Source: Adineta ricciae (lineage: Eukaryota > Rotifera > Eurotatoria > Adinetida > Adinetidae). Taken from it: a stretch of 64,000 bases of DNA. The translations under genes were made by a program, and so were the position numbers. The stretch spans positions 620,001 through 684,000 of the forward strand of contig CAJNOJ010000001.1 in assembly GCA_905250025.1 (NCBI GenBank), in the 5' to 3' direction. The notes beneath the pieces were generated by a model, which was given only the letters and a program-made list of their open reading frames with translations, searched no databases and had not been told where the DNA came from. Positions 1-64,000 of the stretch are shown here, one piece after another (position 1 is the first letter of the stretch; each line of letters opens with the position of its first letter).

Positions 1-1
1 A

Positions 2-964
2 AACAAGAAGAAAACACTCTGTGGAAGTTGTGAAATTGAACTCGAACCCGACCATCCGGGAATACAATGTATTCAAGCTCATCATTATTGTGTCGAGTGT
101 TCAGCTCGAATCGTGAATTTATTTTTCTCTGAACCACAACATTATACGCCTTTACGTTGTGTTCAATGTCATGTAGAATTGATTCCTGAGGTCTTCGAAC
201 GTCAATTAACACCAGAACAACTTGAATTCTACCTTCAACATATGCTCGTGCTACTTTGGGCGAAGGAAGTTGTCGGAGAAGATGAACGTTTGGACAGATG
301 CCCATTTTGCAATTATGCTGTTGTTCGAAAAATCGATGATGTAAAATTTATTGATTGTCGTCATTCTGAATGTGGAACTTTTTCATGCTTAGTCTGCCGC
401 AAAGCTTGTCCTAGATATACCAGTCCATATCTAACCGATGAGCAGTTTGCCGAACTCGATCATCACTTCAAATGTAGCAGATTGCATGATAATAAACAAG
501 AATTCGAACGATATTTAGAAGCAGGTCAGAAAGTTCCATGTCCTAATTGTGGCCTTGCTGGAATGAAAGATGATTCGTGTACGCATATGACTTGTCCGCA
601 ATGTTCACAATTGTGGTGTTATTTCTGTGGAAAAAAAGTTGAAGATTGTGATAAAGCAAGGAATGGAACGAATGGGATCTACGATCACAATCTACGATGG
701 GAAACGAATCTTCAACGTTGTCCGATGTACCTCATTCAATTGAATGATGTTGATAAGCGTTGGGAAGTTGATGAAGATCAATGCTTAGCTTTGTTTCATC
801 GTCTTCGTTTGTTACGATTACTACGCGAAGCATTTGAGAAAATTGGCAGAGAAGATATTGATGAACTCGATAGGCATTTCAATATCGTTAGCACATGTGG
901 TTTTACAATCGATGAGATTCTTCATGAAGATTTGACATTAATCCGCAATCGACCTGCTCAGTGA
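2..964 (+). CDS. RBR-type E3 ubiquitin ligase, 3' part (5' end outside window)
   Basis: The frame is open from the left edge of the window (first full codon at base 2) to TGA at 962-964, so at least 320 residues are present and the N-terminus is missing. Cysteine/histidine pairs appear in the order RING1 (C-x2-C ... HHYC-x2-C), IBR and RING2. The second half contains CPNC, then HMTCPQCSQLWCYFCGKK, the typical RING2/Rcat pattern in which a cysteine takes ubiquitin as a thioester before passing it to a substrate. The C-terminal ~90 residues are charged and helical, with no family I recognise. The family acts in the cytosol with an E2 enzyme; the substrate cannot be read from sequence. A polyadenylation signal AATAAA lies at 977-982, just past the stop. 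The visible part has no intron. Which RBR subfamily it belongs to is not clear. Confidence 0.85.
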   Translation, partial: NKKKTLCGSCEIELEPDHPGIQCIQAHHYCVECSARIVNLFFSEPQHYTPLRCVQCHVELIPEVFERQLTPEQLEFYLQHMLVLLWAKEVVGEDERLDRCPFCNYAVVRKIDDVKFIDCRHSECGTFSCLVCRKACPRYTSPYLTDEQFAELDHHFKCSRLHDNKQEFERYLEAGQKVPCPNCGLAGMKDDSCTHMTCPQCSQLWCYFCGKKVEDCDKARNGTNGIYDHNLRWETNLQRCPMYLIQLNDVDKRWEVDEDQCLALFHRLRLLRLLREAFEKIGREDIDELDRHFNIVSTCGFTIDEILHEDLTLIRNRPAQ

Positions 965-1549
965 GAATCGTCTTCAAATAAACGCAGTGTTAACCAATGA
1001 AAATAATCTTGCTCCATTTACTACACATTGGAACAAAGTTTTTTTTTGTATTTATTCAAGATTTTACTATCGAAATTGTCAGAGAATGTCTCATGAAAAT
1101 CACAGAATTAACTTACAATAAGCCAATAAAAATATTTTATCGATTTATCTCTGTACACGTTGTTGATTATAGCAGCTATAATCACGAAAAAGATGATTAA
1201 TATTTATAGTTGTTGTTGTTGTTATTGTCGCTATTACTATTCCTTCGTTCTATCTATTCTGTATTTTTCCCGTTTTGTTTTGAGGATAAACTCGGGCTGT
1301 CTATTTATCTTTCAGTAATAGTTGGATGTTTTTGTATGTGTGATACGATGATTTTTTTCCTTCTCCTTTCTACACGAGTATGGTTTCAGGAGAAAGAAAA
1401 AGCAAAAAAAAAGTGTCATGATGAATCTCGCATCATACAGCATTTCGTTGAAAGAAAAAAAAGGAGAAAACAACGCCGACCTTGTAACATCGTCCGACAA
1501 GAAGTTTGTTTTTTCTTATTAAAGATTTTCTAAAGCACAAACTATCTAC
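965..1549. other. Intergenic, 3' UTR and promoter space
   Basis: Holds the AATAAA of the RBR gene (977-982) and a short TTG-rich stretch near 1210-1225. The open frames here are AT-rich, lack similarity and overlap each other, so I see no gene. Confidence 0.6.
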
Positions 1550-2031
1550 ATGGCACTTCAATTAACTTTATCATGTGATTTGGACAAATCACAAACTGGT
1601 CCTACTCTCATTCATTCGACTGGAGTACAACACTACAAGATCCCACCAGAAGTGGTATGCTTTTAATTAGAAAATAAAACAAGAAGGAATTTATACTAGC
1701 GTAGATTCAAATTTTGCAACAAAATCTTTCTAACGATCGATTATCGGATGATTCCGAAGGCGTCCTTTGTCAAGACAATCCTCAACGTGTTCTTGGTGTT
1801 CTCCGAAGCAATGGATTTACTTTGCAAAAACAAACTACGGATACCAATAAAGCATTGTGGACATTAGTACAAGGTGGCGGTAGCGGCGGCCATCCTGCTC
1901 CTCCACCTCCAACTGACGAAAACAATGCTGATACTGGAGCAGAAGATCAAGGTGAAAATAATGAAGAAGGAGGCGAAGGGGAAGGGGAAGGAGAAGGAGA
2001 AGGAGAAGAAGAAGGGGAAGGTGAAGAATAA
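1550..2031 (+). CDS. GFRP-like (GTP cyclohydrolase I feedback regulator-like) protein with Gly/Glu tail
   Basis: Two exons, 1550-1654 and 1705-2031, separated by a 50-bp GT..AG intron, give 143 residues. Residues 1-92 resemble GCHFR/GFRP: a short beta-strand N-terminus, a GPT triplet at residues 17-19, then a segment of the type NPQRVLGVLRSNGF followed by a strand ending in ALWTLV. This parallels the DPPR-x-VL-x-KL-x-x-x-GF ... LVWCL region of the roughly 84-residue animal protein. GFRP binds GTP cyclohydrolase I and makes it sensitive to tetrahydrobiopterin and phenylalanine. The odd part is the tail of about 50 residues: a Gly/Pro linker and then an almost pure Gly-Glu run. Start chosen at the first ATG giving the full domain. 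AATAAA lies at 2182-2187. Similarity is by eye; another small beta-alpha protein is possible. Confidence 0.5.
1972..2028. repeat. GAAGGG/GAAGGA purine simple repeat inside coding sequence
   Basis: A run of GGNGAA-type hexamers encodes the Gly-Glu tail of the GFRP-like protein. Its length is likely to vary by replication slippage, and since the unit is a multiple of three the frame would survive. Confidence 0.8.
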
Positions 2032-2218
2032 TATTAATCATGAATTACAAAAAAAACTCATTCATTCAAAGTCTTCTATTCATTTTCTAAGTACACTTGA
2101 TGGTGTGTTCGATGAAAACCTTTTATATATTAATTTTATTATTCGTAGTCTAACGCTTTTTCTTTGCATTATAATCATATCAATAAAAACAACGGCGTAC
2201 TAAAAAAGTGTTGTTGTT

Positions 2219-3355
2219 TTACGATGAATTTTCGGTTGATTCTATTGTTCTGTTTTTCATTTTCTCGACATCCTTTTCCATAATTTCGACACCTTTACCA
2301 AGAAAATTTTCCGGTCCAACTTCTTCGATTTTGAAGCCATGACTTCGATATTTTGGACCTGGCTTGTGGTCATTCGACGAAAATAATTGATTCCACCACG
2401 TTTCTTTCACATACCACGGCTCAAAAACATATTTTGTTCGTTGATATCTTCCATACTCATTCAAAGGACATGACGATGGACCCTGACCGAAATCAGACGG
2501 ATAAATACGTGGCAGCATACAGTGTCGTAAAAGCAAAGCTCGAATATTCATGACAAGATTTATAAAGTATTTCATCCGGTCAGGTGCTTGTTCGAAACCC
2601 ATTGCCAAGCGAAGTCGCTCGTCAACGAAGGATAAATATGCTTTGCGAACGATACGACTCATAGATTTTGGAAATAGTAAAATCATTAGTTGTAATGTTG
2701 CTTCTCCACATATTTGATTATCTTTTGAAAAGATCATATGCTTTTCTTCATAACTATTTGTCCAATTTTCTAATTCTATCAAAGTTGATGGGATACTTGT
2801 GATACCCATCCGTATTCCAATTTCTTTATAGTAAACGAATCGAGCTTCTTCTTCAATGGGAACTAAGGACCGCCATTCGTATTTTTTAATCCATCGAATG
2901 GGTTCTAGTATGAATAAACTCAATGTGTACAGCATATCATCGTTACTTATACGATTGCCGTATAAACCATGTAAATAATTCATACGTGCTAAACCCATCC
3001 GACCCCGATCAGAGTCAAGTTCATGATAAAAAAATTCACCAAGTATCACTCCAGTATCTTCAGCCCGGCGACCAGCTGTATCCAAGTGAACCAATTGATT
3101 CGTTTGAGCAAGTAAACGAGCAATGGTAGGAATACCATAGGTGCGAAAGAGGGCGAACGAAAGAGCTGTCGTTATTGTATATGGCATTTCAAATATACTA
3201 CTTTGAACAACGATATCTTGTGCTGTTCGGTAATCAAGTTGAACATGTTCGTATTTCGATAGGATAGATTTCAAACGACGAAAGCGGAAGTAACGACACA
3301 AATATAAGTATATCGAGAAAAATATGATAAAGCAAGTAAAAGTTGAAAGTGTCAT
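2219..3355 (-). CDS. ER-bound oxygenase mpaB / rubber-oxygenase (DUF2236) family protein
   Basis: Single exon, 378 residues from the first in-frame ATG at 3355; the frame is open up to 3424 but has no earlier ATG. A hydrophobic segment at about residues 5-22 looks like a membrane anchor. The middle carries the signature of fungal mpaB-type proteins: ARMNYLHGLYG, then RISNDDMLYTLSLF, then EPIRWI and YEWR. The histidine in LHGLYG is a candidate heme ligand by analogy with latex-clearing protein. In mycophenolic acid synthesis mpaB acts at the ER and cleaves a farnesyl chain; the substrate here is unknown. This family is common in fungi and bacteria and rare in animals, so horizontal acquisition is likely (inference), helped by the lack of introns. 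It converges with the GFRP-like gene 188 bp away. No frameshift or stop is seen. Confidence 0.8.
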   Translation of the reverse strand: MTLSTFTCFIIFFSIYLYLCRYFRFRRLKSILSKYEHVQLDYRTAQDIVVQSSIFEMPYTITTALSFALFRTYGIPTIARLLAQTNQLVHLDTAGRRAEDTGVILGEFFYHELDSDRGRMGLARMNYLHGLYGNRISNDDMLYTLSLFILEPIRWIKKYEWRSLVPIEEEARFVYYKEIGIRMGITSIPSTLIELENWTNSYEEKHMIFSKDNQICGEATLQLMILLFPKSMSRIVRKAYLSFVDERLRLAMGFEQAPDRMKYFINLVMNIRALLLRHCMLPRIYPSDFGQGPSSCPLNEYGRYQRTKYVFEPWYVKETWWNQLFSSNDHKPGPKYRSHGFKIEEVGPENFLGKGVEIMEKDVEKMKNRTIESTENSS

Positions 3356-4565
3356 ATTTTCTATGTATCGCCAATAGACAGAGTCACAGGTATTTGTACT
3401 TTGATTTTCAACTACAACATGCACTCAATGTGCAATGTGCAGACAGAACGAGCGTTCTTTGCGACGGTCGAAATTTATTTCTACTGAAACGAAGAGAACG
3501 GTATTGATGAGAGCCTATTTGATTATATTTGAAAGTAAAGGTAAATATTATTGGTATATTAATACGCCGTCCATAGGGGACGTACTCATCATTACAACGC
3601 AATTAAACAGGTACTCGCTTCTTTTAGCACAAATAGTCACCCGTTGCGTATGCATCGGCGGGCCGGCAAAAAAATTTCAGGGGAGGCAATAAAAAATTTT
3701 TCAGTTATTATTACCACAGATATTCGTTTTTTCTGTGGCGAAAAAAATTTACTGCCCTTTCAAAAATTTTTCAGGGGGGGGGGGGGCAATTCCCCCCCTC
3801 GCCCCCCTCTGGCCCGCCGATGTGCGTATGAATACGGTCATTTCCAATAATGCAACCGTCTCTGGTTCGGTGTATTGATGAATAATACCGACTTATTTCA
3901 AAGTTCGGTTCCTGAATTTGATAAAACTTTATCTTTTTACAAATGTGTTGGTTTCTGTTGATATGATAACATCAACTATTATTCTTGAAGAATATACGTT
4001 TTTTAATTACTTTCATTCTGTCAATATGAACGAAAATATTTATCTTTATTTGATTGTAACAACAAATAAGACAGAAAAACAGTAATTTTCTCTCTCTCTA
4101 AGCTACTGCATTATTCCATTCTATCCGTTTCTCTCCTTTTCTCATCTCACCACCACATTCTCAAGCACATTGACGAAGAGAAAAACGGTACATCCGCATG
4201 AGTTATACAACACCCCAATTCGACGTCAATCGGTAGTGGAAAAACGACGCCCACTGATTCTCTTTTCTATATACAGCAATATCCTCTAGGAGGAAATATT
4301 TTTTCTTCGTGTATGTTGGCGTATCTGTCTACTCTGTGTGTATGGTAGAAAAATGTCCATATAGAATAAAAGATCAGAAAAGGTTCTTTCTTTCTTTGTA
4401 AGACGAGTGGTTGATTCTTCTGTTTTTGTGATTCCTTGCTGTTATTACTACTATCATCTTAGTCTTTACCATCACATATATATCGTTTACTCGACAAGAG
4501 AAATTTCTGTCCATGATTCGAAAACTCGTTGAACTCAATTTTGAATGCAATTAACTACAGTCTTC
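3356..4565. other. Divergent promoter region with an inserted MITE
   Basis: Lies between the mpaB-type gene (minus) and the ankyrin gene (plus). It contains the MITE at 3653-3822. The rest, about 3830-4544, is AT-rich with a CT-rich patch near 4088-4145 and shows no coding exon. Confidence 0.6.
3653..3822. mobile_element. 170-bp MITE, hAT-like, with intact 8-bp target site duplication
   Basis: Perfect 12-bp terminal inverted repeats CATCGGCGGGCC (3653-3664) and GGCCCGCCGATG (3811-3822) are flanked by the direct repeat TGCGTATG at 3645-3652 and 3823-3830. An 8-bp duplication is typical of hAT (and P) transposases. The interior has no ORF but contains a central palindrome CCACAGA..TCTGTGG (3714-3720 and 3732-3738). 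Near each end is a related motif, AATTTTTCAGGGG or similar, running into GGCAAT, and there is a 13-G run at about 3774-3786. It is GC-rich at its ends, unlike its surroundings. Identical duplications imply a recent insertion. The superfamily call rests only on duplication length and the CA start of the ends. Confidence 0.8.
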
Positions 4566-6145
4566 ATGAGTGACGAGCCTGTAATACCTGAAATAAATCA
4601 TCAAAATGTAGACGATGATGAAGAAAATAATGGTAAAAATCAAACAGAAGAAACTGATAAGAATCAACGTTTACTAACAGCTTCACCGTCAAAGACTAGC
4701 AAATCAATTCCTCGTTCGCCATCGCCATCGCCTCGTCCAACAACAGCTGGCCCACCCGATCGTGCCTTAAATCAAAAATTTCATGTTGCTGCGTTGACCG
4801 GAAATCTAGATGTGTTACAAGAACTAGTAACCAAAGCCCGTATACCAATCGATTGTCGTGATAGAGAAAACTCAACTGCTTTATTATTGTCATGCGCGCG
4901 TGGACACTATTCATGTGCGGAATATCTATTAGCCAATGGAGCTGATCCCAATGCTCGACGTCTGACAGGTGCATCGCCACTATACTTTGCTTCTTCGTAT
5001 CATCACACACGTATTGTTGAACTTCTACTAAACAAACACAAAGCGGTTGTGGATTTATCAACATTCGACGGTTCAGCTCCCTTACACGTTGCTTGTGAAA
5101 ATGGCTTTGCTGATATTGTTCAGCTCTTAATAAGTGCACAAGCGAATGTAAATGCAAAAATGAACGACGGAACAACGGCGGTTATGTTAGCATGCCAAAA
5201 CGGACATTTGCCTGTTGTACAACTGCTCGTGTCAACAGGTCAATGCGATTTAAATTTAAAACGTTTGGATAGTGTTACGCCATTGCTTCTTGTTGTTCAA
5301 AATGGCCACGAAGCTATCTTCGATTATCTCCTTGCCAATGTAGACAATATCAAAGAAACAATTGACTTTCCCCGCGAAGATGGTGCAAGTCCGATATTCA
5401 AAGCGTGTCAAAAAGGATACGAATCATTGGTTAATAAACTGCTCAAATTTAAACCAAACCTTGGTTTATTAAAAAATGGAGAATCGGTGCGTAAAAACAA
5501 TTCTCAGTCCACATTTATCTCATACGAACTAAAACATCTCCGCTTCAGTTAGACTGATTGATACATCCTTGCACTGATTGGATGTCTATCTATAGACGAA
5601 ATGTCAGACAATACAGATAATATAGATGCACTCTAAAACTACTAGTTAACATCTCATAGACACATTTCATACTGATTCAAAGCTATAGATTCATCGTTCG
5701 ATTTTAATTCTAGTGCTTACATGCTGCAACCATGTTCAATCACGCATTGATTGTTCGTAGTCTTCTTGATAATGGCGCGAATCCGCTGCTGAATAACTGG
5801 GAAGGTATGACAGCTGTCGATTTGGCTAAAGAAGCTCAAATCAAAGATATTCTGGAACTTCTAATGAAAGCATTAGCACCCAAGATGACCGAACATGGTC
5901 GACAATATCTGTTACACAAGAGTACGCGACGAAGTGATGCTGACTTCGATTTAGATTTAGTTGAACACGAAGAACGTGACGAATGGAAATTGTACAAGAG
6001 TTTGAAGTCTGCTGCTGAATTAGAACGTTTAGAAGAAGAAATTGAGCATATACCAGTGCTTCCAGACCTACCAGCTGGCAAAGGAAAGGGCGGTGCGAAA
6101 CCCCACCGGCCACATCGTTATCACTCGGCACCACAAAAGAATTGA
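4566..6145 (+). CDS. Ankyrin-repeat protein
   Basis: Two exons, 4545/4566-5486 and 5714-6145, joined in phase 0 across a 227-bp intron. I favour ATG 4566 (MSDEPV..., good context); an in-frame ATG at 4545 would add seven residues. The protein has about 450 residues. An acidic then Ser/Pro-rich N-terminus of roughly 75 residues is followed by six to seven ankyrin repeats (motifs such as STALLLSCARGHYSCAEYLL, SAPLHVACENGFADIVQLL and TTAVMLACQNGHLPVVQLL). The intron splits the repeat that resumes as SCLHAATMFNHALIVRSLL. After the last repeat comes a charged helix (about residues 360-430) and a Gly/Lys- and Pro/His-rich tail. Ankyrin repeats bind other proteins; no catalytic domain is present, and no known family was recognised. 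Large antisense frames inside the exon are shadows. Confidence 0.88.
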
Positions 6146-6864
6146 AATTTTTCTTGACATTTCAAATCAATCGAACACCTCGTTTTAGGATAGAACTCTA
6201 TTGCGAATCTCACCAAGTAGCTCTACAAATGATAATGATCATGGTGATCAAGTGAACAAAACAAAAACAGAGAAAAGCAACAAGTGTTCCATGTTTTTCA
6301 ACTCCTGTACTTGTTCAATTAGAGAAAATGAAATCTTTTTTTTTTTCAATTCGCTTATTTATTGTATCAAAAAACCTTGCAATGATAAGGCCATTTTCAT
6401 TTCATTATTAAAAGAAAAACTTCTTTGGAGATTTTTGTATTCAAATGAATAATACACTTGCAATGATGAGCTCCATTGTGTTGATTCTTCTCTGACTTAA
6501 TGAGTCAAACTGAAGTCGCAACACTGGTTGTGACACTCTCGTCTGATATATGATCAATTTAATGAAGTACAAACTTCTTCTTCATCAATAATAGTATATG
6601 TGACAGGATAAAATTCATCAAATGAATGCATTGAGACACAAATGCACTTTGAGCGAGGTTCGATGATTCGCATCATATTTTGATTGGCTGTTCTTGATCA
6701 GCCAATGACGAGTGACATATACCTATGTGTGTATGTGTGTTTATTTTATTTATTCTCGTCGTCTCGTTTTCAATGATTTTCGGAAAGTTATTTAGACACA
6801 TGAATCTCATTGCCGTTTGTTTCAGATAGTTTCTGTCCATCATACAGAAAAATAGTTAATCAAA
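6146..6864. other. Intergenic: ankyrin 3' UTR and eL34 promoter
   Basis: No coding exon seen. The second half holds the opposed CCAAT pair described at 6681-6708 and a TG-rich tract near 6724-6740. A CAG at about 6824-6826 could be a 5' UTR splice acceptor for eL34. Confidence 0.55.
6681..6708. promoter_or_regulatory. Opposed CCAAT boxes upstream of eL34
   Basis: TGATTGGCTG (6681-6690) and CAGCCAATGA (6699-6708) form an inverted pair of CCAAT boxes with an 8-bp perfect arm (ATTGGCTG/CAGCCAAT). They lie about 160-185 bp before the eL34 start codon, a usual place for NF-Y-type sites. The function is inference. Confidence 0.45.
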
Positions 6865-7422
6865 ATGGTCCAACGATTAACCTATCGTCGTCGTTTATCG
6901 TACAACACCAAGTCCAATCGGGTTAAAGTGTATGTCGAAATTCTCCTATAAGTACTGTTGGAAAAGCTCGTTTTGTATTTAGTGTTAAGACACCCGGAGG
7001 TAAATTGACGTTTCAATACGTTAAAAAGCGTGGAGCAGTGCCCAAATGTGGTGATTGTAAAGTTGAATTACCAGGAGTAAGCTTTCCTCGATTGCACGCT
7101 TTCCATGAGAATAAATTGATTTACAATCTTGATGTGTTCTAGATCAAGGCATCTCGACCAAAAGAACGTATGAGTATGACCAAACGATTGAAAACAGTAT
7201 CACGTACTTATGGAGGTTCACGATGTGCCAAATGTGTACGACTTCGGTAGGAAACACGAGTGATCGTGGAAGTCACTTTTCTTTTCTTGTTCTAGTATTG
7301 TTCGTGCCTTCCTTATTGAAGAACAACGTATTGTTGCTATGGTCATGAAATCGAAGAAAACAACCAGTACCACAGACGCTACACCAGCAGCACCACAAGC
7401 AATTGGTCAAAAATCGAAATAG
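6865..7422 (+). CDS. RPL34: 60S ribosomal protein eL34
   Basis: Four exons, 6865-6929, 6983-7076, 7143-7246 and 7296-7422, total 390 nt and 129 residues. The N-terminus MVQRLTYRRRLSYNT is essentially invariant among animals. It is followed by VKTPGGKL, RTYGGSRCAKC and AFLIEEQRIV, all at their expected positions; the CGDC and CAKC cysteine pairs are the family's zinc-type positions. The splice choices (GTATGT donor with phase 2, then phase 0, then phase 2) reproduce the exact spacing of other animal eL34 proteins. Introns are 53, 66 and 49 bp. The C-terminal ~25 residues are Ala/Thr/Lys-rich and variable as usual. It belongs to the large ribosomal subunit. AATAAA lies at 7493-7498. Each exon is too short to show as a long frame, so a simple ORF scan would miss this gene. 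Confidence 0.97.
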
Positions 7423-8281
7423 AAGAAAGATGTTTTTGATTTGTTGTTTCTCTCATTCGTAAACAACTGCATATTTGAGAGATTTAAGAAAAAATAAAGA
7501 AAAGAAACTAACCGATAGATATTCTTTATGTCACCTTCTATCACAAAGAAGAATACTCACAATACACTGAAGCACAATTCATGCTGATCTATGACAGGGA
7601 ACGATAATCTACAGCATATGTAAACATTACGATCATCAGACCCTCATTTCTATACTCTCTCTTATCCATTGTAAAAAAAGTAGATGATTTCATTGTTCAA
7701 ATATCGATTTTAACAATACCAAGCTTAATATGTATTTATGCAGGAAGACTCTATTGACAGAGATTTACTTAGTACAAACACAATGAGAATATTTTCATAA
7801 GTACGGTGTTAAATCAACATGTTGATATATCGTTAAGTTAAGTTTGTTGAACCACACACATCTGGTGTGAATTGACAAAGGATTTCAACAGTTTCTGTGT
7901 GCATTGCCTGTAGGATTACAAAAATTCTTGTCAGATATTTTTTGATTATCACGATAGTTTTCTTTTTAAATTCTTGTTCGAAATTAGCGAGAGAATAGAG
8001 CGTTAAAATACAGAGGGCGAGAGAACCGATGAAAATTACGAGTAACAATAGAATAACGTCATGTTAACAAGACGATGAAAATGAACCAGGAAGAAATAAT
8101 AACAATAAATATATGTATATATTGTGTGTTGTTAGCTACATTTGATTTCACAACAGTCGAAAAAAAAAAGAAGTAAAGGAAAAAAAGACAAACATTTCAT
8201 CATATACTTTTATGCTGATAGATCAAATGAAAAATACATATGGAATAAATGTCAAGCTTGCTTTTCGAGAATTCAGAGACC
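7423..8281. other. Intergenic between convergent eL34 and Flower genes
   Basis: Contains the eL34 polyadenylation signal and presumably the Flower 3' UTR. A 71-codon frame on the minus strand (7833-8048) is hydrophobic but lacks an ATG and is not accepted as a gene. Confidence 0.55.
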
Positions 8282-9100
8282 TTAATTGAATCTAAAACCT
8301 TTATCATTGGCTGCAGCAACTGGTGGCCCGTCAGGTATGGGTTGTGCACCGGCGCGACTTGACATTTCTTCTTTTGTTGCTCTACAAGATAAACAAATCA
8401 AGTGAAATCTGTGAAAACATATGACTTGAATTACTTTTTGCCAACGGTTAACATGAATTGAATGGCTCCATTCACGAGTAAACAAATGAAACCCAATACG
8501 ATACTTATCGATTGACATAGAACAAGTGGAATAAGAGGTGGCCTAAATTCAATCGAGTGAAATTCAATTCTTCATCTCTGACAAAGCAAAGTGTTCGAAC
8601 AAGAGACTTACAATGAATAGAGCATTGCTTTTTGCCATGCTGGACGAGTCTCGGAAAATTTCGCCACTGGTTGAGTGTACGAAACGAATTGACAGCAAAT
8701 GGGTACTTCGAACATGATCATTGAAAAGCCGAGAAAACTAAAAGACATTTTAACTACAATTTATCGTCAGACAAAAGATATTAATGTACATCATTATAAT
8801 GCCAGCTGCGATACATGAAAGCGAGACACTAAGTGCACCAAAGACACCACATATCATTGCAACTAAGAGAACAGAAGGAGAAAAACAAACGAAGTATTTC
8901 AAAAACATCCTAGTCAGTTCTTTCGAAAGCTTACGAATGCCAGTGACAACGGCAACAATTCGAATGAGCCAACGAAACCAAAATGTCGTTCCTTCTTGTT
9001 GCGGCTGCTGGTTATCAATGTCCACTGCGGTTTGAAATGCATTCATAGCTCCTCCAGCAAACTTTGCTGTTTGTGCTGCTTGATTTGCGTTGAAATTCAT
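8282..9100 (-). CDS. CACFD1: Calcium channel Flower homolog
   Basis: Five exons on the minus strand: 8935-9100, 8790-8862, 8612-8737, 8435-8542 and 8282-8381. They total 573 nt and 190 residues, close to the usual 170-200. The phases (1, 2, 2, 2) all agree. Four hydrophobic segments are visible: residues about 46-68, a second ending SLSCIAAGIIM, one with LPPLIPLVL, and one with FICLLVNGAIQFML. The family hallmarks are the segment SLSCIAAGIIMIFLGFSMIM followed by EVPICC, the PP turn before the third hydrophobic region, and the GKKAT-EEM start of the cytosolic tail. Flower is a synaptic-vesicle and plasma-membrane protein linked to calcium entry, endocytosis and cell fitness signalling. The N-terminal ~35 residues are Asn/Gln/Ala-rich and rotifer-specific. 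Introns are 52-72 bp. It is divergent from CLCC1 across 410 bp. Confidence 0.92.
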
Positions 9101-9510
9101 ATTTAATTCACAATCCAAACTAAAGTAAATCATGAGTCATGTTTGTTCGGTTATTAAGATCTGCCTTCTTACTTTTAAAGATAGTTGACAACAGATATCT
9201 AATGTTTTTTCACAACTTGATATTCACGTGTATGTGTTTGCGTATGTGTTTGATACGATGTAAACGAGAAGGAGAATGAATAAATAATAATGGAGCTAAC
9301 CGTGTTTCGTTTGTGTGATGACTAGTCATGAAAAGAGTGCGCCACAAGCGATGCACATTGCGCCTCGATTGTAGTGCATGACAGTAAGACTATTCTTATA
9401 GAAGATTCTCTCATTGGATAGCGTGGCAGGAATTTTACCAAACAGCACGATTTCATCTAAATATCTTCTTGGTTCCAGATAAAATCTCTATTTCACATTT
9501 ACAGACGAAA
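9101..9510. promoter_or_regulatory. Shared divergent promoter region of Flower and CLCC1
   Basis: A 410-bp space between two start codons that point away from each other, with a TG-rich stretch near 9228-9260. No further gene is seen, and no single core element can be named. Confidence 0.5.
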
Positions 9511-11229
9511 ATGCTGTTGATAAAACCAACCCGGTGTATACTAGTCTATTTGATAATGATAGTGTTTATTGTTGGCTCTCATTCACAAGATATTTTTGAT
9601 ATTTTCAACAATGCCAAAGATCAAGTCGTGCAGAAAGTGGATTATGCTTCGACAAAAGTCAAAGAAAAAGTTCGACAACAGGTACTCAACCTGGTATGGA
9701 TTCATTCGAAGATTCAATCTTTCATTGACCAACACTTTGTCTTCGTAGAAAGATGGTGAAACTTGTCCACCAACACATACAACAGAATATCGAACAGTTT
9801 TAGCTGCCTATCGACATGTCATTAAAGATTGGCTTGAAAAGTTTCCTGTAAGTTCAGTGACGAGTTTAACCTTCCTTGAGAAACAATTCTTGATTTTTTC
9901 CAGTCACAAAACTCCAAAGACTACCGTCTTTTAATTGATCTGTCTTCTGATGATATTAACCGTCTCAACGAGTTCGCCACTTCAAATCAGTATGAACAAG
10001 TGAGTTATATGACCAATACCTTAAACTTTAGTTGTCACGAACCGCTCGCTTCTAGAAAGATGTACTTCATCAAGTACACATGGTGTCTGATATTCTGAAA
10101 CATATGGTATATGAAGTTCAAGATACACCATTGATAAACAGTCTAAGTTGGTCGAATTGGATTCGATCCTTTAATATCAATACAATCATTAAAGTAAATG
10201 AAGCAAAAAACATGACATTCATAATGCTCATTTGATCTTTTTAGAGCACACTTGTTCTTCTGGCGATTGGTGTGGTAAGTTTTATTAGTATTCGAACACA
10301 TCTACGTCGAGGTCGATGGTTCACAACGTTCGTTTTTGTGGCATTCATTGTATCTGTTATGCAAAACTGGTATACACTCTATCAAGTAAATTCGCTCTCA
10401 TTGTTTCGGAAGGCAAAACACGAGGAACCGTTGTTGATTGTAGGAAGCACAAGCAAAAGTCAATGAAGTGTTAATGAAAAAACTGCCCAAACATTGCCAA
10501 GGTCAATCCATGGGATTTTTCGATATGATCGCAGCTAAACTTGGTCGTTTTGTCGAATTGCCATCGAATGAATGCCGCGAGTATCATATAGCAATGCAAT
10601 CATCGCCACATTTGCAAGTCACACCTATCCAAGTAATGTCTTTTTTTGTTTGAGCGAGTGTATATTAATCGTTTGTTTTGTCATTCAAGGCTATATCGAT
10701 GACTTTCGCTCAATTATTTACAACACCACTCGGAGCTATCGGTGAAAGTTTATCTCAATTCTTTGCCGGTACAATGCGACACGTTCCCTTTGTACTATGG
10801 CCGGTGATTATTCTTTTAATTATATTCATCGCTATCGTCGTTATGTTGATGTACTCTCGATATGAAGTTCATCTGCCATTTATGATGGGCTCTCTTCGAC
10901 CATCTCCACATCCAGCTTTACCGCAAACAACGCCCATAGCTGAACCGATTGAAGGCTCCACAAAAGAAACAGCAAATCAAGTTCGTCAATTACAGCATCA
11001 AGTGGAGTCGCTGAAATTGGAATTGGCAAAGCAAAATCTTTCAATAGAACATCAATCACCAACGTCTACTCGTTCAAGTCGACCATCATCAGTAGAAAAT
11101 CCTTTAAGAGAACGCGAACGGTCTCAATCAAATCAACGATCAAACAGGGAAGATTCCATTGAAAGTGGACTTCGACAACGATCAACACCGAACAACATCG
11201 GATTCAAACAGGAATTTCTTCCTGATTAA
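9511..11229 (+). CDS. CLCC1: Chloride channel CLIC-like protein 1
   Basis: Seven exons, all phase 0: 9511-9681, 9749-9847, 9904-9999, 10056-10193, 10245-10385, 10444-10632 and 10690-11229, giving 457 residues. Residues 1-26 form a signal peptide (ending VGSHSQD). The lumenal part is helical and carries KDWLEKFP and SWSNWIRSF. Then come hydrophobic segments near residues 170-185 and 190-212, the conserved block around ECREYH ... VTPIQAISMTFAQLFTTPLG, and a strong transmembrane segment (VLWPVIILLIIFIAIVVML). The cytosolic tail of about 130 residues is Ser/Arg/Gln-rich with a short coiled coil. CLCC1 is an ER-resident anion channel involved in ER ion balance. The start at 9511 is the first ATG giving a signal peptide; upstream in-frame codons have no ATG. 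Introns are 51-67 bp. Confidence 0.9.
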
Positions 11230-11445
11230 ATTTTTTTCTTTATTTTTGTGATATTTGTAAAAAAAAAAAATTTTAAATAAGCATAAAGTTAAATAACCAA
11301 TCTCGATTCTTATGTATCTGATTAGCTGAACGTCAAACAGACGAACAGGAGTATTATTGACAAGTGATACTTGCAGAACATATTCATGACATACTTATGT
11401 TAATACAAGCGTTTCTTTCTATTCTTTCTTTTTCAACAAGGAAAT

Positions 11446-13543
11446 TTACAGACCAGCAAGTACGCAAATCTCTTGCGAGTCTAACTCTCGATTATACAAT
11501 CGAAATTCATCCATCATACCGATGAAAGATCCCGAGGAAATGGGTATACTACCCGCTAAGCAACTAGCAGGAACCGGTGGTCCTACCGAACCAACATTAG
11601 CTAATGTAATGTAGGCCACTGGATTTAAATCTTGTAAACTAAGAGTACCAATATTCAATGATGACGTTGCAAATTGTCCGTTGACGAACAAACGTATACC
11701 GTTTACATTATTGTAAACTACAGCGATGTGTGTCCATGTATTTGATGGTATAATGGGTCCCATAGTACTATTTACATTTGGACCGGGTTGCATCCATTGA
11801 CAAACTAAAGCTCCTGACGATGCGAAAGCAAGAAGATCATAGCAAGTGCCTGATCCATTTGCCATCGTAGACAAATGTATTATAGTACCGCTTGGAGTGC
11901 TACTGGTCGGATTGATCCATAACGAGAAGGAAAAAGATTGTTCATAATTTCGTAATCGAGGATAACACAGAGCTTGAAAGTAACTGGTACTTGACGTAAA
12001 GGATACAGCTTGACCAACACGACCAATGGAAACTGCATTCATTCCTGATGCAACACCATTACACAGATTAAAACTGTAATCGTTCCAAGTGCCATTTGAG
12101 TCAAACGGATAGTAGACTACTAATGTCGCGTCGTTGTATATTTGACAGGTAGTGCGTGTAGAACCGGCTGAAATGGTGAACTGATCGATCCTTCTACAAA
12201 ATAAAATAAGAAAAAGTGCAATACTACAGATTCAAAACATATGAATGAAAGAGAAAAGGCTAGAGCAATGAGCGTACCCGAAATAGTATGAAGGTCCATA
12301 GGACACCGATGACGTTTTTCCAATGATTGTGACTGAACCTGTTGACGTTGCTCGAAATGGATTGACAATACCACTTGAAATAGCATCGATCTCTCCATTA
12401 ACATAGATCTGCTGTTGCAGTCGATTTAAATCGTACACCAACGTCACATGAAACCAATTATTTGTTGAAAGCACAGTCGTACCAATCAATACATTACTTG
12501 ACGCGTTCATTGCATCAAATGAGAGTGCCACCCTCCCAGATCGTATACTTAACGATAGACAAATAGAGTTTGAATCACATTGGCTAAATATACCCAGATC
12601 GTTCCCGGCACTAATTACTGTTGGATATACCCATGTTTGTACCGTAAAACTTCGCAGGGATAGATTGACATACGGTATTTGAATATACTGTTGGCTGCCA
12701 GCGGGCAAATAAACTGCTTGACTTATATATCCTGGATTACTAGCCGATAATACTGGTGAGCCATACGGTGTACCTGTTGCATATCCTGTTAGATCATTAT
12801 AATTGCCGTCGAATTGATAAAGAACAGTGATAATCGTCGTACGGTAGGGTGTTTCTCGTCCAATACATGTTGAATTCGAACAAACCGAAACCGTAATATT
12901 AGTGAAAGAAGCTAGTAAATCAAGAAATATTCAACGATTGATATAGAAATTAATTCACTTACACTCCGAGTTTTGACGAATAACTGTAAAATACACAGGT
13001 AGAATAATTATGATAAGGATGACTGTTATTATGGAGATTATACCAATTACCTTCAGAAAAAACTTTTGTTTTGGGGTCAACTGGCTAAACGATTGAAATA
13101 ATAAGTTTGGGTAGAAGTAGAACACAAGATTTATAAAGTACTTACTTATACCAACTCCAGAGCCTATTATTATACGGGATTTTTTTCGCTTCTGGAGTAT
13201 TGAGATTCTCAATTGGAGGAGATATCGGTGAGACCATGTTAACTGATGATAGGCGATTTATTTTCGGCTTTTTATGGGATTCATCACTGCTTCGTTTTGT
13301 CGACGCATTGATTGGCGCTGGTTTTAAAGAAGTCAAAGGCAGATAATCCACAGCAAGTGTGCTGGTCATGTTTGTTGGAGGGGAAATTTGCTCTTGACTA
13401 GCAGTAGGCTTTGTCTACAAAGTGAACCTGGAATATCCTGTGTGAAACAGTTGTACACATACCTTTTGAGCAGCCGCATTTGCACGTGGAATATATTCAA
13501 TACGTGCTCGAATATCTTTTTCAACACAGCGTGTTTTCTCCAT
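11446..13543 (-). CDS. Type II membrane protein with two LamG / concanavalin A-like domains
   Basis: Five exons on the minus strand: 13463-13543, 13146-13414, 12963-13084, 12278-12911 and 11446-12193. They total 1854 nt and 617 residues with phases 0, 2, 1, 2. Residues 1-120 are cytosolic-type, polar and rich in Ser/Lys/Pro. A single transmembrane helix lies at about residues 130-152 (VIGIISIITVILIIIILPVY). The outer part has two jelly-roll domains of about 170-200 residues, each with the pattern LSLRSFTVQTWVYPT or SFSFSLWINP, then NWFHVTLVYD or TWTHIAVVYN, then IYVNGE or LFVNGQ, and the second ending MDEFRLYNREL. Both start with a YQFDG or YPFDSNG motif. These domains bind glycans or proteins; such architectures are common in bdelloids. 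The ligand is unknown. It is convergent with CLCC1 (216 bp apart). Confidence 0.88.
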
Positions 13544-14330
13544 AGATCTTCAATCACAACCGAAAGGAGAAGTGATACACACGAAATCGTCTATTGTCCT
13601 TTATGCCGTTGATGTATTGCTTGAAGTATTATTAAGAAATTTAGAAAGATTCATTCGCGACATTGTTGAAATTGTGAGCAAAAGTGGAATAATTTATTCT
13701 TCGTCTTTTATTTTGTCTAATTTCGAACTCTCCGATTGCTTTTAATTCTATTTATATTCAACATGAATTCTATCAGAATGCCTTTGTTTTCTTTCAAAAT
13801 AAAACAATACCAAACATTCATCTATGCGTTCGATTTCTTACAATTTCAAAAAGAAGTTCTCGCGAAAGTATTCTATCATAACTGTCCATATTGTTTCTTC
13901 AAAGTTAATAAACTTATTGATATTCATGATTATGTTTTCACAAGGATTCACCGTTATTAATTTAGAGGATTCGAACGAAGGAACATTGTGCTTTATGTGA
14001 TTCCATAGAACATCTAGCGCAAAAATAAGTATTTTTGTAGGAAAAAAACGGACAACAAACATGGAAAGCATCTTTCAGTGTCTAGTAGATACTAGCGTCA
14101 TCTGCCATTGCTTGATTTATTTGTCAATTAGAACGGCCTGTCCTATTCATTGATTCATTCATTTATCTATATTTGTGTTTGGCATTGGTTGGTAGATGAT
14201 TTAATACATCTCTGTCCCTCTCTTGTCATCGACCATGATTAATATGTTTACTTCGTATATATTTTATCTACGTTGAGGACAATCATTGACAATCTGATTC
14301 TTCTTTTTTATTTGAGATTCAAACATCAAA
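13544..14330. other. Intergenic (divergent promoters)
   Basis: About 790 bp of AT-rich DNA between the LamG gene and the next plus-strand gene. Two opposed 75-codon frames near 13736-14071 overlap each other and look random. Nothing else is supported. Confidence 0.55.
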
Positions 14331-14684
14331 ATGGTATGTTTCTTCGTGTTTTCGAATGAATCAATGAAAATTTTTCTACAAACTTTCATTTAGACTCAAA
14401 ATAATACATCAATCTTATCAGATGTGAGCACGTGTCTCAACGAAGCTATGGACTCCATGTTCAACAATAGTCCCAATATCTTAACATCTGATCAGACAAC
14501 TTTTCACTTCGATTTATCCAGTGATAGTAAATTTCTGTCGCCTGAAACACTGAAATTATTGATGAATAAGCGAAAGCTAGCCTCGGATGCAGTTGCTACT
14601 GATGGAGGAGCAGAAGAAGACAATGGTAATGTCAAACGTTTATGTTCAATGAATGATCATCATCAACAAGAACAAAGAACGTGA
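14331..14684 (+). CDS. Hypothetical 97-residue protein with an ATG-only first coding exon
   Basis: The ATG at 14331-14333 sits in good context (CAAAATGG) and is followed at once by the donor GTATGT. The acceptor TTTAG ends at 14393 and the second exon, 14394-14684, stays open for 96 codons to TGA. The first coding exon is thus a single codon (plus 5' UTR) before a 60-bp intron. The protein is soluble and polar: Asn/Ser/Thr-rich at first, with a short helix SPETLKLLMNKRKL at about residues 47-60, then an acidic patch and a His/Gln-rich end. No signal peptide, membrane segment or known domain was recognised. AATAAA occurs near 14812. An alternative start at an inner ATG (about 14449) would shorten it. 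Coding-like composition and clean splice sites support it; expression evidence is missing. Confidence 0.5.
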
Positions 14685-14968
14685 TTTAGGATGTTAAGAA
14701 TCCATTTGTCAGATGAACGCTGTATTAGCGCGTTGCATATCGATTGATCAATCGTTGTGTACATGTTGATAGTAATGTCTGTTCTGGAATTTGTTTATAT
14801 ATTTTCAGAATAATAAAAAGAGTCGAGAAAAACCATGGATCTAATTTCATTGCTATCAAAGAAAATCATTATTGATCTAATCGATCAACTTTATTGTGTA
14901 TTATTACTTGTTCTTTAAATACAGAAGAAAAAAAACACATATTGCATGTTACAGCAAAACAAATGCTT

Positions 14969-16134
14969 CTAAATATCTGTTATTGTTGTGTATTTTCCCG
15001 TCGTAGTATTATTGCTATTGCTTGAAATGGCCGTTGTTAAGGAGAATGGATTTGTTTGAGCTAACGACATCAAATCCACTGGTAATGGAAAAATGATGGT
15101 TGAATTTTGTTCTGTAGCGATATTACTCAATGTTTGTAGGTATCGTAGTTGCATAGCACATGGTGATTGAGAGAGAATATCTGCCGCTTCTCTTAATGCA
15201 TTGGATGCTTTGAATTCCCCTTCACTGGCGATAATCTAACAAAACACGATAGAGAGTGTGAACAAACAAAACTGATGATAAGGATTACTTTTGCTCTTGC
15301 TTCGCGTGCTGCTTCAGCTTCAGCAGCCATGATTCGTTGGAGACCTTTCGGTAGACGAACATCCTTGATCTCGACTCGTTCAACTTTGATACCCCAATTG
15401 TCAGTTGCATCATCTAGACATTCTCGCATAAAATTCGATACAGCACCACGATCGCACAGTAATTCCGATAACAAACGTGTGCCCAGAACGTTTCTCAATG
15501 ATGTCTGTGCAAGTAGATGCGCTGATTCTTGAGCATTCTCAACGTTCGAAATTGATCGTGTTGGATGAAATACTCGATAATATACAACGGCATCGACAGC
15601 AACTGTAACACTATCACGTGTCAAGACTTCTTGAGGAGGTACATCAAATGAAACAGTACGAATATCAACGAGATGGAGAGTATCGATACATGGCAAAATG
15701 AAACACATTCCAGGACCGCGCGCGGATGCACTATTTAAACGACCTAAACGAAAAACAACTGCACGCTCGTATTCCTGGACGATTTTCAACGCAATAAATA
15801 TTGAAAATGGAAAAAAGAGTATGATCAAACACCAAGAGCAGAGAATCAATGTTGTTTCACAAAGAGTTCGCTGTTCCTTGAATAATTCTTCGTCAATAAC
15901 ATATGGTACATCATGTTTTCCCAATAAACGACGATGATTTGGTCGGGTATGTTTTAAAACTGGTTCTTCTCGACGACGAGTATCATCAAATATCGCTGCC
16001 AGGGACGATTTTCGACGCTCGGTACGTGTCGGGGTCACATGTGATGGCATCAATGGAACGGTAAATGGTTGTTGCTCATCATTGTCATTGAACGCTGTTA
16101 CATCAGTTGCTGATTCTCGTCGTGATGAACTCAT
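14969..16134 (-). CDS. Stomatin-like SPFH/Band 7 membrane protein
   Basis: Two exons, 15289-16134 and 14969-15235, with a 53-bp phase-0 intron, give 370 residues. The N-terminal ~85 residues are basic, Ser/Thr-rich and not conserved. A hydrophobic hairpin with a central proline ([17 protein letters not shown]) at about residues 96-118 inserts in the inner membrane leaflet. It is followed by the SPFH domain: [46 protein letters not shown], then the helix [13 protein letters not shown] and [14 protein letters not shown]. The end [20 protein letters not shown] is the classic stomatin oligomerisation segment. Stomatins organise cholesterol-rich membrane domains and regulate ion channels such as DEG/ENaC and ASIC. 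It is closest to the stomatin/MEC-2 group by motif; the Asn/Thr tail is lineage-specific. No catalytic role is expected. Confidence 0.93.
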
Positions 16135-16999
16135 TTATGACTATATAGAATAGGAATCTAATAAAAGAAACGTTATCGGAACGAAATAACCCTTTCAATA
16201 GAAGAAATATATTGTGAATGAAAAGAAGCTTTTAATAATATATTTCATGTTCCTATGTATGTAAGACGACATAAGACAGATCATTTTCACAGGAACTTAT
16301 GGAGCAAACGATAGAGGAAAATTCTACCTATCTACTTATCTGAGAACCCAAAAGTATAAACATCTCTAAGTGATGAATACGTCTCGACAGACGGACTAGA
16401 ACAATTAAGTATGATACTTCACGTACCAATAATATCGATCATAAAGGTTCAATGAAAATTTCATTATTAAAATCTCGGCAAAAAAAATGCTCGTCTGTAC
16501 ATGAAGTTCGATGCTTGATTGTTGCTGCGATGTCTAATAAAATGTTTGCATGGAATCGAACAATAATTGCTTCATTTGATTGACGAGAACTCGCACAGAT
16601 GTACTTATTTGATTATGGTCATGATTAATTGATACATGCATCCTTTTTTTCTTTTCCTCTTTTTCTTTCCTTAATGAATAGACATGGTCATTTCAAGAGT
16701 TTGTAATACTCTGTCATCGATTTACTTTTTCCTGTGTGTTGATAATTTATTATCAGCATAGAAAATAGACAATAAAGATAATTAGCTGAAGACATATCGA
16801 AACCTTCATTTTCTTTATCCTATTCCCATGGATATAACTTGCTTCTAATTAAAAATGAGAATCGTCAACTTTGATTCTATTGAAGAGATAGACATCTATG
16901 AAATACCTACGATTGGTTCGATTCGTTTCACCAGTGATTTTTCTGTAATTGCATATATTTTCTTTCAATTTTTGAAAAAGTGCATAAAGACAGACAACG
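16135..16999. other. Intergenic (divergent promoters of stomatin and XLF genes)
   Basis: About 865 bp, AT-rich. Frames just before 17000 are in other phases and have no support. I see no exon. Confidence 0.55.
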
Positions 17000-18073
17000 A
17001 TGTCAACGTCAGTCGAATCGTTCAAAACATTTGCAGCGAATCTGCCCAAAACATTTTCTCATCAACCATGTATGGTTGTTCATGTATCACAATCGAATTT
17101 ACCACCATCACCCTGGTCCGGGAATACAAATCGTAATACTCAACTTTGTTGTCAACCTCATTTCGATCCGAAGACCAATGGTGGTCAGTATGAAATAGCT
17201 TTCTATGATAATGGTTATGCGTACTACGAAGAATTAGCGGGAACGCGTTTGCTTAGACGTTTAGAACGTTACAATCCTCAAATGGAATTTCCCGATCTAC
17301 CGAAAGTGTTAAATGCAATGAAACAAATCTTAGAGAATTCAGCGACAAATCCGACCGGTAATCAAATCAATGTAAAATTGCTGAATGATGATGAATTAGT
17401 TGTTGAAATCAAAGGTAAACACTTTGACAAATCTTAACATTCGATATCGAATTGAACAATTTTAGGTCTTTTACAAGGTTCAATCCTTTTCACATATGTA
17501 TTCGAATGTCGACGACGTGAAGGTGAATTCTACGAAGCTAACTATGTTCGTCAAATCGTCTACTGTCTTGCTGAACGTAAAAGTCGCGAATTAGAATTGA
17601 TTAAAATCATTCAAGCTAAAGACAAGGAACTTGATGATTATCGTTCTCAAGGCACATGTCAACTCCAACGTCCCTGGCTTGCGACACAACCATTTGATAA
17701 AGATGATTTTGATAAATCAACCTCACAACAGGCTCAACAACGTCATGATGATGTTCTTCTTCACACATTAGATCTTGCATTCGATCGCGAAGGACAACAA
17801 TTGATCGAGGATTGTTTATTAAGAAATGAATATCGCAAACGTGCGCATTCGTCACAAGGTAGTAATAGTGCATCATCAACGAAGACACCTAAGACGACAA
17901 ATTCATTACAAAAACGCACGCCAAGTCGACAGCAGTCAACTTCAAGTCAACCATTGAATGATGAAGAAGCAGCGGCTGAACGTCGTCGACACGCAGAGCT
18001 TGAAGAACGACTTCGATTAGATAAAGAACGTGATGAACAAATTGCTAAGAAGAAAAAGAAGAAATTTGTCTAA
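17000..18073 (+). CDS. NHEJ1: XLF/NHEJ1-like non-homologous end-joining factor
   Basis: Two exons, 17000-17414 and 17466-18073, with a 51-bp intron in phase 1, give 340 residues. The globular head spans about residues 1-165. It is followed by a helix with ELELIKIIQAKDKELDDYRS, which matches the XLF stalk pattern (a long helix ending KDLEIQDYQ in vertebrates). Then comes a turn with the WLATQPFDKDDFD segment, equivalent to the TEPFEENSF region where the stalk folds back. The tail (residues ~230-340) is Ser/Thr/Gln-rich with two charged helices and ends in a run of six lysines followed by Phe-Val, resembling the basic-aromatic Ku-binding end of XLF. XLF bridges broken DNA ends with XRCC4 and ligase IV in the nucleus. 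PAXX or XRCC4 are less likely because of the stalk motif. Confidence 0.72.
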
Positions 18074-18452
18074 TCAATTGTTTTATTTATGTGTGATAGT
18101 CCTTTTACTCTACTTTTGTATATGTCATACAAATACATCAATGTTCGAACAATAATATGATTGAATAGCAAAAACATATCTTCTCTAGTATCACAGTAAA
18201 TTCGACGTTGTCGAGTGCGATATTCATGAACGAAAAAGAGAAAAAAAAAAGAAAGAAGTAATCGATTGAGTATGATGAGAATGAAAGAAACACGTAAGGT
18301 AGCAAAAGAAAGAATACACGGGAGATATGGCCTATTGCCAAATCAACGAAGAAGAGACAAAAACACAAAGTGATATCGATGACTGAGCCGAGAAATAAGG
18401 GTGAGAGTGTGGATATTTTCGAAACAAGTTTTACTATTGAAATAGTCATTCG
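18074..18452. other. Intergenic, 379 bp
   Basis: Holds the 3' end of the XLF gene and the promoter of the fucosyltransferase. The 103-codon minus frame at 18138-18449 is a low-complexity shadow. Confidence 0.5.
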
Positions 18453-19917
18453 ATGCGAAGATCACGTAAATATCTCACTTTCGGGTTTCTTTTGGGTACA
18501 TTTGCATTTAATATTTATCTTCTCTTGCAATTCCATGTGGAAGAAGAACCAGTACTACGCTATGAATCTCAACAAAAACAATTTCTTATTTTGGACTGGA
18601 CGGCGAAGCATCACATATTCAGAGAAGATGAGATAATACAATGTAAGTCTTTGCGGACGCATTGCAAATGATATCGAGTTCATTCTAGGTGATTTCTCAC
18701 ATATTACTCCTGAATATTGTCAATCAAGATTCGATTCGATCGCGAGTGAATCTCGCCGTTCATATTTCATTCAGCGTTGTTCTCATTTACCAACACTTGC
18801 AATCCGTTGGACGGCTGACCAATCGTATCTGAAACAAGCTGACCTTCTTTCTTATCATTCTATCCACATGCCATGGAAAAGATTGCCCAAACTAATCCGA
18901 AACGATCGCAAGCAGCAGTTTTCCACTGTGTATGTTTTGGAAAGCGAAGTACATTCATCTAACGGTCAACATTGGCATCATATCGATTTTCCTATGTGGT
19001 ACAATCTTCAACATTCATATCCCGCGCCAGCAACATATTTCGATCTGAAAATATATCTGAATCAACTGTTCGCACCAGTTCAAGTACCATTTCTGAACAA
19101 AACAACCAGTGCTTCGATTGTTTGGATTATTTCCAATTGGTAAATTCATTTCCTATTGTGATAAGTAACAAAAAAAAATGAAAATGACGTTCTGTTTAGT
19201 CGTGCTAACAATGGTCGTCAGACATTAATCGAGAATTTAATGGCTTATATTCAAATTGATTCATATGGCAAATGTCTAAACAATGTTCATTCAGACAATG
19301 TTCGCATTCGTCAACAATCAAACTCAATTCTATATTCATCCTACAAATTCGTCATTGCTATCGAGAATTCCAATTGTGAAGATTATGTCACCGAAAAACT
19401 ACTTGATGCATTCGCATCCACATCGATTCCAATCGTTGCTAGTCGAAATGGTAAACCAGATTATGCACGATTTGCACCGGAATATTCCTATGTCAATGTC
19501 TATGATTATTCATCACTGAAGGAACTGGCTGATTATTTGAAGTACCTATCGAACAATGAAACAGCTTACAACGAATATCTCTGGTTTAGACGATTGCCTG
19601 CAAACAAATATGCGGTGAGGGTTAACAGAAATTGAAAATGAATGAATCATTTCAAATTGTTCTAGACATCAAAAGGCACGGTCACCCGAACGTTAGCAGA
19701 ATATCTTCAATTAGCTGATGAAATTTTAGGTCGCAATGCAACAATGCGTCAGTGGTTGTTAACTAAAGAAACAAGTGTTAATAAATATTGTAAATTAGCT
19801 CAGTTTATCTATACAACTGACTGGAAGGTTATAGACAAACGAAAGAAAATCGATCGTCTATCGGCAAATGAAGTATGTCTACCTCGTGATGACTTGATAT
19901 CGCATTTTATAAAATAA
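18453..19917 (+). CDS. GT10 alpha-(1,3)-fucosyltransferase
   Basis: Four exons, 18453-18642, 18689-19139, 19200-19614 and 19666-19917, total 1308 nt and 435 residues (phases 1, 2, 0). A short basic N-terminus is followed by a transmembrane anchor at about residues 8-27 (LTFGFLLGTFAFNIYLLLQ), as in Golgi type II enzymes. The catalytic C-terminal half has the GT10 signatures: SNCRANNGRQTLIENLMAYI, then YKFVIAIENSNCEDYVTEK followed by LLDAFASTSIPIV, which together form the GDP-fucose-binding region. Upstream, HMPWKRLP and ADLLSYHS fit the acceptor domain. It should transfer fucose from GDP-fucose to N-acetylglucosamine or similar acceptors on glycans in the Golgi. GT10 genes are multi-copy in bdelloids. 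An AATAAA (19913-19918) overlaps the stop codon. The introns are 46-60 bp. Confidence 0.93.
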
Positions 19918-20511
19918 ACTGAATTTACCAGTCAGTTGTTCCTTCAGATTTTCTTTGTAAAAGAACTTTTTCATTAACGAGCTAGTACGTATTGTAATTC
20001 AAATGATGAAATTTGACACACTTTCTTTTCAAAGTCATAAATATTGTCTACATGTCGTGACATCCGCAGAAGTGTCGTAGATACTTTGTGGAAGAATGAG
20101 AATTGATTAATTGTTGTTCTTTCATGTGAATAGTAAAATGTCAGGATTGTTTATTGAATATCGTCAGGTGCAATGAATTTTATTTCAAAATTTCGTCGAA
20201 AAATTCGAGAAAACCCATAAAAAATTATTCTAATGGCAGTTTCCACACAATAGCATTACACATTTATCCGAGTGCAATTTGAATATTTAATGACGAAAGA
20301 AAAAAAAAAGGTCTACCATAATATGGCTTTTCCTCTTCTATTTAATAAATTAGTTGAAGAAGAAAAGCATAGAAACTATTGTCGTCACAATAACCAGCGC
20401 CTACAGATGCATCTGTCTGACTTTTATGACTAAATACCGGTGCATATATATACTCGTCTGAACATTTTTCTCCAGAGCAGTTTTTCAAACTTCGATTATT
20501 GAAGAATTAAA
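19918..20511. other. Intergenic with a TATA box for the next gene
   Basis: The alternating CATATATATA at 20443-20452 lies about 60 bp before the ATG at 20512 and is a good TATA candidate. The rest shows no exon. Confidence 0.5.
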
Positions 20512-20934
20512 ATGTGGTTTCGAACATTTTGTTTATTAACACTTACAATCTACTTGGAAGTTCACTGCTATGTTCCTGTTCCAAGAATCTACCGTCAAGT
20601 TGAGCTGGCTCTTCGTCATTATTCAACCAATACAGATCACAATCCAATCATACATTCGTTACTTAATGTTCTGGTTCATGATAAACGAGCGAAAGCATTT
20701 GTTACCGATCAAGCAATCGAGAAATCCTTAGAAGATGTGAAAAAGTTCAATAGAAAAGACGAACATGTTCTACGACGACTTCTGTATGGAACAAAAATTT
20801 TACCATCGAATAAAAAACTGCCGACTGTTTTGGAAGAAAGCATCGAATCAGCATTGAATACATTTTTTACATATCCACATGTTGATGATAACCAAACATT
20901 TGAAATTATAACTCGTGAAAGAAAACAATTTTAA
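20512..20934 (+). CDS. Small secreted protein, family unknown
   Basis: One exon encoding 140 residues. Residues 1-19 form a signal peptide (FCLLTLTIYLEVHC). The mature part is about 120 residues, helical, with alternating basic and acidic patches. It has no cysteine apart from those in the signal region, so it is not a disulfide-rich protein. A possible dibasic or basic processing site occurs at DKRAKAF (about residues 59-65) and another at RRLLYG. This could suggest a prohormone, but no repeated or amidated peptide is seen, so that is only a possibility. A TATA-like box lies at 20443-20452 and AATAAA at 20939-20944, just past the stop, which supports a real short transcript. I recognise no family. 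Codon use is like its neighbours. Confidence 0.65.
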   Translation: MWFRTFCLLTLTIYLEVHCYVPVPRIYRQVELALRHYSTNTDHNPIIHSLLNVLVHDKRAKAFVTDQAIEKSLEDVKKFNRKDEHVLRRLLYGTKILPSNKKLPTVLEESIESALNTFFTYPHVDDNQTFEIITRERKQF

Positions 20935-23629
20935 TCTCAATAAACAATCCGATATACTCTGACTCATTGTCTCTTGTTAGTGTATAAAATATCTGTATTG
21001 TTCGTTTTTATATAAATTCAATGAATAGAACACTTCTTTTAATCTCATTTCTTTTGACACAGATTCTAAGAGTTCATGTTCAAAATATCGAAACGATGAA
21101 ATAAACACATGTACTACAGCGCATCCATACAATGTCTCTTGTCACCTTTGAAAAAGGAGAAGAAAAGAAATGCAACATGAATCTGACAGTATCATTTCGA
21201 ATCGATGATTATCAGTATATACTTCGGCGCAGTTTATAATAGAAATCTATTTTTGTTTTCTTTAAACGAGACTCTGACGTCAATGCATTCTTAAGCACAT
21301 TTATGTCAGTATTATTGGTTGATCCATTCTTTTAATTTTAAGGATTAAACACGCCACATACATTGACGTCGATTATCTCAGAGTGAAAACACGTTTTGGT
21401 CAATGCAATTGTATAATAGATTCTTATTTACTATCTTAATATGTAGGGTGCAAGTGCATCATTCGACAATTGACGTCAAGAGATTTACCAGCGACAGAAT
21501 GTCAAATATTTACAATTCGAGCATCAAATGACAGTTTTAGAAAACTTTTAGAAAAAGAAACCAATATTGATCTAGCCGATTCAATATTTTTATTAAAAAT
21601 ATTACCTTATATAAGCACCCATAGACGTAATCATCTGACCGATGTAAAAAAATACGAGCAGCTCGACTGGTAGATAATAAACTTAATTATATTCAAACAA
21701 TAATGGAAACTATTCTAGTCGTACTGTTCTTGTAATTGTCGAACGAATCTCACGTGTGTTCATAATGAGATGAGATTGTTCTGACGTCTGTATTACGAAT
21801 AGATGACGTAGTAAATTGTTGATGATTGATGAGCACTGAACATACAGCACTAGGAGATTAGTATTCAAAAGTCTTTACTTTCGTAGCATTATAAAGATGA
21901 TAACTGAATCAGACAGTAAAACCGGATGATGAACCATCATTGAATAATAATGCATTAAAACTAAAAAACCAAATGCTGTATAGCAAAGATACGATGGACC
22001 TTCTTTTGTCTTTATTTCATCCTGGTTTGATTACGTCTATTCTGTACCATCAAAATTGTCGGAAAAACTTCATTGCTCACGAACCATTATTAATATCTTG
22101 TTCTAATTGTTGAACACTTCAACTATGAAACTACTCAGATAAGATGCTAACTTACTATAAATATAACATTGAAATGGCGTATCTCGATACTCTAACAAAA
22201 TTTTTACGTCATGGACGTTATTTTTACACTTAAGGGTATATTATCTATACGATTGAAATACGGCTCTTGACAATAACTGTCGAAACAAACAACACCGATC
22301 AATCCCTATGTTTGCTGACAATGTATGATTTGAACATACAGCTCTATGAATAAAACATTCTTGCCGATACCAACAAAGTGAACCTATGCTATGGTTAATC
22401 TTCAAAATGGGAAATGTAGTCATTGTCGTACTTCAAAATAAATTCATTATCTGAATCCTTTCCTTTCCTTTATAAAGTCGATAATACATTCACGATCAGA
22501 AAATATCGTTTTCCATACTGTGCTATGTTGTTGTCTCGGAGAAACACTTCAATCAGCAGGCGAAACAAAACGTTCACCAAGTTAGTTCTTCTACAAACTA
22601 AGATCGTTTAGGATCTTATTAATGATACTTACGCTTCATTGAAGAATTTGATCAAATTTTGTTGCATAATCTATCGTTTTGAAGAATGAATGCATGTTTT
22701 ATGGCGCATGGTCACGTATTGTAATGACAGATGTTTAAAAGCCAATATTATCATAGAAGTTTTTCTTTGAACTTTACTTTATCGACAAAGCTATCTAATG
22801 CTGGTAACCAGCTATTATATTGATAAAAACGAGGGATATAATGGTATTTCTGTAGATAAACGTACTAGATGGGCTAGGACAAACACATTCGTACGTGTTA
22901 GGTAATTACAAAATCTGACAAAGAGTATTACGTCGACTAGGGAGTCCAAACAACTTTTACTTTGGTAAAACTTCGCATTTCTCCAGAGAAATCTCAGCAA
23001 TCGGTTAAGTCTTCGAATATTCTACGTGTAGAAATTACTACAGAATCCACATCCAGTTCGTAATAATATTACATGAAACGTAGAAAATGAGTCATCTTAT
23101 CTTACGCAAACATGAAACTTCGTTCTTATAGTTGATGAGCGTAAACGAAAAACGAAAACGTATTATTTACTCCGTCCAGTTCAAAACCACAAATATATCT
23201 AGCTCCAATTTACCAGGATTATACAATTCATCCAACCATAGACTCGCATTCTCTGCTTATGGTTAAGTATTTGCTTTTGTTGCAACTTTCAACAGTCTAC
23301 TACCTCACCTGTTGAATATTTACTAACAAATATCACATTATTTCGCATACAAACTAGCTGGATAAAAATAAAAATAGGATTTCTGACTCATACTTTCTAC
23401 ACAGTACAAATGAGAATGATAATAGTACATGTTTCTTCGCTCTGTGTCGTCCAAACACATTTCAATGAACTTCTCGGCTAGCTTGAACAATGAAATTTAT
23501 TGTGTATCAAAACTTTTGATACCAGATTTTATTTGAAAACATAGCTTGAATATACAGAGAAAAAACAGAATGAATAACAGATCTACATGAATTAGATTTC
23601 AGTACAAAGTGTCCAGATTATTCAATATT
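20935..23629. other. 2.7-kb gene-poor stretch with a cluster of CRE-like sites
   Basis: AT-rich, with only short random frames. The notable content is a set of TGACGT-type motifs: 21275-21282 and 21471-21478 (perfect TGACGTCA), 21364-21370, 21782-21788, 21804-21810 and 22204-22211. A coding-like fragment ending at 21673 has no start and is not accepted as a gene. Confidence 0.5.
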
Positions 23630-24004
23630 TTAAAGATCAACAGCTCGAGCACGACCACAGAGTAAATAAACAATCAAACCTAGAGAAAACATGAAGAGAT
23701 ATAAGAAGCCCCATATTTGATTTCTTCTTACCAATGATTGGGCAGAAAACGATGAATAGAATCCAAAGAAGTTTTTCAACCATAGACTTTCCCGATCGAA
23801 GAATTTCCACTGCAGCGATGATATCCAAAATCAGGACGATCTGAAATTAATCAGAGAAAATTTCACGAAAAAAATAGTTGTTTCATCACGTACCAAACCA
23901 ACAATACCGCCAACAGTTGGTCCAACATAATAAACATCAGCTGCTACGAATTGAACAAAACCCAAAAGAAGAATAACCAATGATGAATAATTGATTAAAG
24001 CCAT
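23630..24004 (-). CDS. Small PLDc_N-type membrane protein
   Basis: Three exons on the minus strand: 23894-24004, 23732-23840 and 23630-23679. They total 270 nt and 89 residues with phases 0 and 1. Residues 1-22 are a signal peptide or first helix (YSSLVILLLGFVQFVAADV). A second helix contains VGGIVGL joined to IVLILDIIAAVEILRSGKS. The third is KLLWILFIVFCPIIGLIVYL followed by LCGR. The pattern K-L-L-W-x(7)-P-x-I-G-x-x-x-Y-L-L-x-G-R is the hallmark of the phospholipase D-nuclease N-terminal domain, here without any phospholipase part. This domain occurs as a free-standing small membrane protein in bacteria and in some eukaryotes; its function is not known. Introns of 52 and 53 bp match the rest of the window. 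The exons are too short for a simple frame scan. Confidence 0.82.
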
Positions 24005-27000
24005 TTGGAAATTATTAGAACGAAGAAAAATAACTTTGCAAATATCTGAAAGTAGATGCGCGCAAAAAATTTTATAAGAAAGATATTTTAACAACTCGAT
24101 ATTCTCGATTTTGCTATTACTGCCGTTTAATTATGCTCGACGAACGTCCTGTTGTTCTTCTGCACGTTGTATGACATAAGTTAAAATAAATCTTCATACT
24201 TGCTACATATCGCTCGTCATTTCTTTTTCTCTCTTTTCTCTATGCATCAAAACGGACGGATATTTCGTCTTCTTTTTTTGCGATTCAAAATGTCGAAGAT
24301 GATTCATCTGTTTCTTTTTTCTCCTTCTTTTTCTTCTGCATAGCTATTCAACGTTGACGGGAGAAAAATATAAATAATTCGTAGAATGTACTTGAACCGA
24401 CGAAATTAGTCAAATACAAATTTGTCTGATTTTCATCTATTGAATAAACGTACATGTTTTCTTTTACTTCAGGATAAAAATAGCATTTGCTTGATCAGTT
24501 TCGGCTATTGTGAAATATAATTCAAACATAAAACGCTTTTGTTAACGATGGGTTGAAAAGAATTCCTGACTTGTTGAGTTAACTATGCAAACCTTAGATT
24601 ATGATAATATGTCATTGGATTTATTAGTAAGACCAAGTTACTGTAGGAGAAATATCATCGTATCTAAATATTTGATACTCGTATACATTCACGAAAAGAA
24701 TTGATCCTCATAAATATCAAATGAAATCTTTATGCGTCATTTTTTTTAATGTGCCATAGAAATATTTTAGGAACAATAAAGAAAGTTAACTTAGATGAGA
24801 AGCACATAATCAAGAATAATTATGAATTAAATACGTCGTTATCCTTAATTCGTATTTTACAAGTGTCATTTCAATAAACTGCCTAATTTGAATTATTTAG
24901 AGCATTCAGTGTATGAATGAAAGATTCGATCTGCTTCCGTGTAAAATGTTTAGTAATATGAAGAAAATCGCTTTTCAAAAGCGAGGTGCATTCGAAGATG
25001 AAGGTCAAAGTGTGCTCTCGATGTTCAACTAAATGTTCAAAAAGTAGTTCATGCATTGTCAGATGGTTTAAATGTTGCAGAATCTCTTCTGATTTTTCAC
25101 CAGTAATCGAATAAAACCATTGGGTGACTTAGTTAGACGTTCTGGATATCTTTTCCCATATAAAGACACTACTTGGTATTCGTGGGACGTTAATAACAGC
25201 AACTTCTGTCATTTCTCTTCTCTGATTTACACATCATCACGCACATATGTCATCTTGAACGTTCGTCTAACGAGCTATATAAGTCATTTTTAGTCTCGCG
25301 AGATTCGGCAAAGTATTTACTTTCAGACATAATTGAAGGGAAACAATATCTTGGAATTCACATCAGCTCACCTTTTCTTTTCTCCCTTTCGTTGGTCTCT
25401 CATCCTGACTGCGATATGCATCTCATCTATATAACAACGTCTTTCTCTTTTCCTGCGCATCAACTTCAATTCAAAGATAAAGGTAAGGGAAGCCAAGTGA
25501 TAAAAATTGAGAATGCTTACCTTTCCGGGATCGATATTTTGATAGATATTCTTTGCAAATACGTGTGTATTTTGAGAAATTTCTATCAGAGAGAATAGTT
25601 TAGAACCGGAAATCCAATAAATCGTTATGTCGTTTGTTATTTGCCTTTAACTTTTAAAACGATAAGGAAAAGATAATGAAAGTATAGATCCTGAACTTTT
25701 GAACTTGTTTTTATCAATAATTGTAATTCAACCGCATGCCTCTAACTCAGTCGCAATTCTGAGACGAAACCACATAGTATTTAACTAAACTACTTTCCTT
25801 TTTTAACTATGATTTGTCCAAAAAAAACAGCTTGATTACATATGATTTTGCCCACGCCAGCTGAAGTCAATGGGACAATCAACACTATTTTATTATAATT
25901 ATTCACAATCCAAATCCGCAGTTATTTATATATAGCTTGGATGTTTATGTATGAACACGAGCGTTTATGAGGACCATACTGTCATCGACATTCGGTACCC
26001 GTCTTCCACTAATTTTTATTAGCATTCTTCTGGAGTTCTTGTAACTAAATGACACGAAAAGAGGAAATAGTGCGAATGCGTGCCTTGAACATTTGAATAA
26101 CTGAGAATGCATTTCGAGGATATTGTGTGATAAGGTTATCGCTAGATGTGTTCGTTTCATTTCTGAGTACGTTCTTCTCTTCAAACATCGCACATGATGT
26201 CAAGAGAAGAAGTTATTGATCTGCTTAGCGTACATAGCAAGAATCGCCTGTGACCGTTAATATTTCAGCAACTTTGAAGAATAACTAAACTTTACTTCGA
26301 ACCAAACTATGTCCGTCATTAGTTTATTCAATATACAAAATATTAGGATTTTATGCGTAACTTTTGTAAAAAAAAATGTACTTTTTCAGTTGGAATAACA
26401 AGCACTTGTCTTACAAATTTATTTTTAGTTAATCTTTGTTTTCGACATCTTTCACTCGATATATGATACTCTCGAACAGATTTATTCTAATACAAGGTCT
26501 CTACAAACATGAGTAAAAGTACACAGTTCGACTCGATTTTTCCTGTCCTGTTGCTAATTTGATAGACACACGACCCCAGAGAAGGTACCACGATGATTCG
26601 CATCAAAACCAATTAATCTCCGGCATGCGGAAGTATATGATACAATGGTGATCCATGTTACTCTGAGCAAAATTGAATTGTCGTCGTCAAAATGAATACT
26701 AATGATTTCCTAAACAGAGCGTCTACGACTAGGAATCTGAGCAGATCTCGCAATATAGGTATCTATTTCTTGTTTAATATTTGATATGTGTATAAGAATG
26801 TCGAAAGCGAGATTCTTTTAAGTAACGATGTATGCTAAGTCACCCGTAAGATGAGTCACTCTTTCTCATCTATTTTCATTATTAAACTTCAAATTTGTTG
26901 ACTCTAGTTCTTAAAAGAGATTTTTGAATTATAGTATTTAATAAGTATAATGTTTGTTTTCTTTTGATAACATCCAGGGACAAAAAGAAAAAGAGCACGT

Positions 27001-29048
27001 CGGAACAAGACGTAGCTAATTCCATAATTTCGATAATGATAAACATGAAATAATCACAGCTTACAACCTGGGACCAACGGAGAGACTTTTTCCTTTCTCA
27101 AGACAGGCGCTCATACATTATTACGATTCGTTCTATTTTAGTCCTTGTCTAATGAATATGATTGAAATAAAACAGAAATCTGTGTCAAAATATTCAGATT
27201 TAGTCCAAAACAATGTTCACGCGTCTGTAAGCATGCACAATGCCTTAGACTAAGAATATTAACGTGTATTGAAATAGAAATGCACTTTCTTTGTTCCAGA
27301 TTTCAAGAGAAGATGTCGGATACGACCTATTCGTTGTTCAAGTGTGTTGATTGCTTGAAAATTAGGAAGAAGATAAGTATAAACATACTCGAGAGCAAGA
27401 GTAAATACTAAATATAGCTCTCTTACTTAAATAAATTTTCATCAAACAAAAAATATGAGATAATAGGTGCTGGGCACGAAATCTTTTATAAGAAAGGATA
27501 TTTTTTGACGTCAGCTAGCATTATTTGATATAATCCATACAGAATAGTTCGCGTGTCAATCAAAATCGATACCAATAGTCTTTTCAGACGACTTGTCATC
27601 TATCAAGAGTAACTCATCCTTTCTTTTATACACATGTCCAACGAGACAGAGTCATATCAGCCCAGATTGAATGGATATCCGATGATAATAAACAAATCGG
27701 AAATTCATTCGGCTACGAACTATGCATACAATGTTCTTCTTTAGTTTTGTTTAATAAAATCTTCGTACAAATCATATTTTTCCTTTATGATATTAATTCT
27801 CATGGACATAATTTGTCTTAATTCTCTTCTGTCCGTATATTGTCAACAAATTCTCGCAAAATATAGCATGGAAAACTCGATCTGCTCGTTTATAGTCTCC
27901 AGGAAGCGTTCATGACCCATTAAGTGCTTAAGAATTCTACGGTTTCGAGAGTCAACGATCTTTCGCCTAAATTTAGCCTTGTCACGAATCACGATTTTTT
28001 TTTGGTATCATTACAGTCATATTCGGTTCTTTACGACTCAATATTCCCGCATTAATAGTCTATGCGTAGGAATAAAAAACACAGGAAATTTTTGAAGATA
28101 ACTTCAGAAAAATGTAGCAGAAATTGTTTGTGCTTCATAAACTACCTGTAGGATGTAATTGATGAAATATATATATATATATATATGTGTTTATTATTAA
28201 AATTCAGCAGAAGCTTTCTCAAACTCATGTCTGACTTTGGATACTTGTACTTCTATTTTAAAATGAAGAAATCTAAGCTAGAGTTTTCTATTCTTTTTCT
28301 TTTGACACTTCTTCTTTTAGATGTTCCAGAGTGGAAACACAGACTTTCCTGTCTCATTAGAGATGTCATCATTTTGAGTTGATGAAAGATGTTATACTGA
28401 GAAGCAAACAAGACGAGGGAGATAAAACAACGACGACATCGCAGAAGAGAAATAGAAAATGGAGTTGCTTTAACAATTTACTCGTGTGTAATAAGCGGTC
28501 TAATATTCTCTTATACAAGACAACTGCCCGTTCACAGAGTACTTCATTCTCGCAAAAGAGAAGAAAAAATCACTACACAATTAAAGAACACTGTCTAATT
28601 TTAAATAGATCTCGATTACTATATTTATCATACACTAATATTCATGTATGTAAGTTTGATTACTGAGATTGAAATGCACAGTCCCATGAGAATGACTATG
28701 CAACCAATTGGAAGCATTCTGATCTGAATAGAAACAGAAAACATTGCAGGAAAATACAAGAAATACGTAATTGATAAAGATTTACGTTAAGCAAAGATAA
28801 ATACTTGTTGACAAAAAAAGAGGGAGAGAATAACATAGTCTTGAACGATGGTAGACATGCTTTGAGACCTTTTTTAATAGCTTTTCTTTCATCAGCTCGT
28901 CAACGGATAGATTAATGTGATGAAGTGATTATGTTTTTCCTTTTAGATAACAGCTAAGCAATTTGACGCACTTTCTCTCGAGTTTGTCACCAACAATTTC
29001 ATATCTGACAATATCAACAAGTGACACAAGACCTCTTCTTTCGCAATA
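24005..29048. other. 5-kb gene desert
   Basis: The longest empty stretch in the window. It is strongly AT-rich with short, mutually overlapping frames. It contains a CT-rich tract (24225-24335), a TGACGTCA site at 27506-27513, an (AT)n run and a weak two-exon candidate (26692-27015). A segment near 27430-27510 resembles the DNA just upstream of the PLDc_N gene (24040-24090). No gene is supported with confidence. Confidence 0.5.
28167..28186. repeat. (AT)10 microsatellite
   Basis: Uninterrupted alternating AT run in the gene-poor region. Confidence 0.9.
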
Positions 29049-32000
29049 ATGTCTGTTAATCAAAGTAATCAGACATCTATACCGAACCTATTCATTCATC
29101 CAACCGTACTCTGGTGTTTAATAATGCCAGTGGTTCATTTTTTAAGTTTAATTTCCAATACTCTTTGTATTATCATATTCTGTTCAAAAACCTTTGTACA
29201 TAAACCTATCGCTATCTATTTCATTTGTTTATTAATCAGTGATTCGACCACATTATTGATCGGTTACAGTGAAATGCTCGATCGAGAAGCGCACATGATG
29301 GATAAGTCATCATTACTATGCGCGTTCAATGTTAAAATAATACATCGTTTAACCGATTGGATTTATTCATTTATGGGCAAGTTTTGCATCGAATGGATGC
29401 TTTACAAAGTCTTGTGGACACGTGCATCGACTATTCTACTCGCAATATTAAGTATTCAACGATCTCGAACATTTTTCTCGTTGTCCTACCGAGAGTCACG
29501 TTTCTGTGCACTATTTGCATGTCTGATGAGTATACTCATTGCTTCATTTGTGACCTGCTTTGAATGGATTGGAGTGCAGTGCAATAAGTCATCGGATTCA
29601 CACGTTTACTTGGAACTCTTTCAAATAGTGATGAGTCAAAAGACGTCGAAACAATTGTATTCGACTTATCTGTTTAATCATTATGACGAATCCATCGGAG
29701 AATATTCTTGCATGATGAAATCATTGAAAATTTACCGGTTTAATCATTCAATAGCAACATCGAACGAGGTAAAGTCCAATCATCCACTTTGTGATTGCTT
29801 TCAGTCTCTCCTCCGTTAGATTCACATTTGACAAAATATGCACTTTCAGCAGGAACTCAGTGTCAGTTTATATTTAATGTATTTAGAGACAAAAGCACAC
29901 TCTAATTCTCTATATAAATTTGGTTTCGTGAATAAAAGCATAAGACTTTCTAAAAATACCCTTAGCATTCTAATAGTTTTCCATTATCTCCCTCTGGTAC
30001 TTTAATCTGAACCATGAAATAGTTACAATGCACACTGAATGGTTAATACATCCTTCGCTAATCAAAATACTAGCCGTTGAGAACTCCGTCTCGAACGTCT
30101 TTTTATGTAGTTACCAATTAGTATTATACGACCGACATAGGAGAGAAAGTAGAATGATTAAGTGAAATTTTTTCGCCGTGATAGTGCCGGAAATGCAAGT
30201 CACACAATTGATTAACAACAGACTTTCCTCTTCGTGTACATAACACCTACGATTAGTTTTGACCGCAGATTGTATGAATTATACTATATGTAAAAACTCG
30301 CATGTTTCGCAGTTAGATGTAGAAAGTAGATTGCTTCGGTACGCATCAATAATAAATTAATTATTAGAAAAGGAAAGTTAATTAGGCGTACTTCATACTT
30401 CTCTCTTCGAGGGGATTTTGCACATTGACTTCCATATCAAAAGTTCTCAGTTAATCATATAAGACCGATGGTTTTTGAAAACATCATCGGTCCTGGGATT
30501 TCACTCCAGGAACTGTTAACACGATACTCGTTTAATCTTCTTAAATTGCTGTTTTTTCAATTACATATTCAATGAATACAAAATTAAGTAGGCTATTTCT
30601 GGAATAGATCATATCGCGCATCTGCACCGATTAGACTTTGACCATTGTTTGAATGAAACTTTGATAAACGATGCAAACATCTCACTTGCCAAAGCGAGAA
30701 ATGGTTCTAATAGATCTCGACAAATCTGAAACTTTTCCAAGATTAATTAGAAATGAAGAAAACTGACAGCGGCTCGTTCGTGTCTAGTCAACCTAACCTA
30801 GAGTTAAACAAAAAAGTCCGCTTTCCTGATAAAGAACGATTCGTGCTGTTTGCAAAACATATCTTCTCATCCGATCATCTATTTTTAGTCTCTTTGCTCG
30901 CCAACAGCGACCGCTGATGAATTTTATCTATTCACACAATCATTATTGACTCATCCGAATGCGACGATCGCTGAAAGTATGAACAATATCCTCGCAGATG
31001 CTTATGATGCTAATTATCATCATCGTCAACGAAGTACATCATTACTAGTGAATCAAATCGAACAAATCGGATCGTTAGAAATGGTTATAAAACTATTTGA
31101 AAAGCGTACATGTAACATCACACTTTTTTATTCTGTTTGCTTGAGATTACTCAATTTTCTCTATTCATTATCATTTGGTTTCAATCGCCATACGATTGCT
31201 ATCTTTTTTGGCAATGCCTTACCATCCATGCTTGTCTTCCTGGCCAATTTATTGTCTTTGAAAGTGATTTATTTTTCCGAAAGTTTGAAATATTTAAAGA
31301 AGACAACACAGAAAAATCGCCGCAAACGTCGATTGCAAAACGATTTACGTGCATTTCTTGTTATCATCATCGAAAGCTTCTCTGTTATAACCATCTCATG
31401 GTGTATACCCATATTCTTAACAATGTACTATTGTCAAACGTTATACGTCATTTCTATCACTGCATGCCCACAAATAAAACGAGCCCTAGCGTTCTTTCTC
31501 TTTCCGGATTTGTTCAATTCGTCGACAAACTGTTTGTTGTACTCATTATCTGGAAAATTATTTCGAAGGAAATTCATCGGTATGATTAAAGCGATATTTA
31601 CATGTGGTCGAGGACTATTTTGGGGTGTCAGAAAACGTGCAGCTTTATTGCCAACAAGTCACTTCGAATTGCAAGCATCGAACGATCCGTCGGCAGCTTT
31701 CAATAACGGAATCTATTCTCGAACAGACACCTGTCGACACTCGGAATTCTTTTCGCCTGTTCACATCAATAAATTAAATAATACAGCGAAGAAGAAGAAA
31801 GTTGTGGAAGACGATGGATCATCATGCACGGCGAAAAACAATGATGAAACAACTGGAAGTAATGGAACGCAAGTAGAATCTCCTCGAACATCTCGTCGCC
31901 GCAGACAACCTCAGACATTCAAGACATTTCTGATTGATAAAGTACCATTTCTACGATCAAATGCACCGAAAAAAAACCAAACTATTGCACAGAAGCAACA

Positions 32001-32175
32001 GTTGAAGCTTACCCAGTCGTTCTCTTCCACAGGCACGAATACCAGTAATAAAGATAGTTCCTCTCGGCCGAAATCGACTCAACAACTTCAATCAAGAACG
32101 ATTATTTTGATTAATCCATCCAATAATCAGTGCGTAAAAACTGACTGTTTATTTCAAAATGTGACTAGTTTGTGA
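29049..32175 (+). CDS. Divergent rhodopsin-type GPCR with long second extracellular loop and long tail
   Basis: Exon 1, 29049-29768 (240 codons), ends SNEGT.. with donor GTAAAG. Exon 2, 30889-32175, starts after TTTTTAG and is in phase 0, giving 668 residues. The intron of about 1120 bp is unusually long here. Transmembrane helices 1-4 lie in exon 1 (VVHFLSLISNTLCIIIFC; IAIYFICLLISDSTTLLIG; STILLAILSIQRSRTFF; RFCALFACLMSILIASFV). Exon 2 holds helices 5-7 and the end LFNSSTNCLLYSLSGKLFRR, which corresponds to the NPxxY and helix-8 region. The DRY triplet is replaced by QRS. Between helices 4 and 5 is a large loop of roughly 130 residues, and the tail of over 200 residues is Ser/Thr/Lys-rich, suited to phosphorylation. 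Ligand unknown. AATAAA at 32201-32206. An unseen extra exon in the intron is possible. Confidence 0.72.
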
Positions 32176-33008
32176 ATATTTCCGTCATTATTTTGTATAG
32201 AATAAAACAAAATGGAATAGTGTGTCTAATAATCTTAGATTCAAGAAGTTATTGTTAAACAAACCCTTTGTTTGCATTTCTAATCATGTAAATAAGAAAT
32301 ATAAGTGCTGAAGAAAAAATTCGATCTAGAGACGCTCATTTATCAATGCTAATCTTAAAAATGCACCTGTGAATTCAAGTAAATGAACAGTCTGTCAGTA
32401 AAATACGTTAATATGTGGTTAAACACAGCTGGATTATATGTGTCAATTATGCCAGTAATGTTCATGAGTTAACATAAATCAAATAGGAAAGGGAAACACA
32501 ATTTCTCCTTCGGACAAATAATTAACTTCATTATTATTTTCCCTTCGGCGAGTCATATGAAAATCCGACGAATTATGTCAGATTTACATATTCATTTGCT
32601 AGTCTTGAGACAAACGCTAAGAAGAGCAGCATGGGCTCAAAGAAATATCAAAACATGCTAGATATTCTCAGTAATCTTTTCCTGTGTTCCTTCGACCCGC
32701 TTAATAACGACGGTTTACTTTGAATCAAGATTTTCGCCAGTTACGGCGCTTATTCAATCACTTTTAATTTTAATGTTTTGATATACTGAAAATAAATGCA
32801 AGTGCAATTGAGATATTCTGTTAGCGCAATATCACTCAAAGAACTCTTAAACTGAACGATGTTTCTATCTTTCACTTCCTATTAAAATTGCTAATGTAGA
32901 TACTTAGTAGTCACTTTTCTCTTCCACTCGTTTTTGAAAGCTTGCAGAGCGTAAAATGTTCTTTGTAAAACATGGTTTTCCTCAATTGTATGTGGTTGAG
33001 CAGTTTCT
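32176..33008. other. Intergenic between GPCR genes
   Basis: About 830 bp, AT-rich, with the AATAAA of the upstream gene. No exon or receptor remnant was recognised. Confidence 0.5.
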
Positions 33009-33900
33009 ATGCCTGATATAACCGTGCTCAGTATCTTTCAAGTGACCATTCTTGTACTGGCAAGTCTATTATCAATAATCTATCTAATTCCGATCATACT
33101 GATTCGTCGTTTTCATACTATCAATAACGTTTTCACTGCCAATCTCTCGATTGCTGCATTCTGCTGTAGCACATATTGGCTGATTTACTTCGTTCTTTAT
33201 CTTTTCTACACGAATGTTCTATCCGGTAATACAATTTGTGCGATTCTCGGCTACTTCGAAATGATGTGTACACTTCAAATGCCACTGGCGATCGTTGCAA
33301 CATCAATTCATCGTCTCCTTTCGATTACTTATTCGAAAAGATCCACTTTATCAACGAAACGACGGGCAATAATGTGCATTAGTGGTCACTGGCTTGCCTG
33401 TATCGTTCTTCCATTGCCACGAATCGCATCATTCAATAATCCGGTACATACCAACATTTCATAGTAAATATGACAAATTGTTCTCTGTTTAGTATTGTGA
33501 CACACAAAAATGGATCAGTGTGTACACATTCGTAATGTATGTTGTCGTTCCATCCATCATCAGCCTGGTGAACAACATTCTTATTTTTCAGCATGTTCGT
33601 TCTTCATCAAATCGCATACAGACAGTGGAAATCGGTGGGAGCCAAAATCAACGTCATAAAATAAGTCGCCGTGATTTACATCTCCTTCGGCACATGATCA
33701 TTATGTTCGTCATTTTTGTTGGAGGTTGGACTCCAGTTAGTATCTGTTCTATTTTCGTTCATGTTGAACTTACTTCAACAATAATGTTGGTGTTTACTCT
33801 TTTAGCTGAATCCTCCTTGTTGATAGATATGCTCGATCTCTATTTGTATAATTATGAACTGCGAAAATATTTCAATAAAAAGATGCGTATATGTTGTTAG
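33009..33900 (+). CDS. Rhodopsin-type GPCR, two-exon family, copy A
   Basis: Exons 33009-33443 and 33493-33900 join in phase 0 across a 49-bp intron to give 280 residues. This is a compact seven-helix receptor with a very short N-terminus (about 10 residues). The family signature is LIRRFHTINNVFTANL between helices 1 and 2. Helix 3 carries CTLQMPLAIVATSIHRL, where HRL takes the place of DRY. The intron falls just after helix 4 at SFNNP, in the second extracellular loop. Exon 2 has helix 5 (VPSIISLVNNILIFQHVR), helix 6 (MIIMFVIFVGGWTP) and helix 7 ending DLYLYNYELRKYF. The first member of a tandem set with copies at 37.6, 39.3 (broken) and 40.2 kb. Ligand unknown; small-molecule or peptide chemosensing is an inference from the expansion. 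Confidence 0.85.
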
Positions 33901-34085
33901 AAAGCAACTGTTACATTCTATAGAATCGACAAAATTTAGGAAAAGTATCTCAATGAACTACATAACACGATCTAGTGGGACACGATATATATATTTATAC
34001 ATAAATCTAGTTGCAAAAATAGTTTAAAGTATAAAAAAGATGAAGACCAACAAAAAAATAGTTGTTTGTGTCGTTTATTTGCTTC

Positions 34086-37000
34086 TCAGTCGAACCATGT
34101 CGATGAATAGACGAATGTCATTTGACAATATTTGATTTGATTATATACTCTACATTTGTGTTTCAGCTGATTTCCACTAATACCAACAATTGTCCAATCG
34201 TTCATGTCGCCATTGAGTACGCAAGCAATCGGCGAGAACGACCATTCATCTTCGCTCTGATCATCGTCGTTTCTTGAGTTAATGAATGCAAATAATGAAG
34301 TATTTTCATCGAAAACGAGATGTCGTTCGAAGTTATTGGTCAAACGAATACGTCGTACATTATTTTCGTTGAAAACAATTACGCAATACAGTTCATCGAT
34401 ATTCTCTTTCAATAATTTCTTGTCATTCAATCTTTTCCACGTTTTATTAACGAGAAAATCATGCTGAAATGCAAGACGTACTAATTGAAATGGCGAATAG
34501 ATTTGATAAGTATCAATATGTAATGCAATTTTATCATATTCATCACTATCGTCTTTTTTCAACATGGAGAATAATATTGAACGCTTGTCACTGCTTGTCA
34601 AACGTGTGGGTAAACACGAGTCGTGGGTTAACATTAATGTCGGTTCAATGAAAACTGCCGTGCATGAAAATAAGAATTCATCGTTGATAAAATCGTGTGA
34701 TAGATCACTGCCGGTGTTCAGCCATGTATTGAAAAAGAACTTATCCCATTTGGATGTGCCATGAAAAGAAAAGTAATAGATTGGTAACAGAATATTCCAT
34801 GTTGACTGAATTGATGTTGAAGAAAGAATCACTTGCGAATCGACTGGTGATGGTAACGATGTACAACAATCATGATGGGTATTTGAACAAGTCACATTTG
34901 ATACTCGGGATGATGTCGGACAGGGAAATCGTATGCGATTAATACAATAAGAATCGATACCACAACGTTCACCTAGAAATAATATCTTAAAAAGTACGTG
35001 AAACAACACTGATAGTACCTTGTAGCCAACAAATCAGTCCTGTTGGACACTGGAGACTTGCATCGGCAAACGGCATTGATAGAGAATTTATTAACGTATC
35101 TGTAATACATTGTCCACCGAAATCAGTACATTGATCAGTTCTACCCGAAGACGATGAAGGCGCGTAAGATGTATCTTCGGAAACACGAAATTGTTCGGTT
35201 AATACGGAGCATATCTGTGCATTTAAATTTGCATAATTATACTTGATCAAACAACGATGATTTGTCGACGAATGATTACGAATTGGATCAAGACGTGCAT
35301 GCATTTCTGGTAGTAAATAATGCCAGGGATCGTTTTCAATACATGACAAATATATGCATTGACTGGTGCTTGTATTGACACATTTCGACGAACGAAGATG
35401 ACGAAATAAAATATCATATTCGCTTTCAGGTGAATTTTTCGATATATCAAATATCATTAATGAGGATAAATCATTACTTGGAATGAGTTTTTCAAATAGA
35501 ATTCCCTTGGATTTGCAAGTGAATATCAAATTTGTTGTTTTTGTTGATGAACCATTTAGATAAAGAATAAGCCGGTATGTTGTGGTATTCAATAACTCAA
35601 ATATGTGACGCGTTATTACGAACGATGATTTCGACGTGATGTTGTTTATTTTACGAGGAATTTCAAGAAGTTCAGTAGAATTTTGCAGACCTAAAAACCT
35701 TTGATAATTGACTTTTTTATGAAATGATTTGATCTCATTATCCAATGGTTTCCGACAGACAATTGTTCGTCGATTATGACATGTCGTACGTTCAATCGGC
35801 TCGCGTATCTTCGTATCAACAATCAATGCAGCGCAATCACCCGCACTCACGATATACGGAGAGAGACGATGTTGGAAAAACCTTCGCCACTCGTATCCTT
35901 TCCAATCATCGTCTAAATACGGTTCAATAGATAAATCCCATTGCCAATCAAAGTTATCTTCTGTATCATTATCTGCCGAACTTAAAGCTTTGTAAGATAC
36001 GGACAGCCAAACACCGGATAATGATCGATGTTTAAAAAAGGGTGCTAATGACACGAGATTGTGTGTTAAACGGAAGAGTTCTTCTTCGTTGCTGATATAT
36101 AAGAGATGACCACCATTTTGAGAACACTCAATCGATGCTGTACCCATATCACCCAATAATTGAGGAGAAAAATACAGACAGAAGCCGTCATCGTAGAACC
36201 AAGGCGGTTCACAAGTTGTATTTTGACTTTGTCGACATAATGTGTAAGAATTGTATGACGGGCACGGTTTTGTTGTATTAAAAGATTGTAGTTGGGAAAG
36301 AGCGGTACTCAGATAAACATCACCAGATACTAGTGAACAATTATCTTTGAGTATATTCTGAAATGAGTACGATACTCCACCGAAGTTTTCCGTTAAAACG
36401 GTGCTTGATCGAAGACTTTGTAGAGAGTAAGTTAAAAATGGTTTGAGAATGGTTTTCTCTTGCTTTGAACTGTAAAATAATTCACCGTCCCATGCTTCAC
36501 ATTGAAGAATATTGCGTTCTTCTTCTTCAGTTTTAGTAATACGAGCTTGCTCATCAAGATAATAACATACCCCATAGATCAATGCCCACGGTCGACGACA
36601 AATAACATTCAACGGTAATTCTTTTCGACACATCACTGAATGTTTCTCGCGACAGTTGCTAAACGGCATTCGAAGCGTATCGATTAGACCTGACTTTAAA
36701 TTCGATTTCAATTCAATTTTACGACATAAACGTTTCGAGTTTCGGCTCAATATTGTCTTCTTGTGTTGACCCCATGTTGTATTTGTCCATAATGATTTGA
36801 TATCTTTTGATTTTTCTCGATTACTTAAAATATCATGAAGCGGATCAAGCATTTCATCATCACCTGATATGTAAACAAGATGCGTCGATTTATCAATTGA
36901 ATGGCATAGACGAGATGCTGATAACCAATCCAATGTAACATTAGGAAAGATGTAATAACACCAAGATTTATAATAGTGAAATGGTGGTGCACAATGTATT

Positions 37001-37089
37001 CGAATGATATCTGTATAGGATAACACGGGTTCACTATTGATCATCAATAACGGAGATAGACACGTTAGAAATAAAAAGATGAGTTTCAT
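34086..37089 (-). CDS. Secreted multi-C-type-lectin-domain protein with protease-like C-terminus
   Basis: Two exons, 35019-37089 and 34086-34972, with a 46-bp phase-1 intron, give 985 residues. I start at 37089, where MKLIFLFLTCLSPLLMINS is a clean signal peptide; the frame is open 27 codons further upstream. Three C-type-lectin-like domains follow at about residues 33-154, 161-285 and 292-447. Each opens with a C-x-P-P/W-x(4-6)-C-Y/L-Y pattern and closes with C-x(6)-VMC or IVC. No EPN or QPD plus WND motif is visible, so calcium-dependent sugar binding is doubtful. After a linker with many N-glycosylation sites comes a C-terminal part with EPTLMLTHDSCL and SPIACVLNGDMNDWTIVGIS, resembling a trypsin fold whose catalytic residues are gone. 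It sits inside the GPCR array on the opposite strand. Confidence 0.8.
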
Positions 37090-37584
37090 TATGATACTGA
37101 TTAGGAATAAGTTATGTATGAATATGTCGTGTGGATTTTTATGTATGTGTCTTTTTTTGCTTGGAGACAATCATCGATATGTACCAAATGTTGGCAGGTG
37201 TTTTTTTTTATGATAATGATCATATGGATAACATTTTCTAGATATCTGCCTAGAGAATTAATAGGATAACCTATCGTTAGTTTGTAAAACATAACGGAAT
37301 GATTAAAACCTATAAGAGGTCGACAAGTTCGCATGCATCAATGAGCTTTACTTTAGTGACAAAGCATGCAGAAGAAAAATTTTGTCGTCGTATATAAAGT
37401 TGATTGTAATTATACCTTTCACAAGTAATTCATTGGATTGACTCATCAAACAATAGCACTACTAACAAGTTTTATCTTGTCTTTGAGTTTGTAAATGTGC
37501 ATTTCTCTTTTTTTGTTTCCTCCTCTCAGTGTTCACTTGAAAAATTTTATATAAAGTATCTTCTCCATCTTTCTTTCACAAACC
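37090..37584. promoter_or_regulatory. Divergent promoter region of the lectin gene and GPCR copy B
   Basis: TATATAAA at 37548-37555 lies 30-37 bp before the GPCR B start codon. It may be the core TATA box if the 5' UTR is very short. No other gene is seen. Confidence 0.4.
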
Positions 37585-38469
37585 ATGGCTGAACCGAATA
37601 TTTTCAACATTATCGCGATTGCTGTTCTTGTACTGATCATTCTGTTAGCAGTAATCTATCTGATTCCGATTATATTCATTCGTCGTTTCCATACCGTCAA
37701 TAACCTATTCACTCTTAATCTTGCCGTTGCTGCAATATGCTGTAGCGTGTATTGGCTCACCTATTTTGTCCTATTCATATTCTACACATATGCACTAAGT
37801 GACAGTAGATTTTGTGCGATTCTGGATTACTTTCAAATGGTATGCTCACTCCAGGTACCATTAGCAATCGTTGCAACATCATTGCATCGCCTCTGTTCAA
37901 TTGTTTATATGACAAAACCCTATTTCAAAAAGAAAAGATGGGGAATCATATGCATTAGTGGTCAATGGATTGCTTGCATTGTTTTGTCAGTGCCACAAAT
38001 ATCATTCAACAATCCGGTAAAAAGGATTACTTGAATAAGCGAAACAGAATTAATTCTTTTCCTATAGGAGTGTTCTTTCCCGCTATGGAGAAAAATTTAT
38101 ACGCTTATACTATTGGTAATAATTCCCTCGATTATCTGCTTGATCAATAATATTCTTATTTTTCAACATGTTCGTAATTCAACAAATCGTATTCAACCAT
38201 TGGGAAACGATGGAAAAGACAATCAACGTCAACAGATTAGTGATCGTGATTTACATCTCCTTCGGCACATGATCATCATGTTTTGCTTTTTCATCGGGGG
38301 CTGGACTCCGATTTACTTGTACACCTGCCTTGTGTCGAATATGAACTTTAACGAAACAATCCCGTCCTTGTTTGTGCTATTCGCAGAATTTTCCTTATTA
38401 ATGGATATCGCAGATCTCTATTTGTATAATCGTGAATGGAGACGGTTTTGTATAGAAAAATTTCGTTGA
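37585..38469 (+). CDS. Rhodopsin-type GPCR, two-exon family, copy B
   Basis: Exons 37585-38016 and 38068-38469 join in phase 0 across a 51-bp intron; 277 residues. It aligns along its whole length with copy A: FIRRFHTVNNLFTLNL, CSLQVPLAIVATSLHRL, the SFNNP junction before the intron, then PSIICLINNILIFQHVR, LRHMIIMFCFFIGGWTPIY and DLYLYNREWRRF. Note that exon 2 must be read from GAG at 38068; a longer overlapping frame from 38113 is a different but partly coincident reading that starts inside helix 5. DRY is replaced by HRL. The third intracellular loop is short and polar (NSTNRIQPLGNDG). Compared with copy A the second intracellular loop is more basic (YFKKKRWG). The gene seems intact. Confidence 0.85.
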
Positions 38470-39284
38470 AGTTGTTGGAAGATTAAATTATGACTCAGTT
38501 ACAACCTCGCTTGTTTCGTATCGTTTCGCAGAGAAATAAAAGTAATTTACAATGAGTAATCGACACTGAATAAGAAACGACGAAGCAGAAAGCAGATTGC
38601 AATTAGACGTTCTTTTGTGAAGTGTTTTTTTTTCTCGTAGAAAACTATGTATCATTTCTATGTTAGAACAATTACAGCGTCACCACATTGAAACTCTCTA
38701 AATGACTTATATGAATGAATGGGTCATCAATAGTCAATGAAAAATTTAGTGGGAAGAGTTACATAGAAATTTTACATCTCGTTAAATGTATACGGTGACC
38801 CAAGAGTCACATTACTTACCACAAAACATTATACATTTCCGTGCAGACTTAACCGAGGAAGTTAGCGTGAGAAAATCTGAATTACTATACAATAATTGTT
38901 CTCAATAGACTGATTGCTGCTCATTACACATACTATTTTTCTGTTGTCTGTCTTGAACATAAACAAGAGTTCTTTTGAGAACATTTAAACAAAAAGTCTG
39001 CATAGTGATGCTTTCCTGTATAGAAAAATGCGGGGACACATGTTCCTATTGTGAGTAACAAGCAGTTTCTCTGCTAGCGCCATTAAGAGATATTTTTGAG
39101 TATTATGAACCAGATTCGAAATCGATTGAGAACGGGATATTTTTGGTGCATTAGATCGTCAGTCATTATCAGCCTTTCAAGATCCTTGAAGAACAAGTCT
39201 GATTAGACTGATCAACAATACTGTGTGGAAAAAGGATACTAAAAAGCTAGTTTTACTAACGCTTCGGAAATTGTTTCAATTACA
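38470..39284. other. Intergenic, 815 bp
   Basis: AT-rich spacer between GPCR copy B and the GPCR pseudogene. No exon was recognised. Confidence 0.5.
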
Positions 39285-39850
39285 CTCTTCTGATACAGGT
39301 CATCAATCGTTTTTATATCATCAATAACCTTTTCGCTGACGATTTGGTAATGATAGTTCGTTATTCACTAAGCACTTGCTCGAAATACGTATAGCCGAAA
39401 TGCGACAATGTGTTATATCGAGTTTCGTTATACAAACGATCAAATTAATTCTCTAATCAGTATCTCCATGGTCAGGTAGACGATCGAAGCTTTGTCTTTC
39501 AGAGCATTGTACTTCAGACAAATGGAGAAGATTTTAGACGTTTGGGTTTATGGTAATCATTTTCTCGATTATAAGTTTAGCCAATAATATTCTAACATTT
39601 CAATATGTTCGTTCTACGGCACATGATGATTATGTTTGGTATTTTTGTTGGAAGTTGAACTCCAATTTATGTATACGCGTTTACAGCGTCAGATATAGGT
39701 TCTGATTCAGCAGTTCAATAAGTATGCGTACTGTTGACACCCTGCTTTTTGTTAATCGATATCGTAGATCTTTATATCTATAATCATGAACTGAGGCGTT
39801 TCTTTACGGCAAGAGTTTGCCGATGTTGTCAAAAGACGAAACGAGGTTTT
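39285..39850 (+). pseudogene. Decayed GPCR of the two-exon family (copy C)
   Basis: Fragments match copies A, B and D in order. At 39298-39340 a trace of the RRFHTINN..F segment is seen. At about 39525-39610 the helix-5 region reads with stops and ends QHFNMFVR-like before FVRS. At 39610-39660 RHMMIMFGIFVGS is followed by TGA where the family has a tryptophan (WTP). At 39745-39815 the end reads LLIDIVDLYIYNHELRRFF. The third intracellular loop has been deleted, since the codons for VRS run straight into RHMM. Helices 1, 3 and 4 are barely recognisable and no start codon remains. It lies between functional copies B and D, so it is a dead member of the tandem array. Confidence 0.8.
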
Positions 39851-40197
39851 ACTGATCAAATTAGTTACTCAATACTATATCGAATGAAAGTAGTTCAGAA
39901 AAATTTATCCTTTTTTGTAAGTACATATGGTCTCACTGGAAACTGCACAATCATGTTGGAACATGAACCGATCTAAATGACTCATTTAAACGAACAGACT
40001 ACCAATAAGAACAAACATAGAAAAAGATCATGCACCAGAACACTTCTACGAAAAAATAGCTTCTAGATCCAATTAATGTCTCATCAGTATTCTATTCTCT
40101 TTGATCAACATCATGCATTAATAAACATTTATCTAAAAGTAGAAAATAGCATGCAACTCTTAGCTTCATTTCTCAAGTCAATATTTCTCGTGATACA

Positions 40198-41103
40198 ATG
40201 ACAGATGTAATTTATATATTACACTATTTGCAAATTTCGGTGTTCGTCTTCATGATTGCGTTAGCTTGTATTTATTCGATTTCAATTATATTGATTCGTC
40301 GCTTTCACACCATCAATAATGTCTTTACTGTCAATCTCTGTTTTGCTGCTATCTGTTGCGGAATCTATTGGCTACTCAATCTCACTCTATCAGTAGTCAA
40401 TCCCCAACTCTACACGAATGTCACAGCATGTCGTATTATTGGCTATTTGGAAATCATGTGCACATTGCAGGTGCCACTGGCACTAATCGAAGTCTCGTGC
40501 TATCGACTGTGTTGCATAGTTTACCACACAAAAGCATTCTTCCGCCGAAAACAGTGGATTATTACATGTGTTCTGAGTCAATGGACATTCGGCATTCTAA
40601 TTTCCCTACTTCGACCCATTTCTGTTGGCTCGGTAAAGAAATACATTTCTTATCATATCAGTCCACTTCTCAAAACGACATTTTTGCCTTTCTAGTTATG
40701 TCAAGATCCAGCGTGGATGAATATTTGTGTATTCACAATAACAGTCATCACACCTTCAGTGACTTGTCTGGTGATGAATTTAATTATCTTCAATCATGTT
40801 CGTTCGTCCACAAATCGTATCGAACCATCGATTGCACTAACCAAACATACTCTTCACCATCACATCACCCGACGTGATCTCCGCCTACTTCAACATATGA
40901 TCATCATGTTTTGCATCTTTCTTGTTGGTTGGGCTCCAACCTATTTGTACTCATTTTTTGCGACAACTAATACCAATCCCGCAATATTCAAAATTTTCAT
41001 GCTAGGTGCGGAATTGTCCATTACTGTCGACATCATCAACTTATTTTCGTACAACCATGAACTGAGACAGTATCTGAAAACTAAATTTCTTAGACGTTAC
41101 TAA
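40198..41103 (+). CDS. Rhodopsin-type GPCR, two-exon family, copy D
   Basis: Exons 40198-40632 and 40696-41103 join in phase 0 across a 63-bp intron; 280 residues. It shares with copies A and B the ILIRRFHTINNVFTVNL segment, MCTLQVPLALIEVSCYRL at the end of helix 3 (YRL in place of DRY), and helix 6 with MIIMFCIFLVGWAPTYLY. Helix 7 ends IINLFSYNHELRQYL, which is less like the other copies (NLFSYN rather than DLYLYN). The intron is at the same place after helix 4, here preceded by SVGS rather than NNP. It is the most divergent of the intact tandem copies. The third intracellular loop is longer, with an added His-rich stretch (TKHTLHHHITRRD). No defect is seen. Confidence 0.84.
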
Positions 41104-41628
41104 CCCTATCGTACATGTAACAATCTCCAGCAGAATAAAAATCCCTTATTTTCATCTCTATCAAATAAAGTGTTTCATTCCCTAAGATTTCTTTCGAAGA
41201 GAAACATTTTCCTGATCGTTTGATCATTCATTTAACATGAAACATAGAAAATAACACCATCTTGATGATGATGATGTAAGGAATATTTTATCCATTAACG
41301 ACGACTTGTTATCAACAATTCAATCAACAGAATAGACAACTGATCGTCACAGACTATTAGAACATATCAGCAAATTAGAAGCGGACTATATTCTATTAAT
41401 CAATTAACTGAACAGGTTGTTCTTCTCTCTCTCTCTCTCTCTCTCTCCCTTCTGTTTATCAATTTTCTTCACACTTATCTTCTTTTATAACCTCCTGAAC
41501 ATTTTCACTTCTACATCACAGTCAATCAGCAGCTAATTCAACTTCAACATATCAACTTTGTCTAGCAAAGTATAGTTGCATTAGTTTAGGAGTTCTGTTT
41601 GTATTCTAGGTAATAAGAATAGAAAGTC
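41104..41628. other. Intergenic and Pax promoter with (CT)n tract
   Basis: Contains a CT microsatellite at about 41424-41447, roughly 180 bp before the Pax-type start codon. Such pyrimidine tracts occur in core promoters but may be neutral. No exon seen. Confidence 0.5.
41424..41447. repeat. (CT)n microsatellite
   Basis: Near-perfect CT dinucleotide run upstream of the Pax-type gene. Confidence 0.9.
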
Positions 41629-42649
41629 ATGTTTTGTAAAGCTGAACAAGAAGCTCTAGTTGGTGAGTACTGTATTTAACATATACACTGATCGAAGTCC
41701 TGTTTCGTATAATTAGCTGGCCATGGTCGTGTCAATCAACTTGGTGGAGTTTTCATAAATGGTCGCCCGTTACCAAACGATATCCGTCGAAAAATTGTTG
41801 AAATGGCTCAAGAAGGAATTCGTCCATGTGTCATTAGTCGTCAAGTACGAGTTCTTACTTTCTCAAAGACTGCCACTATTGAACTTTAATTTCTTTAGCT
41901 GCAAGTATCGCATGGCTGCGTGTCTAAGATACTTTCTCGTTACAACGAAACAGGCTCTTACAAAGCAGGTGTCAGTAACAAGCGCAGAGTGAAGAACAAC
42001 ACTGTTCAACACGAATATGGCAACTCAACAACCGAGGAATCGGATGAAAGCAAAAGTAGGGTTTGGAATTGACTCAGTGAGGTCATTCAATATGGTGTAA
42101 TTTAGATAATTCCTTGAATGATACTTTGCCATTACGTTCGAATATTAATACACGTCGTTCTCGTTCGTCGTTTACTTCGGAACAATTGGATGTTCTCGAA
42201 CAATTCTTTGCTCATACACCTTATCCTGATGTTACAACGCGAGAAGATCTGGCACAACGTTTAAATATTGAACAAAGTCGATTACAAATCTGGTTTAGTA
42301 ATCGTCGTGCACGCAAACAGAAAACGGCAAGATCTGTTTCGAATGAAGAGAACATCATGCCAACTTACGAAACATCTGCTGTTCCAGAAACTGCAGCATA
42401 TGCTGTTAATGATCCTGTTTTTGATCCGAGAATCACTTCTAGTCCATCTACAAGTATGAATGCGACTGTGGTTTGTTTTTCAAAATCGCAACTGTACTCT
42501 TTGTGTCTTTAGACTATTGGCCAGCGATGTCTTCAATGAGTTATGGGTCGACATATCCAACATATTATCCGATGGCGGATCAATATTATTCAACGTACGG
42601 AAATTATCCAACAGCCTACTCGTATTCCTCGTTTCCATCTTGCTATTGA
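41629..42649 (+). CDS. Pax3/7-type paired-box homeobox protein with a half-size paired domain
   Basis: Five exons, 41629-41662, 41717-41844, 41899-42055, 42106-42474 and 42513-42649, total 825 nt and 274 residues. Exon 2 begins [20 protein letters not shown] and continues [20 protein letters not shown]; exon 3 adds [18 protein letters not shown]. This is the PAI half of a paired domain and is closest to Pax3/7. The RED half is absent: within ~35 residues the protein passes to the homeodomain (residues ~113-172: [50 protein letters not shown]). Serine in WFSNRRA is position 50, the mark of Pax-class homeodomains. The Tyr/Ser-rich tail ([11 protein letters not shown]) resembles the Pax activation region. 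The last donor would be GTTTTT, which is weak. It is a nuclear DNA-binding regulator, presumably of neural or muscle genes (inference). Confidence 0.88.
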
Positions 42650-43271
42650 TTGCTTTGTAAATTTTTGTTGCAGTTTTATATTTTTGTGGTCTCAATTTCT
42701 CTGAATTTATGCTAAATAAATGGTTATGAGAATGACATGCGTGAATTAGTAGATTGTCTTTTGAATGGGAAGAAAATAGTATACGTATTGATGAAAAGGC
42801 TGTCATAGAGAAAAATGAACTTGCTGTATCTCTCTGCTTGGGTGTTTCGCAGTTTTTGCTGTCGGTTTGAGCGACGTATTGCTTGGAAGAGTAATTTGAT
42901 GATGAAGATTGATGTTATTCCAATAGGCTTAATCTATTTGTGTAAATGTTGTGTGGTACTTACGGGAATGAAGGCGATCAGTAAACGAATGAGAATTATG
43001 GGGTGGTAGAGACTATTGTTAAGTGGAAAAGGTGAAAGTATTCATAGTCGAATTAAACTGTCGTTGACATTTGCTGAGAGATAAGGAAGATTGCGACTCG
43101 TTGGATTGTTCAACCATGTTCTTGTTGTAGATGGTAGGAAATTGTGCGGTGTGGATTATATGGAACGAGAGAGAAATCATTTGAGAAGATTTGTTGTTCT
43201 TTTTCTTTTGTAGGCTGAGATCGGTGAGAAATTGAGTTTTTCGAGTAGCATTGTAGAATTTTCAGCTATAA
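42650..43271. other. Intergenic, 620 bp
   Basis: Includes the Pax-type AATAAA at 42715-42720. Short frames on both strands lack support. Confidence 0.5.
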
Positions 43272-43838
43272 AACATCGCATCCGTGTTAATAGATGGAAA
43301 GCTGGTTATAGTCGGACAACAGGTCACGATCTATTTTGGATTGGTTACCTTTTCGATGGGTATTCTTGGTTGTCTAATAAGCACAATTGTGTTTGCAAGC
43401 CTAAACACCTATCTTGAAAGTTTAGGTACTTTTTACTTATTCGTAATGTCCATCATCAATATCGGTCAATTGGTTTGAGGACTGCTATCATGGATCCTGA
43501 TTACTGGATATAATATCGATTGAGAAACAACGTCATATTTCGTTTGCAGATTGTCATCAGCATTGTGAGAATGTTGTATACCGATGTCGTGCGTGTATTT
43601 ATGGTTGACAATAGTGGATAAATATGTGTCGACTTGTACCCGTGTTCGCTGACAACAATGGTGTAATATTAAAACAGTTCGCCGGCGTATGGTTATCTTT
43701 GCTATTATATGGATTGCGTATATTGTTTTCTTCGAACAAATATTACTACCAACAGACAAAATCAGTTGTGCTATAATCAAAGCGGATTTGTGGAGATATC
43801 GAACAGCCTCGCTCGTTCGAAGAGAACTGGATAAATAG
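43272..43838 (+). pseudogene. GPCR pseudogene of a second family, interrupted only by TGA codons
   Basis: One frame runs from 43272 to TAG at 43836-43838 with four internal stops, all TGA: 43476-43478, 43521-43523, 43566-43568 and 43650-43652. It still reads as helices 1-2 (IYFGLVTFSMGILGCLISTI; LGTFYLFVMSIINIGQLV), helix 3 followed by TIVDKYVSTCTRVR, and helix 4 (RRRMVIFAIIWIAYIVFF). This is the pattern of a common bdelloid receptor family (LxTIDQY, then RWQQWxNIK). Two of the TGA codons stand where that family usually has tryptophan (NID-W and VR-W). There is no start ATG in frame and helices 5-7 are missing, so it is non-functional. A tryptophan codon TGG turns into TGA by one change. Confidence 0.8.
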
Positions 43839-44516
43839 TTGGCAAGTACGATTTTAATACAAGTTTTATAAATCTATTTATAAATGTGCCGTGGATAATG
43901 ATGAAAGTAGTATAAAATGTTCATCTTACATGAGCATTGTTCAATTTCGCTATCGGGTGAGAACGATTTTATTCTATAGATATTTTTGTGTAAGTAGAAA
44001 TAGATTGACGTGAAGAGAGTTTTAAAAATGATTCTTTCAGATCTCATTTTGTATTCATATATATGTACGTCTTATTTAAAATGCATTTCAGCCGATTGAA
44101 AACACGGAAAATAAACGTGAATCAAATTTCTTCTATTGAATTTGAGCAGCAATCATGACGTAAAATTTCCTTGTTGTGTTGTACGCATCATGTTTCTGCT
44201 TCGTATGACTAAGTGTTGACTTGAAATGTTTTGTACTTTTTGTTATATAGAAATAAACTAAGTTATCATGTTTTGAAAGTAAAGAAGAAAGGGGTGCTGC
44301 TATGCACCCCTACTTGTAGATAAACATAGATACTTTATGACATATATATATACATAAGAAAAGTTTGCATACTGTAAAACGATTGATGAATCCCTTCGCA
44401 TTTCTGTGTGTAAGATCTCCGTTGATGTATACAAGTATAGTTTGCAATATTATTTTATTTTGAATTTGAGACAGAGGTACAAGAGAATTATGATAAAACT
44501 TAGTAGGCATTTTTGT
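43839..44516. other. Intergenic between GPCR pseudogene and ZIP transporter
   Basis: About 680 bp, AT-rich. TTTATT at 44454-44459 is the AATAAA of the minus-strand ZIP gene. A stretch after 43860 may be further decay of the receptor but nothing can be aligned. Confidence 0.5.
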
Positions 44517-45619
44517 TTAAGCCCAACGTCCAACGACAGACATGGCTGCAACACCTGCATATAATGCGACAAAGTACAGGAATTTCAAGCGTTTTCTTAA
44601 TTTATGAAATGCATGAGCACCAACACCCATTTCTGCTGTGATCAAATTAACCAAGGCCACATAAATAAGGATGCCGGCTGATATCGAATCGAGAATTCCA
44701 TTGACAAGTAATGAAGCAACTGATTTTGGATTATATGTCTTTGTATGAATACCAATGCCGATGGCAATTCCAATCGGCGTTGTTAAAGCAAAAAATATGA
44801 CCATGAAACTGGCAGATTTCCAAGAGACATGTTCTAAACGAGCAATCTGCGCACCAAGTGCAATGGCTTCAAAAAACTGATGAAAACTAAGTGCGATAAA
44901 TAGAGCAACAAACGAATCCGTCGTCGAGCCCAATGTTAAACCGATCAGAACCGAATGAAGAGCTATGCCAAATTCGAGTAAATATGTACTTATTTTATGT
45001 TTTTGAGCATCATCTTGGAAAGTAATCCCATGACAATGATGATTTGCATCTGGTATCTCCACATTTGACGTTACAACATCGATGACGGACACTTTAATCT
45101 CTTCCTGGCCTTGCCTTTCAGATTCTTCAATTGTTGGATGAGTTTTAGACGCCGTCAATGATTGATAACGTTGATGAGCAACGAATTCGATGAATTGCAT
45201 GATTAACGCTGCTATCATAGCAAAAAGACCACCGTAAGCGCTGTAAACATTCCATGAATCAGGAAGACAAGGGTCATTTAAGAATTTCATTCCACCTGGT
45301 AGCATATGGATAAAACCCGTTGCTAGCACGATTCTACAAGATAAAATTTCCAATTGAGAAATTTTTTTAGTGAACGATGTTAGCTGTTATCGACATACCC
45401 ACTACCGAAAAATTTGCCGGTGTTGATAATGATCGGATTAATATGTAAACATTTGACTCGTGTGGAGACCACAGAAATTGCAGCGCCAAGAAAAGATACA
45501 ATCAATAGAACAAAAACGGATACAATACGAATGGTTAAATTATATGTATCATTAATTTCTTCATCTGTCACTAGGCATTCATTGTCTTCCAGTGTGGGGT
45601 CATGTCGGGTTGTAAACAT
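44517..45619 (-). CDS. ZIP-family zinc/iron transporter (SLC39A)
   Basis: Two exons, 45399-45619 and 44517-45333, with a 65-bp phase-2 intron, give 345 residues. Eight hydrophobic segments are visible. Residues ~30-52 form helix 1, then KFFGSGIVLATGFIHMLPGG is helix 2 with its conserved histidine. The third helix is followed by a cytosolic loop of about 60 residues containing HHCHG, a metal-sensing type His-rich motif. Helix 4 has EFGIALHSVLIGLTLGS and helix 5 has ALSFHQFFEAIALGA; the H-S and HxxxE residues form the metal-binding centre. The pattern with D/N-rich DNECLV before helix 1 and a VGRWA end fits the ZIP I group of fungi, plants and animals. It imports zinc (or iron) across the plasma or an organelle membrane. 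TTTATT at 44454-44459 is its polyadenylation signal. Confidence 0.93.
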
Positions 45620-46841
45620 CCTTCACAATTGTACTTTCGTTTTGTTTTGATTGCTACTGATATGGATAAGTAATGCTTCACTTTTTCTCTTTCGATAACA
45701 GTTTATATTCTCTCTCTCTGTCGTCGGCCGATAGGCGGTGGTAGCTATATGAAAACACTTGTAAAACATTTCTTTTCTTTTACATGTCTGACTATCTCTC
45801 TCTCTCTCACTCACATTTCTTTTTGTCTATATGACTACGCGAACGAATATGACACTAAAACATTCTTTCTAGGTGCTGTTAATATTATCATGTTATAAAA
45901 ACATCTCCTTTGCATAGCCAACTCTAATAAACGAAAACATTCCGCTTTTCCAAGCTCTAGCTATATGATCTTATTTTGAAGTGTTTTATAAGGGATGACG
46001 TCCATCAAAAACTAGTGTTTGCATTGAAATAAAAATCAAAGTAATATTATACAGTGTATTAGTTAAAGTTTAACTACTCGAATTTTGTGTACAGAATGGA
46101 AAAGCGTGGTATAGAGATGATACTCAAACGTGCATGTTTTATTATCATAAAATAAACAAAATATCAGCACTTGATAGATATCGATAAAAAAACACAAACG
46201 TTCACTCTTGGTTTTATTCCCATGCTCAGTTTGCCGATAAAAATAGAATTCTGCAACTAATAACTTGTGTACTGCTAATATGATCTAGTAATATTACTGA
46301 GATGATTAATAACTTTAGCAAAGAATGAAGATAAAGCTGTATAATTACTATTAAACTGTAAAAGCAAGAAAGGAAATTTGCCTGTTCCAGCTTATAAAAT
46401 ATTATAACATCAGCTTTAGGATTCATCTAATGTGTGTGGATCATTTATTGCAACACTTATAATGTGATTGATTTCTTTATAGTGAGTTCATTGAGTTATG
46501 ATATTGTTCGGTACACTCTTGCATTAAAATTCGTTTTTTCTCTTAAATTAAAGGTAAAACTTAGTTTCATCATTAAAACCTGATAGAATAATTAGCACAG
46601 TTCCTAAAGTTAGATACATTATTTTATTCTACTTTTTTTATTAGAGTAGCTTGTAGTATTTGACGAAACTAGTATATATGGAGTACATAGAAATTCTTTT
46701 TTATTTCCGATTGTTTCATCGAATATCATTATCTACACTTTAGCATGACATGTGTGAACAGCGTTTTCGTTTTGTTTTTCTCCTTCTCATTTTATTTTCT
46801 TGTTGTAGAGAAAAAGATAAATATAGCATAATATTTGAACA
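45620..46841. other. Intergenic, 1.2 kb (divergent promoters)
   Basis: Contains CT-rich tracts at 45710-45720 and 45796-45810 and an AT-rich remainder. Frames such as the one at 46226-46426 are hydrophobic by base composition only. No gene seen. Confidence 0.5.
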
Positions 46842-48213
46842 ATGTCCAGTCTTTATCTGTGTCCAGATGGTAAGATGCACCTATTTGAAATTTAGATAAT
46901 CTCATTTTGGAATGATAGATTTTTGGCGTTGTCCAATTGATTTGAATCATCAGGTACTTGCGAAGCGATTCCCGTATCATATTCGACGTTGTCTGCTTGT
47001 AAGTTGATCAGAGACATTTTTGGTGTTGTTCATAAAATTGCTATCGCAAATAATATGTCTAATCGACATTTATCTTTAGGCAAATCCGCATATCCGTCGA
47101 GTTCGTTGTGTTTTCAATGCTAATCATTTAACGACACCACAAGATCTTCTTCATCACATGTCAACATGTCCTGATGCTATCAGTCGAAGTACAGTATTGA
47201 TTGGACTCTCTGATATTGGTAATTATTTTAATATGGAATGCTTCTCGTCCGAGTTTGAAAGTTTCCTATGATTTTTAGCGCCAGGTCGACCATGGTCCGA
47301 TGATTGTCATCGATCGTCTGCACCGACTAATTGGCAAATGTTTCGTGATGTGAATGCCACTGAAGATTGGGATGGTATGTGCATAATAAAAGTTTTTTTT
47401 AATCTAATTTTCATAAATATTTAGACGATATTCGCGAACGTCAAACAAGAAATAGTATACTGACGTAAGTGATACATACATATTGTATTTAAAGAACATA
47501 AGCATTGTATTCTTAGTTTTAGTGAACAACCAATAGTATCACCGTCAAATCAGTTCGTATTAATTGGTTAAAAATTCTTTCTTTCTATATTCATTTTTAT
47601 TAGAGAATCATTGTCATCGCCAATTCTTGAGCATGCCACAGAAAAGAAGTATGAAGAAGTGGCAAATTACTCGTGCAACGATGTACTTGGTAAAATTCAA
47701 CAAGAACCAGTGGTGAGAAATAATTATAGATTATCACGAAATACCAAACAAGCGCGTATGTTTAAAATAGTATGATGATAGAAAAAAAGCACTCTAATTA
47801 ATCCTCTCGTAGATGTCTTTGAAGAACATGATAATGATGGTCAAATTCATCCAGTTGAAACCGACGACATCACGTGAGTCGTCATTCTCAATTTCTTCGA
47901 AGATTATCAAATTTATTGAAAATAAGTCGTAGATGCTCCTAAATAATAGTAACTGTGGAAGTCATTGCTAGACCTGTTTGCAATTTTGATCATCCATATG
48001 TTGAACGTTTGTTCTCTTTTTTCATTTAGGAAAAGCTTGATGAAGATTCGAACATTGCAACTGATTGGTGGGGCTGGTCGTGGCACATGTTGTTTGTTAC
48101 GTACATCACCATCTGCATCCGTACGCATACTTTCTTTCATCTCAAATCTTTACACTTACGATTATCACAATACATACACATATCTCTGTTTTTAGAGTCG
48201 TCTAGCACGGTAA
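46842..48213 (+). CDS. GTSF1-like double CHHC zinc-finger protein (piRNA-pathway type)
   Basis: Ten exons: 46842-46869, 46919-46998, 47080-47218, 47279-47374, 47425-47464, 47517-47552, 47604-47712, 47782-47873, 48030-48120 and 48196-48213. They total 729 nt and 242 residues with all phases consistent. Finger 1 is CPIDLNHQVLAKRFPYHIRRC (C-x5-H-x9-H-x3-C), split from the second by an intron. Finger 2 is CVFNANHLTTPQDLLHHMSTC with the same spacing. This tandem pair is the definition of the GTSF1/D7/U11-48K family. Animal GTSF1 proteins help Piwi slicing or transcriptional silencing of transposons. The middle (RPWSDDCHRSS, NWQMFRDV, DWD) fits the Piwi-binding acidic/aromatic region. The C-terminal ~130 residues are acidic and then basic, longer than usual. 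The exon-6 acceptor has an alternative 6 bp downstream. All exons are too short for a frame scan. Confidence 0.85.
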
Positions 48214-48679
48214 AGACAACATGAAAAACAAATCACTAAATCTACTTTTCGTTTTTCTTCAATGCTTCTTTGTGTTTTTCTTGTCGTGGTTTGTTGATGA
48301 ACATGTTTTGAAGGAGAGTGAAGAAATAGAAGAAGATATAAAAAAAAAAGAAGAACATGATATTATATATGTTGTTTATATTATACTGCATTTTTATATA
48401 GAGAAACAAATCTGTCATCTGTCATCAGATAGTCTACATCAAAAGTGTCCTTTTGCTAAACATACTGTCTCCCTCGCTATAGCGAATAATTTGTGTCGTA
48501 TACATATACTTAATCGATGATTTACAGCAAGCGACCTTGAAGCTTATCGTCTGAGATGTTGACATGAATATTTTCCAGAGAGAAAAAGAATATGCTATAT
48601 CAGTTAACTATCTCCGTTTCCTAGTCAAACCGACGACTACATCTCTTGTATATCACAGTATACTGTTGTGTAGACAAAC
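48214..48679. other. Intergenic, 466 bp
   Basis: A 99-codon frame begins only 8 bp after the GTSF1-like stop; it is Phe/Leu- and Lys/Glu-rich by composition and is taken as 3' UTR. No other content seen. Confidence 0.5.
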
Positions 48680-49661
48680 ATGCTATCCAAGCATACCCTT
48701 CTTGCCATCTTTTTGTACTGTATGTTATATCGCTGATAGAATGTCATAAAAATTCAATCACTTGAAACTTTATTCACTTTTAGTAGCCATAGTTCAACTA
48801 GACTTCTGCCGAGCAAAGATCTGCTATCAATGCGATGATAAAAATCCATCAAGTAAATTGAAATTCTACGGCGAAAAGATTACTAAATGTAATGGCGTTC
48901 CATTCGAAAAATATGCCTCGAAAACATCGAAAGCATTTGGTGCTGCTGTATTAACATGTTACACGGTAAAGTATACTATTCAAATTTATTGTTACACTTG
49001 CTATTTGATATATATGCGATAAATGAGTGATTTTCCGTAACTTGATTATATGAAGCCTGCTTTTTCAATATAAACTCTTTTGCAGAAATTCAATGAATCT
49101 GGTCACGTTATCAAACGAGGTGCTTTTGGTCTTGGCGAAACTTATGACAAAAATTTCAAATGTCGAGATCGTTTTCATATCTGCTGCAAAACAGCTTTCT
49201 GCAACAAACATACCAAAGCTCCATGTCCACCACCTGGTTCGTTTAAAGCTTTCCATCTTTTGATCATAGTATCGCGAAATACTTTTGTCAAAAATAGCTA
49301 AAATAACAACGAAGAAAGAAGTCAAAGCATGTTATCAATGCAAAGGTGCCGAAGCTTGCAAACCAGAAAAACTCGATGGACGTGAAATTCGTACATCTGG
49401 CGCTTTTGGCGGCAAGAACTTATACTGTTATACTGTAAGAAAAAAACAGAATTCTAGTCTCTGTTCAACCCGTTGAATACTATATTTTTTTCATCAAAAT
49501 AGAAATTCGATCCAAAGACAGGTGCTGCTGTTGCTCGTGGTGGCTTTGGATTTGGCGAAGCCTTGGATAAGAATCTCAAATGCGACGCCAAACACTATTT
49601 GTGTTGTTTTGAAAATTTATGTAACAATCAAACAGCTGGTTTCTGTGCTAAACCAAAATAA
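48680..49661 (+). CDS. Secreted protein with two Ly6/uPAR-type domains
   Basis: Five exons, 48680-48719, 48784-48965, 49086-49236, 49298-49434 and 49503-49661, total 669 nt and 222 residues (phases 1, 0, 1, 0). The first exon (MLSKHTLLAIFLY) joins LAIVQLDFCRA to form a signal peptide of about 25 residues. Two modules of roughly 90 residues follow. Each starts CYQC and has CYT shortly before its own intron, then a glycine-rich strand (RGAFGLGE or RGGFGFGE), then KC, and ends CCKTAFCN or CCFENLCN. CC-x4-CN is the closing signature of Ly6/uPAR (three-finger) domains. Introns are at matching positions in both modules, so the gene arose by internal duplication. No GPI-anchor tail is visible, so it is probably secreted. 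The ligand is unknown. AATAAA at 49754-49759. Confidence 0.83.
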
Positions 49662-51003
49662 AGGAACCGTTTAGAGAAAAGACTACCCTACATGTGTGCA
49701 TCCTGTTTGCTTGTGTGAACGATCTCTTATCTACATTATTCGTCTTATTTTCTAATAAACAATAAGTATAAAATCTGGAATAATGAAAAATATCAACACT
49801 TCCAAATGACATGTAAGAACGAATGAGGAAAGATACTGATGACAGTAACGACTATTATCGGATGTACTTCCCATGAAAAAAAAACAAGAGGACAGTATAA
49901 AGAGTGGGGTACTTCTCAGTAAATATCCGATATGAAATAGTTCCGATGCTAAGACTGTTGCTCCAAGCTTTTTTCATGTCAGAACGTTCTTGTTTATAGG
50001 AATGTCGGTTAGAAAGCATATGCACTCGAAATCAATGAATAATTCGTGTGAATAACGACCATTTATCACAATCGCAATATCTTTCAGTCAAACTAGATCT
50101 ATCCTTAGAAAAAGGATCATAGCTAGGTAGAACATAATCCATAAATAATGGCGTAGGATAAAATATATTTAGCCACTAACACTTTCCATACATGTTACAC
50201 ACAAAGATAGTTTTTGATGCATACGTAATTCATTACCCACCGTTATGAAATTTAGTCTGTTATATAGTCGACTATTTTTTTTATAGAAGTTATCATAGTC
50301 TAATAAAAAACGAATGACTTCATACGAAAAACTAATATATCCAGGAAGTACTTTTCCCTTCGATGATGATGAATACACCGATATTTTTAAACTTAGCTAT
50401 ATTTTTTAGATTGAAGCAAGTAAAGCATATAGCATCGATAATGAACAATAATATTGTTGAAATAAAACACTAACAGCTGATTTCTGATATGGCCAGTTCC
50501 CAACAATTGTTTCCTGTTTTGCGATAGACAAAACATTTACTTTCAAACAAGTTGTTTTTCGGTTGACACAATCTGGCTGCGATATAAATACGTGTCCTAG
50601 TGAACTAACAATGGAAAGAAATTGCCATGTTAGCTTTCTAGCAGTTTTGAGAATAGAGCCTCCGAGAAAAGCGAAAGTTATGTCTGTTCTTTTGATGAAC
50701 CATTCGGAGGATGTGAGAAGATGATGTTATTATGATACTTGTCAAGTAGAATGCTATTATAAAGAACACCAGACAATCTAATGTGATGGCCGCTTCACTG
50801 TTTTCTTTTATTTTCTTAAAGAAGGAGAAAAATTAGTCGTTATGATTGCTATTCATAAAGAAAAATATAGATTATTGAACGAGATTTGTATCCATATACA
50901 TTGCTGTCAACAGTTGGACGAGAAGAGAAAGAATGAAAAAGCAAAAACGACGACCAATCACCAAGGAAAAGATAGAGGGCTTTTTTTGTGCGAAGTATAT
51001 TTT
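49662..51003. other. Intergenic, 1.3 kb
   Basis: Lies between two converging genes. Apart from the AATAAA at 49754-49759 it is AT-rich with short random frames (for example 50169-50378 minus). No gene seen. Confidence 0.5.
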
Positions 51004-53242
51004 TCAAGGTAATGATTTTTCTCTTGGTGGTGATGTTGATGGTTGAGAATGATGAGCATTAGTTGGTGGTATAACTATTGATGAATCAGGCTCGCTGAAT
51101 AATGGATTGCGTACTTCCATCTCACCTGTCTGTAAATAGAAAAGGAAATGAACATGGCTTGTTAACTAGAGCGGAAAATGTCAACATACTGGAGCCAGGC
51201 CAGGACATTCGTAAACGGTATAATCTCCTCCTTCTGGAGCCTCATCATCAGAATCGTCCGAATTATTTGCTTTTGCATCGAGAAGATCTCTATTGAAGCA
51301 AAAATCATCCATGAATGACATTCTATTAATCAACTGCTATTCAATATACTTTTCTTGTGCCATCATTTGTTGACGTTGTTGTTGATAATGGAACATTTGT
51401 GCACTTTGAGCCAGTTTTCGATCCGACATGGTCGAACTTGGTGAAATCTTACCACCAGTTGCATTCGGTCCTGTGACCCCATATGATGGATATTCGACAT
51501 CAGCAGCTTCTTTTGCTTTCTTCTGAACTCTATTAAAAACAGACGAGCCTATATTATTATCTGAGAATTAATATTTATGAAACCATCTACGTTGTTTGAA
51601 TAAAAAATATTTGAGAATCAACTTAGAGAGTAATTGTTTTTTCAAAGTGAGAACAAAGTTTAAGTGACAATGCCTACGGCAGCGGTGATGGTGATAGCAG
51701 CAGAGTCATGACTTTTTTTGCGTTCTGCTATATCAGGAACATTCTTTCTCCTCCAATTGAACTCGTTCGTTCTCTAAGTTAATGCTACTATGGCTATTAA
51801 ACAAAGTTGCTTTTAGATTATTACTATATGGACTCGTATTCTTAACATAAATTGACAGTTGTCTTTATTTTCTGTGAAAATCTATCTAGCAATGACTTAC
51901 TTGTACCAAAACACTGTTGCCGCTAGAAGACCCACCACACCAATCATGCAACATGTTCCAACAATTACTAAAAAAAAAACAAATGAAAAGTCGATTCAAT
52001 ATGTACTCTAGTGTTTTATGTTTCGTTTGACACATGATTGTTGCTAATTAAAGAATTAGATGAGAATGAGACTGGTTTTCTTTTTAAAATCTAGGACTAT
52101 GCAGATAATCCTGACATAATAATTATCAACAAGTACTCGTGTTTTTATCATTTGATACACAATGAAAAACAAAGGTATTATCAAGAATCGAGTTTTCATC
52201 ATATCCTAAAAAAACTCTAGCATATGCTTCTCTACGGTCAAATTTCCGGCGAGTATTCTATGACACAATCAACTTTGTCGGATGTTGACAATTCGTCAAG
52301 CAGGCGATATTAAAAGTGCATATGTTTTCAATCTGACGTATTCTGAACTTTTTTCTTCGATCGAATAAAAGTTCAATTAACTGACATACATGTTGAGAAG
52401 AACTTACCGAAAAATAGTGTATCGTTGCGTCGTTGTTTTCGGTCTCTAGAGTTTAAAGCAGCATTCGATTGTAATCGTTCAGCGCGTCCATTGACACTGC
52501 CTCCGAGCCATGGTTCTTCCAAAATGTTCTCGTTATAGGTTTCTGATATTTTATTGAATAATTCGCCTCGTTCGCTATCATCAACCAATTTGTTTTCCAT
52601 CAACACATCTGATGGATACCGTTCACTTAACCCTTTGACACTTGCTAAACGCGAAAGCAATCGAACGTTTTTCTCATGAAATTTAACAAAAAGTTTTATC
52701 TTACCAGGTAAAAGTTCATTGACAGTTATTCGACGTTTCACTGCTGCTTCCTTATCTATCAATTCTTCCCAATCGAACGAATCGCCTCTTTCTATAAAAA
52801 GAAACAATGTAACACCATTAAAGATTAATTTCATTTCCATCCCAAAAAAGCAATAGTTTGCATTTCTGCTCTCATCGTAGATGAGCTTAAGTTAGAATGC
52901 TAGACTAAAGAAAAGAAAGTCGGCTCTTTGCTCTTTTCCGTTGAGTTTTCTAACATGCAACATGCATATCTTATTGCATTGTATTTTTTTCTCAAAAGCT
53001 TTTTTTTACGACATAAAGAATGTATTACTTTCAATTTCTTCTTGTTCCAGTGCCGATGTCGGTATGAATTCATCACTAATGGGTTTCTTTGGCGCTTCTC
53101 CTGGAAATTTTGCTGCTTGTTGTAAACGTTCTTTCGATGAATGTATTTTCGGTAGGGGAAGATAGAAGATACGCGAAGCGTCAATAGTTGTTGTCACAAC
53201 AAGGAGTACAAGAACTACATGATTACTCACAAACACTCTCAT
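51004..53242 (-). CDS. NPDC1: NPDC1 homolog (neural proliferation, differentiation and control protein)
   Basis: Six exons on the minus strand: 53029-53242, 52408-52791, 51901-51967, 51350-51529, 51190-51289 and 51004-51129. They total 1071 nt and 356 residues with phases 1, 1, 2, 2, 0. A signal peptide (SNHVVLVLLVVTTTIDA) starts it. The outer part is charged and low-complexity, including dibasic sites. One transmembrane helix is in exon 3 (IVGTCCMIGVVGLLAATVFW). The cytosolic part has the family's invariant blocks: ADVEYPSYGVTGP, RKLAQSAQMFHYQQQRQQMM, GDYTVYECPGLAPTGEMEVR and NPLF. These blocks are almost identical to vertebrate NPDC1 and to nematode CAB-1, which acts in neurons on vesicle or dense-core traffic. 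Introns of 371 and 440 bp are long for the window. The outer part is hard to align. Confidence 0.9.
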
Positions 53243-54985
53243 GTTTATTTTCGAATGTATGTACGTATATATATATTTATAATAATATTTCAGTACTAAG
53301 AATGTCTTCACCGGTAACGTCGCATGCGTGTATGCTGGATCACACGCACACAAAACACTCAACTGTCGTTGTCGGCGTGTGGTAGTTGCTCACTAGTGTT
53401 CTTGTTTTTGTTCAGATTTTTTCACGACAGAATTCTTTTTTTTCTTTCCACTCGCTTTTTTTCCCGATCTTTTGTTTCTTTTTTTTTCCGGGCGATGATG
53501 ATGGCGTTCATTATCTAAGCTATATAACGGAAGAAAAATACTCGTGCATTTCTGGCGAATATGAGATAGGGAAAGAGAGAGAGAGAAAGAGAAAAAAAGA
53601 AGCTGAGGAAAATTCTCGCTCGTAGGCAGCAACAACGTTCGTTCGTCCTTTAGAGCGTACTTGAAAAACTTAATACTCGACGTTGTCTAGGCAAAAGAAG
53701 AGATTAGGGGATCGGTTTTAAAGAGAAAATTAGAATGTAACACGAGTTTTTTTTTAAAGATGATATTTATTATCCTAAATATAGTTGCTTGGTTGCTTTC
53801 GAATCTACGCACAACATCAATTGTAAATTTATCGACATTAAAACAAGCTTGTCGGAGGATGTTTTTCTTTTCCACATTGGATGGGAAAAGGAAAAGAAAG
53901 AGTCATAAGACGCCAAAAGAATGAATAGGACGATTTATATTTCCAATTGCTGGAACTTTCTCAATGTACTGTTAACGGTTGTTTATAATTAACTACATGA
54001 AACATCGGGGGAAAGAACGGAATGTTAGGAAATATTTCCTACGTTTTTCTTTCTTCTCTACAAGAAGAAAAGTATATTAATTTACCGTTGAGAAAACGAA
54101 CAGCGGCACAAATATGTTGCGTATTTAGAAAACATTGAATGTTGAGTAAAATAAATAATAATAATAATGAAGATATGAATTTGTGCATGGGACTGCAATA
54201 TAGCATTGTTAAAATGATCAAATCGACATCCACGTCATAGGGGCTTTTATTCCATACGTCTGTAATATAAGCTGATAAATATACCAAACAAGTAATATGA
54301 GATGTATGAGAGAATAAATTATTTTAAAACAGAAGCAAAATATGATCTAAAAGTTAGATGTAGGTGTATTTAAATTGCCCGAAATCTACCCACAACGGAA
54401 CAAACATATTAATCTAGATATAATAAGACATTATTTTGTATACGGTCACCATAGTCATATAGACATACGTGTTCGCACGCTTGAATAGCTACACAATGGT
54501 ACAAGAGGTGACTGGTTGTTTTTGAAATCCGTTGATAAATAATTAGTTACATTTATCTACAAAAAAAACATTAAGACAACAATGTTATTCTATCCATCAT
54601 ATGTATACCACATCCTATACGCAGTTTTACCAATAAATCTAGTATGCCGCCGATGATGACGTAATCCAATCACGCTGTCAAAGCGAGCACTTGTATACAC
54701 ACGAAATATCGAAATCGATGAGCAGCCAGTATTGCAAAGAGTCGTATATATGCACGCAGAGGGCGCTATTGATCTGTTGATTAGTGGTAGAAGTAAAGCA
54801 AGAAATGAATTTTTACTTCATGTCCTTCGAGTATATCATTGAACAAACAGAATCAAACCTGAGAACGTGGTAGGCGTAAGAAAGAAATAATGGTGCTGTT
54901 GTATTGATCTTTTTCTTACCAAGGTCTTTTATTTCATACATATACAAGTCATTTGGTGTATTCAACTTAGAACACGAAAAAAGAC
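53243..54985. other. Intergenic, 1.7 kb (divergent promoters)
   Basis: Holds polypyrimidine and polypurine tracts (53420-53480, 53570-53600) and, near 54655-54675, a CRE-like TGACGTAA beside CCAAT, about 320 bp before the antiporter start. A hydrophobic minus frame at 54039-54287 is not convincing. No gene accepted. Confidence 0.5.
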
Positions 54986-56540
54986 ATGTACTTTTTCAAT
55001 AGCCCTTTTCATCATCAGTTTTCACCGTCGATGCCTCATCGAAAAAGTATCTTCGAAGATCCACGTGAAGATCCTCTTGCTATCTTTCTTCTCCAAGTAT
55101 TTGCCACATTAATTCTATCGAAAATATTAGGCAAATGTTTGTCATTTATTCATCAACCAGCTGTCATTGGACAAATTCTAACTGGTATCATCCTAGGCCC
55201 AAGTGTATTAGGTTTCATACCTGGTTTCAGTTCATTTCTATTCGCTCCACACACCCTCAACTCACTTCAACTAGTAGCGTCATTAGGTTTGATATTTTTC
55301 ATGTTCTATCTTGGATTGAAAATGGATCCGAACGAAATTCGACAAGGATGGCGTCGAACATTACCTATTGCATCAGCCAGCATTATTATTCCAGTCAGTA
55401 TCGGATGTGCAACTAGCCTATGGCTATATAAAATGGCCGAGCCAAATATAAACAAACCGGCGTTTATTTTATTCATTGGTAGTACAAGATTTCATTTATA
55501 TCTGACAATTTTATTGATTATTCAGGTTCCGGAGTTGGCTTTTCGGCATTTCCAGTTTTAGCTTCGATTTTGCAAGCGAATAACATAATCACGACTTCAC
55601 TTGGTTAGTATTTGAAAAACAGAAAGGCTTCTTACTTTTCTATTGTTGTTTGATTGACCATTTTTTTGTCGTTTATCGAGGTGTGTTAACAATTAGTATC
55701 GCTGCAATTGAAGATATCGTCGTATGGGTCATATTAGCGATTGCAACGGCCTTAAGTAAAGGTGGTCCATCAATTGAAGGTCTCTACACTCTTCTCTTAA
55801 CTTTCGCCTTTCTTTTGATTATGTTTATCGTTGTTCGTCCATTGCTTTCGCTGGTACATCGTTATTACTTTCGTCGAAATGATGAACACAATATCTATTT
55901 GATTGTTTGTTGTATCTTGGTATTACTAGCAGCATCTTTCGTCAGTGAAGTGATTAATATTCACGCATTCTTTGGTGCTTTCGTAGCCGGGTTAATTATT
56001 CCGCGTAAAATGAAAGGTTCAAATTTACACGACTTTTTATCTGCTCAAATCGAACTATTATGCATTGAATTTTTTCTTCCACTCTACTTCACAAATTCGG
56101 GTTTGAAAACTCATTTTGCTATGTTGAATACAGTTCAAATATGGTATACAATATTGAGTTTAGTTGCGATCATTTCCATTGCTAAAATAATCCCAGTTAC
56201 ACTAATGACACGAATAGTAACACGAAAAGAACGAACATGGTCGTATGCTTTAGCTGTCGGCATTCTTATGAATACGCGTGGAATTGTTCAATTGGTTGTA
56301 CTCAACGTTGGTGTTGAACTAGGTGTTTTGTCACCTGTTATTTTTTCAATGTTTGTATTGACAGCTGTATTCTTGATATTTCTTACCTCGCCGTTACTCT
56401 ACCTGGTTTATCTACGAAAGAATGGCAAAGAAATAGCTTCGACTACAACGAATGTCTACAACAATCCAATGGAACGAGTCTCACATGATTACATGCGACA
56501 ACCGTCGAGAAAATGGAAAATTGCAAGATCAGCTTGTTGA
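54986..56540 (+). CDS. CPA2-type monovalent cation/proton antiporter
   Basis: Three exons, 54986-55478, 55526-55603 and 55681-56540, total 1431 nt and 476 residues (phases 1 and 1). A second ATG at 55031 is an alternative start. About 12 hydrophobic segments are present. The early motif QPAVIGQILTGIILGPSVLG is characteristic of CPA2 exchangers (KefB/C, plant CHX, fungal KHA1). GSGVGFSAFPVLASIL follows, then SIAAIEDIVVWVILAIATAL, where ED stands at the ion-binding acidic pair. LPLYFTNSGLKT and LAVGILMNTRGIVQLVVLN are further family marks. The cytosolic C-terminus is short; the long regulatory domain of bacterial KefC and plant CHX is missing. It would exchange K+ or Na+ for H+. CPA2 proteins of this type are uncommon in animals, so foreign origin is possible. 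AATAAA at 56699-56704. Confidence 0.87.
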
Positions 56541-56819
56541 TAATTATTGAATTTAATTCATAATAAGAAATATGTTAAGTTCGAATACATATTACCTCGT
56601 ATTTTCTTCGGGATACTTAATCAAATTTATTGCGATATCGATCATTGATGGAAAGTGAGTCAGGTCAACATGTACTGTGACGCTCGATCATTCTATTTAA
56701 TAAAAATCAACTATATTATGATTGATCATGGAATATTCTGTTGTTTCATTTCCATATGTTGTCAATAAAAAGTAATCACGGATATCCGCTTTCATTGTCG
56801 AAAGCGATGAGCATTTATT

Positions 56820-57353
56820 TCAAATGATTTTATAGATTTGAAATCCCTCTGATTGTATAGCTTGAATAATCACATCATCCTCAATGTGAACATGTGCAGT
56901 CACATCAGCTTGACCCATTTCGAGATCAACATGTGCATCGAGAATGCCATCGATTTTTCCAAATGCGCGAACTACAGTTGATCGACATGATTCACAATGC
57001 ATTCCTACGATTTTCCAATGTGTAATCATCATTTGATTATCATCACCTAATTGCACATTAGTTACTGATTCCTTTCTGAACATTTGAAATATTTCTGGTG
57101 ACAATGATAAGCATAAAGTTAACATTACCATCATTGTAAAATGAGTTTTCGATGGACGATAACGAATATATGAGTAAGTCAATGAAATAACAGTCAATGA
57201 AACGAATAAAGGTCGATAGGGAACAAGAAGAGTGTTCAGTCCCGCACACCCGATACCGAATAGATTGAGAAAAACTTGCAGAAAACAACATGGACAACAT
57301 AAAGATATGAGAAAGCCACCAAAAAGGCTATTAGCCCAACCGAAACGCATCAT
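56820..57353 (-). CDS. MerT-MerP-like fusion: mercuric-type transport protein with HMA domain
   Basis: Single exon, 177 residues. Residues 1-50 hold a membrane segment with cysteine pairs (LISLCCPCCFLQVFLNLFGI), followed by TLLVPYRPLFVSLTVISLTY, which parallels the LxPYRPxFIG region of bacterial MerT. A third membrane helix lies at about residues 70-88. Residues ~110-177 form a heavy-metal-associated domain with GMHCESCRSTVVRAF, the GMxCxxC metal site, and end FQIYKII. Bacterial MerT carries Hg(II) through the inner membrane and MerP binds it with the same GMTCxxC motif; fused MerTP forms are known in bacteria. Here the fusion is in a eukaryotic-looking region, between BCAS2 and the antiporter and 134 bp downstream of the former. 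No intron and the bacterial-type architecture suggest horizontal transfer. The metal could also be copper or another soft cation. Confidence 0.8.
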   Translation of the reverse strand: MMRFGWANSLFGGFLISLCCPCCFLQVFLNLFGIGCAGLNTLLVPYRPLFVSLTVISLTYSYIRYRPSKTHFTMMVMLTLCLSLSPEIFQMFRKESVTNVQLGDDNQMMITHWKIVGMHCESCRSTVVRAFGKIDGILDAHVDLEMGQADVTAHVHIEDDVIIQAIQSEGFQIYKII

Positions 57354-57487
57354 ACTACGTTTATCTACAATACAAATTGCCTAATTATACTTGATGAATG
57401 TTTTCAATCGAATTCTTTTTTTATTCAGAAGTGTTAACAGAAAAAAAAACAGAACATTTACAAAACAGATTAGGTTCTTTTCTATCA

Positions 57488-58543
57488 TCAATGTTCAGAT
57501 GTTGCAGCTCCATTTGTTTTTGGTTGTTTTCGTAAATTTGCAACTTCCTTTTCTAATTCCACGATCGCACATTCAATTTCATAGTTCTTGCCAACTAAAC
57601 CGACCCAACTAAAGATGGAAAAAGACAAATTTGTCATTCAAAAATATTGTTTCTTTTTTAAACATACGTTTGTTCAAGTGCGCTCAGCTTAGCTCCTGCG
57701 TGCGTTTGTTCATTTTTACGATTAAAGTTTATTTCCTGAATCTGTTTTCTAAAATCGAATCAAGGAAATTAGCAATGTAGAAAATGTTCTTCAACGATTT
57801 TTCCTACCGAAGTTCTAATAATTGTTTTTGTGCTTGTTCTAACATATTTTGTAAAGAAGTATTGTAGATTTTCCATGTATTTGCTCCGTAGTCCCACATC
57901 AATTCCAAATTCAGGATTCTGAAAAGAGAAGATTAATCGTTAAATTGATAAGAGATGTTTGATTACCGTGTCTGTTGATGTTCAAGTTGAGCATAGGAGT
58001 TTTCCACACATTCATTCCATGCTTGGAAATCTGTTTGTTTACCGGGTGGTGGTGTAGGCAATTCATAACTAAGAGAACACGAAAGCTAATAAAATTAGAA
58101 ACTTCAGAGTGAAGTATTCGCTGTGTTACCGTTTCATACTCAGCATTTCCATTGGTAAACGATTGGAAAGGCGTTCAAATTCTGTTTTCATGATGTCGGT
58201 CTATTCGATAATAAAATAAAATTTACATCTCTACGTGGATGAAAAACTAATCACCTCAAATTGATGGTATAGAGGTTGGCCCAGCTGTTCTAAATAATTT
58301 TTTGTCGGTTTATAACGACGTGTTTCATCTTCAACTAAACTAAGCGCCTAGAAATGAAACCAATTATTCAATTTCAATTAAAGAAAATGACTAGGATGAA
58401 CTCACAGCTTCACGCACACCGGCTTCCTCGTATCCGCCATCGTAATAAGGTAAAGCATCGACCACGACATCCGGTGGTGCTTGATGACCATGCGCAGGAT
58501 TGGAATGATGAAGTACTACGGCTGATGATGTCGAATGAGCCAT
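57488..58543 (-). CDS. BCAS2: Pre-mRNA-splicing factor SPF27 / BCAS2
   Basis: Seven exons on the minus strand: 58406-58543, 58255-58347, 58130-58200, 57967-58068, 57808-57918, 57668-57748 and 57488-57608. They total 717 nt and 238 residues with phases 0, 0, 2, 2, 2, 2. It follows vertebrate BCAS2 (225 residues) closely: [72 protein letters not shown], and [12 protein letters not shown] near the end. The C-terminal half is a coiled coil. BCAS2 is a core member of the PRP19/NTC complex, which activates the spliceosome. The first ~24 residues are a rotifer-specific Ser/His/Pro-rich extension. TTTATT at 57419-57424 is its polyadenylation signal. Introns are 48-60 bp. Confidence 0.97.
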
Positions 58544-59072
58544 ATTTTACGATTAAAATCTCCGATAGAGCAATTGTAATTTCAAACAAAAAGGAGAAAG
58601 AATTACAGGCCATAATTTGGACGAGAAGGACACCAGTCATAGTAGCGAGCTTCATAACGGACAGAGGTCGCTCGATGCCATAGAGTACCATGGGCGTATT
58701 ATTTAAAGATTCACAGTTTTATCAGTATCGCATTGCTCTAATCTGAAAGTATAATGCCGAATCCTATTCCGGTCTTAAAATATATCATTCAAAAGACACC
58801 AGTAATTTCTAGCCTGTAAACGATCACACTAAGAAAGATAATACTCTTTTTTAATTAGAAAACAACTCTTCCTAACCTATGATCTCTGAAATTTGAATAA
58901 AATATTGTTTGTTACTCGACAAACAACGACTCATTCATTAAGCAGAAACTTGCCAGATTCATTGGTTCGTATTTAAGAAAAACTGTATACTAATCAGCAT
59001 TTTTACCTGCATGAACGATAAACATTGACTTCTGGGTTATGGAATAGAGCAGATTATTACAGATTGAAGACA
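58544..59072. other. Intergenic, divergent promoters of BCAS2 and a GPCR
   Basis: About 530 bp. Plus-strand frames at 58354-58683 overlap BCAS2 exon 1 and are shadows. No other content. Confidence 0.5.
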
Positions 59073-60020
59073 ATGAGCACTATCGATGGAATTCGATATG
59101 CAACATTGCAAGTAAATCGTTACGTGTCTATCATACTTCTTCTTTTGGGAACGATTAGCAATTTATTATGTTGTCTGGTATTCACTCAACGAACTCTTCG
59201 TTCTAATCCATGTGCTCTCTATTTTCTCGTGGTAAATATTTCGAATATTATCTCCTTGACAGCAGGAATTCCTCCTCGAATGTTAAACAGTTGGAATATA
59301 CTCGCAGATCAAACAGAAACAATATCATCACTGTGTAAAATACGACTACTTGTTGTACTGGCATCACGCAATATCTCTTCATGGTTACTTGTTTGCGCTG
59401 CGATCGATCGATGCTTTCTCTCGTCATCTAAGGCCGATACACGGCGAAGAAGCAACAGAAAACAAGCGGTTCGTCTCATTATTATCGTTTCTATTATGTC
59501 TCTTGCCTTTTGGACTGAGTGTTTATACTGTTTCGATGCAAACCTTATCGGTACACCATTGAGATGTTATGCGAAATCGGCGAACTGTCGTATATTTAAT
59601 GATTTAGCCCAAGTATTCGTTACAACTATGATTCCATCAACTATTATGATGATCGCTGGCCTATACACGATCAAAAACATACGTCAAGCACGTCGAATAC
59701 TACCGGCAACTGTTAACCCTATTCTATCAAGAGGTAGAAAGACTGAAAGTAATCTAACGAAGATGTTATTTTTGCAAGTTATCTTCCTAACAATATTTAA
59801 TCTTCCTCAAGCAATACAGAAGTTCTATTTAACATATACATTTTATGATTCGAGATCACTCTTGCAGACAACTATTGAAAATCTTCTTTTTAACATTGTT
59901 CTATTGCTTACTTATGTTTCAAGTTGTGTCCCATTTTGTTTGTACATCCTAACAGGCGATGTTTTTCGGATGAAGCTCGTTCGAATCATTCGAACAATAG
60001 TACATTATGTGAAATGTTGA
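59073..60020 (+). CDS. Rhodopsin-type GPCR, single exon
   Basis: One exon of 315 residues from ATG 59073 (MSTIDGIRY...); the frame is open further up but without an ATG. Helix 1 is VSIILLLLGTISNLLCCLVF and the first loop holds LRSNPCALYFLVVNISNII, a pattern of many bdelloid receptors. Helix 3 ends LVCAAIDRCF, so an IDR triplet stands for DRY. The second extracellular loop has C-x(5)-C cysteines; the third inner loop is basic with RGRKTESNLTKMLF entering helix 6. Helix 7 ends VSSCVPFCLYILTGDVFR, replacing NPxxY with VPFCLY. It belongs to a family unlike the 33-41 kb array but like the gene at 61.4 kb (the LRS..C-ALYF motif is shared). Ligand unknown. No defects are seen. Confidence 0.86.
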   Translation: MSTIDGIRYATLQVNRYVSIILLLLGTISNLLCCLVFTQRTLRSNPCALYFLVVNISNIISLTAGIPPRMLNSWNILADQTETISSLCKIRLLVVLASRNISSWLLVCAAIDRCFLSSSKADTRRRSNRKQAVRLIIIVSIMSLAFWTECLYCFDANLIGTPLRCYAKSANCRIFNDLAQVFVTTMIPSTIMMIAGLYTIKNIRQARRILPATVNPILSRGRKTESNLTKMLFLQVIFLTIFNLPQAIQKFYLTYTFYDSRSLLQTTIENLLFNIVLLLTYVSSCVPFCLYILTGDVFRMKLVRIIRTIVHYVKC

Positions 60021-60273
60021 CTGTTTCAGAAAATAAATTGTTTTGGTCTTGAAAAGACGTTCTGCGTAACAGACTATCTTTGATTGAAATGTATTGAACA
60101 GTCAAACTGTCATTTTACCAGTGCAGACCAATGTGAGCGTTTCTTCTTTTCTCTCGTTCTCTGAATTTCGTCTATAAATCGACCGTTAGTTTATGAACGA
60201 TGAAATCGCGTTCATTGTTTTATCGAATTCGTATTTTAAACACACGAAATCGATGGGTCATTTATTCACTAGA

Positions 60274-60769
60274 ATGGCGACTATATGGTTAGAAGAACAA
60301 CGAGCACAGAATAAGTAGAAACAAACCGTAAAAATTTCCTTTTACGACATTCGTTTCCTCATTTTCAAAGTTTAACGGCATTTCAATCCAACAGTAACAA
60401 ACGCAAACGATCCGATTTGAATGAACTATCAAATAAGCGAAAAGCTTCTTCGAATTCAACAAGTAAAACTGAGAGCGACGATGAGGATGAACGTTTGACA
60501 CTTTCACCGCGAATTTGCCCCATCATCACAAAATCTTCGACTGCCAATCATCGATCAATACAATCGCTGGTATTTCGACTTCTATCCCGTTAATAATCTG
60601 TTTTTTTTTAAATGTATTTTAGAGTTCATTCAAATGCCAACTATGCCGTCGATGCTTGCGTAATAAAGATTTGTACATGGAACATATGATGCTTTGTGCC
60701 TTTCAACGACAAGCAGCAATTAAGATAGTGCGTGCTGGAAAAAACAAAACGAACATTTCCATTCGGTGA
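60274..60769 (+). CDS. Small basic protein with one C2HC-type zinc finger
   Basis: Proposed exons are 60274-60314, 60371-60569 and 60623-60769; they total 387 nt and 128 residues with phases 2 and 0. The last exon is the firmest. It carries KCQLCRRCLRNKDLYMEHMM followed by LC, that is C-x2-C-x12-H-x3-C, a C2HC zinc finger. The middle exon codes for a basic and acidic low-complexity stretch (SNKRKRSDLNELSNKRKASS, then SDDEDE), which looks like a nuclear localisation signal. The first exon (MATIWLEEQRAQN) depends on a GTAGAA donor and is less certain; an acceptor at 60394 is also possible. The protein may be nuclear and bind RNA, DNA or protein. No family name can be given. Intron sizes of 56 and 53 bp match neighbours. 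Confidence 0.55.
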
Positions 60770-61380
60770 TTGTTCCCTCGACATCTGTTGAGCTTGTTTG
60801 CGATTTCTGTTTGTTTATGTACAGGTTTTATTTATCTATTTCATTTTGATTTACCTGTTGACTTTTGTTTTTAGAGATTTTCTTTTGAATAATATCGATA
60901 TAAATAATACTATCACACTGAAATACTAATGATGATCTTTGTTTTTGGAAAATTAGGATTGATAGTTTCATAAGAGAAAATACACCTTGTGCGTTGCTTA
61001 GGAAGTACATCTATGACAGAACTGCTACTTGTCTTGAACAGTGTCATGGAACATGATTTTCACTAGTCAATGTGCAATAGTTGAGTGGAAGAAGCAATCT
61101 GTCTGTAGCAGAAGTTGATGAATAATTTTGCATGATAGAGCATATCGGGATACTCATTTCCTTTTTTTAGATGTCTTCGAACAAAGCATGATTCAGATAT
61201 GTGATATTTCTTAAAATATCTGGTCTATCACCGCTATATCTCGCAAAGTCGACGGTTTTGACAGTTGTAATTAGATTCTTTTCCATACCTAGTAGGTCGG
61301 CATCATATAGTTGTAATCATCATATAAATAGTTTTGATATAACCATTTGAAAGCATTCGAAAATACATACTCTTCTTTCT
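60770..61380. other. Intergenic and GPCR promoter
   Basis: About 610 bp. ATATAAATA at about 61323-61331 lies about 50 bp before the next start codon and may serve as TATA box. No exon seen. Confidence 0.45.
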
Positions 61381-62343
61381 ATGGATGATATAGGCGATCA
61401 AGTGCAGCGCTATGGCGAACCAGTGATTATCATTTTGGGAACGACTGGCGCAATATTAAATCATATCTTGTTCTGTTCTCGAAAACAACTTCGTTCAACC
61501 TCATGCGCACTGTATTTTCGAGCAATGTCACTCAATGATCTTCTTGTTATGTGGTATGTTATATTTACTGAATGGTTGAGTGACCAATTCAATATTGCTC
61601 CAGCAAATGAATACAATTGGTATTGCAAACTCTCGAAGTATTTAACATACGTATTCTACTCATTGTCACCATATATTCTTGTTTTGGTTTGTTTCGATCG
61701 TTTATGTACAAGTTCAATCGATGTTCGACTGAGAAGAATTTCCACCAAACGTATCGCATTATTTATTATCACTGCACTAGTCATTGTTATCTGCCTTTCG
61801 TATTCACACACTCTCGTTTGGTTTAACCTTTATAATCTTGACTCCGATCCGGTTTGTATGACGCTCGATGCTGTTTACAGCTACTTCCTAGCTGCGTTCT
61901 TGCTTTGGGCATTTTGTTTTATACCTCCGATACTAATGATTGTGTTATGTACTATAACATTCATTTCCCTTCGACAGCAAAGAAATCGAATAATGCCTGT
62001 GAATCAAGCGCGTTCACGTCAACGTGATAATCAGTTGCTGAAAATGCTTTTTATCTATGTCACATGGGATATTATTTGCGTTGTTCCGTTTTGCGTTACA
62101 TATTTTATTTATATACGGAATGGTGACCGAACATCAGCGGTAATAAATACTCTGCTGGAAATCTTTGGAACAGTCATTTATTTGATATATGCATCAAGTT
62201 TCTATGTTTATACATTGGGTACGCCTTTTTATCGTCATGAATTGTGCAGTTTACTCAAGACGGTCTGGCGACGTTTACGACCAGAGAATAAGCATGATTT
62301 ACGTTTAAAGATACGACGAGCGACAAACGAACCCGAAGATTAG
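61381..62343 (+). CDS. Rhodopsin-type GPCR, single exon
   Basis: One exon, 320 residues, ATG at 61381 with a TATA-like box about 50 bp upstream. The N-terminus is short (about 14 residues). Helix 1 is VIIILGTTGAILNHILF, followed by SRKQLRSTSCALYFRAMSLN and helix 2. Helix 3 ends ILVLVCFDRLCTSS, so FDR stands for DRY. The second extracellular loop contains the conserved cysteine (DPVCMTLD). Helix 6 follows a basic loop (RSRQRDNQLLKMLFIYVTWD), and helix 7 ends YASSFYVYTLGTPFYRHEL. The cytosolic tail is basic. It is a paralog of the receptor at 59.1 kb, and a decayed relative lies downstream at about 62.8 kb. Ligand unknown. FMRFamide-receptor-like families look similar but this is not provable here. 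Confidence 0.87.
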   Translation: MDDIGDQVQRYGEPVIIILGTTGAILNHILFCSRKQLRSTSCALYFRAMSLNDLLVMWYVIFTEWLSDQFNIAPANEYNWYCKLSKYLTYVFYSLSPYILVLVCFDRLCTSSIDVRLRRISTKRIALFIITALVIVICLSYSHTLVWFNLYNLDSDPVCMTLDAVYSYFLAAFLLWAFCFIPPILMIVLCTITFISLRQQRNRIMPVNQARSRQRDNQLLKMLFIYVTWDIICVVPFCVTYFIYIRNGDRTSAVINTLLEIFGTVIYLIYASSFYVYTLGTPFYRHELCSLLKTVWRRLRPENKHDLRLKIRRATNEPED

Positions 62344-63672
62344 CAAATAAACACATTCTTTTCCTATCGCTGAATTTTCTATCTAGTAAAATCTTGGGTA
62401 TCATACAACTGATTTTCTTTCCAATAGATTAGACTTTGGATCTATTGCATGCTATATCTTTTTGAGTTCATTTCGATCAATGAAAAGACTTACGTCTAAC
62501 TTAAGAATACTGGAAAAAAGCTAATTAAAAATCGACACCTATTTTTAGAGAAGTCATGCATGCTGTGATTGTTTAGAATAATTTGAAAAGCGAACCGTGC
62601 GATGTATTCTGATCTTAAATGAAAAGTCGAGATTCATACTATACTTTGATTTTGGATATAAAGCCTAAACTGAGTATACTTTCAGTCATAAATTCTTGCA
62701 AAGGATACGACTGATGCGCAATCTGATAAAAACCCTCGCTATTCTTAGCCGCCATCGACTGAAGCATTATTCAATGAAATTTGATTCTTTTTCTCGAAAA
62801 CAATTACGATCAATATCCTAAACACTATATTTTCGAGTGCCTTAATTCAATGAACTTCTCGGTCAACGCAATAACCACACTGACGATATTATTTGATCGA
62901 CGCGAACTGTACGATTTATTTTGAATTGGTCAAGTGAGATTAACACATGCGACAACTCACAGTGTAACCATTAGTGTCTCAGGAAATTTCTCCTTTTCTT
63001 CTCATGACTCCGTATGAAATACAAGACTTTCAATTATCCGAGAATAGATTCGTTCAATTCAGATCATTGAGAGGTGTGAAAATACTCTGATGTATTTGAG
63101 AACCAATCGAAATATTTTTACACTCATACAAGCAGGATTCTTGATCATATTCATAGAAACATACCTTCAATTCGGAAGTAATTCTCATTGAACGATTATA
63201 TGTGAGACTGACAAATAGCTGCCAACATTCTTGAATGAAATTATTTTCACCTGCTTGAGGTTCCCGGACTGGTCACAAAGATTGCTGTTTGTTGAATATA
63301 GTCAATTGTTCAAAGTAATCCAAGTTACCTTCCATTTCTATAGATCTTCTTGGCCTATAGCGAAGAAACCTCATATTGTCTGATGATAGACAGTTATACT
63401 GTCCTTGAATTCTAATTGATTGAGGGGACTAACCTTCAGAAGGTTTTGTTTTTAATAGACAGATTAGCTTTAACTGATCCTTATCTGATAAAAGGCTATG
63501 TATCAAATAGATTTCTCTAAGTAGTCAATAAAATATATTTGGTACTCGAAATAAGTGGAATCCTTGAGCGTGGATCAGTAATTGTCTTTCTTTTCAGTTT
63601 ATTTCAGATTGCACACGAAATAATTACTGTTTGAAATATACAAAGAAAAATTCAAGCTGAATATTTAATTAT
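62344..63672. other. Intergenic, 1.3 kb, with decayed GPCR
   Basis: Holds the GPCR remnant at 62773-62870. Up to about 63130 the DNA may be further decay of the same gene. The rest is AT-rich and unassigned. Confidence 0.5.
62773..62870 (+). pseudogene. GPCR remnant related to the 61.4-kb receptor
   Basis: One frame reads FDSFSRKQLRSIS, stop, TLYFRVP, stop, FNELLG. This matches, in order, the segment FCSRKQLRSTSCALYF followed by LNDLL of the intact upstream receptor (helix 1/2 loop). The codon for cysteine-alanine before LYF is replaced by TAA-ACA, and a second TAA follows. Only this part is clear; helices 3-7 cannot be followed. It is therefore a third, dead copy of the local receptor group. 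Confidence 0.75.
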
Positions 63673-63999
63673 CTATGAACTTGAAATCGTATCGATAAAA
63701 CCATATGGTTGTATATCCTTCGAAGGTAACAAGGGTTCTTCTTGTTCATGCTTAAGTTTTTCAATCAATGAAGTAAGTGTTGCCTTTGATTTCATTGTTA
63801 ATGATGGTTCCAACAGCATGAGTGATGATGTCGTTTGCAATGGCATCGGCAGCTGATGATATGGTGAATTTTGTCTTGTAATTGGAATTTGTGATAATGA
63901 ATAAGTACTACACATACTTTGTCGATAAGTATCGGCATTTGTAGGTAAAGATAGCAGATGTTTAGGTGCAACTAGTATTCTTGTATGACATTTTCCATG
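63673..63999 (-). CDS. 3' end of an unidentified protein-coding gene (5' part outside window)
   Basis: On the minus strand one frame is open from the right edge (codon starting at 63999) to TAG at 63673-63675, 108 codons. It begins with HGKCHTRILVAPKHLL, which looks like the end of a folded or hydrophobic domain. It then becomes polar and Ser/Thr/Pro/Gln-rich (RQNSPYHQLPMPLQTTSS), followed by a helix TLTSLIEKLKHEQEEPLL and a short end. This pattern suggests a cytosolic C-terminal tail. No family was recognised. Whether the whole piece is one exon cannot be told, though no splice site is needed. A run of ATG-like starts inside (63915) is probably not the start. Confidence 0.55.
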   Translation of the reverse strand, partial: HGKCHTRILVAPKHLLSLPTNADTYRQSMCSTYSLSQIPITRQNSPYHQLPMPLQTTSSLMLLEPSLTMKSKATLTSLIEKLKHEQEEPLLPSKDIQPYGFIDTISSS

Positions 64000-64000
64000 G

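Follow-up and report, generated by a model that had tools for sequence, protein, structure and literature searches.

In bacteria, Hg(II) is described as passing along a relay of cysteine thiols, from Cys33 and Cys36 of MerP to Cys24 and Cys25 of MerT, then to Cys76 and Cys82 at the cytosolic face, and from there to MerA (PMC5715351). MerT (PF02411, as in Tn21 and Tn501) and MerP can be separate proteins, or they can be joined in one chain as in the MerTP fusion (NF033556), which we encountered here mainly in Bacteroidota. Both MerT and MerP have been described as weak in phylogenetic signal (PMC3466566).

Genes of non-metazoan type are a familiar feature of bdelloid rotifers, with transfer candidates making up 11.7–14.5% of genes when four bdelloids were first screened and 6.2–9.1% after a further test (PMC5916493). 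The tetraploidy of the group is reported to predate the split of the bdelloid families, with ohnologues characterised by high Ks and low collinearity (PMC5916493; see also PMC6264785), and many A. vaga foreign genes are found as quartets which were presumably acquired before tetraploidisation (PMC5916493). Among the four bdelloids A. ricciae has the highest GC and ohnologue Ks, with a mean ohnologue Ks of 1.267 compared to 0.61 in A. vaga (PMC5916493).

Here we describe a MerTP-like gene in A. ricciae. While non-metazoan genes in bdelloids are already known, what appears to be new is a MerTP gene in a bdelloid and one without the cytosolic cysteine loop: among the titles and abstract openings listed in literature searches there was no report of a MerTP gene, or of a loop-less one, in bdelloids or rotifers (this is no proof of absence). 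The gene extends the bacterial-type gene set of bdelloids to metal handling, and there is evidence both that it is very old and that selection on it has continued. Like Fpg, UVDE and AlkD in A. vaga (PMC6264785), it is a multi-copy nuclear gene of foreign type with a probable early acquisition, but it differs from them in being of metal-transporter type and in having had a functional element deleted.

A MerT–MerP-type gene among animal genes

The window analysed here is the whole 64,000-nucleotide stretch C1:620001–684000 of the A. ricciae assembly (130.46 Mb in 1033 contigs), and positions given without a contig name refer to it. The first-pass annotation had read the gene at 56820–57353 as an intronless fusion of MerT-like and MerP-like parts carrying CC pairs, PYRPLFV and GMHCESC, placed next to an intron-bearing BCAS2 gene and an antiporter and so embedded in nuclear DNA, and this reading held. 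The 177-residue frame is uninterrupted and encodes the MerT part followed by the HMA part, and all of the named motifs are present. The BCAS2 gene (whose stop ends at 57488) has several introns by our reading of the sequence and the antiporter has at least two exons; these intron-bearing neighbours, together with a diverged copy in a collinear block on another contig (C13), place the gene in animal nuclear DNA (see Table 1 for feature coordinates). The neighbourhood thus differs from that of the Adhaeribacter plasmid fusion, which lies beside ArsR-type and P-type ATPase genes.

Table 1. Features of the MerTP-like locus in the window and their collinear partners on C13.
Feature	Position	Strand	Partner on C13	Basis or remark
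ZIP-family metal transporter	44520..45622	-	~523883-525185	Pfam
Unnamed small cysteine-rich gene	48750..49671	+	~528072-528898	One exon: no Pfam match
NPDC1-like gene	51097..53182	-	~530054-531900	Pfam
Na/H exchanger-type antiporter, at least two exons	54986..56540	+	No match in examined block	Multi-copy family
AATAAA right after the MerTP stop codon, possible poly(A) signal	56814..56819	-		Reading of sequence
MerTP-like gene	56820..57353	-	533852-534364 (-)	177 aa, no intron in coding frame, ATG to TGA
HMA (MerP/CopZ-type) domain, residues 115-171	56841..57011	-		Pfam
CESC metal-binding motif, residues 120-123 (in GMHCESC, 117-123)	56985..56996	-
Shortened TM2-TM3 loop RYRPSKTHF, residues 64-72, without Cys	57138..57164	-
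PYRP motif, residues 45-48 (within PYRPLFV, 45-51)	57210..57221	-		Common to many bacterial MerT rows
Helix-1 cysteines CCPCC, residues 19-23 (SLCCPCC; Cys 19, 20, 22, 23)	57285..57299	-
AG 11 nt upstream of the MerTP ATG, candidate acceptor for trans- or cis-splicing	57365..57366	-		Suggested by sequence
BCAS2 gene with introns	57488..58543	-		Pfam PF05700, E 6.5e-74 on hand-spliced protein
Zinc-finger-like exon (PF00096 below cut-off)	60623..60766	+	537370-537492

The domain order, MerT part and then HMA/MerP part in one chain, is the same in the window copy and in the C13 copy. The HMA domains score above the curated cut-off of 24.8 bits and retain the CxxC motif (44.9 bits, E 1.5e-11, with CESC in the window copy, and 48.6 bits with CEGC in the C13 copy), while the MerT match (residues 13–69 of the window protein, E 2.8e-5) falls below the gathering score of 32.9 bits in both (24.6 and 30.9 bits as proteins, 26.3 and 32.1 bits in the genome search). 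MerTP_fusion (NF033556) is the top NCBIfam match of the window protein, with 48.6 bits (58.2 bits for the C13 copy) against a cut-off of 180 which was easily passed by our positive control, L010, with 288.5 bits. As neither the scores nor the loop cysteines (see below) agree with those of the family, we regard the rotifer gene as a variant of the MerTP kind and not as a member.

The GC content of the gene (0.363) is host-like, compared to 0.353 for the window as a whole, which varies between 0.33 and 0.37 along its length. Two short direct repeat families and one 21-nt inverted pair (81%) were found at the gene, none of which we read as an insertion scar. Further copies of the window antiporter family were seen on C33, C50, C27, C293, C88, C57 and C1.

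Likeness to bacterial MerT and the missing cysteine loop

When the MerT parts of both rotifer copies were compared by hhalign with a ten-row bacterial MerT alignment, the match was given a probability of 97.2% (E 4.5e-11), with the CC pair and PYRP in register and the first two helices spaced as in the bacterial proteins. Against the bacterial MerT model the two parts scored 28.7 and 43.9 bits, compared to a best score of 15.0 bits amongst shuffled sequences (1000 per copy, 1914 of the 2000 producing a score). Among the bacterial MerT parts, that of L022 scored highest against the window copy, with 29.9 bits.

A profile built from the rotifer copies alone produced no confirmed locus, either among 46 candidate stretches from the collection of bacterial and archaeal genomes or among 21 from viral contigs. 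A mixed profile gave 46 confirmed loci from 183 candidate stretches, the full-length ones being mostly Bacteroidota MerTP fusions with 22–28% identity (24–29% in a second comparison), and bacterial fusions with the same domain order match the rotifer proteins near full length at about 22–29% identity. With the ten-row profile, 182 of 392 genomes of the Planctomycetota-labelled phylum matched at E ≤ 1e-8, many by the HMA part only, and among the matches listed 44 in 39 genomes ran from position 11 or earlier to position 191 or later. For the Pseudomonadota-labelled phylum, 17 of 398 genomes matched at ≤ 1e-20, and as each of the 17 listed matches crosses a stop, these are most simply separate merT and merP genes.

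The 79 bacterial rows used for alignment came from 31 of the 46 mixed-profile loci, 16 of the 17 Pseudomonadota-labelled loci, all 30 loci of the Planctomycetota-labelled survey and two of four plasmid loci (L007 and L008); 15 mixed-profile loci without a full-length row and the Pseudomonadota-labelled L156 were left out, and for L046 the row used comes from a different gene of the locus, not the one matched initially. A phylogenetic analysis (81 rows, 78 different) grouped the two rotifer copies together (SH-aLRT 99), the stem of their clade measuring 2.49 changes per column. This clade adjoins 30 Bacteroidota-type rows, which include one from Campylobacterota and two from Ignavibacteriota, with an SH-aLRT of 81, and it should be noted that long-branch joining and an odd letter make-up were both flagged for this position. 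With identities of only 22–29% and a long stem subject to this warning, neither the donor nor even the direction of transfer is proven by the phylogeny.

The rotifer and bacterial proteins differ between the second and third helices. All 79 bacterial rows have a TM2–TM3 stretch of 22–50 residues with at least two cysteines (including the loop pair of all 16 Pseudomonadota-labelled rows), whereas in each rotifer copy the stretch is nine residues long and free of cysteine. The helix-1 CC pair is found in all 79 bacterial rows and both rotifer copies, and the HMA CxxC in 75 bacterial rows and both rotifer copies, with the remaining four rows having an in-frame TGA at the second cysteine. The rotifer proteins therefore share with the bacterial fusions the MerT-like helices followed by MerP/HMA, the CC pair of TM1, an xRP motif and the HMA CxxC, and with separately encoded MerT the helix-1 CC and the RP region after it. 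Three Planctomycetota-labelled MerT–HMA fusions, L015, L022 and L024, also have the YRP motifs but retain the cysteine-bearing loop and carry TGA at the second HMA cysteine. We note that these three, which come from MAGs (near 3884–4549), are probable selenoproteins with the in-frame TGA in GMTCYGU, and that L022 also scores well below the family cut-offs (99.4 against 180 for MerTP and 60.8 against 375 for NF045683).

Set against the bacterial relay, the rotifer protein keeps the first two stations and has lost the third, and the missing cytosolic cysteine pair could mean that transport has been lost. Because the membrane CC and the HMA domain have been kept while the cytosolic pair was dropped, both copies provide a natural experiment on MerT in which it can be asked whether the cytosolic loop exists only to feed MerA.

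A second copy and the origin of the gene

Only two places in the 130 Mb assembly match the MerT model at E ≤ 0.001, the window gene and its C13 paralogue, which share 52% protein identity. The C13 copy lies 143 bases downstream of the stop of a same-strand RRM gene (Pfam RRM_1) which we take to be RNPC3. For BCAS2, as for the RRM gene, the genome contains a single clear locus along with one weak match (on C5, E 0.009, 24% identity, and on C39, E 2.9e-6, 38%, respectively). The helix-1 cysteines are CCPCC in the window copy compared to a single CC in the C13 copy, and it looks as if a tandem duplication or insertion of nine bases has doubled the pair in the former. An earlier in-frame ATG in the C13 copy would add 28 mostly hydrophobic residues (L001 1702–1785, minus strand), and this N-terminal extension may instead be intercistronic sequence.

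We compared 18.9 kb of C13 (in two pieces) with 204 kb of C1 and found five features in identical order and on identical strands between C1:664.5–680.7 kb and C13:523.9–537.5 kb: the ZIP transporter, the unnamed small gene, the NPDC1-like gene, MerTP and the zinc-finger-like exon, with nucleotide identities of 67–81% in the matching pieces. The intervening genes are not the same (the antiporter and BCAS2 on C1, the RRM gene on C13), a pattern that gene loss in a degenerate tetraploid would lead one to expect. The ZIP metal transporter is located about 11 kb from MerTP in the window and about 9 kb from it on C13.

The NG86 dS of the MerTP copies is 1.17 (167 codons) to 1.22 (172 codons), and values for two of the block neighbours are similar (1.22 for the NPDC1 exon over 68 codons and 1.30 for the unnamed gene over 67 codons), all near the published A. 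ricciae ohnologue mean. The MerTP copies are thus most likely ohnologues from the bdelloid tetraploidy, although an equally old segmental duplication is a possible alternative source of the block, 19 kb of C13 having been compared. If the copies are ohnologues the block would date to the tetraploidy, but it is not tightly dated: in the ZIP genes dS is 2.15 over one exon (276 codons) and saturated over another, and the agreeing neighbours provide only 67–68 codons each. Two NG86 computations gave a dN/dS of 0.29–0.30 for the MerTP copies, so on average over the ORF they have been under purifying selection.

Since the diverged copies lie in collinear blocks, the gene must have been in animal DNA before they parted. 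Contamination and recent transfer are thereby excluded, and two separate transfers were likewise rejected, given the collinearity of the blocks and the monophyly of the rotifer copies. Bacterial contamination, which the first-pass annotation had raised as a possible undoing of its own reading, and misassembly can be practically dismissed: although a bacterial-looking stretch does exist elsewhere in the assembly (on C199), the MerTP copies are on contigs of 1.70 and 0.88 Mb with intron-bearing animal neighbours and host-like GC, and contamination is excluded at the level of the assembly. It is also very improbable that an HMA domain native to the animal was fused with some unrelated hydrophobic segment and came to resemble MerT by convergence. 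HMA domains are widespread (found in 14 of 14 control genomes), the MerT scores are below the curated cut-offs, and a PDB search with the HMA domain was headed by copper-transporting ATPase 2 when repeats were summed (60.5 bits, with 14.8 for the best single repeat), but the MerT part taken alone gives the hhalign match, with CC and PYRP in register, and scores above all shuffles. When the HMA domain was compared alone, host HMA exons reached at most 18.5 bits for the C1 copy and 30.9 for the C13 copy, below the best of both the bacterial MerTP rows (up to 31.1 and 38.4) and other bacterial or archaeal HMA proteins (up to 41.6 and 40.3), though this comparison is weak, and biased as the bacterial loci were picked by similarity. 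The suggestion that the closest relatives might be animal HMA proteins does not hold for the membrane part, whose match is to bacterial MerT; for the HMA part the bacterial sets outscore the host exons in this biased sample while copper ATPases lead in the PDB.

It is harder to set aside an old animal family, in which the fusion was present in animals well before the bdelloids, through an older transfer or loss elsewhere, and was simply inherited. The very long stem and the low identity to all bacteria compared suit great age, and the gene predates the duplication of the block, but bdelloids often take up non-metazoan genes (PMC5916493) and we consider inheritance of this kind unlikely. Horizontal transfer, as first proposed, is the best explanation of a MerT part which matches bacterial MerT, near full-length matches to bacterial fusions and a gene in animal DNA; calling this unusual for a metazoan overstates the case for a bdelloid, where bacterial genes are common. 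A bacterial origin is strongly suggested, and an ancient transfer is very probable. A MerT–MerP fusion would have been acquired from bacteria by a bdelloid ancestor, before the tetraploidisation which preceded the split of the families. Two ohnologues of it would then have been retained, diverging from each other, and adapted to a setting in which the other mer components are missing. Taken as a whole, ancient bacterial acquisition, retention as ohnologues and a role in metal handling make up the best explanation, and one we favour by a little over an even chance.

The C199 stretch itself (about 118061–118234, L081) is bacterial-looking, with a locus GC of 0.45 and several intronless ORFs, among them a long one in which the N-terminus of an HMA-type P-ATPase was recognised by eye; it may represent contamination or another transfer.

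Possible function and expression

Hydropathy supports helices 1 and 3, with helix 2 of the rotifer copies below threshold on its own. The turn joining helices 2 and 3 contains R64, R66 and K69, and as the positive-inside rule places a positively charged turn in the cytosol, hydropathy and charge together suggest a topology in which the TM2–TM3 turn is cytosolic and the HMA domain is on the other side. In the mechanism we propose, three short helices would cross an animal membrane so that the RYRPSK turn faces the cytosol while the HMA domain projects to the exterior or into a lumen. A soft metal such as Cu+ or Hg2+ would be captured by the HMA CxxC and handed to the helix-1 CC pair, which would pass it across the membrane, and as the cytosolic cysteine relay towards MerA is absent, glutathione or a host metallochaperone might receive it there. 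We give this mechanism somewhat less than an even chance. The metal, the direction of transport and transcription are what we infer from sequence, and copper is as plausible as mercury since, among solved structures, the HMA domain has its relatives in copper ATPases, CopZ chaperones and the N-terminal domain of MerA.

The main rival to this mechanism, compatible with transfer, is that the protein is a membrane-tethered trap that binds soft metals through CC and CxxC without transporting them. Both the disappearance of the relay-completing loop pair from the two copies and the doubled CC pair of the window copy would suit a trap, but the helix-1 CC and PYRP have been kept, as has the way in which the first two helices are spaced, none of which a mere trap would need, and the average dN/dS over the ORF is about 0.3; we think the trap a rather doubtful alternative. 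The protein is most likely to be a domesticated soft-metal importer or binder that would work without MerA.

The position of both copies may have a bearing on how they are expressed. In the window, 134 bases separate the stop of BCAS2 from the MerTP ATG on the same strand, with AATAAA at 57420–57425, and in the C13 copy an acceptor-like TTGCAG lies 12 nt before the ATG. The same spliced leader has been described from two bdelloids of different families, where it is added to more than half of transcripts, with none found in one monogonont (PMC1925144), and the rotifer exon sequence has been published (Table 1 of PMC3795323). Searching the 130-Mb genome for this exon followed by a GT donor with up to three mismatches allowed gave 44 places with one or two mismatches (41 with one, at the first base, and three with a second), with no exact match to the published exon and none to the reversed pattern used as a control. 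These leader matches make the genome almost certainly that of a bdelloid, and the GC of the window and the divergence of the duplicates fit A. ricciae. Given spliced-leader genes in the genome, the acceptor-like AG and the spacing of 134–143 bases, it is possible that MerTP is trans-spliced as a downstream cistron. This spacing behind same-strand host genes suggests a route by which foreign genes might gain expression in a trans-splicing animal; both of the host genes, BCAS2 and the presumed RNPC3, are splicing factors.

A more far-reaching proposal, which we offer tentatively and consider less likely than the mechanism above, is that the bacterial mercury-transporter family has an animal branch in bdelloids, which would operate with no mercuric reductase and with the cytosolic thiol relay deleted, in which one ohnologue has a doubled CC and expression may be as spliced-leader downstream cistrons about 140 bases behind same-strand genes. 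If so, it would be a device for soft-metal import or defence that is new to animals.

Finally, we note that many of the spliced-leader matches occur as divergent pairs (minus and then plus strand), mostly about 155 bases apart with some at 370–470, on C6, C8, C43, C77, C99 and other contigs.
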